Assembly (NCBI GenBank): GCA_016287465.1
Contig: JAEEWP010000004.1
Location: 1 to 38,160 of the forward strand
Origin: Caryophanales bacterium
Lineage (GTDB): Bacteria > Bacillota_I > Bacilli_A > RFN20 > CAG-826
DNA: 38,160 nucleotides
Reading direction: 5' to 3'
Below, in pieces: positions 1 to 38,160 of the stretch. Below the pieces are notes generated by a model. It did no database searches, was not told the DNA's origin, and saw only the letters and a list, made by a program, of their open reading frames with translations. The translations under genes were made by a program, and so were the position numbers. How positions within the stretch are numbered: the first letter of the stretch is position 1; each line of letters starts with the position of its first letter.

Positions 1-1179
1 GATAGAACCCCAGATCTTCTCCCAGTCCTCAAAGAGGCCGGTGTCATCGATAGCGGTGGTGCAGGTCTTGTCTACATCATGGAAGGTATGGGCAAATACG
101 TCGTTGGCGAAGAAGTCGCCGATGCCGAGTTCAATGGCCCAACCAACTCTGTTGCCACCGATGAGAAAATCCCATTCGATGAGAATTCCGTCCTCGATTA
201 CGGATACTGCACCGAATTCATCCTTCAGCTTCTTAACTCGAAGTGCGACCCAAAATCCTTTGACCTCAAAGAGATGATTCATTTCTTAGAGGGTATTGGT
301 GACTCAATCGTCGCCCTCAAACAGAAGACAATCGTCAAAGTCCACGTTCATACCAAAGAGCCATGGAAAGCCATCCAATATGCTCAAAAGTTCGGCGAAT
401 TCGTCACTTTTAAGATGGAGAACATGTCGATACAGCATAACGAGAAGCTTCTCAAAGAAATGCCAATCGAAGAGGAGAAACCAACTGAGCACATCGTCGC
501 CAACGAAAAGCGTCAGGCCGTTCAGATCGTTGCCGTTTCGCCATCTCCAAGCATCACTGAGCTCTTCCTCAATATGGGTGCCAATCAGATCGTCAGCGGT
601 GGTCAGACCATGAACCCAAGCGCCGATGACTTCATCAGAGCCTTCGATGCCGCTAATGCGGACAACATCATCGTCTTCCCAAATAACGGCAATATCATCC
701 TTACCGCTGAGCAAGCCGGAAAGCTCTATGGAAAGAGCAAGGTCTACGTCCTTCATTCCAAGAGTGTCGTCGAAGCCTATAGCGCCCTCTCAATGGCAAG
801 TTTCGATGGCCAGGATATCGATGAGTGCATCGAAAGCATGAACGATGCCATGAGAGGAGTCATCTCCGCTGAGATTTCCCCAGCCATCCGCGACTCCTTG
901 AATAATGGCATTTCCATCAAAAAAGGCGATTACATGGGTATCCTCATGAACAACATCGTCTCTTCTTCCCCAGATATGATGGACACCATCAAGGAACTCC
1001 TTCATAAGGTTCCGGAAATCGAAGAGAAATCCGTCTTCACCATTTTCTATGGTGAGGATGCCGATGATACGGTTAAAGAAGGTCTTCAGAGCCTTGTCAA
1101 AAAAGACTTCCCAAGCCTTGAGATGATTGAGATCCAGGGCAACCAGACCATCTATCCTCTCATCTTCGCTCTCGAATAA
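1..1179 (+). CDS. FakA/YloV family fatty-acid kinase ATP-binding subunit (5' truncated by window)
   Basis: The frame is open from base 1, so the gene begins upstream; the track's start at 79 is internal. About 392 residues are visible. The first of these, reading TPDLLPVLKEAGVIDSGGAG, match the end of the DhaL (Dak2) kinase domain of FakA/YloV. The rest corresponds to the middle domain and the C-terminal DegV-like domain, ending in the family-typical IYPLIFALE. Family members are about 550 residues, so roughly 160 N-terminal residues with the nucleotide-binding part are off the window. By family knowledge FakA binds ATP and, with a FakB fatty-acid carrier, phosphorylates exogenous fatty acids to acyl phosphates for phospholipid synthesis in the cytoplasm. 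The neighbouring lipid kinase fits a lipid theme. Family call is firm; substrate is inferred. Confidence 0.9.
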   Translation, partial: DRTPDLLPVLKEAGVIDSGGAGLVYIMEGMGKYVVGEEVADAEFNGPTNSVATDEKIPFDENSVLDYGYCTEFILQLLNSKCDPKSFDLKEMIHFLEGIGDSIVALKQKTIVKVHVHTKEPWKAIQYAQKFGEFVTFKMENMSIQHNEKLLKEMPIEEEKPTEHIVANEKRQAVQIVAVSPSPSITELFLNMGANQIVSGGQTMNPSADDFIRAFDAANADNIIVFPNNGNIILTAEQAGKLYGKSKVYVLHSKSVVEAYSALSMASFDGQDIDECIESMNDAMRGVISAEISPAIRDSLNNGISIKKGDYMGILMNNIVSSSPDMMDTIKELLHKVPEIEEKSVFTIFYGEDADDTVKEGLQSLVKKDFPSLEMIEIQGNQTIYPLIFALE

Positions 1180-1197
1180 AAAGCCAAACAAATGACT

Positions 1198-1223
1198 AGG
1201 GCCCTCATGGGTCCTTTTCTTTT
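1198..1223 (+). terminator. Rho-independent terminator after fakA-like gene
   Basis: Six-base-pair stem GGGCCC/GGGTCC (one G-U pair) around a TCAT loop, followed by TTTTCTTTT. It lies 19 bases after the FakA stop codon. Confidence 0.75.
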
Positions 1224-1233
1224 GCGTTTATGC

Positions 1234-1246
1234 TATAGTTTTTCTA
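1234..1246 (+). promoter_or_regulatory. -10 box placed for a leaderless start
   Basis: TATAGT (1234-1239) is followed by only 7 bases before the ATG at 1247, and no Shine-Dalgarno sequence is present. Transcription would begin at or next to the A of ATG. No convincing -35 is visible, so the promoter itself is moderately supported. Confidence 0.45.
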
Positions 1247-2119
1247 ATGAAAGCCTTGCTTATCTATTCCCATAATACCGGCGCAACGAGAAGGGGCTTT
1301 TCAAACAAGCTCAACTATGTCAAAGAAAGGCTTTTGAGCGTTTTCGATACGCTTGATCCGGTTTGCACCCTCTCCAAAGAGGAGACAAGAAGGCTCATCA
1401 CCGAAAAAGGAAGCGACTACGATTCCCTCATCATTGTGGGAGGGGATGGCACTTTCAACAACGCTTTGACGGCTATAATGGGCTTAGAGAAAAGACCGAC
1501 GATCGGTTACCTCAATTTCGGAACCTTAGGTGATGTCGGAAAAGCCTTTGGTCTCAAAAACGATTACAAGAAAGACGTCGAGATCATCGTCGAGCAAAAC
1601 GCCATGGATTATGACGTCGGTAAGGTCTCATCTTCTAATAATATCTATTATTTTGCGTATACATGCTGCATAGGCGCGTATAGCGACATTCCTTATTCGG
1701 TCGGAAGAAATAGAAAAAGGAAGGTTGGCAAGCTCGCCTACTATGAGAAAGCGGTAGGGGAAGCCTTCAAGAAAAAGCTCATCCCATACAAGGTCTTTAG
1801 AGACGGCGAAGAGACCCTCGAAGGAGAGTCTCCGTTCCTCATGATCATGAACGGAACCCATATGGCAGGATTTAAGGTAAACGGCCAATGCGTCTATGAT
1901 GATGGCGAGTTCGAGCTTTATCTTACCGATAAGGGTGTTTTGAATGGTTTATTACACTACATGCCGTTCAAAAATGTAAAACCGCTCATAATCAGAGAGT
2001 GTCAAATTGAAGCGCCCGCATCTGAATTTTGGTGCCTTGATGGCGAAAAAGGACCTTCGGGAAGAATTTTGGTCAAAGTGTGCAGAAAAGCCATCAAAGT
2101 TTTTACAAATAGCCGGTAA
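1247..2119 (+). CDS. Diacylglycerol kinase family lipid kinase (DgkB/YegS/BmrU-like)
   Basis: A 290-residue protein with the DAGK catalytic domain. The signature GGDGTFN is at residues 65-71, preceded by the hydrophobic strand SLIIV, and the C-terminal part carries the conserved LDGE-like motif (CLDGEKG). The usual GTxNDxA element appears as GTLGDVGKAFG, with a glycine in place of the family asparagine, which may alter substrate or metal handling. Members phosphorylate diacylglycerol or related lipids with ATP at the inner face of the membrane. Length is normal for bacterial members. It stands alone between the FakA terminator and the next envelope gene, and its start has no ribosome binding site but a -10 box 7 bases upstream. 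Family assignment is strong; the lipid substrate is unknown. Confidence 0.88.
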   Translation: MKALLIYSHNTGATRRGFSNKLNYVKERLLSVFDTLDPVCTLSKEETRRLITEKGSDYDSLIIVGGDGTFNNALTAIMGLEKRPTIGYLNFGTLGDVGKAFGLKNDYKKDVEIIVEQNAMDYDVGKVSSSNNIYYFAYTCCIGAYSDIPYSVGRNRKRKVGKLAYYEKAVGEAFKKKLIPYKVFRDGEETLEGESPFLMIMNGTHMAGFKVNGQCVYDDGEFELYLTDKGVLNGLLHYMPFKNVKPLIIRECQIEAPASEFWCLDGEKGPSGRILVKVCRKAIKVFTNSR

Positions 2120-2193
2120 AACGATAAAAAAATATCAAAAATCCCCCACAAAAACCGATTATTTTGCTTTTTTTCCGCAAAATTTGGTTCTAA

Positions 2194-2210
2194 TATAATC
2201 TCAAAGGGGA
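2194..2210 (+). promoter_or_regulatory. -10 box and ribosome binding site
   Basis: TATAAT at 2194-2199 followed by AAAGGGGA (2203-2210) 6 bases before the ATG at 2217. In contrast to its neighbour this gene has a short leader with a Shine-Dalgarno site. No good -35 hexamer is seen. Confidence 0.5.
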
Positions 2211-2216
2211 AATTAT

Positions 2217-4055
2217 ATGAAAAAATCAAAAGCTCCAATTTTCGTTCTTGCGATTCTTTCGGTTGTGTTCACCGCCGTTGGCATCGCAGCCTACCTCATG
2301 ATCCCGACTTTGATTAGGGATTTCAGCATGAGCAGCAGCAACGACATGTTCACATCACTTGGTGAAGGACTCGCTGCCTTTGAGACGCTTTTCAAGTTTG
2401 ACAACAAAGAATTTGTCTCAAAATTCGTCTTTGCTGCCATCATCTTGGACGTTGTCCTCATCGCTGGTCTTGCCGTCCTTGTGATCCTCTGGATCATCAA
2501 CCTCATCCTTCTTATTGTTAAGAAAAAACCGATCCACTTGATTCCAAACCTCGCTTGGCTCCTTGCTGGAGGTCTTAGCCTTTACTTATTGATCATTGGC
2601 ACCGTCGTCGTCAAAGACGGCAGCGCCTACAAAGGTATCCTCTTTGAAGGTAGTGGCACCGTCGAAGGCGCGAAGGTCTATTTCCATGACGCCTTTGGCA
2701 CCATCGCCGAATCCCTCAAGAGCCCATACGACAAGGGTCTTAGCCTTGCTGCTATCATCTTTGTCTTAGCCTTACTTGCCGCTTACATCCTCGGCCTTGT
2801 CGGCATCACCAAATCCATCGCCGCTCTTGCCAAAGAGAAAAAGAAGAAAGTCGTTGATGAGAACGCTGACGAATACGAAGAAGAAGAGGAAGAGCCATGT
2901 GAGTGCGAAGCCGAAGAAGAGAAGAAAGATGAGAAGGTCGGACCTTACATCGTTCAGAACTTCTACAACGGCAGCCCAATGCCATATCCTCCATATCCAT
3001 ATCATGAGTGCCATTGCCATGAGCACAAAGAAGAACCAAAACCTGAGCCAGCACCTGAGCCAGAGCCAGAAGAAGAGGATAGACCTCTTACCGCTAAAGA
3101 GCTCCGTGCTATCATCCGTGAAGAACTCGACGATCGCGAGCATCCAGAGGAATTAGAGCCTCTCACCGATGAAAGAGCCCGCGAAGTCATCCAGGAAGAA
3201 CTTTCTGACTACTACACCTGCAAAGAGGAAGAAGAGCCAGAAGTCGAAGAGGAAGAATCCGACGTCATGACCGCTGACGACCTCAGAAAGATGATCAAAG
3301 AGGAAGTCGAAGGCGCCATGAAACCATCCGAAGAGCCTTCCCTTACCAAAGAAGAAGTCCGTGACATCATCCGTGAAGAACTCGGCGCTCCAAAAGAGGA
3401 GAAAGAGTCCCTCACTTCCGATGAAGTCCGTACCATCATCGCCGAAGAGCTCGCCAAATACCTCCAGAACATCGCTGTTGTGGAAGAAGTCGAGCCAGCA
3501 CCAGAGCCAGCACCTGAGCCAGAGCCAGAGCCAGCACCAGAGCCTGAGCCAGAGCCAGCACCTGAGCCAGAGCCAGAGCCGGAGCCAGCTCCAGCCGCTG
3601 CCCCAGTGATCCGTCTCTCATTCGCTGAGAAAGTCACTGCTGCCCCTCAGGAAGTCAAAGACAACTACAACGACCTCAAAGCCTACGCCTTAGGCTATGG
3701 CCTTAAGAGCCGTGTTGCCAATGGTGGCGATACCTTCCGTCTCCACACCAAGACCTACTTCCGTATCAACATGGTCGGAAAAGGCCTCAAGCTCTACTAC
3801 GCCCTCGATCCAAAGGATTATGCCGATTCCCCAATCCCAGTCCAGGACGTTGGCCACAAGAACCTCTACAAAGACATTCCTCTTTGCTTCAAGGTCAGAA
3901 GTGGTCTCTCCGTCAAGCGTGCCAAACAGCTCATCGATGATGTCTGTGGAAAAGCCGGCTTGACCGCTGGAGCTCCAGTCGACACCCGCGACTACGCCGC
4001 CGATCTCGTTAACTATGTTAATGATGGCAGCGATAGCGGAGACGACGAAGACTAA
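2217..4055 (+). CDS. Acidic repeat-containing membrane protein of unknown function
   Basis: 612 residues. Four hydrophobic segments (about 8-30, 72-100, 110-132, 176-200) form an N-terminal membrane domain. An acidic stretch with Cys/His clusters (CECE, HECHCHEH) follows, then five copies of a helical repeat of the form LTxxExRxIIREEL at about residues 290-420. A Glu-Pro tract (about 425-460) comes next, and a compact C-terminal domain of about 110 residues contains FRINMVGKGLKLYYALDP. That last domain resembles an unnamed domain I recall from other Bacillota, often joined to zinc ribbons or membrane segments; I cannot name a function. The topology suggests a membrane-anchored protein with a long charged stalk. 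It has its own promoter and terminator. No enzymatic motif is seen. Confidence 0.85.
   Translation: MKKSKAPIFVLAILSVVFTAVGIAAYLMIPTLIRDFSMSSSNDMFTSLGEGLAAFETLFKFDNKEFVSKFVFAAIILDVVLIAGLAVLVILWIINLILLIVKKKPIHLIPNLAWLLAGGLSLYLLIIGTVVVKDGSAYKGILFEGSGTVEGAKVYFHDAFGTIAESLKSPYDKGLSLAAIIFVLALLAAYILGLVGITKSIAALAKEKKKKVVDENADEYEEEEEEPCECEAEEEKKDEKVGPYIVQNFYNGSPMPYPPYPYHECHCHEHKEEPKPEPAPEPEPEEEDRPLTAKELRAIIREELDDREHPEELEPLTDERAREVIQEELSDYYTCKEEEEPEVEEEESDVMTADDLRKMIKEEVEGAMKPSEEPSLTKEEVRDIIREELGAPKEEKESLTSDEVRTIIAEELAKYLQNIAVVEEVEPAPEPAPEPEPEPAPEPEPEPAPEPEPEPEPAPAAAPVIRLSFAEKVTAAPQEVKDNYNDLKAYALGYGLKSRVANGGDTFRLHTKTYFRINMVGKGLKLYYALDPKDYADSPIPVQDVGHKNLYKDIPLCFKVRSGLSVKRAKQLIDDVCGKAGLTAGAPVDTRDYAADLVNYVNDGSDSGDDED
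3494..3597 (+). repeat. GAGCCA-type hexamer repeat coding Glu-Pro
   Basis: A run of near-identical hexamers (GAGCCA, with GCACCA/GCACCT interruptions) inside the preceding gene, encoding alternating EP/AP residues. It is a low-complexity linker prone to length change. Confidence 0.85.
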
Positions 4056-4071
4056 TACATAGTCTCCTATG

Positions 4072-4098
4072 AAGCGGGGTGTAAAAGCCCCGCTTTTT
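4072..4098 (+). terminator. Rho-independent terminator
   Basis: Perfect 8-bp stem AAGCGGGG/CCCCGCTT with an 8-base loop, followed by a T-run. It closes the acidic repeat protein gene 16 bases after its stop. Confidence 0.9.
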
Positions 4099-4125
4099 CT
4101 TATGCCTAAAGCGTGTGCGTACGTT

Positions 4126-4153
4126 TTGCTTTCTTTACGTTTTGACCTATAAT
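4126..4153 (+). promoter_or_regulatory. Promoter of zinc-ribbon membrane operon
   Basis: TTGCTT (4126-4131), 16-base spacer, consensus TATAAT (4148-4153). The ATG at 4166 lies 12 bases after the -10 box, leaving a leader of only about 5 bases with no ribosome binding site. Confidence 0.65.
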
Positions 4154-4165
4154 GAAATTAACGAT

Positions 4166-5179
4166 ATGAAATGCAATAAATGCGGGACCGAGCATCCTAG
4201 CTATGCTAAGTTTTGCGCTAAGTGCGGCGCACCTTTAGCCGTTGCTCCTATAGCTGTCCCGCCTGCTGAAAAAGCAAGCGAAGCACCAGTCAAGGAATCA
4301 TCCTCTTTTTTCACCAAGGTCAAAGAGTTCATCACGAATCCGGTCTATTCCTCGACCCGTTCGATTGTTCTTTATATCGCTACTGGCGCATCCACCCTTG
4401 TGTGGCTCATCATCGGCCTTGCCGTTGGCTGGACCGCATGGATGTTCCTTCCGATCATCATTCTCGCCATCTCTCTTGGTGGATTCTTCTACGAAGTTAG
4501 TAAGATTGGCATCTCTAGCGAAGAGCTCGAGCAGTGGAACAAGGCCAGAGAAAATAACCGCATCTTCAAGAAACCTATCCAGGATCCTAATAAATTCGGC
4601 GCCAAAATCGAATACTGGCATGCCTCTTTCAAACCGAACAAGATGATAGTCATCGTTTCGACTGCGGCGATACTCTTCATGTATCTCCCTCTCGTCATCG
4701 GCTCATCGGTTCGTTTCGCCACTAAGAACGCCGCTCCTGGCACCAGCCAAAATGGCGGTGGCTCCACGAGAAAATACGAAAGAGAATTCAAAGGCTTCTG
4801 GCCAGATGCTCCTTATATCGTCAAACTCCCATCCTGGGAAGGCAAGGTCATTTCAATCTGGGATGAGATCAAAGGGAGAAAAACATATGAGACCCCTATG
4901 CGCGATAGCGCTTATTATGGAATGGAAATCCAGATTCAGGAAGGCGATTATGAGGCCGCTCGTGGTCAGGCCTTAACGGTTGGTTACACCGACGTAACCG
5001 AGGATTATCAAGACAGGACAAAGGCAATGTATTTTGAGATGGATTGGGGCGAAAGCACAACCTGGCACCAGAACCGTTATCATGCCTCTCTCACTATCTC
5101 TAACATGGGTTATAACAACGACTACAAAGACTACACCATAATACAGCACTACATGTTTTTCGATTACGGAGGCGAATAA
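4166..5179 (+). CDS. Zinc-ribbon membrane protein of unknown function
   Basis: The start is placed at the ATG at 4166, residue 18 of the track ORF, because the protein then begins with the zinc ribbon MKCNKCGTEHPSYAKFCAKC (two CxxC pairs) and because the upstream ATG precedes the -10 box. The protein is 337 residues: zinc ribbon (1-25), linker, two membrane segments (about 55-105), a third membrane segment (about 155-178), then a soluble C-terminal domain of about 140 residues rich in Tyr and Trp. It resembles the broad class of bacterial membrane proteins with an N-terminal zinc ribbon, for which no common function is known. It is followed after 2 bases by the next gene, so it probably heads an operon of three genes. 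Confidence 0.8.
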   Translation: MKCNKCGTEHPSYAKFCAKCGAPLAVAPIAVPPAEKASEAPVKESSSFFTKVKEFITNPVYSSTRSIVLYIATGASTLVWLIIGLAVGWTAWMFLPIIILAISLGGFFYEVSKIGISSEELEQWNKARENNRIFKKPIQDPNKFGAKIEYWHASFKPNKMIVIVSTAAILFMYLPLVIGSSVRFATKNAAPGTSQNGGGSTRKYEREFKGFWPDAPYIVKLPSWEGKVISIWDEIKGRKTYETPMRDSAYYGMEIQIQEGDYEAARGQALTVGYTDVTEDYQDRTKAMYFEMDWGESTTWHQNRYHASLTISNMGYNNDYKDYTIIQHYMFFDYGGE

Positions 5180-5181
5180 GA

Positions 5182-5655
5182 ATGCTGACGAATCGCGCCA
5201 CTTTGATAGTTATTGCCATCCTCGTTGGATCGGCGATTCTTCTAGCGGTTTTCCTTATCGCCCTCGCTCTTAAGGGCAAAAAGAGCCCAAAAGCGAAAGT
5301 AGGGGCTTTGAAGTTCTTCGCCTTCCTTTTTGCCTTAACCACATCGGCCCTTTCCGTCATCGCCCCGCTAGTGTATACGAACACCATTGACATCAACCTT
5401 ACCTACGGTATTTTCACGCCGACGGAAGAATCCCCATATCATGTTCGCCTCCGTATCCATCGAAGTAGCCTCGAAGTCGAGAGCATGGGCGTTGGCGAAT
5501 ACTCAAACAAAGAAGTGACCTACAAGCTTGAGAATTCCAATCTCACTTTTGATTACAGCGGCAAAACCTATACCTTCGAAGTCCGTAGCTTTGGCAAACA
5601 TCTCTATGAGAACGGAGTCAAGGTCTTCCATTATCAGAAAGGAACCGAAGGCTAA
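5182..5655 (+). CDS. Small membrane protein, hypothetical
   Basis: 157 residues with two N-terminal hydrophobic helices (about 7-28 and 42-66, separated by a Lys-rich loop) and a soluble domain of about 85 residues that looks beta-rich (alternating hydrophobic pattern, FDYSGKTYTFEVRSF). GGAGG 10 bases upstream supports the ATG. It starts 2 bases after the zinc-ribbon gene and its stop overlaps the next start by one base (TAATG), so the three are translationally linked. I do not recognise the family. Confidence 0.75.
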   Translation: MLTNRATLIVIAILVGSAILLAVFLIALALKGKKSPKAKVGALKFFAFLFALTTSALSVIAPLVYTNTIDINLTYGIFTPTEESPYHVRLRIHRSSLEVESMGVGEYSNKEVTYKLENSNLTFDYSGKTYTFEVRSFGKHLYENGVKVFHYQKGTEG

Positions 5656-6575
5656 TGAAGTACTGTATCTATTGCGGCGCCAAGCTTTCTGATGATGACG
5701 TTTTCTGCATACAGTGCGGTCAGAAGGTTCTTTCTTTAGAAGAGCTCAAGAAAGAAGCCCTCAAAGAAGAAGGGGAGAAGGACCTCGAAAAGGAACGCCT
5801 CGAAGAGGAAGAGAAGAAACGCCTTGAAGAAGAGAAGCGTCAGGAAGAGGAAAGACGCTTAGAAGAAGAAAGGCGTCTCGAGGAACAAAGAAGGATCGAG
5901 GAGGAGAAGCTTCTTGAAGAAGAACGCAGGAAACTCGAAGAACAGAAACGCTTAGAAGAGGAACAAAGAAGACTCGAAGAGCAAAGACGTCTCGAAGAGG
6001 AGCAGAAGCGTCTTGAAGAAGAAAGACGCATAGCCGAAGAGAAACGCCTCGAAGAAGAACGCCTTGCCAAAGAAGAAGAGCTTAGGAAAGAGGAGGAACG
6101 CCTCCGTCTTGAGCAAGCTCAAAAAGAAGAGAAAGAAAAAGAAGAGGCTGCCAAGATCCGCGCCGAGATAGAGAAAGAACGCGCAGAGCTTGAACGCATC
6201 AAAAAAGAAAAAGAAGCCCTTCTTGCTGGTAAAGAAGAAGAGGCCCCGGCAGAGGAGACAAAAGCCGAAGAAATCGTCGAAAATAAGAAAAATAATGCAG
6301 TTTTGCCAGTGGTTTTGCTTTTTGTCGACATCATAATGCTAATTGCATTAATGGTCGTAAAGACTATCAACAAGGATGTCACTGTGATTGTTTGCGGAGC
6401 CTCTATGGTTGCCGATGCCGTATCGGCGATCATCGCCATCGTCTTTATGGTGAATAAGAAATATTCCAAGGCAACCAAATGGGCTTTCGGAATGCTTTTG
6501 ATGGTAGCGATCGCTCTTGCCATCGGTTCGTTCATGGCCTTCAGTTTTGACTTCCCAGGAAGCGGATCCCACTAA
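5655..6575 (+). CDS. Zinc-ribbon protein with long charged helix and C-terminal membrane segments
   Basis: 306 residues. The N-terminus is a zinc ribbon (YCIYCGAKLSDDDVFCIQCG, residues 3-22). Residues about 28-200 are almost entirely Glu, Arg, Lys and Leu in RLEEERR-type repeats, which predicts a very long single charged helix or coiled coil. Three hydrophobic segments follow (about 215-235, 240-262, 275-295). This layout would hold a cytoplasmic zinc ribbon away from the membrane on a rigid rod of roughly 20-25 nm if fully helical (inference from length). It overlaps the previous gene by one base and ends the operon. Similar low-complexity rods make homology transfer unreliable, so no function is claimed. 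Confidence 0.8.
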   Translation: MKYCIYCGAKLSDDDVFCIQCGQKVLSLEELKKEALKEEGEKDLEKERLEEEEKKRLEEEKRQEEERRLEEERRLEEQRRIEEEKLLEEERRKLEEQKRLEEEQRRLEEQRRLEEEQKRLEEERRIAEEKRLEEERLAKEEELRKEEERLRLEQAQKEEKEKEEAAKIRAEIEKERAELERIKKEKEALLAGKEEEAPAEETKAEEIVENKKNNAVLPVVLLFVDIIMLIALMVVKTINKDVTVIVCGASMVADAVSAIIAIVFMVNKKYSKATKWAFGMLLMVAIALAIGSFMAFSFDFPGSGSH

Positions 6576-6582
6576 GCGTTTT

Positions 6583-6611
6583 TTGAAGTTCGACCCTGTT
6601 TGTGGTAGAAT
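6583..6611 (+). promoter_or_regulatory. Promoter of the DUF21-CBS pair
   Basis: TTGAAG (6583-6588), 17-base spacer, TAGAAT (6606-6611). AAGGAG follows at 6625-6630. It sits in the 66-base gap before the DUF21 genes. Confidence 0.7.
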
Positions 6612-6641
6612 ACCAAAGTCGAATAAGGAGTTCGACATCAA

Positions 6642-7664
6642 TTGGACCCTCTAAGTTGGCTGTACCTAGCTCTAATAATCATATTCGTCATAATAGCCGC
6701 CTACTTTGCGCTTACTGAGACGGCTTTTTCTTGTTTGAACAAATACCGATTCCAGGTTCAGAAGGACCATGGATCGAGAACGGCTAAGGCCGTCCTTTTC
6801 ATCGCCGAGAGATTCGATACCACTCTAGTGGTGGTGCTTATCGGCACGAATGCCGCCAGTGTCGTCCTCTCGGTCGTCAGCACGATTCTTTTCACCCAGA
6901 AGGTCTTCCCAAACCTTGATTCCTCGGTCGCCGGTCTTATCTCGACCATCGTGATGACCGTCATCCTTTATCTCTTTGGCGAGACAATCCCAAAGCAGAT
7001 CGGAAAGAAAATCCCTAACAAAGTCGCTTCATTAGTCGTCTATCCTCTCATTCTTTTCTATTTCGTCATCTGGCCAATCGCCATGGTTTTCACTGGCATT
7101 TCTTGGCTAGCCAAGAAAATCTTCCCAGCCAAAGAGGAGCCAGAGGTCACTGAAGAGGATTTCACCAGCGCCATCGAGCTTAAAGAGGAAGAAGGCCTTA
7201 TTGAGGAAAGCGAAAGTGATGTCATCATCAATTCAATCGATTGGAGCGACACCGCCGTCAAAGAGGTCCTTACCTCAAGAAGGAAAATGTTCACCATCGA
7301 CTTATCCGGACTTACCAATGACGATATCGCCAAGATCGTCTGCGAGACCCAGTATTCAAGAATCCCTGTCTATGAAGGGGAGATAAATGACATCAAAGGC
7401 ATCCTCATCGTCAAGAAGTTCCTTTCGATGTACCTCAAAAAGAAGAACTTCGACATCAACAAAGCCTTAGAAAAACCATATATCGTTGACCCGAAGGTCA
7501 AGATCGATGATCTGACCGATGGTTTTAGGACCAACCATACCCAATCTGCCCTCGTCTATAAGGACAATCGTTTGGTCGGCATGGTCACCATGGAAGACAT
7601 CCTTGAGGAACTCGTCGGCCCAATCGGCGAGAAAGAAGCCACGTTAGAGGAGGCAAAGCAATGA
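6642..7664 (+). CDS. DUF21-CBS domain membrane protein (CNNM/HlyC-CorC-like), TTG start
   Basis: 340 residues: a DUF21 transmembrane domain (about 1-165, four hydrophobic stretches, with the typical LTETAFSCLNKYR) and a CBS-pair (about 195-325, with TSRRKMFTID, YSRIPVYEG and GMVTMEDILEELVGPIGE). The start is TTG, supported by AAGGAG 11 bases upstream and by the hydrophobic start that aligns with the family; no ATG serves this frame. Unlike the next gene it stops right after the CBS pair and lacks the C-terminal CorC/HlyC domain. Family members act in magnesium or other divalent-cation efflux, with CBS domains sensing nucleotides. Its stop overlaps the next start (ATGA), suggesting a heterodimer or co-regulated pair. 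Confidence 0.9.
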   Translation: MDPLSWLYLALIIIFVIIAAYFALTETAFSCLNKYRFQVQKDHGSRTAKAVLFIAERFDTTLVVVLIGTNAASVVLSVVSTILFTQKVFPNLDSSVAGLISTIVMTVILYLFGETIPKQIGKKIPNKVASLVVYPLILFYFVIWPIAMVFTGISWLAKKIFPAKEEPEVTEEDFTSAIELKEEEGLIEESESDVIINSIDWSDTAVKEVLTSRRKMFTIDLSGLTNDDIAKIVCETQYSRIPVYEGEINDIKGILIVKKFLSMYLKKKNFDINKALEKPYIVDPKVKIDDLTDGFRTNHTQSALVYKDNRLVGMVTMEDILEELVGPIGEKEATLEEAKQ

Positions 7665-8953
7665 GCCCGCTTGATTACGTGTATTTGGCCATAATCATCG
7701 TCTGCTTGCTTCTTAGCGCCTCTTTCAGCGCGTCTGACATGGTTTATTCCTGTGTCAGTCAGTCCCGTTTAGAGAAAGATAAGTCCAAAGCCTCCAAGAA
7801 AGCCCTCAAGCTCGCGGAGAACTATGACAACACGATCGCCACAATCCTCTTCGGAAACGATTTCGTGAACGTCCTTGCCTCATCCTTGACCGCTCTTCTT
7901 TTCATCGACATCTTTAGAGGCACTACATTAGAGAATATGGCGGAGACGATAGGCGCTCTTTCACTCCTCTTCGTTCTTCTCCTTTTTGGTGAAATAACAC
8001 CAAAAGCCATTGCAAAAAACCACTCTTTCTTCCTTTCGAGGTTCTTCGCGGGATATATAAACGTCCTCAAAATCATCTTCTTCCCGTTCGTCTGGCCAAG
8101 CACCAAAATCGCCGAATGGATTTCTTCTCCGTTCTTAGAGAAAGCAGGGGAAGAGAGCAAAGTCGCAAGCGACGAAGAGCTTGAGGCGATGGTCAATGCT
8201 ATCGAGGATGAAGGCCTCATTGATGAAGATCAGTCTGAGCTCCTTCTTAGGTCGCTCGATTTCAAAGAGACTAGCTGCTACGAGATCATGACCCCACGTG
8301 TCAAGATCTTCGGATATGACACCGATTCCTCATTTGAGGAATTCTTGAAGCGCAAAGGCGTTTTCGATTTCTCACGCATCATCGTCTACAAAGGCGACCT
8401 TGACCACATCCTTGGCTATCTCCCAGTCAAGACTCTTCTTAGAGAGATGGTCAAAGGCACTTTTACGTCCTATGAGAGCCTCATCATGCCGATCGTCAGC
8501 GTACCTCGCACGATGATGGTCTCAAGCGTCATGGAACTCATGAAAGAGAATCGCCATCACATCGCTCTCGTAAGAGACGAATTCGGCGGTACCGAAGGTA
8601 TCATCACCCTTGAGGATATTCTTGAGGAGCTCGTCGGTGAGATGTGGGATGAGAACGACAAGCCATCGACTTCCATCGTCAAGGGCCCAAAGAGAAACAC
8701 CTTCATCGTCAAAGGCGACACCAACATCGACGATTTCTATAACTATTTCGGACTTGACCCGGACAAACTCCTTGAGGACGATTATTCGACCGTCTCAGGC
8801 TGGGTCGTCGATAAGCTTGGAAGATTCGCGGAAGTAGGGGATGTCGTGAGTAACGGCCCTATCAAACTGACCGTCACGAAATGCAAGGAATACACCGTCA
8901 CTGAGGCCCTTGTCCGCTGGAATAAAAAGAAACCCGTCATCACTGACGAGTAG
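7661..8953 (+). CDS. DUF21-CBS-CorC domain membrane protein (hemolysin C/CorC-like)
   Basis: 430 residues with the full family layout: DUF21 membrane domain (about 1-180), CBS pair (about 205-335, including MTPRVKIFGYDTD and EFGGTEGIITLEDILEELVGE) and the C-terminal CorC/HlyC domain (about 345-425, including STVSGWVVDKLGRF). GAGGAGG 8 bases before the ATG and the ATGA overlap with the previous gene fix the start. Established family role: membrane transporters or regulators of Mg/Co efflux; haemolytic activity in the name is historical. It is paralogous to its neighbour, and the asymmetric loss of the CorC domain in one copy is notable. Confidence 0.92.
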   Translation: MSPLDYVYLAIIIVCLLLSASFSASDMVYSCVSQSRLEKDKSKASKKALKLAENYDNTIATILFGNDFVNVLASSLTALLFIDIFRGTTLENMAETIGALSLLFVLLLFGEITPKAIAKNHSFFLSRFFAGYINVLKIIFFPFVWPSTKIAEWISSPFLEKAGEESKVASDEELEAMVNAIEDEGLIDEDQSELLLRSLDFKETSCYEIMTPRVKIFGYDTDSSFEEFLKRKGVFDFSRIIVYKGDLDHILGYLPVKTLLREMVKGTFTSYESLIMPIVSVPRTMMVSSVMELMKENRHHIALVRDEFGGTEGIITLEDILEELVGEMWDENDKPSTSIVKGPKRNTFIVKGDTNIDDFYNYFGLDPDKLLEDDYSTVSGWVVDKLGRFAEVGDVVSNGPIKLTVTKCKEYTVTEALVRWNKKKPVITDE

Positions 8954-8955
8954 CT

Positions 8956-9516
8956 TTATTGTTTGTGTTTGAGTCCTCTTTCTTCGAGGGCTTCGAGATA
9001 TTTGTCGTAGATCTCCTCGGCTATCTGCTGGGGAGTCTTTTTGTCTGTTCTGATTTTGTAATCGATATAGCCGTTTAGCTTTTTGGCGGCGAAGCTATTC
9101 TGGTCTTTCATGAGGCGCATATAGATATCGCCTTCTTTGTCTCCGCGTTGCCTCATTCTCGCTTCCCTTGTGGTTGGTGTGGCCATGAGCTGAAAGGAGA
9201 CGATGATCTTGCTATTCAGCTTCTTGAAGGTCTTTAGACCATTTGGATCAAGAACGACGCATTTGTTCTCACTGACCTGGGCTTTCGAGCATCCGTAATG
9301 ATAATCACCATAGGTGGTGGTCTCTACGAAGGCATCGCTTTTCTTGAGCAACTCAAAGGTTTCTTCGTTAACGAAGTAATAGTCGACGCCGTTCCTCTCG
9401 CCTGGGCGAGGGGCTCTGGTTGTATGAGTTATCGCTTTCTTGATGTCGTAGTCTTTTTTGAGAGCTTTTGCGACTTCTGTCTTACCGCTTGCGCTTGGGC
9501 CAACGATGATGATCAT
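8956..9516 (-). CDS. Guanylate kinase family protein
   Basis: 186 residues with the P-loop GPSASGKT at 6-13 and the GMP-binding segment THTTRAPRPGERNGVDYYFV (about 31-50), which is characteristic of guanylate kinase (ATP + GMP to ADP + GDP). The middle region, YGDYHYGCSKAQV, matches the Y-G-x-x-x-x-V region of Gmk, and RMRQRGD fits the LID arginine-rich segment. The C-terminal half is more divergent than in housekeeping Gmk, so this may be a second, specialised paralog rather than gmk itself; no gene symbol is assigned. It is convergent with the DUF21 genes (2 bases between the stops). The promoter TATAAT (9523-9528) lies 6 bases before the ATG, giving a leaderless mRNA. Confidence 0.8.
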   Translation of the reverse strand: MIIIVGPSASGKTEVAKALKKDYDIKKAITHTTRAPRPGERNGVDYYFVNEETFELLKKSDAFVETTTYGDYHYGCSKAQVSENKCVVLDPNGLKTFKKLNSKIIVSFQLMATPTTREARMRQRGDKEGDIYMRLMKDQNSFAAKKLNGYIDYKIRTDKKTPQQIAEEIYDKYLEALEERGLKHKQ

Positions 9517-9528
9517 GGCCTTATTATA
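9517..9528 (-). promoter_or_regulatory. -10 box for leaderless guanylate kinase gene
   Basis: On the minus strand, TATAAT (9523-9528) is followed by six bases and then ATG; there is no ribosome binding site. The rest of the interval up to the next gene (9529-9657) shows only A/T-rich sequence. Confidence 0.6.
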
Positions 9529-9657
9529 ACCCAGTTTTTCTTTCCTGATGTCGGCAATTTGAGTTGAAAAATTTCTTCTTCGATGAGGCCTGGTTTTTTC
9601 ATCTTTTTTGTGAAAAATGAGCCTTTCTCCAATATTGGATAAGTGAGGACCTGCAAT

Positions 9658-10020
9658 ATGAACGAAAACGAACCGAAAAAGAAAACCATCCGCTTAGAGG
9701 AAATCATCAAAAAGGAGTATTCCTCCTCCCTCTTCCATAGCGGTTTCCCTTCGAATACGCATGTGTATGACCTTAATACCTCATATCTGAGGTTCCGCAT
9801 GCCTAGGAAGGAGGCTTCTTTCCTCCTCAAGGCCAATGAGTTCTTTAGGAATCTCACGTTCGTTCAGGGTCTCATCTTTGTGAACGATTATCTCGAGAAA
9901 GGGAACAATTACCGCTTCTGGTGGATGAAACTCGGAAACAGAGATTTCTATGAGCAAGAAAGGAGAGACTTAGAATGCAAACTGAAAGACAAATACGGAT
10001 ATCTCATGGGCGCAAGCTGA
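9658..10020 (+). CDS. Hypothetical protein at the head of the Tad-like operon
   Basis: The start is placed at ATG 9658, with GAGG 9 bases upstream, rather than the GTG at 9643. The protein is 120 residues, soluble, charged and rich in aromatic residues (NYRFWWMKLGNRDFYEQ), with no signal peptide. I do not recognise it. Its 3' end overlaps the next gene by 46 bases in another frame, so it is very likely part of the same operon as the pilus or secretion genes downstream and may be a cytoplasmic accessory factor. Confidence 0.65.
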   Translation: MNENEPKKKTIRLEEIIKKEYSSSLFHSGFPSNTHVYDLNTSYLRFRMPRKEASFLLKANEFFRNLTFVQGLIFVNDYLEKGNNYRFWWMKLGNRDFYEQERRDLECKLKDKYGYLMGAS

Positions 10021-11108
10021 AAGCGGTTCTCCTCGCCCTTTGTTCTTTGACGCCGCTTCTTTCTTCCGCTTGGTCTTTCAATTACGTCTGGCAGACCGTT
10101 ACACAAACCTGCTACATCGAGGATTTCTATTGGCAGCCAAACGATCAAAAAGACCGAAGGGCCATCCTGCGGATGCATATGCTCAAGGATGCTGATATCG
10201 CTCTAAGCGTTCAAGCCGATCACACATATAGGGAAAACGGCAAAATCAAAAACGAGACTAGAGGCGATGTCAGACCTGGTCTTAGTTATTTTGATGCCCG
10301 TTTCGACTTCCACCATTACAAGAAAGGGGAGATTATCGATTTCGAGATCGTTGTTCCTTATTCCCAGATGCACATCGGATACGAAGACCAACATCTTGAT
10401 GTTGAAACAAGGGTTCTTGTTAAACCTGAAACAGTGGAATCTTGGAATGTTGAAGTTCCATACGGATACATCGCTCCAACGGAGTTCCGTCTAAATGGCG
10501 GCCATTCATTCACGAATTCGAAGTGTTTCGGAGGTTATTACAATGGGCAACAAGCCCTCGCTAACGCTCATTACGTGGTTGTTTCAGCTAAAGACCTTAA
10601 AGACGAATATGAGGTCGATTCGCAGGGGATTTTGCCCCTTAAAGAGATGAGATTCCATAAACAGGAATACGATTATTCTTTAACCCCTCTCACGATGATA
10701 AGCGGGGAAGTTCGCTTCTATAACTACCTTGATGATTTCCATATCGGCACAAGAAAGGTCGATGAGAAAAACAATCCATACATTACGGTTCCTCTCACAC
10801 TCTTGCCCGATGGAAAAGAATCGTATCCCCGTTCGAAGAAATTCCTCTTTATCAAAGAGGACATACGTTACCAAACTAACGACTACCGTTCCGAGAACGA
10901 AGGCTATAGCATGACGACTCAAATCTTTCTTCCGCCGGTTAGAGGGATGAATGGGAGGTTCTATGACTGCCAGATTCGTTTAGAAGGCGTAGGGGACCAG
11001 AATGCCGATACTTTGATCCATGATTTCAGGGTATTCCGTTATTCGAATGACGTCGGTCCAAAAATCAACAGCCGCTACTACGTTACGGAGGTGAAAACGG
11101 ATGCTTAA
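9975..11108 (+). CDS. Secreted or membrane-anchored protein in Tad-like operon, hypothetical
   Basis: 377 residues. AGGAG at 9960-9964 supports the ATG at 9975, inside the previous gene. A basic stretch (RQIRISHGRKLK) followed by a hydrophobic run (AVLLALCSLTPLLSSAWS, about 17-34) gives a signal peptide or N-terminal anchor. The remaining ~340 residues look beta-rich and extracellular (many Tyr, Asp and Asn, no further membrane helix). It overlaps the next gene by 8 bases. Position before the ATPase gene suggests a surface component of the appendage, such as a minor pilin, tip or adhesin; this is inferred from context only, and no known domain was recognised. Confidence 0.7.
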   Translation: MQTERQIRISHGRKLKAVLLALCSLTPLLSSAWSFNYVWQTVTQTCYIEDFYWQPNDQKDRRAILRMHMLKDADIALSVQADHTYRENGKIKNETRGDVRPGLSYFDARFDFHHYKKGEIIDFEIVVPYSQMHIGYEDQHLDVETRVLVKPETVESWNVEVPYGYIAPTEFRLNGGHSFTNSKCFGGYYNGQQALANAHYVVVSAKDLKDEYEVDSQGILPLKEMRFHKQEYDYSLTPLTMISGEVRFYNYLDDFHIGTRKVDEKNNPYITVPLTLLPDGKESYPRSKKFLFIKEDIRYQTNDYRSENEGYSMTTQIFLPPVRGMNGRFYDCQIRLEGVGDQNADTLIHDFRVFRYSNDVGPKINSRYYVTEVKTDA

Positions 11109-11484
11109 TTACCTTCTTTTTGTGGCCCTCTTCGTGCTTTCTGTTTCCGCCTATTCCTTTTCGTATACTTCTAACGGCATAGTCAATGCGTTCACGGCTT
11201 TCGATTTCACATATGCGCAGAACGCAGTTATCTCAGATCCTAACGGGGGACCGGCCTATTTCGGCAAAAGGCTCTTCTCCCACATTGTGAATGATTACTT
11301 CACGATAAACTTGGAAAAGTATAACGTCGGCGAATGGAACGTCGCCCTTGATTTCAAAGATGGGGACGGAAAAAGAACAGAATACATTTCGAGAGTCGAC
11401 ATGTACTTATTTTGCAGATTCAACGGCAAGTATAAGTATGAGGCCCATAAAGCTTTTGAAATAAGGGAGGGCAAGGCTATATGA
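11101..11484 (+). CDS. Pilin-like small exported protein, hypothetical
   Basis: 127 residues: a hydrophobic helix at the very N-terminus (MLNYLLFVALFVLSVSAYSFSY, about 2-20) followed by a soluble domain of about 100 residues. This one-helix-plus-head form is common to minor pilins and pseudopilins, but the canonical prepilin motif (Gly, then hydrophobic residues with Glu at +5) is absent. It overlaps the upstream gene by 8 bases and the ATPase gene by 4 (ATGA). Function is inferred from operon position only. Confidence 0.6.
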   Translation: MLNYLLFVALFVLSVSAYSFSYTSNGIVNAFTAFDFTYAQNAVISDPNGGPAYFGKRLFSHIVNDYFTINLEKYNVGEWNVALDFKDGDGKRTEYISRVDMYLFCRFNGKYKYEAHKAFEIREGKAI

Positions 11485-12443
11485 GCGGAGACCCTGTAGC
11501 GTATCTCGAAGGCTCCTTCCTTTCGCCTTTGCTCGTTAAAGAAGGGGTGACTGATATCTCCTACAATGGCGAATCGCTCTTTTATGTCTCCAATGACAAA
11601 GGGCGTCAAAGGTCATCCATCGAAGCGAAGAAGGAGGATGTTTCCTCTTTCTTGAGGCAGCTAGCGAACCTCACAGAGAGGCAGTTCAGTGTACAGAGTC
11701 CAATCCTTGATGTGAGTTTTGGGAGATATCGCATCAACGCGGTCAATTCCTCTCTTGCCAGAAGGAAGAACGCGAAGACTTATACCTTCTCCCTTAGGTT
11801 AGAGAGCAATGATTGCAAAATCACCGACGATTCAGGCTTCTTCGATAAAAAATCCTCGCAAATCCTGCGTCGATTGATAAAAGAAGGGGAATCAATCGTC
11901 ATTGGAGGGAAGGTCTCAAGCGGCAAAACCGAGCTTCAGAAATGGCTTCTCCAAAACATGATGCCTTGCACGAGGGTCATCGTTATAGACAACGTTGAGG
12001 AACTCGATATGGTCGAGAACGAAAACATTGATCTGACGACTTGGCTCGTAAGCGATCAAGGGAAAGGGGTTTCCTTCTCTTCCCTAATTAAGAACGCTCT
12101 AAGAAACGACCCGGATTACATTGTCTTAGCTGAGGCAAGAGGGGAAGAGATGTTAGACGCTTTGCTCAGCGCCATGAGCGGTCATCCGATTATCACAACC
12201 ATCCACGCCCAGGAGCTTAGGGCGATGCCTGACCGGGTAGCGAGGCTAGCGATGATCGGCAATAAGAGGCTCTTCAAAGATGAGCTTATGGAGGATATAT
12301 CCAGACACCTTCGATATTACGTCTATGTCGAGAAAGAAATTGCCAAAGACGGCTCCATAAGACGCTTCATCAAAGAGATTGGAAGGCTTGATGAGGACAC
12401 CCAAAAGATGTCTGTGCTTTACGAAAGGGGGAATAAGTCATGA
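11481..12443 (+). CDS. TadA/CpaF/VirB11-type secretion ATPase
   Basis: 320 residues. The Walker A element is GGKVSSGKTEL (about 142-152), the Asp-box region reads VIVIDNVEELD, and the Walker B/His-box region PDYIVLAEARGEEMLDALLSAMSGHPIITTIHAQ-type sequence matches the TadA/CpaF signature closely (E-x-R-G-x-E...GH...TTIHA). The N-terminal part (1-130) carries the TDISYNG and RINAV strands of the family's N-terminal domain but lacks the long N-terminal extension of CpaF (~450 residues). Such hexameric ATPases power assembly of Tad pili or protein export from the cytoplasmic face of the membrane. GGAGGG precedes the ATG; ATGA overlaps link it to genes on both sides. Confidence 0.9.
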   Translation: MSGDPVAYLEGSFLSPLLVKEGVTDISYNGESLFYVSNDKGRQRSSIEAKKEDVSSFLRQLANLTERQFSVQSPILDVSFGRYRINAVNSSLARRKNAKTYTFSLRLESNDCKITDDSGFFDKKSSQILRRLIKEGESIVIGGKVSSGKTELQKWLLQNMMPCTRVIVIDNVEELDMVENENIDLTTWLVSDQGKGVSFSSLIKNALRNDPDYIVLAEARGEEMLDALLSAMSGHPIITTIHAQELRAMPDRVARLAMIGNKRLFKDELMEDISRHLRYYVYVEKEIAKDGSIRRFIKEIGRLDEDTQKMSVLYERGNKS

Positions 12444-13138
12444 AAGGTATCGTGCTTTGTTTGGCGCTGTCCCTGTATTTTGGGATCATCGCTTATGTGA
12501 CTACCAACAACCTCCTTTTAGGAGGATTCGTCTTCTTATCGTATTTCGCGGTTCTAATCGTCTTCATCAGGCCGATCGTCAAAAGGTATCTCGATAAAAG
12601 GAGAAAACGCCATGAGGTTTTCAATTTCATCAATCACTTCATTATTTCGCTTTCCGTCACATCGTCGCTTGACCAGGCCTTTGAAGATGCCACCATCGAC
12701 GCGAAGAGCGAGGAGAAAAGGGTTCTCGAATCCATAACCCCGCTTTCCACGATGGAGAAGCTTGAGTATCTCCTCAGGTATTTCGAGGAGGACATATACC
12801 CGGTCTTCTTATCCATCGTCAAAGCTTATATGGAAGAAGGGGGAGACCTTCTTGAGATGTCTTCTTCTTTGCTTAATGAGGCGGTCTTCAATGAGGAGAA
12901 ACACAATTCCTTAGAGACGATAAGAAGGAAGTCTCTTGTCCAATATGGATCGCTTTGGTTCTTAAGCACCCTTGTTCTGGTATTCCTTCGCTTTGGGCTC
13001 TCGAACTTCTATGACTCTTTGACGAAGAACCTTCCTTATCTCCTTACTGCCATCGCCTATTTCCTTATCGCCATAGCCTCCTTCTTTATCTACGCGAGGT
13101 CTTATACCGGCGAAAAGATGAGCCTTGAAAGGAAATGA
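12440..13138 (+). CDS. TadB-like inner-membrane platform protein (T2SSF family)
   Basis: 232 residues. Two N-terminal membrane helices (about 3-45), a cytoplasmic domain (about 50-165) with the conserved MEEGGDLLEMSSSLL segment typical of T2SSF/GspF-type domains, and two C-terminal helices (about 175-222). Family role: membrane platform on which the TadA ATPase acts to extrude or assemble pilins. AAGGGGG lies about 9 bases upstream of the ATG. It overlaps the ATPase gene by 4 bases and ends one base before the TadC-like ATG. The TadB identity rests on position and topology; sequence motifs in this family are weak. Confidence 0.8.
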   Translation: MKGIVLCLALSLYFGIIAYVTTNNLLLGGFVFLSYFAVLIVFIRPIVKRYLDKRRKRHEVFNFINHFIISLSVTSSLDQAFEDATIDAKSEEKRVLESITPLSTMEKLEYLLRYFEEDIYPVFLSIVKAYMEEGGDLLEMSSSLLNEAVFNEEKHNSLETIRRKSLVQYGSLWFLSTLVLVFLRFGLSNFYDSLTKNLPYLLTAIAYFLIAIASFFIYARSYTGEKMSLERK

Positions 13139-13139
13139 T

Positions 13140-13832
13140 ATGAAGAAGAAAAACAAAAAACCGAAAAAACCTTGGACCCTTGCGCTTAGGGAAGCGGGTC
13201 TTAACCCCAAGAAAGAAATAGCCATCATCGTACTTGGGAACGTGCTCCTACTTGTCTTCGCCGCATTCATATACAAGATGACGGATGCGCTCATCGCTCC
13301 TTTGTCGATTGGCCTTCTTCTCGTTGTCACCGATTATTTCCTTTTAGGAAAAGTGAATAGGGTCAAAAAGATCAAGACCGAGGCCTTAGAGAAGGAATTC
13401 GTCCACATTTTCTCTTATTTCAAAATCTTTGTCGGAAATGGTAGACCCGTCTATAACGCCATCGAGGACTGCATTCGTTACGCCTCTCCGGAGATGAGCG
13501 ACCACCTCACCAACCTTCTAAGCGAAATAGACAAAGACAAAAGCGTGAAGCCTTATCTCAATTTCGCATCGCATTTTAAAAGCCTAGAGATACGTCAGGT
13601 GATGATAAGCATCTACAAGATGGGGAACGATGGTGGTTCGTCCACCTACATCGAACAATTCCAAAGCGTCTTCTCATCGATTGCCGTTGAGAAAAGGAAG
13701 TATGAGCTAAGCAAATTCGAGAGCACGCTAAACAACAACAACTTTCTGCCTTTGGCAGACAGTGCCTTAACGATGGGCCTAATCATCGTCGCAATCGTCG
13801 TTATCATGGGGAATCTTACATATGGGATCTAG
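13140..13832 (+). CDS. TadC-like inner-membrane platform protein (T2SSF family)
   Basis: The track start at 13125 is a TTG; the ATG at 13140, with AAAGGA upstream, gives a Lys-rich start (MKKKNKKPKKPW) and is preferred, making 230 residues. Two membrane helices (about 28-70), a cytoplasmic domain with features of the T2SSF fold (ISIYKMGNDGGSSTYIEQF), and a C-terminal hydrophobic helix (about 205-228). Together with the preceding gene it gives the TadB/TadC pair expected next to a TadA ATPase. The 3' end overlaps the next gene by 11 bases. Confidence 0.78.
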   Translation: MKKKNKKPKKPWTLALREAGLNPKKEIAIIVLGNVLLLVFAAFIYKMTDALIAPLSIGLLLVVTDYFLLGKVNRVKKIKTEALEKEFVHIFSYFKIFVGNGRPVYNAIEDCIRYASPEMSDHLTNLLSEIDKDKSVKPYLNFASHFKSLEIRQVMISIYKMGNDGGSSTYIEQFQSVFSSIAVEKRKYELSKFESTLNNNNFLPLADSALTMGLIIVAIVVIMGNLTYGI

Positions 13833-14163
13833 CTTAGGTTTTCTTTTATCTCTTTTCTTCGCCGTTCAGGTAATGGCTTATGTCGGAGACTTAACGGTCA
13901 TCCAGCAGATTTACGGCGCTCTGAATAGCGCAGCCATAACGGCCGGTCACATCATCTCGTTAGAAGGGGGAATAAGCAAGCGCACACGCGAGTTCGTTGA
14001 GAAAAGCGCAAAAGCTTACATCGTCCCCGTAGATGAGGATTATCAAACCGTTGGGAAAATATACGAATATGTCGTAATCCGCAAATACGAGCCAATCATA
14101 ATGTCACGCGAAACCATGGTACTCGAGGTCAGGCGAAGCGTGATGATCGGATACATCGAATAG
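13822..14163 (+). CDS. Pilin/TadE-like small membrane protein
   Basis: 113 residues. One hydrophobic helix (about 4-22) continues into an amphipathic helix (VIQQIYGALNSAAITAGHIISLEGGISKRTREFVE), then a compact C-terminal domain ending MVLEVRRSVMIGYIE. A hydrophobic N-terminal helix running into an Asn/Ala-rich amphipathic helix is the usual shape of TadE or minor-pilin proteins, but there is no classical prepilin cleavage motif. It overlaps the TadC-like gene by 11 bases. Assigned by form and position, not by a diagnostic motif. Confidence 0.6.
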   Translation: MGSSLGFLLSLFFAVQVMAYVGDLTVIQQIYGALNSAAITAGHIISLEGGISKRTREFVEKSAKAYIVPVDEDYQTVGKIYEYVVIRKYEPIIMSRETMVLEVRRSVMIGYIE

Positions 14164-14178
14164 GAAAGGAGGTACTTT

Positions 14179-14358
14179 ATGTCGGAACTCAAAGGACAGC
14201 TTCTTGGTATGATTCTTGTTTTGGCGGCTTTCGGAACGATTCTTGGAATCCTCATCCCGGCCTTCGCCACAAGCGCAGAAGCGGTCAATAAGAACATCAC
14301 GGTCGAAGCTAACGGCAGCGTCAAGTTCGCAAATCCGAATATGACGGTGACCCTCTAA
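14179..14358 (+). CDS. 59-residue pilin-like peptide (absent from ORF track)
   Basis: ATG at 14179 preceded by an ideal AAAGGAGG (8 bases between site and start) and ended by TAA at 14356-14358. The peptide has a short polar start (MSELKGQ), one strongly hydrophobic helix (LLGMILVLAAFGTILGILIPAFA, about 8-30) and a small polar C-terminal half rich in Asn, Thr and Val. Polar leader, Gly, helix and a small head is the form of Flp-type major pilins, with KG|QLLG as a possible processing site, but Glu at +5 is missing. It is the last gene of the Tad-like operon, 15 bases after the previous stop, and has the strongest ribosome binding site of the set, as expected for a major subunit. Confidence 0.75.
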   Translation: MSELKGQLLGMILVLAAFGTILGILIPAFATSAEAVNKNITVEANGSVKFANPNMTVTL

Positions 14359-14390
14359 AGAGGGCCTTAGTCTTGCGCCCATCTTTTTTC
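14350..14390 (+). terminator. Possible terminator of the Tad-like operon
   Basis: CCCTC/GAGGG hairpin overlapping the stop of the pilin-like ORF, then a second weak GGGC/GCCC pairing followed by ATCTTTTTT. The geometry is imperfect. It overlaps the acpP -35 region. Confidence 0.4.
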
Positions 14391-14401
14391 CCACCTATAA
14401 T
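14373..14401 (+). promoter_or_regulatory. Promoter of acpP
   Basis: TTGCGC (14373-14378), 17-base spacer, consensus TATAAT (14396-14401). A GAGG site precedes the ATG at 14424. Confidence 0.75.
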
Positions 14402-14423
14402 AGGCGCAATGTGAGGTACATTT

Positions 14424-14657
14424 ATGAGCGCAGACCAAATGATTGAAATCCGCAAGTTATTTTGCGAAAGAATGAAAGTTGAAACCATCGATGAGGCCAA
14501 ATCCCTCAAAGATTTCGGACTCGACAGTCTCGATGTCGTTGAGATGTGTCTTGATTTAGAAGACAAGTATGGCATCGAATTCAGCCCAGAAGAGCTTGCT
14601 GAGTTCAAGACCGTCGGCGATCTTCTTGCTTCAATCGAAAAGAAGCTTGCCAAATAA
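14424..14657 (+). CDS. acpP: Acyl carrier protein
   Basis: 77 residues with the phosphopantetheine attachment motif DFGLDSLDVVEM; Ser35 is the predicted attachment site. The protein is acidic and four-helix in pattern, with EDKYGIEFSPEEL typical of AcpP. It carries growing acyl chains for type II fatty acid synthesis and donates acyl groups for phospholipid and possibly glycolipid acylation. It is a single-gene unit with its own promoter and terminator; no fab genes are adjacent, which is common in lineages with scattered lipid genes. A second, specialised ACP cannot be ruled out from sequence alone. Confidence 0.93.
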   Translation: MSADQMIEIRKLFCERMKVETIDEAKSLKDFGLDSLDVVEMCLDLEDKYGIEFSPEELAEFKTVGDLLASIEKKLAK

Positions 14658-14670
14658 GCAATCAAAATCA

Positions 14671-14709
14671 AAAAAACGAACCGTCAGGCTTATGTCTGGC
14701 GGTTTTTTA
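14671..14709. terminator. Bidirectional rho-independent terminator
   Basis: Stem AACCGTCAG/CTGGCGGTT (one G-U pair) with T-runs on both strands. It serves acpP on the plus strand and the convergent permease gene on the minus strand. Confidence 0.9.
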
Positions 14710-16014
14710 TATGAAGAGAGGGATGAGCGATACCGCTCCAAGGGCGCCTATCAGCATGAACCCGGTGATGATCGCCCCATATTTCATAAACTCTCCAAAG
14801 GAGAAGTGGACGCCTTTGTGCTTGAGGATGCTCATCCACATGATTCCGGCCAATGCGCCGATTGGGGTGAGCAAAGCGCCTAAGTTCGAACCAATGATGA
14901 CGCTGAAAACGCTGACAAGGTTGCCATCGAGGATTCTGCTGAACATCAACGACATTGGGATGTTGTTCACTAAGTTGCAGGCTAACGTTGAACTAGCAAG
15001 ATAAGCCCAACCTTCGAGGATAGGGTTTTCGATGCTGTTGAGAAGACTTGCGAACCAACCGAATAAGCCGGTTCCGTCCTCCGCCATGATGATGACGAAC
15101 ATCGAGAGGATGAATGGGACGAGAGAGTAGGGGAGCTTCTTGTAGATGAGCCCGATCTCGTTCTTCTTTTTGACGATGGAATAGACGATGAGGATGACGC
15201 TCATGGATAAAGCGAATCCCAACGTGATCATCCACATCTCAATACCAATGATATTAGATATGGCTAGGCAGATTATCGCGAGGACAAGATGAATCAAAGA
15301 AACATACATGAGGAATGGGTCGTTGACCTTCTTAACCTCCAAATCGAAATGCTCGATTGGCTTGCTTAAATCCCTGTGGAAGATGAGTAAAAGAACCGCG
15401 ATTGAGAAGACCCCAATAATGAGAGTTGGGACGGCCATTACTTCAAAATACCTGACAAAATCCACTCCAAATACGGTGGAGAGGTAGATATTTGTAGGGT
15501 TTCCGATCTGAAGGAGCATCGAGAAAGTGTTTCCAGCGACGAACTCCATAACAAGGTAAGGCAATGGTTTGAACTTGCCTTCTTTAGCGAGGTGAATGAT
15601 AAACGGAGTGAAGGTGAGGATGACAATATCGTTAGATGTGAAGATCGTCGTTACCGAGATGAGCAAATAGAGGAAGAAGAATAGAGCGTACTGCGATTGA
15701 CGAACCTTCTTGATTGACCAAGAAGCGAGGAAAGAGAAAAACCCCGACTTATCCAAACCAATCGAAAGAACGGAAATCGATAGGAAGAGGACAAGAATCT
15801 TTAAGGGGTTTATCGGAGTGTTTGTGAATAAGGCATCCTTAAGTTCGCTTTTGTCGAAGAAAGGGAAGATAAGGAAGATGATTGCAACAAGCAGAAGCGG
15901 GAAATAAAAGGTGCTGAAATGCAGTTTCCCGATCTTGAGAGTTGGGTAGAGGATGATAAGCAGAATCATCCCAACCATCGCCGCTATTGATAGAATATCA
16001 ATCAAAACTATCAT
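14707..16014 (-). CDS. ArsB/NhaD (ion transporter superfamily) permease
   Basis: 435 residues with about 11-12 hydrophobic helices. Motifs of the ArsB/NhaD/SLC13-type family are visible: FTSNDIVILTFTPFI, GNPTNIYLS and, in the second half, the inverted-repeat counterpart LVNNIPMSLMF and GSNLGALLTPIGALAG. Length and topology match ArsB. Members move arsenite, anions or sodium/protons across the cytoplasmic membrane; the substrate here is not decidable, and there is no arsR or arsC next to it. A TAGAAT -10 box (minus strand) lies 10 bases before the ATG with no ribosome binding site, so the mRNA probably has almost no leader. Confidence 0.85.
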   Translation of the reverse strand: MIVLIDILSIAAMVGMILLIILYPTLKIGKLHFSTFYFPLLLVAIIFLIFPFFDKSELKDALFTNTPINPLKILVLFLSISVLSIGLDKSGFFSFLASWSIKKVRQSQYALFFFLYLLISVTTIFTSNDIVILTFTPFIIHLAKEGKFKPLPYLVMEFVAGNTFSMLLQIGNPTNIYLSTVFGVDFVRYFEVMAVPTLIIGVFSIAVLLLIFHRDLSKPIEHFDLEVKKVNDPFLMYVSLIHLVLAIICLAISNIIGIEMWMITLGFALSMSVILIVYSIVKKKNEIGLIYKKLPYSLVPFILSMFVIIMAEDGTGLFGWFASLLNSIENPILEGWAYLASSTLACNLVNNIPMSLMFSRILDGNLVSVFSVIIGSNLGALLTPIGALAGIMWMSILKHKGVHFSFGEFMKYGAIITGFMLIGALGAVSLIPLFI

Positions 16015-16024
16015 ACGGCGAAGT

Positions 16025-16030
16025 ATTCTA
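16025..16030 (-). promoter_or_regulatory. -10 box of permease gene
   Basis: TAGAAT on the minus strand, 10 bases before the ATG of the permease. The start point would fall about 3 bases before the ATG. Confidence 0.4.
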
Positions 16031-16054
16031 GTCTTGTTGTGCTATGTTCTCAAC

Positions 16055-16081
16055 AAAAAAAGAGCCGGTCAGCTCTTTTTC
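16055..16081 (-). terminator. Rho-independent terminator overlapping the XRE gene stop
   Basis: AAAAAGAGC/GCTCTTTTT hairpin whose loop contains the TGA stop of the XRE gene; T-rich 3' flank on the minus strand. Confidence 0.75.
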
Positions 16082-16512
16082 CAATGTTTTAGGTTAGGAA
16101 GCATGCCTTTCATATATTCTCGGGCTTGTTCTTCGGAAAATCCTTGGGCGACCATGTGAGGCACGCAGGTGTTGATGAGGTCATCCATGTTGTTGTAGGT
16201 GAATGTCTCATCGTGATAACACCACTGACAATAATCTTCGTTGAATGAGCCGTCTTTTTCTTTGCTCATTAGTGAATCCTGCAAAGGCATGCCGCAGCAC
16301 TGGCAAATCAATTGCCTTGGCGATCCTAGCAGAGTGTTGATTGAGACGCCATATAGTTTGGACAAGAGCTTTAAAGTCTCGGTGTTAGGAGTGGTTTCTC
16401 CAGTTTCCCATCTGGACACGGCTTGTCTTGTAACCATGACTTTCTCAGCAAGCTCTTCCTGAGAAAACCCTTTTTCGGTTCTGAGTTGTAACAATACTTC
16501 TTTGGTTTCCAT
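16069..16512 (-). CDS. XRE-family regulator with C-terminal zinc-ribbon domain
   Basis: The start is at the ATG at 16512 (GAGG 8 bases upstream; residue 18 of the track ORF), giving 147 residues. An N-terminal HTH_3 domain (about 4-60: KGFSQEELAEKVMVTRQAVSRWETGETTPNTETLKLLSKLYGVS-type pattern) is joined to a C-terminal domain with four cysteines, CQCCGMPL and CQWCYHD, matching the small zinc-ribbon domain often seen alone or fused to HTH_3 in Bacillota. It probably represses or activates nearby genes in response to metal or redox state (inference). It is convergent with nothing; the permease lies downstream on the same strand past a terminator. Confidence 0.88.
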   Translation of the reverse strand: METKEVLLQLRTEKGFSQEELAEKVMVTRQAVSRWETGETTPNTETLKLLSKLYGVSINTLLGSPRQLICQCCGMPLQDSLMSKEKDGSFNEDYCQWCYHDETFTYNNMDDLINTCVPHMVAQGFSEEQAREYMKGMLPNLKHWKKS

Positions 16513-16560
16513 TTCGTTTACCTCTGCCTCAATTATTGTCATTCGAGGAGAAGAAACAAG

Positions 16561-16570
16561 CAACGCGTTG
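16561..16570. promoter_or_regulatory. Perfect 10-bp palindrome upstream of XRE gene
   Basis: CAACGCGTTG, with further imperfect symmetry on its flanks (GCAAC...GTTGTTGC). It lies about 50 bases before the XRE start and could be its own operator. Support is symmetry only. Confidence 0.3.
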
Positions 16571-16596
16571 TTGCTACTAAAAAAAAGTATTGAGAA

Positions 16597-16962
16597 TCAC
16601 CAGGATTCGTCTGGCCGGCAAATAGGTCCGCCGCCAGGGCACGTACGGATGCTGACATAGATCGTGCTATCCATATCTGGCATCGCGAAGCAATAGAGGC
16701 AATACTCTCCATCAACGTGGCTAAGCAGTTCTTCGTTAAGATAAACTACCACATCCGCGTCACATACAGGGTTAACCTCGAAATAAACACTATCTCCTGC
16801 CTTGAATCTTTTTTGCGGTTTTTTATTGAAAAGGTGTGGCATTTCGTGCACCAATCCGTCTTCCGCATTAACAGAAAGTGAATGATAAACGGCGCCATCG
16901 CAGCCAGAAAGGGGGATTAAGCTAAGGAACAACGGAAGCAGTAAGCGAGTTCTGTTCTTCAT
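16597..16962 (-). CDS. Putative lipoprotein, hypothetical
   Basis: The start is placed at the ATG at 16962 (AGGAGAG upstream; residue 12 of the track ORF), giving 121 residues. A basic n-region, hydrophobic core and lipobox LSGC (MKNRTRLLLPLFLSLIPLSGC) mark it as a lipoprotein anchored on the outer face of the membrane. The mature part is about 100 residues with several cysteines (CLYCF, CPGG, C-R-P) and a small beta-type domain (RFKAGDSVYFEVNPVCDADVVVYLNEE). Function unknown. Confidence 0.7.
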   Translation of the reverse strand: MKNRTRLLLPLFLSLIPLSGCDGAVYHSLSVNAEDGLVHEMPHLFNKKPQKRFKAGDSVYFEVNPVCDADVVVYLNEELLSHVDGEYCLYCFAMPDMDSTIYVSIRTCPGGGPICRPDESW

Positions 16963-17026
16963 AATGAAAACTCTCCTGACAATAAGACTTATCAAGAGGG
17001 TAAAAACGCTAACGGATTTTCAACAA

Positions 17027-17551
17027 TCACCAATTACCGAGCGACTTATCTTCGAATTTCCTATAGTCTTCGTCCATGAAAGCGTCATCAACGATCTTTG
17101 GATTGTCACCATCGACATAGCAATTGCTTCCAAGGATTTTGCACTCCAACGCAGTGCCTTGTTTGACGTTAGCAAGAAGCATAGGGTTGATGGCGTCGGC
17201 CTGGACGTGCTTTTTGCCATCATCGCCTTTGAAAGAAACGTACATCAGAATACGTTGTCCGTATCTCGTGTATCTTGTCTCAAAACGTTCGACCACGCAG
17301 GTTCCTTTTCTTCCTCTGGCTATGACCTTTTTGGCAATCAATCCTTTTCTAAGGAAGAGGATGCCAAACACTAACATAGAACCCAAAACGAGCAAAAACA
17401 TGAACATCGCGAAGAAAGGTACGATTGAACCGCCGAAAACGTACATATTTGGAATAAAGGTACTGCCAAAAATAACGCCGACGAATATAGGGAAGATTAT
17501 GAACATTATCCCGAACAAAATGTTGGTGGATGGTTTGTTGGAAAAGCGCAT
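17027..17551 (-). CDS. Paralogous membrane protein 1 of 3 (DUF3592-like), hypothetical
   Basis: 174 residues: two hydrophobic segments (about 10-35 and 42-68), then a soluble domain with the shared core KGTCVVERFETRY...MYVSFKGDDGKKH...LECKILGSNCYVDGDNPKIVDD. The same core occurs in the next two genes, so the three are recent tandem duplicates. The two-helix plus beta-domain form resembles DUF3592-type proteins (weak call). AGGAGG precedes the ATG. The gap to the upstream paralog is 28 bases with no promoter, so it is probably cotranscribed with it. Confidence 0.75.
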   Translation of the reverse strand: MRFSNKPSTNILFGIMFIIFPIFVGVIFGSTFIPNMYVFGGSIVPFFAMFMFLLVLGSMLVFGILFLRKGLIAKKVIARGRKGTCVVERFETRYTRYGQRILMYVSFKGDDGKKHVQADAINPMLLANVKQGTALECKILGSNCYVDGDNPKIVDDAFMDEDYRKFEDKSLGNW

Positions 17552-17579
17552 ATAAACCTCCTAAATGTATCTAACCGCA

Positions 17580-18068
17580 CTAGGCGGCAAGGTCTTCTTC
17601 TTTTATATCCTCGTCTTTAACGATTTCCAAGTTGTTGACGTCAACGTAACATTTATCTCCAAGGATCATGCACCGTAGGACCGTTCCTTTGCTCACTTTA
17701 TTGAGGATTTCGTTGTCGATGCGAACAGAGTGATCGTGCATCTCGCCGTCCTCGCCTTTGAAAGAGACTTTCATCCAAATGCTGGGTCCAAATCTATTGG
17801 CATAGCATTCGAGGTGTTCAACGACGCAGGTCCCTTTTTTCCCTTGTTGGTCAACTTTCTTGCTAGTGAGCCCTCTCCTTATGAGTTCGATGCCAAGGAT
17901 GATAAAAACTAAGGCTGCAATAGCCATAAAGACAACAATGCCTGCATAACCAGAATTGTCCTGACTTTTGTCTTGCGTTGCTATAACGGCAATGACGAGA
18001 GCGGCAAATATTCCGCCGAGGAACAGCAATGCTACACCTCCGCCGATGCCTCCATATGTTTTCTTCAT
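17580..18068 (-). CDS. Paralogous membrane protein 2 of 3 (DUF3592-like), hypothetical
   Basis: The start is at the ATG at 18068 (GAAAGGG 8 bases upstream; the track ORF is longer because it runs through the promoter), giving 162 residues. Two hydrophobic segments (about 5-30 and 42-65) and the shared C-terminal domain KGTCVVEHLECYANRFGPSIWMKVSFKGEDGEMH...CYVDVNNLEIVKDED. It is closest to paralog 1 in the soluble domain. The promoter just upstream is a near copy of that of paralog 3. No function known. Confidence 0.75.
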   Translation of the reverse strand: MKKTYGGIGGGVALLFLGGIFAALVIAVIATQDKSQDNSGYAGIVVFMAIAALVFIILGIELIRRGLTSKKVDQQGKKGTCVVEHLECYANRFGPSIWMKVSFKGEDGEMHDHSVRIDNEILNKVSKGTVLRCMILGDKCYVDVNNLEIVKDEDIKEEDLAA

Positions 18069-18099
18069 ATCGATACCCTTTCTAAACGCACTGAAGTCA

Positions 18100-18127
18100 A
18101 TTGTCCAAATATTGAAATTTTTGTCAA
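18100..18127 (-). promoter_or_regulatory. Promoter of paralog 2 (duplicated)
   Basis: Minus strand: consensus TTGACA, 16-base spacer, GACAAT. The same hexamers and spacing recur at 18679-18706. Confidence 0.75.
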
Positions 18128-18151
18128 TAGTTTTTGAAATTTTTAGCAAAG

Positions 18152-18646
18152 CTAAATGAGCGGTTTCTTTTCAGTCTCCGCTAAGTCTTTGTCAATGACT
18201 TTTAATTCCTGAACATCGATGTAACAATCTTTTCCATAGATGAGGCATTCTAGAGTCATTCCCACATGTACGGCGTTGAGAGCTTTGTCATCGATGTGTG
18301 CCGAGTATTCTTGAGTGTTTCCATTATCGTCTTTATAAGTGACATCCATAAATACACCAGAGTTACGATATGCCGTTCTGAATTCTTTAATCACGCAAGT
18401 TCCTTTTCTTCCGTGCTTGATGACTTTTTTAGTCGTGATGCCCCAGCGTAGATCGTCGACGCCGAGAAAACTAAAAACTATTGTTGGCAGAACAAAAGCA
18501 ATCGTAACAAAGGGGATATATTCCGGTTCCGATCTTAGTGAGCTCTTATCCGACAATAGGCAGATCAAATATGCCCCAAGGAAAAATAGGCCGAACACTA
18601 TAAAGAATACCCCTTGGCCGATGCTCCCTTTTCTTCTTGTTTTCAT
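18152..18646 (-). CDS. Paralogous membrane protein 3 of 3 (DUF3592-like), hypothetical
   Basis: The start is placed at the ATG at 18646 (AAGGGA upstream; the track start lies before the promoter), giving 164 residues. Two hydrophobic segments (about 9-30 and 42-65) and the shared domain KGTCVIKEFRTAY...MDVTYKDDNGNTQEYSAHID...LECLIYGKDCYIDVQELKVID. It is the most divergent of the three. Its own promoter, at 18679-18706, matches that of paralog 2. Confidence 0.75.
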   Translation of the reverse strand: MKTRRKGSIGQGVFFIVFGLFFLGAYLICLLSDKSSLRSEPEYIPFVTIAFVLPTIVFSFLGVDDLRWGITTKKVIKHGRKGTCVIKEFRTAYRNSGVFMDVTYKDDNGNTQEYSAHIDDKALNAVHVGMTLECLIYGKDCYIDVQELKVIDKDLAETEKKPLI

Positions 18647-18678
18647 AGTGGTATCCCTTAAAAAGACCTTTGAGGTCA

Positions 18679-18706
18679 ATTGTCCAAAAAAACAAATATT
18701 TGTCAA
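18679..18706 (-). promoter_or_regulatory. Promoter of paralog 3 (duplicated)
   Basis: Minus strand: TTGACA, 16-base spacer, GACAAT, followed by TTGACC. The flanks (CTATTGACAAA before, GACAATTGAC after) are shared with the promoter of paralog 2, showing that the duplication included the control region. Confidence 0.75.
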
Positions 18707-18765
18707 TAGGTATAGGAAAGCATTTTGCCGCAATATTCTCAGCAAAACGCGTATATTCTGATTTG

Positions 18766-20031
18766 TTATTTTATTGTTTCGACGACTCTGATGTAGCGCC
18801 TTAAAGCGTACTCACCATCATGGCTTTCGCCAGCGAGCATGCGCGAATTATCACCAAGCGCGGTTATCCTTGTGGCGCCCGCTTTAGCCAAGAGGGAAGA
18901 GATCTCTTTCTTGCCTTCGATTAGTTTATTGATGGAAACGGTTTGAAGCAGGTTCTTGTTTGGTTTAAGGACCTTGATGATGTCCTCTTTCTTTAGAGGC
19001 TTAATCCAGATGTTCTGGAACAAGAAAGAAAGCTCTAATTTGTTGTCTTCTTTGACGATGATGGAGACACCGTCTTTCATGAAGACTTTATCCGCATTGC
19101 CTTCAAGTTTCTCGTTATAGATGAGCAAGGAATTCTTGGCTTTCATCGTAAGAGGCAAAGTTCCCATCTTCTTGCTTGTTTCAGCGAATAGAGGAAGGAT
19201 GCGTTCCGCTAAAGCCTTGAGTTCGTTAACGTCGTCGGTGTTGACGTATATTCCTTGGCTAGAGGAGCAGAAGAGCTGGTTCGTCGCGCAGATTGATTCG
19301 CATAAGGCTTTGAGTTCCTCATCAGTGACGTTCTTGTCCACGTAAGTGAAAGAGATCTTATGGCCCCAGGAGATGATCGACGAATGGATGTCGACGAATG
19401 TTCTGGCAGCTTTCTGCGCCATATCGCCGCCCCAAACGATCGTTGCATCGGCGAGGTTGGCAAGTTGCTTGATGGTTTCGACTTCGGTGCTTGGGACATC
19501 GAAGACGTAGATGTAGTCTTTGAGAATAGGTGACTCTTTGATGAGTTCCTGAAGCAAACGGATGGACATTCCGTTGTCCCCGGTAGGGAGTTTGAGGATG
19601 TTGATATTTCCAACGAGAAGTCCTTCGACCACGCTATAAGCGGGAAGGAGATCGACGTTTCCGGCCGCGATATGGAAAAGGATGCCTAAAGGCTCGTAGT
19701 GGCGTGTGTTCTCTTCGTCGAGATCGAGTTCGCCGTTTTTAAGGTCGCCTAATTCGATATCAATCTTTTTGAGGAGACCTTCTTTGGAGAAGTATTTCGC
19801 GTATCTCTCAAAGGTGGAATAAGGCATGTTTGCCATCTCAAGAAGAGGCAAAACGATGCTATCGAATTCATGGTTCATGACCCTTTGGTAGAGCTTGTCG
19901 CAAGCGTCAATAACGTCGTTATATGTGAGGGTCCTATTGTTTTGAAGCGTTTCGAGCATATCTCCCTCTAGAGAGGAGATGAGCTCTTCTTGCTTTCCGT
20001 CAGGATAGACTTCGCCTTTATAAAGAATCAT
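18766..20031 (-). CDS. LuxC-type acyl-CoA/acyl-protein reductase
   Basis: The start is at the ATG at 20031 (AGGAGAG upstream, ATGA overlap with the upstream gene), giving 421 residues. It has the aldehyde-dehydrogenase-like LuxC fold: nucleotide-binding region GILFHIAAGNVDLLPAYS...GNINILKLP, the segment ADATIVWGGD, and the catalytic cysteine in ATNQLFCSSSQGIYV (Cys255). LuxC reduces an acyl group, delivered as acyl-CoA or transferred from LuxE, to a fatty aldehyde with NADPH. The upstream LuxE-like gene is translationally coupled. No luxAB luciferase or luxD thioesterase is present here, so the aldehyde or thiohemiacetal product must serve another purpose. Confidence 0.88.
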   Translation of the reverse strand: MILYKGEVYPDGKQEELISSLEGDMLETLQNNRTLTYNDVIDACDKLYQRVMNHEFDSIVLPLLEMANMPYSTFERYAKYFSKEGLLKKIDIELGDLKNGELDLDEENTRHYEPLGILFHIAAGNVDLLPAYSVVEGLLVGNINILKLPTGDNGMSIRLLQELIKESPILKDYIYVFDVPSTEVETIKQLANLADATIVWGGDMAQKAARTFVDIHSSIISWGHKISFTYVDKNVTDEELKALCESICATNQLFCSSSQGIYVNTDDVNELKALAERILPLFAETSKKMGTLPLTMKAKNSLLIYNEKLEGNADKVFMKDGVSIIVKEDNKLELSFLFQNIWIKPLKKEDIIKVLKPNKNLLQTVSINKLIEGKKEISSLLAKAGATRITALGDNSRMLAGESHDGEYALRRYIRVVETIK

Positions 20032-21149
20032 GACTTCTCTCCTTTCAGAAGATCTTCGGCCCCGGCTGCGCATGTTTTGATATCTTCGATGCCGCTTCTG
20101 CCGAGGATTTCGAGATACATTGACTTCTCACCGCATGGGCAAGTCTCTTCGTGGAGGATGCCGATATCGTCGGTCATGACGGAAAGAAGTGGGGCACCTA
20201 AGCACATTGGGGTAAGAAGGTTGATGAGACCTGGCTGGCCTGGCTTAACTGGCTCAAGGGTCTCGACGTCGCGGATGATGACGCGAGCGTAGTTCGGTAT
20301 GTGGAAGTGATGATACCTGCAATCGGTGTAGAGGATTGGATGCTCGACCGCGCCAAAGAATTCGAAGATGTGTTTGTCATCGATTCCAAGGACCTCGTTG
20401 GCCAGGTCGTAGAAGGTCTGTTTGTCGACTTTTTCTTTATAGAAAGACTTCCAGCCTCCGCCTAAAGAAAGGATTGAGCCTTTAGGGAGCTTGAGTTTGA
20501 TTCCTTTGGCTTTCATCTGCTCGAGCAAGAAGTAGGTGTAAGCAGGGAATCCAAGGGTTCTCACAGGGGCTTTCCCTTTTGAGTATTTGATGAGTTTCTT
20601 CTCAAGGTTATCGAGATCGACTTTGTAGCCTCCGTCAACCCATCTGATCGCGTAGTCTTTGCTGAGAGCAGGGGTGACGAAAGTGAAACCCCATGCGGTC
20701 TTGGCGATCGCTTTGTCGTTTCCTTTATGCGGCTGGTAGCCAAAGATGATGTAGCGGTGTGGCTTAAGCGACCATAAGTGGTGGTAGGAGAACACTCTCC
20801 TGACCATGTTCCAGCCTCTAAGCAAATCGCCTAAAGTGAAACCGATGATGGAGACGTTCTGCCCGCTCGTTCCGCTAGAGGTAGCCTTGACGATATATTT
20901 GCTGTTTTTCAAGGACAAGAGGTTGTGGTGCTTGAAATATAAGGTCGGAATGAAGGGGATTTTCGCTAAAACCTCATAGGAATTGATATCGGATGGCTTG
21001 AAGCCAAATCCATCGAGAAGCTCCTTGTACTTCTTGTTGTGCTCGTAATGGAAAGAACAGTTTTCCTTCATCGCGAGATAGAACTTCTCATCGTCCAAAG
21101 AATAGATTTTCTTTTTCTTCGTATTGAAGAGGGATGACATTTTGCTCAT
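20028..21149 (-). CDS. LuxE-type acyl-protein synthetase (acyl-activating enzyme)
   Basis: The track ORF (to 21383) runs backward through two tRNA genes; the real start is ATG 21149 (or 21140), giving 373 residues. The adenylate-forming motif SSGTSG is at about 91-96, followed by GYQPHKGNDKA and SLGGGWKSF, and a late cysteine pair ETCPCGE near residue 330. LuxE activates fatty acids with ATP and passes them to a cysteine for reduction by LuxC, which is encoded immediately downstream with a 4-base overlap. A TATTCT -10 box lies 6 bases before the ATG with no ribosome binding site, so the mRNA is probably leaderless. Family firm; substrate unknown. Confidence 0.87.
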   Translation of the reverse strand: MSKMSSLFNTKKKKIYSLDDEKFYLAMKENCSFHYEHNKKYKELLDGFGFKPSDINSYEVLAKIPFIPTLYFKHHNLLSLKNSKYIVKATSSGTSGQNVSIIGFTLGDLLRGWNMVRRVFSYHHLWSLKPHRYIIFGYQPHKGNDKAIAKTAWGFTFVTPALSKDYAIRWVDGGYKVDLDNLEKKLIKYSKGKAPVRTLGFPAYTYFLLEQMKAKGIKLKLPKGSILSLGGGWKSFYKEKVDKQTFYDLANEVLGIDDKHIFEFFGAVEHPILYTDCRYHHFHIPNYARVIIRDVETLEPVKPGQPGLINLLTPMCLGAPLLSVMTDDIGILHEETCPCGEKSMYLEILGRSGIEDIKTCAAGAEDLLKGEKS

Positions 21150-21195
21150 ATGAAAAGAATACGCTTTATGAACAAGCAAAAACCACCCTTTATGA

Positions 21196-21238
21196 TAAAA
21201 AAAGCCCGACACACTTCGTGTCAGGCTTGTTTTACGTC
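21196..21238 (-). terminator. Terminator region beside tRNA genes
   Basis: AAGCC-GACAC/GTGTC-GGCTT hairpin with one unpaired base on each side, T-rich on the minus strand (GGGCTTTTTTTATC). It separates the two tRNA genes from the LuxE gene. Confidence 0.75.
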
Positions 21239-21240
21239 TT

Positions 21241-21317
21241 TGGTGACCTGTACGGGATTCGAACCCATGAATGCATGCGTGAAAGGCATGTGAGTTAAGC
21301 CGCTTCTCCAACAGGCC
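21241..21317 (-). tRNA. tRNA-Glu (UUC)
   Basis: Minus strand. Acceptor stem GGCCTGT/ACAGGTC, anticodon stem CATGC/GCATG with loop CTTTCAC (anticodon TTC), T-arm ATGGG/CCCGT with TTCGAAT, encoded CCA end. It is 5 bases downstream of tRNA-Asn, so both are probably cut from one transcript. Confidence 0.93.
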
Positions 21318-21322
21318 ATAAA

Positions 21323-21397
21323 TGGCGCTCGCTATAGGGCTCGAACCTACAACACCCTGGTTAACAGCCAGGTGCTCTGCCATTGAGCTAAGCGAGC
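21323..21397 (-). tRNA. tRNA-Asn (GUU)
   Basis: Minus strand. Acceptor stem GCTCGCT/AGCGAGC, anticodon stem CCTGG/CCAGG with loop CTGTTAA (anticodon GTT), T-loop TTCGAGC, encoded CCA end. Confidence 0.95.
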
Positions 21398-21422
21398 GTC
21401 ATAAGCGTTTGAAGACGCACGG

Positions 21423-21428
21423 AATATA
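21423..21428 (-). promoter_or_regulatory. -10 box of the tRNA-Asn/tRNA-Glu unit
   Basis: TATATT on the minus strand, 25 bases before tRNA-Asn. A TTGCAA lies upstream but at a poor 20-base spacing. Confidence 0.4.
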
Positions 21429-21485
21429 TTAATGATAGAAAGCGCTTTTTGCAACTAGAGAATTACGATTTCTTGTCTAATTTCC

Positions 21486-21498
21486 TATAATCATTGGT
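21486..21498 (+). promoter_or_regulatory. -10 box for leaderless sirtuin gene
   Basis: Consensus TATAAT (21486-21491) is followed by 7 bases and then ATG; no ribosome binding site is present. Confidence 0.6.
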
Positions 21499-22227
21499 AT
21501 GGATACCAAGTTAGAGGAGATCAAGTCTCTCATTAAGGCCTCAAAACGCATCGTCTTCTTAGGCGGAGCGGGCGTCTCTACCGCCTCTGGGATCCCTGAT
21601 TTCCGTTCCCCAGAAGGACTATATAAGATTCATTCCGAATACGGCGTCTCTTATGAGACGATGCTTTCACACACCTATTTCGAATACCATACCGAAACCT
21701 TCTATGACTTCTATTGGAAGACGATGGTGGCCAAAAACGCCAAACCGAACAAAGCCCATATCGCTTTAGCCAATTACGAGAAGGCCGGTCACCATATCGC
21801 CATCATCACCCAGAACATCGATGGCCTCCATCAGGAAGCGGGTTCCAAGAGAGTCTACGAAGTCCATGGCTCAACTAAACGTTATTACTGCACAGACTGT
21901 GGCAGGCATTTCTCGATCGAGGACATCCCAAACATCGGCATCCCTCATTGCCCTGAATGCGGTGGGGTCATCAAGCCTGATGTCGTCCTATATGAAGAGC
22001 CTCTCAACGAAGATGTGGTGGAGTCCGCTCTAACTGAGCTCAGATTCGCCAACTTCCTCATCGTCGGAGGAACTTCCCTCAACGTCTATCCTGCCGCTGG
22101 CATGATCGATTACTTTAGTGGAGGGCACACCCTTCTCATCAACAAGGAACCAACCCCAAGGGATTCCTTCTTCGAATACGTCATTCATGACGACATCGGC
22201 AAAGTCCTCGAGGAGCTTCTCTCATGA
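21499..22227 (+). CDS. NAD-dependent protein deacylase, sirtuin (SIR2/CobB family)
   Basis: 242 residues. NAD-binding motif GGAGVSTASGIPDFR (22-36), TQNIDGLH (104-111), catalytic His123 in YEVHGS, structural zinc site C131-C134 and C151-C154, and GTSLNVYPAAG near the C-terminus. All catalytic elements are intact. It removes acetyl or other acyl groups from lysines using NAD, in the cytoplasm. Its substrates cannot be read from the sequence. The stop overlaps the start of a DUF5662 gene (ATGA), so the two are cotranslated. Confidence 0.95.
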   Translation: MDTKLEEIKSLIKASKRIVFLGGAGVSTASGIPDFRSPEGLYKIHSEYGVSYETMLSHTYFEYHTETFYDFYWKTMVAKNAKPNKAHIALANYEKAGHHIAIITQNIDGLHQEAGSKRVYEVHGSTKRYYCTDCGRHFSIEDIPNIGIPHCPECGGVIKPDVVLYEEPLNEDVVESALTELRFANFLIVGGTSLNVYPAAGMIDYFSGGHTLLINKEPTPRDSFFEYVIHDDIGKVLEELLS

Positions 22228-22832
22228 GCCATCCTTTCAAACATCTAAGAGTCATCTTGAAACACCGCCACCAAGTAATCAGGAATGGCTGGCATTTGGG
22301 CATCTTCTGGCATTGCCTTAAGCATGACCTAAGCAAATTTGGGAGAACCGAGTTTAAAGTGGGCTCAACCTACTACGTAGGAACCCATTCCCCAATCTAC
22401 GAGGAACGTCTCCGTAATGGCTATTACTCAACCGCCTGCCAGCATCACACAAGAAGGAATAAACACCACTGGGAATACTGGACCGACTTCTTCAAGGGCA
22501 GGATCATCGCCAAAAACATGCCGTATAAATACGCTCTCGAATATGTCGCGGACACTTTAAGCGCCTCTAAAACGTACGACCCAAAGAACTTCAAAGGCAG
22601 CACGACCTTAGAGTATTTCAACCGCAACTCAGAACACTATTACTTAACCGACACCACCGAGGAATTCATCAGATACTGCCTGACTGAATATGCGGAAAAC
22701 GGTTGGAAAAATCTGAAGAAAAAGAACACCAAAAAGGTCTATAAAGAGATTGAAGCAAAATATCCTAAGACCAAGGTTTTCGATACCATGAAGGCCCTGG
22801 GAGATTTGCCTCTTCTAAAAGAAGGTATATAA
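22224..22832 (+). CDS. DUF5662 family protein
   Basis: 202 residues. The conserved histidine-rich N-terminal half matches DUF5662: HLRVILKHRHQVIRNGWHLG, then LKHDLSKFGRTEF, and later ACQHHTRRNKHHWEYW. The repeated His/Asp positions (HDLSK, HHTRR, NKHHW) look like an HD-type metal-binding phosphohydrolase site, but no activity is established to my knowledge. The gene follows the sirtuin with a 4-base overlap and a GAGGAG site inside the sirtuin gene. It ends 8 bases before the start of the potassium uptake unit, inside whose -10 region its stop lies. Confidence 0.8.
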   Translation: MSHPFKHLRVILKHRHQVIRNGWHLGIFWHCLKHDLSKFGRTEFKVGSTYYVGTHSPIYEERLRNGYYSTACQHHTRRNKHHWEYWTDFFKGRIIAKNMPYKYALEYVADTLSASKTYDPKNFKGSTTLEYFNRNSEHYYLTDTTEEFIRYCLTEYAENGWKNLKKKNTKKVYKEIEAKYPKTKVFDTMKALGDLPLLKEGI

Positions 22833-22840
22833 TCAGCGCT
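22828..22840 (+). promoter_or_regulatory. -10 box for leaderless ktr operon
   Basis: TATAAT at 22828-22833 overlaps the DUF5662 stop and is followed by exactly 7 bases before the ATG at 22841; no ribosome binding site. Confidence 0.55.
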
Positions 22841-23266
22841 ATGGCAAACAAAAATAAAACCATCGTCATCGGCGTAGGTAGACTCGGAAGCGGTATCGCT
22901 AACCGCGCCGCCGCCAAAGGTCAAGACGTCATCGTCGTTGACCCAAATCCGAAAGCCTTCTATGGCCTCGATGACACATTCAGTGGCTTCAAAGTGAACG
23001 CCGACTCGACCGACATGTTCGCCCTCGAGGAACATTGCGACATCAAGACAGCAGGTCAGGTCGTCATCGTCACAGGCGACGATAACGTCAACCTTTTCCT
23101 TGCCTACGTCTGTTCGCTCGTCTACGCCGTCCCACGCATCTTCGTGCGTTTCGATGACCCGGACAAAGGCGCCCTCGTCGAAGGACTTCAGAACGTCAAA
23201 GCCATCTACCCATTCGATCTTACTTTGGTCAAATTCAACGAGATTGAGCAAGTTGAGAGGAAATAA
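22841..23266 (+). CDS. KtrA/TrkA-N type potassium channel regulatory subunit, N-domain only
   Basis: 141 residues forming one RCK-N (TrkA-N) Rossmann domain: GVGRLGSGIANRAAAKGQDVIVVDPN (9-34) carries the GxGxxG nucleotide motif with an acidic residue (Asp32) at the end of strand 2. No TrkA-C domain follows, unlike ordinary KtrA (about 220 residues). A TAA stop and three bases later, in the same frame, the next RCK gene begins. It probably binds ADP/ATP or NAD(H) and gates the TrkH/KtrB channel encoded downstream as part of a hetero-oligomeric ring. Confidence 0.85.
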   Translation: MANKNKTIVIGVGRLGSGIANRAAAKGQDVIVVDPNPKAFYGLDDTFSGFKVNADSTDMFALEEHCDIKTAGQVVIVTGDDNVNLFLAYVCSLVYAVPRIFVRFDDPDKGALVEGLQNVKAIYPFDLTLVKFNEIEQVERK

Positions 23267-23269
23267 AGC

Positions 23270-24016
23270 ATGCATATCGTAATCGCTAACGGCGACTCAG
23301 ACGCCGCCTACATCATCGACATGTTCAACACCAAGGAAAACCGCCTTACCGTCATCAATGGCAGCGAAGCGGTGGCCCAGACCCTCATGGAAAGAAAACA
23401 CATCGCCGTCACCATCGGCGACCCATGGCACAACGCCATCCTTGAGGCAGCTCGCGTTTATGACGCCGATATTTTCATTTCCCTTTGCAAAAAGGACACC
23501 GATAACTTCGCCTCTTGCCTTATGGCAAAACGCAACTTCCACATCAAGAAGTGCATCTGCGCCGTCTCAAACCCATCAAACGTCGACCTTTATAAGAAGC
23601 TTGGCATCGATGTCGTCATCTCTTCGACCTACCTCCTTGCCAAATCGATCAAGAACGAATCCAACGCGGAATCCCTCATCAAATCGCTTTCTCTCGACAA
23701 CGAGAAGATCGTCATGATCGAGGCAACCCTCCTTCCGAAATACTGGATTTGCGACCAAGCCATCAAGGACATGGGCTTCCCGAAGAACGCTTCGATCGCC
23801 TATGTCGTCCGTAACTATAACTTCATCATTCCTAACGGCGACCTCGTTCTCCGTCCGATGGACACCATCGTCGTCGCCTGCGCCAAAGAGAACGAAGTGG
23901 AGATCCTTCGTTTCTTGAAGAAGCAAAAGCCAACCGTCGAAGTCAAAGAAGAGGCTCCAGCGGTGGAAGAGCCAGCTAAGGAAGAAAAGAAATCTTCCAA
24001 AAAGAAGAAAAAGTAA
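23270..24016 (+). CDS. RCK protein with degenerate TrkA-N and a TrkA-C domain
   Basis: 248 residues. A Rossmann-like domain (1-125) in which the GxGxxG motif is replaced by IANGDSDAA, so nucleotide binding is doubtful; then a TrkA-C (RCK-C) domain (about 140-218, ending RPMDTIVVACAKENEVEIL) and a Lys/Glu-rich tail ending KKSSKKKKK. GAGAGG upstream supports the ATG. With the preceding 141-residue protein it makes up a complete regulator in two chains, one with a nucleotide site and one with the effector domain. It precedes the channel gene by 13 bases. The basic tail may contact phospholipids (inference). Confidence 0.82.
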   Translation: MHIVIANGDSDAAYIIDMFNTKENRLTVINGSEAVAQTLMERKHIAVTIGDPWHNAILEAARVYDADIFISLCKKDTDNFASCLMAKRNFHIKKCICAVSNPSNVDLYKKLGIDVVISSTYLLAKSIKNESNAESLIKSLSLDNEKIVMIEATLLPKYWICDQAIKDMGFPKNASIAYVVRNYNFIIPNGDLVLRPMDTIVVACAKENEVEILRFLKKQKPTVEVKEEAPAVEEPAKEEKKSSKKKKK

Positions 24017-24029
24017 TTAAGGCAGCGTT

Positions 24030-25736
24030 ATGAAGAAAGAACCGGCAAAGGGATTCCGACTCGTATTCGGTTATCTTGGCCTTTTCCTCGCATTCGAGGG
24101 AATCGTCGTTCTTTTCCCTTTGCTCACCCTCATCTTCTATCCAGGTGAGTGGAAGGTCCTTCTCGACTTCATCGTTCCTGCCGTCATCGATATCGGAGTC
24201 GGCATCCTTCTCTATAAGCTCCTTGTAGCCGGAAGAGAGAAACTCCGTTTCCGTCCGAAAGAAGACGCGGTCCTTCTTGTCCTTATCTGGATCGGCGCCA
24301 TCCTTTCTGGTGCGATGCCGTTCTTCTTAACGAGATTCTCCTGGCTCAACTTCGGAGATGCCTCCGCCAATCTCAACATGTCTTTCTCCGAGTGCTTCTT
24401 TGAAGCAACCTCAGGATTTACGACCACCGGTCTCACCCTTTTCCCAAAGAGCGCTTATCTCGATGGCGTGGCAAGTAGCCCGTTAGGAGTGGATTCCTGC
24501 TCCGCCTATGGATATTCCCATGTCTTCCTTTTCCACCGTGCCTTCATGCAGTTCATCGGAGGCGTCGGTCTTGTCCTTCTCCTTACCTCGATCATCGCAA
24601 GCAGGCAGAACTTCAAACTCTACTTCGCTGAAGGCCATAACGACCAAATCGTCCCTAACTTAGCCAAGTCCGCGAAGATCATCTTCCTTGTCTATGCCGG
24701 ATGGGTCGCTGCAGGCTCTTTGAGCCTTTGGCTCGCCGGCATGCCTCCTTTTGAAGCGGTATGCACGTCTATGAGCTGTTTAGGAACAGGAGGCTTCTCC
24801 ACGAGAGCGGAGTCCATCTATTTCTTCTGCCAGCAGATGCCACTTGGTGAGATCAACAATCTCTCCTATACGGTCACTAACAGCTTAGGCATCGAGATCA
24901 TCACTTGCGTCCTTATGCTTGCTGGTGCGACGAGCCTTGTCCTTCACACCTTTGCTTTAAGAGGCAAACTCAAAGACTTCTTCTGCGATATTGAGATCGT
25001 CTTGACTGGCGCTCTCCTCGTCGTCGGCATCCTTATCTGTTCCCTCTCGATGACATATCTATACAACGAAGGCGAAGGACTCGATTTCCTTTCCTCCCTT
25101 AGATATGGCACTTATTTCACAATCACGTCCTTGACCACCTCAGGATTTGCGAACTTCCCATCCATCCTTAAGCTTGGTCCGGTTTGCTTCTTCCTTGGCT
25201 GGGTCTTCATGACCATCGGCGGTGGAATGGGCTCAACCGCAGGCGGCATCAAGCAGTACCGTATCGGCATCCTTGGCAAGGAATTCTATTGGTTCCTTAG
25301 ATATCACGACACCTCAGATAGAACCATCTCTCCTCGCGTCGTCAGGCGTTTAGGCGTCCTCAAAGAAGTGGATGAAGCTTCAGTTAAAGAAGCAAGAAAC
25401 TATACCCTTCTCGTCTTAATCGTCGCGGTAGTGGGAGGAATGACCTTGATGTTCTTGCCTCCTCTCCCAGGACTCAACCAGGCAGAATGGTTCCAGCGCT
25501 GCTTCTATGAATTCATGAACGGATTCACCTCGGAAGGCATGTCCATGATGGATTATGTCGGATATAAAGCCGCCCACCCACTCGCCTACAATGGCTTCAT
25601 CTGGGTCGAGACGATGGCCATGTTCTTCGGACGTTTAGAGATTCTTCCTATCATCTTCGCTCTTTGGAGATTCATCATCGATCCAATCAGGGATATGAGG
25701 CTCAAATCCAAAAAAGCCCGTCCTTCGATGGAATAA
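24030..25736 (+). CDS. TrkH/KtrB family potassium uptake channel subunit
   Basis: 568 residues, four repeated membrane-pore-membrane units. Selectivity-filter segments are visible in order: TSGFTTTGLT, CLGTGGFSTR, TTSGFANF and NGFTSEGMS. IGGGMGSTAGGIKQYRI, the loop before the last unit, is the family signature. An extra N-terminal helical region makes it longer than KtrB (~450) and closer to TrkH. It imports potassium (coupled to sodium or protons in relatives) and works with the RCK proteins encoded immediately upstream. AAGG lies before the ATG. It ends the operon. Confidence 0.93.
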   Translation: MKKEPAKGFRLVFGYLGLFLAFEGIVVLFPLLTLIFYPGEWKVLLDFIVPAVIDIGVGILLYKLLVAGREKLRFRPKEDAVLLVLIWIGAILSGAMPFFLTRFSWLNFGDASANLNMSFSECFFEATSGFTTTGLTLFPKSAYLDGVASSPLGVDSCSAYGYSHVFLFHRAFMQFIGGVGLVLLLTSIIASRQNFKLYFAEGHNDQIVPNLAKSAKIIFLVYAGWVAAGSLSLWLAGMPPFEAVCTSMSCLGTGGFSTRAESIYFFCQQMPLGEINNLSYTVTNSLGIEIITCVLMLAGATSLVLHTFALRGKLKDFFCDIEIVLTGALLVVGILICSLSMTYLYNEGEGLDFLSSLRYGTYFTITSLTTSGFANFPSILKLGPVCFFLGWVFMTIGGGMGSTAGGIKQYRIGILGKEFYWFLRYHDTSDRTISPRVVRRLGVLKEVDEASVKEARNYTLLVLIVAVVGGMTLMFLPPLPGLNQAEWFQRCFYEFMNGFTSEGMSMMDYVGYKAAHPLAYNGFIWVETMAMFFGRLEILPIIFALWRFIIDPIRDMRLKSKKARPSME

Positions 25737-25749
25737 GCCCTTTTGCTCC

Positions 25750-25778
25750 TTGTAGCCAACTTTTATAAGGGTTATAAT
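25750..25778 (+). promoter_or_regulatory. Promoter of tRNA-Trp
   Basis: TTGTAG (25750-25755), 17-base spacer, TATAAT (25773-25778); the tRNA begins 22 bases later. Confidence 0.7.
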
Positions 25779-25800
25779 ACCACTCGCCTGAAAAGGCCCT

Positions 25801-25874
25801 AGGGGCGTGGTTCAGTGGTAGAACAGAGGTCTCCAAAACCTTTGATGAGGGTTCGATTCCTTCCGCCCCTGCCA
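25801..25874 (+). tRNA. tRNA-Trp (CCA)
   Basis: Acceptor stem AGGGGCG/CGCCCCT, D-arm GTTC...GAAC, anticodon stem GAGGT/ACCTT with loop CTCCAAA (anticodon CCA), T-arm GAGGG/CCTTC with TTCGATT, encoded CCA end. It reads UGG only. Confidence 0.95.
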
Positions 25875-25884
25875 AAACAGAACG

Positions 25885-25909
25885 AAAGACCTTCGGGTCT
25901 TTTTGTTTT
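25885..25909 (+). terminator. Rho-independent terminator of tRNA-Trp
   Basis: AAAGACC/GGTCTTT stem with a stable TTCG loop, followed by TTTTGTTTTG. Confidence 0.9.
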
Positions 25910-25939
25910 GCAGGGGCTTTTTGTCACGCACCATATTGA

Positions 25940-25969
25940 AGTTATTAGACCCAATAACTAAACTAGTTT
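25940..25969. promoter_or_regulatory. Two adjacent palindromes upstream of the phosphoesterase gene
   Basis: AGTTATT/AATAACT with a 6-base spacer (25940-25959), overlapping at its end a perfect palindrome AAACTAGTTT (25960-25969). They lie 34-63 bases before the ATG where the promoter should be, so they are candidate operators. No T-run follows, so a terminator is unlikely. Confidence 0.35.
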
Positions 25970-26002
25970 TCATAAACTAACATTTCTCAAAGAAGGGGTT
26001 TT

Positions 26003-27670
26003 ATGAGAAACAAAAAGATTAGATTGATCAATTTTGAGGTCGTTCTTTCCTGTGCGTGCATTTTGCTTGCTGGGTGCAACAACCAGCCAGCCGAATCTAG
26101 CGTGGCGCCAGCCAGTTCAGAAGAGGAAACCTACAACATCGTCCGTCCGGAATTTGACGGGGATTATTTGACCTATGACATCGGCCAAGATCCTAAGGGA
26201 TTCAACCTCACTTACTATAACGGCGTCTATTCCCGCGGCTTCTCCTGGCTCACCGATAACACCGTCGAAGAGACTGAGCTTTATCTTGTGAAATCGGATA
26301 AAGGGGAGCAGGCAGATTTCTCTGGCGCCGAACTCATTAACGGCGTCACTCAGGAATTCGTCTCCAAGACCAACGGAACCGTCTCCTTCACAGATAGCGA
26401 TATCCCCGATGGAAAAGGATCTAGCAGCAGCATGGAGCTCACCCTCAATTCCCATAAGGTTCACGTTGAGAATCTTGAGAAAGGCAAAGCCTATAGTTAC
26501 AAAGTCGGCGCGCCTGACCATTATTACTACGGTGCGTTTGTGGTGGAGAAAGAACACCCATCTTCCATAACCGCCATCGAGCTTAGCGATGCCCAAACCA
26601 TCGAGCCAGATAAACTCAATGTTTGGCGCAACACCTTCACCAAAGCCGTCGATACAGCCGGCAATGACCTTGATATGGTCCTATATAACGGAGACCAGTT
26701 CGACCAGAACATGAGAACCGTTTCTGGCATCAGCCCAAGCAAACCACAAAGACTTCAGGCCTATGTCAAAGCCCTCGACGTCATCAATGACTACAAGATC
26801 AACCTCGCTTATATGGCAAGCGCTGGCAACCACGAGCCAAGTGCCTCCTATTCCCAGTACATCATGAGTGATATCGACTATGCCGGTTTCACCAAAGAAG
26901 GTTGCTATTACTCATACGATTATGAGTACGCTCACTTTACCGTCCTCGATAGCAACACCCTCAAAAGCGGAAGTGCCCAGTTCGAATGGCTAAAAGATGA
27001 TCTTAAGAATGCGGCTAATTCGAAATGGAAAGTTGTCATGGTGCATCACTCTCCATATACGACTGGCGACCATAGCAATAAGAGTGAAACCCACACCTTC
27101 ATTGAGCTCTTAGCCCCTCTCTTCTCCGAGAATCACGTTGACCTCGTCCTTGAGGCCCATGACCATACATATAGCAAAACCCTCCCATATCGCTGGGATG
27201 CAGCAGGTTACACAACCTCATTCGACGATGACGAAGTAGTAAATTTGAACCCTACAAAAGAGACCATCGATGAGACGACATATGACAAGAACCCAAATGG
27301 CACCTATTACGTCATCACCGGTGCTGCTGGACATCGTCACGGTGCCAGAGAAGCCGAAGACGGCATCTGGGCTGAGTGTGTTGTCGAAGATGGCGAGATG
27401 AAAGGCTTAGACCCAAGCAACACCTTCGTTAACAATAAGTACAAGACCGTCGTCGGCACTTTGACTCAGGAAAACGAGTATGAGCCATACACCACGAATG
27501 GCCACACTTCCGATCAGCATTACGAAGTAGGGGATCCTGCGACTGGCAACGTCAACGCCGCGATGTTTGGCGTCCTTACGCTCAAAGAGAATACCCTTTC
27601 CTATCACGTCTACACCGTCAACGATGAAGAAGTTAAACTTTTCGATACACTCGATGTAATGAAAGGTTGA
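26003..27670 (+). CDS. Secreted metallophosphoesterase lipoprotein (purple acid phosphatase-like)
   Basis: 555 residues. Signal peptide with lipobox LLAGC (Cys25), then a Fn3-like N-terminal domain (about 40-185) as in purple acid phosphatases, and a calcineurin-like metallophosphoesterase domain (about 190-450) with GDQFD (about 230-234), GNHE (275-278), VHHSP (His348-His349) and AHDH (385-388). The first GDxH motif of the family is replaced around ELSDAQT, so one metal ligand should be examined. It would hydrolyse phosphate esters or nucleotides outside the cell. The site AGAAGGGG precedes the ATG. Two palindromes upstream may be regulatory. Confidence 0.85.
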   Translation: MRNKKIRLINFEVVLSCACILLAGCNNQPAESSVAPASSEEETYNIVRPEFDGDYLTYDIGQDPKGFNLTYYNGVYSRGFSWLTDNTVEETELYLVKSDKGEQADFSGAELINGVTQEFVSKTNGTVSFTDSDIPDGKGSSSSMELTLNSHKVHVENLEKGKAYSYKVGAPDHYYYGAFVVEKEHPSSITAIELSDAQTIEPDKLNVWRNTFTKAVDTAGNDLDMVLYNGDQFDQNMRTVSGISPSKPQRLQAYVKALDVINDYKINLAYMASAGNHEPSASYSQYIMSDIDYAGFTKEGCYYSYDYEYAHFTVLDSNTLKSGSAQFEWLKDDLKNAANSKWKVVMVHHSPYTTGDHSNKSETHTFIELLAPLFSENHVDLVLEAHDHTYSKTLPYRWDAAGYTTSFDDDEVVNLNPTKETIDETTYDKNPNGTYYVITGAAGHRHGAREAEDGIWAECVVEDGEMKGLDPSNTFVNNKYKTVVGTLTQENEYEPYTTNGHTSDQHYEVGDPATGNVNAAMFGVLTLKENTLSYHVYTVNDEEVKLFDTLDVMKG

Positions 27671-27682
27671 TATAATCGAAGA
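27671..27682 (+). promoter_or_regulatory. -10 box for leaderless lipoprotein gene
   Basis: TATAAT (27671-27676) starts at the stop codon of the phosphoesterase gene and is followed by 6 bases and ATG. No ribosome binding site is seen. Confidence 0.55.
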
Positions 27683-28150
27683 ATGAAAAATAAGTTCCTG
27701 CCTATTGTACTTTCTTCCGTTCTATTAGCCGGATGCGGCCTTTTGACCGACTTTGATGAGTTTAGCAATAAGCTCGGCGTATCAATGCCTAGCAAATATG
27801 AGAAGCTTTTTCAGGGTGGCGAGAGCGCGATAGACTCATCTTTACACTACGACATCTACTCTGTGAAAGAGGAGTGGAAACTCGAATACCAAACCCAATA
27901 CCAAACCGACTTCGAAGAGCCGTTTGAACTGGATAAGTACATCGACGCTATTAACGGATATGAGCCTCTAAACATCCCAGAAGAGCGCTATATCCCACAT
28001 TCCTCTAGCCTTGACTGGGTTTGCAAAAGAGAAAAGGGCAAAACAAGGAATTATGAGTGGCTTCTGATCTTTGACAGCAGCACCAAAATGCTCTATGCCT
28101 TAGACAGCACCCATCAATACTTTACCCAAGGCATTCCATACAGGAATTGA
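27683..28150 (+). CDS. Putative lipoprotein, hypothetical
   Basis: 155 residues with an n-region, hydrophobic core and lipobox LLAGC (MKNKFLPIVLSSVLLAGCG; Cys18). The mature domain is about 135 residues, acidic and rich in Tyr and Glu, with no recognised family. It starts 12 bases after the phosphoesterase gene but with its own -10 box, so it can be transcribed separately. A terminator follows. Function unknown. Confidence 0.72.
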   Translation: MKNKFLPIVLSSVLLAGCGLLTDFDEFSNKLGVSMPSKYEKLFQGGESAIDSSLHYDIYSVKEEWKLEYQTQYQTDFEEPFELDKYIDAINGYEPLNIPEERYIPHSSSLDWVCKREKGKTRNYEWLLIFDSSTKMLYALDSTHQYFTQGIPYRN

Positions 28151-28175
28151 CGGGGATTTTGCAAAAAAATCACAT

Positions 28176-28207
28176 GACCAATGGTCAGTTCCGTTGGTCT
28201 TTTTTTG
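28176..28207 (+). terminator. Rho-independent terminator
   Basis: GACCAA/TTGGTC stem with a 12-base loop followed by TTTTTTT, 25 bases after the lipoprotein stop. Confidence 0.8.
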
Positions 28208-28219
28208 TGAAGATAAAGA

Positions 28220-28239
28220 AATTCTATTTAAATAGAATT
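28220..28239. promoter_or_regulatory. Perfect 20-bp palindrome upstream of the GT8-PlsC gene
   Basis: AATTCTATTTAAATAGAATT is fully self-complementary. It abuts a possible promoter (TTACTT at 28238, 16-base spacer, TATCAT at 28260-28265) and so overlaps its -35 box. No T-run follows; an operator for a dimeric regulator is more likely than a terminator. Confidence 0.45.
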
Positions 28240-28295
28240 ACTTTTGGGGATTTCTTTGTTATCATTGTTGGGATTTGATTTAGGAGACTCTCACC

Positions 28296-30119
28296 ATGGT
28301 TAGGAAAAAAGTCGTACATATCTTCTTCACCGTTGATGATAACTATATACCGTTCCTCTCAACAACAATCGCCAGTATCGTGGCCCACGCTTCTAGCGAA
28401 TACAAATACCGTTTAACCATCCTTCATGACGGTCTTTCCCTCGAAAGCAAAAGGATGCTCCGCAAATACCAGGACAACGAGAAGATCTTCATCTCGTTCT
28501 TTAACGTCAACATCAAGGTCAACTCCCTTTCCGTCAAACTCGATGTCCGTGATTACTACACGATTACGACCTATTATCGTCTATTCATCCCGTCCCTCTT
28601 CCCAACTTTAAGCAAATGCTTATACCTCGACAGCGACATCGTTCTTAACGAAGACGTCGCCAAACTCTATTTCACCGATTTGGAGGACAACCTAGTAGGT
28701 GCTATCCCAGATGCCTCCGTCCAGCTCTTCAGCGAATTCTCCAACTATGTTGAGAAGGTTTTAGAGGTCGATCATACCAAATACTTCAACGCCGGCATCC
28801 TTTTGATGAACCTCAAGAAGCTCAGGCAATTCAACCTTGAAAGACGCTTCATCAATCTCATCAACAGAGTCACCTTCAAAGTCGCTCAAGACCAGGATGT
28901 TTTGAATTACCTTTGCAAAGACCAGGTCAAATACATCGACAAGAGATGGAACGTCATGCCTTTAGGCGAGAAGATCAACGATCCATTCCTCGTCCATTAC
29001 AACCTCATGTTCAAGCCTTGGAACCTCACCAACATCATGTATGAGGAGCTCTTCTTCAAATACGCCGAAGAAGCAGGGGTCAAAGAGCAGATCATCAAGA
29101 ACAGGGACGCTATCCCTGCTGAAGTAGTCGCGAACATCCTCAAAGGCGTCGACGGAGTTAAGGCTTTCTGCAACCAAGAAGCCGAGAAAGCCGAAGAGTA
29201 CCACGAGAAGATGACTGGCACCCCGAAGAAAGAACGCTTCGAGACTATCGAGATGAAAGTGAGACAAGGCAAGGTCAACGTTCCTAAACTCACCAAAGAA
29301 AGACAGGAGATCGTCGACAAGATCGCCGAGCTCGAAAGAGAAGGCAAATTCGATATCGATGTCGAAAACGATCCGCCATTCCGCCGCCTTATGCCAGGAG
29401 ACGTCGACTATTTGAGAAGAAAATGGTCGAGCAAATTCAAGACCTGGTGGGCCAATTACTATTCCTACCTTTACTTCAAGCACCTCATCAAGAAAGGCCA
29501 AATCGTCATCGATGGCTATGAGGGCATCGAGAACCTTAAAGCCGTCAAGGGAGGCGCCATCATCACCGCCAACCATTTCTCCCCGTTTGATAGCATCCCA
29601 GTCCATCTCGCGGTCAAGAAACACGCTAGATGCAAGAAGCTCTTCAAGATCATCAGGGAAGGCAACTACACGATGCCTGGCCTTTATGGTTACTTCTTAA
29701 GAAACTGCAACACTCTTCCTTTAGCGACGAACCCAACCGTCATGAGGGATTTCCTGAGGTCAGTTGATATCATCCTCAAGAAAGGCAACTTCATCCTCAT
29801 CTACCCAGAGCAGTCGATGTGGTGGAACTACCGCAAACCAAAACCTTTGAAGCCAGGCGCTTTCATCTTCGCTGCGAAGAATAACGTCCCAGTCATCCCA
29901 ACCTTCATCACCATGCGTGATACCGAAAAGACCGAGGAATCGGGCGCTTACGTCCAGGCCTATACCATGCACATCATGGAACCAATCTATCCAGATGATT
30001 CCTTAAGCCAGCAAGAGAACGTCGCTCATATGCTAAGAGAAAACGAGAAACGCTGGAAAGAGGTCTATGAGAAGACCTATGGAGAGCCTTTGACCTATCT
30101 CACCAAAGAGGAAGAATAA
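28296..30119 (+). CDS. Fusion of GT8 family glycosyltransferase and PlsC-type acyltransferase
   Basis: 607 residues. Residues about 5-265 are a GT8 domain: HIFFTVDDNYIPFLSTTIAS at the N-terminus, the metal-binding DxD in YLDSDIVL (about 112-114), YFNAGILLMNL and DQDVLNYL. A charged linker (about 270-370) joins it to a PlsC/LPLAT domain (about 380-600) with acyltransferase motif NHFSPFD (about 425-431; His and Asp catalytic), GNYTMPGLYGYFLRN, YPEQSMWW (about 502-509) and VPVIPTF. The GT8 half should transfer a hexose from a nucleotide sugar and the PlsC half an acyl chain to a hydroxyl, together suggesting synthesis of an acylated glycolipid at the membrane. AGGAG precedes the ATG. The next gene overlaps by one base. 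Confidence 0.88.
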   Translation: MVRKKVVHIFFTVDDNYIPFLSTTIASIVAHASSEYKYRLTILHDGLSLESKRMLRKYQDNEKIFISFFNVNIKVNSLSVKLDVRDYYTITTYYRLFIPSLFPTLSKCLYLDSDIVLNEDVAKLYFTDLEDNLVGAIPDASVQLFSEFSNYVEKVLEVDHTKYFNAGILLMNLKKLRQFNLERRFINLINRVTFKVAQDQDVLNYLCKDQVKYIDKRWNVMPLGEKINDPFLVHYNLMFKPWNLTNIMYEELFFKYAEEAGVKEQIIKNRDAIPAEVVANILKGVDGVKAFCNQEAEKAEEYHEKMTGTPKKERFETIEMKVRQGKVNVPKLTKERQEIVDKIAELEREGKFDIDVENDPPFRRLMPGDVDYLRRKWSSKFKTWWANYYSYLYFKHLIKKGQIVIDGYEGIENLKAVKGGAIITANHFSPFDSIPVHLAVKKHARCKKLFKIIREGNYTMPGLYGYFLRNCNTLPLATNPTVMRDFLRSVDIILKKGNFILIYPEQSMWWNYRKPKPLKPGAFIFAAKNNVPVIPTFITMRDTEKTEESGAYVQAYTMHIMEPIYPDDSLSQQENVAHMLRENEKRWKEVYEKTYGEPLTYLTKEEE

Positions 30120-30727
30120 TGGTTCTATATCTCATCACCATCTTCGTCGGCGTTGTCGCGGTCTCCGCTTTGAACATTTTCTTTAACCCACTTTACCAAG
30201 ATGGTTGGTGGTTTTATATCCTTTTCACCCTTGGTTTCACGGTTATTGCCGTCATCATTGATGCCATCGTGGCCATTGTCATCAGGAAGATGCCTGAGAG
30301 ATGGTTCCAACAGGACAAAGGAATATTCAAAACCAGCGAGAGAGAACTAAAGTTCTACCATTTCCTCAAGGTGCATAAGTGGAAGGACTTCGTTCCTGAG
30401 CTCGGTAGCTTCACCGGCTTCCATAAGAACAAAGTCGCGACCCCATTCGACAACGAATACATCTCCCGCTTCATCTTGGAGGCGAGGTACGGCGTCGCCA
30501 TTCACATATATAGTGTTCCCGCTTCCTTCCTCATCATCCTCTGTGACTGGAGAATGTATACCGGAGAATCAAATCTTTGGTTAACGATCGCTCTCCCGGT
30601 TGCCATCGTAAACGCCATCCTAATTGTCCTTCCTGCCTTCATCTTGAAGTACAACCTTCCTAGACTCATCGCCATCTACAACAACAACATCGAGCTCGAA
30701 AAACGCAAAAAGAGCCAGCAAAATTGA
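30119..30727 (+). CDS. CrtO-like (glycosyl-4,4'-diaponeurosporenoate acyltransferase family) membrane protein
   Basis: 202 residues with four hydrophobic segments (about 2-18, 28-52, 122-140, 158-182). The central part KFYHFLKVHKWKDFVPELGSF and the final KYNLPRLIAIY resemble the WKxxxP and YNRPRL regions of CrtO-type acyltransferases, which acylate the sugar in staphyloxanthin. It starts one base inside the GT8-PlsC gene and ends before a terminator, so the two form a unit. No carotenoid genes are present in the window, so the acceptor is more likely the glycolipid made by the fusion enzyme (inference). Confidence 0.65.
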   Translation: MVLYLITIFVGVVAVSALNIFFNPLYQDGWWFYILFTLGFTVIAVIIDAIVAIVIRKMPERWFQQDKGIFKTSERELKFYHFLKVHKWKDFVPELGSFTGFHKNKVATPFDNEYISRFILEARYGVAIHIYSVPASFLIILCDWRMYTGESNLWLTIALPVAIVNAILIVLPAFILKYNLPRLIAIYNNNIELEKRKKSQQN

Positions 30728-30732
30728 AAAAT

Positions 30733-30756
30733 CCACTGCAAATCCAGTGGTTTTTT
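30733..30756 (+). terminator. Rho-independent terminator
   Basis: CCACTG/CAGTGG stem with a 6-base loop, followed by TTTTTT. Confidence 0.9.
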
Positions 30757-30792
30757 ATTTGTTAATCAAAAGACCGCTTCGGAAATTTTATC

Positions 30793-30838
30793 AATGTAAC
30801 CGCTATTATGTTTGAATTGAAAAAAGGGAACATATAAT
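30793..30838 (+). promoter_or_regulatory. Promoter of purC with AATGTAACC element
   Basis: TATAAT (30833-30838) with TTTGAA at 16-base spacing (30811-30816). The element AATGTAACC (30793-30801) just upstream recurs before the purE promoter (35074-35082). Confidence 0.5.
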
Positions 30839-30866
30839 CAAATTGATATAAATGGAGATATCAAAA

Positions 30867-31724
30867 ATGAAACCTATCAAAGAAGGAAAAGTCAGAGAGA
30901 TCTACGATAACGGGGACACCTTAATCATGGTCGCTACTGACCGCATCAGCTGTTTTGACGTCATCTTACATAACGTCGTCACCAACAAAGGCAAAGTCTT
31001 AACCCAAATCTCAAAATTCTGGTTTGATTACACAAAAGACATCTGCAAGAACCACATGGTCAGCTGCGATGTCAAAGACATGCCTGAATTCTTCCAAAAT
31101 GAACAATTTGAAGGAAGAACGATGATGTGCAAAAAGCTCACCATGCTTCCTATTGAATGCATCGTCCGTGGCTACATCACCGGAAGCGGTTGGGCCAGCT
31201 ACCAAAAGAACGGTACAGTCTGCGGCATCACCCTTCCTAAAGGTTTAGTGGAATCCGATAAGCTTCCTGAGCCAATCTACACCCCATCGACCAAAGCCGA
31301 GATAGGCGATCACGATGAGAACATCTCCTTCGAAAGATCGGTTGAGGTCCTTGAAAAGGAATTCCCAGGCAAAGGCCTTGAATACGCGACCAAATTAAAG
31401 GAATACACCATCGCCCTTTATAAGAAATGCGCCGACTACGCCCTCACAAAAGGCATCATCATCGCCGACACCAAATTCGAATTCGGCCTTGATGAGAATG
31501 GCGAAGTCGTCGTCGCTGACGAAATGCTCACCCCAGATTCATCGAGATTCTGGCCTCTTGAAGGATACGAAAGAGGAAAGAGCCAGCCATCCTTCGACAA
31601 GCAATTCGCTAGAGATTGGCTTAAGACCCATGAGCATGACTGGACCCTTCCAGAAGAGGTCGTCGAAAAGACCATCGCCAAATATCTCCAGGGTTACGAA
31701 CTCTTAACCGGCAAACCTCTTTAA
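30867..31724 (+). CDS. purC: Phosphoribosylaminoimidazole-succinocarboxamide synthase
   Basis: The ATG at 30867 is preferred over 30852 because GGAG lies 9 bases upstream and the protein then starts MKPIKEGKVREIYD as in family members; 285 residues. SAICAR synthetase signatures are present: VATDRISCFDVIL, IECIVRGYITGSGW, GKPL at the end, and ADTKFEFGLDENGEVVVADEMLTPDSSRFW. It joins aspartate to CAIR with ATP in step 8 of purine biosynthesis. It is monocistronic, with a promoter and terminator of its own, and separated from the other pur genes by a minus-strand PurF paralog. Confidence 0.95.
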   Translation: MKPIKEGKVREIYDNGDTLIMVATDRISCFDVILHNVVTNKGKVLTQISKFWFDYTKDICKNHMVSCDVKDMPEFFQNEQFEGRTMMCKKLTMLPIECIVRGYITGSGWASYQKNGTVCGITLPKGLVESDKLPEPIYTPSTKAEIGDHDENISFERSVEVLEKEFPGKGLEYATKLKEYTIALYKKCADYALTKGIIIADTKFEFGLDENGEVVVADEMLTPDSSRFWPLEGYERGKSQPSFDKQFARDWLKTHEHDWTLPEEVVEKTIAKYLQGYELLTGKPL

Positions 31725-31738
31725 TAGCAAATAGCATT

Positions 31739-31776
31739 TAAGCCACAAACGGGAAATCCTGAATGTGGCTTTTTAA
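31739..31776 (+). terminator. Terminator of purC
   Basis: AAGCCACA/TGTGGCTT stem with a 16-base loop and following T-run. Confidence 0.8.
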
Positions 31777-31784
31777 TTACAAAA

Positions 31785-31816
31785 AAGGCCCGTATGATTA
31801 CGAGCCTTGTTTTTTG
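31785..31816 (-). terminator. Terminator of the minus-strand PurF paralog
   Basis: AAGGCTCGTA/TACGGGCCTT hairpin followed on the minus strand by TTTTTTG; 4 bases after the stop. Confidence 0.75.
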
Positions 31817-31819
31817 TGT

Positions 31820-33226
31820 TTATTCTCTGCCATCCCAGCAGTAGGTACAGATCTTATCAGGATCGAGTCCGACAGCTTCTTTAAGATCATCAAGTCTCAT
31901 GAAGCGGAGGGATGTGAAGTTAAGCTTTTCGCGAATGTATTCGATCATATTGGCGTATTCTTTGCTATCTGGATCGAGATACTTCTTGATGGTTTCTGGC
32001 TCAACGTTTCCTTCAAGGGCCATGATGGCGCGTCTAGCGATTAGTTCCATGTCGCTAGTGGAAGCGGAGAAGTTGAGGTATTTGCAGGCATAAAGTATCG
32101 GAGGGCAGGAGGAACGGACATGAACCTCAGCGGCGCCGGACTTATAAAGGAATTCCGTCGTCTCTCTCATCTGGGTGCCTCTGACGATTGAGTCATCGAT
32201 GAGAAGAAGCTTCTTGCCATCGATCAAATCGTGGATCGGAATGAGCTTCATGTGAGCGATGAGGTTACGTTTCGTCTGCATCGTAGGCATGAAGGAACGA
32301 GGCCAAGTAGGGGTGTATTTGACGAATGGCCTTGAGAATGGGATACCTGAGGCATTTGAGTAGCCGATCGCGGCTCCAAGGCCGGAATCAGGGACGCCGG
32401 CGACGGAATCAGGTTTGACGTTATCGCGCTTGGCGATGAATTCGCCGCATTTGCATCTAAGTTTCTCGACCGAGAGTCCTTCGTAGACGGTTGATGGGTA
32501 GCCATAGTAGATCCAAAGGAAGGTGCAGATACGCATCTTGTTTCCTGGTTCCACCAGAGTTCTGACGCCTGTTTCAGCGTTGATGACGTCGATCTCGCCT
32601 GGGCCGAGTTTCTTATAAGCCGTGTATCCTAAATTAAGGAACGCGAACGATTCGAATGTGACGCAATATGTGCCGTCTTCTTTCTTGCCGATGACGACAG
32701 GGGTTCTTCCGTATTTGTCTCTAGAGCAGTAGATGCCCTTCTCGTTGAGAAGGAGGATGGTCATTGAGCCATCGATGACTTCTTGGACATATTGCAAACC
32801 TTCAATGAGGTTTTTCTTTTGATTGATGATGCTGGCGACGAGCTCAGTGCTATTGATGTCGCCGGTTGAGGTTTCGAGGAAGTGGGCGTTGTTATTAAGG
32901 AATTTTTCTTCGAGTTCTTTGGCGTTGTTGATTTTGCCAACGCATGTGATGGCATACGTGCCGTGGTTCGATCTCACGACGAGAGGCTGGGAATCGAAAT
33001 CGGAGATGCATCCGATGCCCATGTTGCCTTTCATCGCCATGGCTTCTTTTTCGAATTTGGTTCTGAAAGGGGAGTTCTCGATCTTGTGGATCGCTTTGGT
33101 GATCCTGCCGTCATTCAAAACGGCCAAGCCCGCTCTTCTAGTACCTAAATGTGAGTGGTAGTCGACCCCATAGAAAAGGTCGAATACACAGTCGCTTTTG
33201 CCGACAACTCCGAAAAATCCGCCCAT
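31820..33226 (-). CDS. PurF-like amidophosphoribosyltransferase paralog lacking the N-terminal catalytic cysteine
   Basis: 468 residues with a glutaminase-type N-terminal domain (1-235) and a phosphoribosyltransferase domain (about 255-440) with the PRPP-binding motif [13 protein letters not shown] and GVPDSGLGAAIGYS. The N-terminus reads MGGFFGVV where true PurF has CGxFG: the nucleophilic cysteine that becomes residue 1 is a glycine here, so glutamine hydrolysis should be impossible. The C-terminus ends CTYCWDGRE. Proteins of this type are annotated as amidophosphoribosyltransferases in several gut bacteria. It may use free ammonia, act as a regulator, or act on another nucleophile. It lies antisense among pur genes, with a possible cre-like site upstream. 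Confidence 0.85.
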   Translation of the reverse strand: MGGFFGVVGKSDCVFDLFYGVDYHSHLGTRRAGLAVLNDGRITKAIHKIENSPFRTKFEKEAMAMKGNMGIGCISDFDSQPLVVRSNHGTYAITCVGKINNAKELEEKFLNNNAHFLETSTGDINSTELVASIINQKKNLIEGLQYVQEVIDGSMTILLLNEKGIYCSRDKYGRTPVVIGKKEDGTYCVTFESFAFLNLGYTAYKKLGPGEIDVINAETGVRTLVEPGNKMRICTFLWIYYGYPSTVYEGLSVEKLRCKCGEFIAKRDNVKPDSVAGVPDSGLGAAIGYSNASGIPFSRPFVKYTPTWPRSFMPTMQTKRNLIAHMKLIPIHDLIDGKKLLLIDDSIVRGTQMRETTEFLYKSGAAEVHVRSSCPPILYACKYLNFSASTSDMELIARRAIMALEGNVEPETIKKYLDPDSKEYANMIEYIREKLNFTSLRFMRLDDLKEAVGLDPDKICTYCWDGRE

Positions 33227-33270
33227 AGAAATACCCTTTTATTTTGCGCTTATCGCACTTCCTCATTATA

Positions 33271-33276
33271 GGTAAG
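33271..33276 (-). promoter_or_regulatory. -10 box of the PurF paralog gene
   Basis: On the minus strand, TATAAT in CCTATAATGAGG about 45 bases before the ATG; -35 is weak. AAGGG precedes the start. Confidence 0.5.
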
Positions 33277-33293
33277 AAAAAAGGGGGATAAAG

Positions 33294-33309
33294 ATAAAAG
33301 CGCTTTCAT
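33294..33309. promoter_or_regulatory. cre-like (CcpA-type) palindrome
   Basis: ATAAAAGCGCTTTCAT differs from the cre consensus WTGNAANCGNWNNCWW at one position and has the perfect core AAAGCGCTTT. It sits between divergent genes, upstream of the -10 box of the PurF paralog. Confidence 0.35.
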
Positions 33310-33393
33310 CCAAAAAACAATTATTTCAGGTTTTGTATAAGGTATTATTTATATGACAAAAGCCCCAAAAGAAAGTAGAAGAAGGAGCCCATC

Positions 33394-33663
33394 ATGAAAG
33401 CTATCATCTCAGTCGTTGGCAAAGATACTGTCGGTATTTTAGCCGCTGTCGCAACCAAATGCGCAGAATACAAAGTCAACATCCAAGACGTCAACCAAAC
33501 CATCATCGGTGAGCTCTTTACAATGTACATGGTCGTCAGCATCGATAACCTGACGATCGATTTCACTTCCTTCGTCGACGAGATCCACAAAGTGGGCGAG
33601 GAAAAGAACCTCAAAATCGAATGCATGCATGAAGACATCTTCAACCTCATGCACAAGATCTAA
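33394..33663 (+). CDS. ACT domain-containing protein (UPF0237 family)
   Basis: 89 residues forming a single ACT domain: MKAIISVVGKDTVGILAAVATKCAEYKVNIQDVNQTI matches UPF0237. ACT domains bind small ligands, often amino acids. The gene is immediately followed by UPF0210 (12 bases from stop to the preferred ATG), a pairing conserved across Bacillota. AAGGAG 9 bases upstream supports the ATG. The exact ligand is unknown. Confidence 0.93.
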   Translation: MKAIISVVGKDTVGILAAVATKCAEYKVNIQDVNQTIIGELFTMYMVVSIDNLTIDFTSFVDEIHKVGEEKNLKIECMHEDIFNLMHKI

Positions 33664-33675
33664 TTGGTGAGAAAA

Positions 33676-35037
33676 ATGATCAACAATAGAGACGAGATTA
33701 TTGAGACCATCCGCATGATCGAGGAAGAGAACCTCGATGTGAGAACCATCACGATGGGCATTTCGCTAGTCGACTGCATCGATAACGATATCAATAAGTC
33801 ATGTGAGAAGGTCTATAACAAAATCTATAAATACGCGAAAGACCTCGTTAAAGTCGGAAACGAGATCTCCAAGAAATATGGCATCCCGATCGTCAACAAA
33901 CGCGTTTCGGTCACCCCAATCTCCATCCTTGTCGGCGTATCCGGGGGAGACCCTGTCCTATACGCGAAAACCTTAGATAAGGTCGCGAAAGACATCGGCA
34001 TCGATTTCATCGGCGGATATAGCGCCCTTGTCCAGAAAGGCTTCGCTCCTGGCGACAGAGAACTCATCGATTCGATTCCTAGGGCGTTAAACGAAACATC
34101 ATTCGTCTGCTCTTCGGTCAACGTTGGCTCAACCCGTGCCGGTATCAATCTCGACGCCGTCAAAATCATGGGTCAGAAAATCCTTGAAGCAGCAGAGTTG
34201 TCTAAAGATAGAGAATGCATAGCCGCCTCCAAGATGGTCGTTTTCTGCAATGCGGTGGAGGATAACCCATTCATGGCCGGCGCCTTCCATGGCATCGGTG
34301 AAGCCGATTGCGTCATCAATGTAGGCGTGAGCGGCCCAGGCGCAGTCCGCGCAGCCGTTGCCAAATGCCCAAAAGACGCTTCGATCTCCGAGATCGCCGA
34401 CGTCATCAAAAAGACCGCCTTCAAAGTCACGAGAATGGGTCAGCTAGTCGGTGTTGAAGCATCAAAGATGCTCGGTGTCGAATTCGGCATCGTCGACTTA
34501 TCCCTTGCCCCAACCCCGGCGATTGGCGATTCCGTCGCCCACATCCTTGAAGAAATGGGCCTCGAACAGTGTGGTGGAGTAGGCACGACGGCTTGCCTTG
34601 CCATCCTTAACGACGCCGTCAAAAAAGGAGGCGTCATGGCTTCCTCGAGAGTCGGTGGTTTATCCGGCGCTTTCATCCCGGTAAGCGAAGACCAAGGCAT
34701 GATCGACGCGGCGAAATCAGGTGCTCTTTGCATCGAGAAACTTGAAGCGATGACCGCTGTTTGCTCAGTCGGTTTGGATATGATCGTCATCCCAGGGGAT
34801 ACCACTCCTGAAGTGATTTCCGCCCTTATCGCCGATGAGGCGGCCATTGGCATGATCAACTCTAAGACAACCGCCGTGAGAGTCATCCCGGCAATCGGAA
34901 GAAAAGAAGGGGAAGAGCTCAATTTCGGAGGGCTTCTTGGCCACGCTCCGATATTGGCGATCAGACGTCAGTCACCAAAGACCTTCGTTGACCGTGGAGG
35001 TCAGATCCCTGCGCCTCTCAATTCTCTTAAGAATTAA
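33676..35037 (+). CDS. UPF0210 (DUF711/PFL-like) family protein
   Basis: The ATG at 33676 is chosen over the TTG at 33664 because UPF0210 proteins begin just before the conserved [27 protein letters not shown], seen here as [25 protein letters not shown]. 453 residues. Conserved segments include [15 protein letters not shown] and the glycine-rich [19 protein letters not shown] and [14 protein letters not shown]. The family is called PFL-like by fold but has no known reaction. It forms a two-gene unit with the ACT protein, which is probably its ligand sensor, and is followed by a terminator. Confidence 0.93.
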
Positions 35038-35047
35038 CGTTCCATTT

Positions 35048-35073
35048 AGGCCTCTATTCAGGGGCCTTTTCTT
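35048..35073 (+). terminator. Rho-independent terminator
   Basis: AGGCCTC/GGGGCCT stem with one T-G pair and a 6-base loop, then TTTTCTT. Confidence 0.8.
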
Positions 35074-35130
35074 AATGTAACCACTTTCATAGCTCATTCG
35101 ATTGAATATCGTTAGCAAATAAAATAGATT
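35074..35130 (+). promoter_or_regulatory. Promoter of the purE-purF-purM operon
   Basis: TTGAAT (35102-35107), 17-base spacer, TAGATT (35125-35130). AATGTAACC (35074-35082) occurs upstream, as in purC. Confidence 0.55.
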
Positions 35131-35151
35131 TTATATGTACTGAAAAACGTA

Positions 35152-35233
35152 ACTGTTATTGTGACTGACGGTAAATGCGAATTAACGCAATGGAGCAATA
35201 ATGGATTCAGTAGTCACGTCGACCGCCTGGGCA
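35152..35233 (+). ncRNA. ZTP riboswitch (pfl motif)
   Basis: The transcript contains the conserved blocks of the pfl/ZTP aptamer in the right order: TTGTGACTGACG, then TGGAGCAA after a variable TGCG/CGCA hairpin, and the 3' block CCGCCTGGGCA. ZTP riboswitches bind ZMP/ZTP, which accumulate when 10-formyl-THF is short, and turn on purine and folate genes. It lies about 70 bases ahead of purE. An intrinsic terminator follows whose 5' arm reuses the CTGGGCACACT end of the aptamer, as in known ON-switch ZTP elements. Confidence 0.92.
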
Positions 35234-35290
35234 CACTCGTGGAATTGATCTTTGTAATCACTTTCTAGCAGCGTGTCTTTTTATTTTTTT
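35230..35290 (+). terminator. Riboswitch-controlled attenuator
   Basis: GGCACACT (35230-35237) pairs with AGCGTGTC (35270-35277) with one mismatch and one G-U pair, followed by TTTTTATTTTTTTT. The 5' arm overlaps the CCGCCTGGGC block of the ZTP aptamer, so ligand binding would prevent the terminator from forming. Confidence 0.8.
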
Positions 35291-35304
35291 GGGAGGGAAA
35301 CAGT

Positions 35305-35799
35305 ATGAAGAAAGTCGGAATCATCATGGGAAGCGCAAGCGATCTTCCAATCCTCAAGAAAGCATTCGAGCAGCTCGATGCCCTTGGAGTTCCTTATGAG
35401 GCTCACGTCTATTCGGCCCATAGAACCCCAGAGGAAGCTGGAACCTTTGCGGCAAACGCCAAAGCAAACGGCTTCGGGGTCCTTATCGCAGCAGCTGGCA
35501 TGGCCGCTCATTTAGCGGGCGCAATCGCTGCAAGAACCACCCTTCCAGTCATCGGAATCCCTTGCAAATCCGCCGCGCTTGACGGCATGGACGCGCTTCT
35601 TGCGACCGTCATGATGCCTTCTGGGATCCCAGTCGCGACAGTCGCGATCGACGGGGCGAAGAACGCCGCTCTCTTAGCAGCGGAAATCCTCGCTCTTAGC
35701 GATCCATCCCTCGACGCCAAGCTCGTCGTCCTGAGAGAAGAGGGAGCGAAAGCCGCCCTCGAAAAAGATAAGGAAATATCAGAGGCCTTTAATAAATAA
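35305..35799 (+). CDS. purE: N5-carboxyaminoimidazole ribonucleotide mutase, class I
   Basis: 164 residues with the PurE signature: [16 protein letters not shown] (5-20), [19 protein letters not shown], and [32 protein letters not shown]. It interconverts N5-CAIR and CAIR in step 6 of purine biosynthesis. The canonical SDLP and SAHRTP segments are class I, which normally needs PurK for the preceding step; purK is not in this window. GGGAGGG 8 bases upstream supports the ATG. It is the first gene of the ZTP-riboswitch-controlled operon. Confidence 0.96.
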
Positions 35800-35831
35800 G
35801 CAAGTAAATCTAAGGGAAGGAGGGGAAGAGA

Positions 35832-37250
35832 ATGTCGTCGTTACATGAAGAATGTGGAATCTTCGGTGTCTATTCACCGGTAAAACAAGACGTCGCCAGA
35901 ACCGCATACTACGGTTTATTCGCCCTCCAGCACCGTGGACAAGAATCCTGCGGCATCGTCGTCTGCGATGACGGTCTTTTCTCAACTTACAAAGACTTAG
36001 GCCTTGTCGAAGAGGTCTTCACCGAACGTCATCTTGCCCGCCTTGGACAAGGAAACATCGCCGTGGGCCATGTCAGATACGGCACCACAGGCGCCACAGA
36101 TAGACACAACGCCCAGCCTCTCGTCGTCAACCATATCCATGGCCATATCGCCATCGCCCATAATGGCAATATCACCAACTCATTCGAACTTCGTTCCCAG
36201 CTTGAGCTCCAAGGCTCGATCTTCCACACAACCTCAGACACAGAGGTCATTTCCTACATAGTCACAAGAGAAAGAATCACCTCTAACTCCATCGAAGAAG
36301 CGGTGGAACGCGCGATGTACACCATCAAAGGCGCGTATTCCCTTGCCGTTATGTCCCCGACGAAACTCGTCATCGCCCGCGACCCATATGGTTTTAGGCC
36401 TCTTTGCTATGGCGTCAGAGATGATGGCACATATATCGCCGCAAGCGAAACCTGCGCCCTTGAATCTGTCGGCGCCAAGTTCGTCCGCGACGTCCTCCCA
36501 GGCGAAGTCGTCTACTTCGACAAGGATGGCGTTCACTCCATCAAGACGCACTGCGGCAAACAGAAGAAACACATTTGTGTATTCGAATTCGTCTATTTCG
36601 CTAGACCTGATTCAGTGATTGACGGCGTATCCGTCCATTCAGCCAGGGTCAAAGCGGGAGAATACCTCGCAAAATCCCATCCAGTTGAGGCCGATATCGT
36701 CATCGGCGTCCCGGATTCAGGACTTGATGCCGCAATCGGATATTCAAAGGAATCAGGCATCCCTTACGAAATCGGATACATCAAAAACAAATACATCGGC
36801 CGCACGTTCATCGCTCCTGGCCAAGATAACAGGGAAGACAAAGTCAAACTCAAGCTCAACCCAATCTCATCGGTCGTCAAAGGCAAACGAGTGGTGGTCA
36901 TCGATGACTCGATCGTCAGAGGCACCACAAGCAAGAAGACAATCAAGCTCCTTCGCGATGCGGGCGCCAAAGAAATCCACATGAGGGTATCCTCACCGAC
37001 CTTCCTCAATCCTTGCTTCTATGGCACGGACATCGATTCGAAAGACAATCTCATCGCCTGCCACCATTCGGTGGAGGAGATCGCGAAGATCATCGGCGCG
37101 GATTCGCTTGGATTCCTCTCGGTCGAAAACGTCAGGGACATCGCAGGGGGAGAATGCTGCACGGCTTGCTTCGATGGCAAGTACCCGACAGCCATTCCAA
37201 AAGACAACAGAAAATCAAGATTCGAAAGCAAGATCTCAGATAAAGATTAA
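35832..37250 (+). CDS. purF: Amidophosphoribosyltransferase
   Basis: 472 residues. A short propeptide MSSLHEE precedes the catalytic cysteine (Cys8, CGIFGVYS), exposed after processing. The glutaminase domain contains [11 protein letters not shown] and [10 protein letters not shown]; the PRTase domain contains [14 protein letters not shown] and the PRPP loop [15 protein letters not shown]. Cysteines near the C-terminus ([11 protein letters not shown]) match the [4Fe-4S] ligand region of Bacillus-type PurF. It makes phosphoribosylamine from PRPP and glutamine, the committed step. GGAGG precedes the ATG; 32 bases separate it from purE. Compare with the cysteine-less paralog on the minus strand. 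Confidence 0.97.
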
Positions 37251-37263
37251 GCGGGGGAGAAAC

Positions 37264-38160
37264 ATGAAAAATTCAAAATCAGAATCATACGCGGCAGCAG
37301 GCGTAGACATCACGGCAGGATACAAGGCCGTTGAGCTCATGAAGGCTCATATCGCCAGAACCATCGTCCAATCGAAACCAGAGGACATCGGTGGCTTCGG
37401 CGGGCTTTTCACCCTTGACCTTGAAGGCTACAAACACCCAATCCTCGTTTCAGGAACCGATGGCGTTGGCACCAAACTCAAGATGGCCTTCCTCATGGAT
37501 AAACACGACACCGTCGGCATCGACTGCGTTGCCATGTGCGTCAACGACGTCATTTGCTGCGGCGCCAAACCTCTCTTCTTCCTTGACTACATCGCCTGTG
37601 GCAAGAACTACCCAGAGAAGATCGCCTCTATCGTTTCAGGCATCTGCGATGGCTGCGTCATGGCCCATAGCGAGCTCGTCGGCGGAGAAACCGCGGAAAT
37701 GCCAGGCTTCTACCCAGTCGATGAATATGACCTCGCAGGCTTCTCCGTCGGCATCGTCGACAAAGACAAAGTCATCGATAACAAAAAGATGGCGGCAGGG
37801 GATGTCATGATCGCTCTCCCATCTAGCGGCGTTCACTCTAACGGCTTCTCTCTTGTCAGAAAAGTCTTCGATATCGAACACGCCGCTATCAAAAAACCTC
37901 TCCCAGAACTCGGTGGAAAGTCTCTTGGCGAGACCCTTCTCACCCCAACGAAAATCTACGTCAAACCAGTCCTCGCCCTTCTTGATGAAGTCGAGGTCAA
38001 AGGCATCTCCCATATCACGGGAGGAGGCTTCTATGAGAATATGCCTCGCTCCATCCCGGACGGACTTAAGGTCGTCATCAAGAAAGAAGACGTCAAGGTC
38101 CTCCCGATCTTCAAACTCATCCAGTCGACAGGAAATATCCCAGAAAGAGATATGTTCAAC
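37264..38160 (+). CDS. purM: Phosphoribosylformylglycinamidine cyclo-ligase (3' truncated by window)
   Basis: 299 codons are visible from the ATG at 37264 to the window edge; the track does not list it because no stop is reached. The sequence shows the PurM signature [61 protein letters not shown], and [15 protein letters not shown], followed by [15 protein letters not shown]. Family length is about 345 residues, so some 45 are missing. PurM forms AIR from FGAM and ATP in step 5. GGGGGAG lies before the ATG, 13 bases after purF, in the same ZTP-controlled operon. Confidence 0.97.

Follow-up and report, generated by a model that had tools for sequence, protein, structure and literature searches.

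Organization of the Locus

The window (i.e., the whole 38,160-nucleotide stretch of DNA analyzed, from contig JAEEWP010000004.1 of the Caryophanales bacterium assembly GCA_016287465.1) contains a single uninterrupted reading frame of 607 residues that spans exactly 28296-30119. According to Pfam, its N-terminal part is a Glyco_transf_8 (GT8) domain (PF01501, residues 8-243, 160.8 bits vs. a cut-off of 24.3, E = 6e-47), while its C-terminal part is a PlsC-type acyltransferase (LPLAT) domain (PF01553, residues 409-538, 47.5 bits vs. a cut-off of 23, E = 2e-12). Its stop codon and the start codon of a CrtO-family gene overlap by one base (TAATG). The features identified are as follows:

28176-28199 (+): intrinsic-terminator-like hairpin and T run (9 pairs, 7-T tail) between the upstream lipoprotein gene and the putative operon; consensus match only
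28296-30119 (+): GT8-LPLAT fusion protein, 607 aa, with an AGGAG ribosome-binding-like site just 5'
28317-29024 (+): GT8 domain PF01501, residues 8-243, from Pfam and from Foldseek matches to WbbM (6u4b) and LgtC (1g9r)
28629-28637 (+): DxD metal/nucleotide-sugar motif D112-S-D114, both aspartates invariant in 70 relatives
28995-28997 (+): H234, the GT8 histidine within a HYNLxxKPW motif, invariant
29076-29273 (+): charged linker, residues 261-326, largely helical, of low confidence around 311-330 and the least conserved region
29274-30116 (+): LPLAT unit, residues 327-607, with a conserved N-terminal extension (FDxDVENDPP) common to stand-alone homologues
29571-29591 (+): LPLAT block I, NHxxxxD (N426, H427 and D432), invariant
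29658-29666 (+): E455-G456-N457, with E and N invariant
29805-29813 (+): PEQ of block III (residues 504-506), followed by a near-invariant MWWNYRKP (508-515), from conservation among relatives
30119-30727 (+): CrtO-family acyltransferase (PF18927), 202 aa, a hydrophobic helical membrane protein, from Pfam and predicted helices
30733-30750 (+): intrinsic-terminator-like hairpin after the CrtO gene, which would close the two-gene operon; consensus match only

Both domains of the fusion exceed the curated Pfam cut-offs, which bears out the initial annotation in its claim of an intact GT8 and an intact LPLAT in one frame; it overlooked, however, the CrtO gene that would complete the operon. The product of 30119-30727 scored 65.2 bits against the CrtO family PF18927 (cut-off 27.3) and is helical with several hydrophobic stretches. 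A Foldseek search of its model against the PDB returned no significant fold match, NCBIfam gives it no CrtO name, and its putative CrtO activity is assigned by family only. The terminator-like hairpins on both sides suggest that the fusion and CrtO genes form a two-gene operon, although the 5 such matches found in the region, vs. 3.3 expected in shuffles, are suggestive only. Inclusion of the upstream lipoprotein and metallophosphatase genes in the operon is unsupported, as a hairpin lies between and they are not conserved neighbors.

Conservation of the Two Catalytic Centers

The GT8 half contains the motifs Y110-L-D112-S-D114 and Q198-D199-Q-D201 as well as H234, and residues D112, D114, Q198, D199, D201 and H234 are unchanged across 70 distinct fusions. 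Thus, both the DxD and the C-terminal metal-binding histidine of GT8 enzymes (D112, D114 and H234) are present. The closest solved relatives of this half are LgtC, to which residues 9-224 of the fusion align (E = 5e-24), and WbbM; the similarities to LgtC and the GT8 domain of WbbM include the GT-A fold, the DxD, a conserved histidine near the domain end and the nucleotide-sugar site. The substrates of LgtC and WbbM are LPS-type glycans of Gram-negative bacteria, whereas the GT8 domain described here is joined to an LPLAT.

In the LPLAT half, residues N426, H427, D432, E455, N457 and E505 are likewise unchanged across the 70 distinct fusions, and the HxxxxD of block I found in LPLAT/PlsC enzymes is present with H427 and D432 invariant. 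The usual block III motif of PlsC, PEGTR, which is not universal in PF01553, is absent from the fusion; a conserved variant, PEQ followed by MWWNYRKP, stands in its place, with YPEQ at residues 503-506. Used as a profile, the LPLAT half matched a single solved structure, Thermotoga PlsC (5kym), with marginal significance (E = 0.07), so that the acceptor class of this domain is not readable from homology. The fused LPLAT resembles the PlsC-type enzyme of Thermotoga maritima (PF01553; 5kym) in its NHxxxxD, its PE motif and the overall domain, but differs from it in having PEQxMWWNYRKP for PEGTR, the FDxDVENDPP extension and the attached GT8. It also scored well below the NCBIfam cut-off for the 1-acylglycerol-3-phosphate acyltransferase subfamily TIGR00530 (27.4 vs. 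102.95 bits). Another PlsC-like protein, this one with PEGTR, is encoded elsewhere in the same genome, and the fused LPLAT is therefore probably not the housekeeping PlsC. The conserved LPLAT unit begins at about residue 327, the same point where stand-alone homologues begin, and the fusion junction is placed there for that reason.

The AlphaFold model of the fusion (mean pLDDT 87) consists of two confident domains with a weak stretch at about 311-330; its pTM of 0.55 leaves the relative placement of the domains unsure. The top Foldseek matches of the model are GT8/GT-A enzymes, WbbM and GlyE among them. Given that 70 distinct fused proteins were found in the loci examined, that dN/dS relative to the nearest relative is about 0.07 for the GT8 half and about 0.05 for the LPLAT half, and that the GT-A half of the confident model matches WbbM and LgtC, the fusion is neither a chance product, an assembly artefact nor an oddity of one contig. 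The catalytic residues, invariant in all of these proteins, also lend good support to the earlier proposal of two intact catalytic centers in one polypeptide.

Distribution of the Fused and Split Forms

In a contig scan, at least 574 related stretches matched the window protein, many of which may match one domain only. The best 80 of them were kept, and these are mostly from gut, rumen or faeces MAGs labelled Bacilli or Clostridia. Among the loci examined, 79 fused frames (70 distinct) span both halves. The fusion is thus not confined to this contig, a possibility that the initial annotation had raised against its own reading, as relatives occur in many gut or rumen Bacilli and Clostridia genomes. 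A second such possibility, a degenerate active site in close relatives, is ruled out by the invariance of the GT8 and LPLAT catalytic residues among the 70 distinct fusions.

The GT8-LPLAT core is widespread but patchy. Counted as fused or split and as whole or partial, it was found in 13 of 392 sampled genomes of the phylum of the window and in 18 of 393 sampled genomes of the class to which the genome bearing locus L094 belongs. Within the genus of the window it was found in 12 of 37 sampled genomes, in some merely as fragments at contig ends. No cultured species bearing the fusion was identified among the loci named, all of which are from MAGs or uncultured-bacterium assemblies. It should be noted that in locus L057, whose record is titled Gammaproteobacteria, the fusion is almost identical to that of the Bacillales MAG locus L055; L057 is probably mis-binned.

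GT8 and LPLAT are encoded by separate neighboring genes in 21-22 of the 103 distinct loci and are fused in the remainder. Among the split loci, 21 have as partner either CrtO or a second GT8/LPLAT (GT8b/LPLb), and one has neither. On a tree of the joined sequences (a quick tree with SH-aLRT support only), 7 changes of state between fused and split forms are required. This repeated joining, together with the adjacency of the two genes where they are separate, indicates that the GT8 and LPLAT activities belong together and is good evidence that they act in one pathway, the order of whose steps it does not tell.

CrtO in Genomes without a Carotenoid Synthase

The CrtO gene lies directly 3' of the fusion gene, at a distance of -13 to +3 bases, in 36 fused loci, some of which are duplicates. 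Within the genus, the fusion is present in all 11 genomes with CrtO (as a fragment in two), and CrtO is absent from every genome that lacks the fusion (both counts uncorrected for kinship). In the sole genome of the genus that has the fusion without CrtO, a contig edge falls inside the fusion.

Dehydrosqualene synthase (SQS_PSY, PF00494) was detected neither in the genome of the window nor in any of 28 further core-bearing genomes, while the same search was positive in 7 of 14 control genomes. Given the absence of SQS_PSY from these 29 genomes, we rejected a carotenoid (staphyloxanthin) pathway as the context of CrtO: a role in staphyloxanthin synthesis is very unlikely, and CrtO must act on something other than a carotenoid. 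Given that a member of the family, CrtO, acylates a glycosylated lipid (PMC12924280), the activity of the family would fit the product of the GT8 domain. The CrtQ-CrtO pair of Staphylococcus aureus, in which a glycosyltransferase acts first and CrtO then acylates the resulting glycoside, is similar in arrangement, and the gene in the window exceeds the PF18927 cut-off. Unlike that pair, the genes described here stand in genomes in which no carotenoid synthase was found (29 tested), their glycosyltransferase is a GT8 and an LPLAT is added. CrtO-family proteins are thus indicated outside carotenoid synthesis, and automatic labels of "glycosyl-4,4'-diaponeurosporenoate acyltransferase" mislead.

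An Alternative Set of Partners

In 59 of the 103 distinct loci, the core is accompanied, in place of CrtO, by an additional GT8, an additional LPLAT or both, each exceeding its Pfam cut-off, and some Clostridia loci add a flippase-like protein (LPG_synthase_TM/TIGR00374). CrtO is the only partner in 41 loci, both arrangements are found together in none and neither is found in 3, two of which are in short stretches. The GT8b, LPLb and flippase-like partners suggest, from their families, a lipid-linked sugar assembly. One locus (L016/L128, on contig C15 of genome G043) has, next to the fusion, an additional GT8m copy of about 350 aa together with GT8b and LPLb.

The genome of the window also has relatives of GT8b and LPLb at other sites (about 27-37% identical to their Clostridial counterparts), and a search of 23 genomes of the genus found LPLb-like genes in 19, both fusion-bearing and fusion-less. 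The idea that CrtO has replaced GT8b/LPLb at the level of the genome is therefore unsupported; the mutual exclusion holds per locus only, and CrtO may be an addition to the GT8b/LPLb functions. On contig C43 of the same genome (L158, 5120-7103), a flippase-like gene overlaps a GT8 gene by 8 bases in the same order as in the Clostridial cluster. Close copies (≥89%) of this GT8 are found in 7 genomes of the genus, all of which carry the fusion. On contig C41 (L159, 235-1050, minus strand), an LPLAT with a PEAHIWPYCT motif is about 37% identical to Clostridial LPLb.

Proposed Function

The domains, their invariant active sites, the gene arrangement, the co-occurrence and the neighborhoods were observed directly. 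We propose, with a probability of roughly 0.6, that the fusion and CrtO genes form an operon that makes an acylated membrane glycolipid, in which GT8 would glycosylate a lipid, the LPLAT would acylate the product and CrtO would add an acyl chain. For this glycolipid we infer the donor, the acceptor, the step order, the acylation site and the product. GT8 would move a hexose, probably alpha-linked glucose or galactose, from a UDP-sugar onto a lipid on the cytoplasmic side of the membrane, for instance diacylglycerol or a preformed glycolipid. The LPLAT domain, attached through the helical linker, would then put a fatty acyl chain on the product, most likely on a hydroxyl of the sugar. Finally, the membrane-embedded CrtO would attach one more acyl chain to the glycoside, in the way that CrtO acylates the glycosylated carotenoid during staphyloxanthin synthesis. 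The position held here by CrtO is taken in many Clostridia by another LPLAT and another GT8, with a flippase-like protein added in some. In keeping with this proposal, the GT8 half resembles LgtC and WbbM, both of which transfer sugars in the assembly of LPS glycans. A weak counterpoint is that no GalU over the cut-off was found in the genome of the window, which has short partial matches only; the model is strict, with only 5 of 14 controls over its cut-off.

That a PlsC-type LPLAT can act on a sugar has been reported for GlcB of Rouxiella badensis, which acylates glucose (PMC12299268). Like the fused domain, GlcB belongs to the PlsC/LPLAT superfamily and is encoded in a small operon, where it reportedly adds a second acyl chain onto acylated glucose; its operon, however, encodes a GNAT-type transferase and a HAD phosphatase but no glycosyltransferase.

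The main rival to the proposed order of steps is that the LPLAT makes the lipid acceptor, for example by acylating a lyso-lipid or a glycerol lipid, after which GT8 glycosylates it and CrtO alone acylates the sugar. Members of PF01553/TIGR00530 typically acylate glycerol lipids, and the CrtO partner could supply the acylation of the sugar. Nevertheless, the block III of the fused LPLAT is diverged (PEQxMWWNYRKP) and conserved as such in the family, a separate PlsC-like gene with PEGTR is present in the genome, and the fused domain scores just 27.4 of the 103 bits needed for TIGR00530. The first two of these points lean against this order, which we regard as rather unlikely.

The earlier suggestion that sugar transfer is linked to acylation is well supported, and of the two products then offered, an acylated glycolipid or a surface glycan, the glycolipid appears to be the best reading. 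The action of GT8 enzymes on LPS and serine-rich glycoproteins (WbbM and GlyE are among the structural matches) would suit a GT8 that extends a surface polymer or protein, with the acyltransferases O-acylating it. The glycolipid is favored by what accompanies the core, namely CrtO, the second LPLAT/GT8 and a flippase-like protein, the acyltransferases among these being of lipid type; in the clustered neighborhoods no family beyond GT8, LPLAT, CrtO and the flippase-like protein is conserved around the core. Decoration of a surface glycan or glycoprotein is thus improbable. It is more improbable still that two enzymes of different pathways were joined and kept by chance with their activities uncoupled, as might be read from the patchy distribution (12 of 37 sampled genus genomes), in view of the adjacency conserved when unfused, the repeated fusion and fission, the conserved partners and the purifying selection on both halves.

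Turning back to the acylated glycolipid, we found no description of a GT8-LPLAT fusion or of a fusion-CrtO operon in the open-access literature searched, which does not prove that they are undescribed. Each domain belongs to a known family; it is their combination with a non-carotenoid CrtO and the alternation with a second GT8/LPLAT set that were not found described there. We tentatively suggest a previously undescribed pathway in gut Bacillota: a single polypeptide would glycosylate a lipid and acylate the product, and a multi-acylated glycolipid of the surface or membrane would then be completed by a non-carotenoid CrtO or, among Clostridia, by another GT8/LPLAT pair with a flippase-like protein. 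In gut bacteria, glycolipids are structural components of membranes and often immune-active, and to our knowledge few of the genes behind their acylated forms have been identified. The conserved fusion with its two alternative sets of partners would point to a specific group of genes for making such a lipid in uncultured gut Bacillota.

Other Genes in the Window

A small lipoprotein gene (27683-28150, plus strand) lies just 5' of the fusion gene. Also 5' of the fusion is a gene for a lipoprotein-like metallophosphatase (26003-27670, plus strand), whose only counterpart at this position was in the nearest relative, L047. On the other side, a second, diverged PurF-like protein (192.8 bits vs. 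a cut-off of 350) is encoded at 31820-33226 on the minus strand, near purC, purE and a full-score purF (35832-37250).
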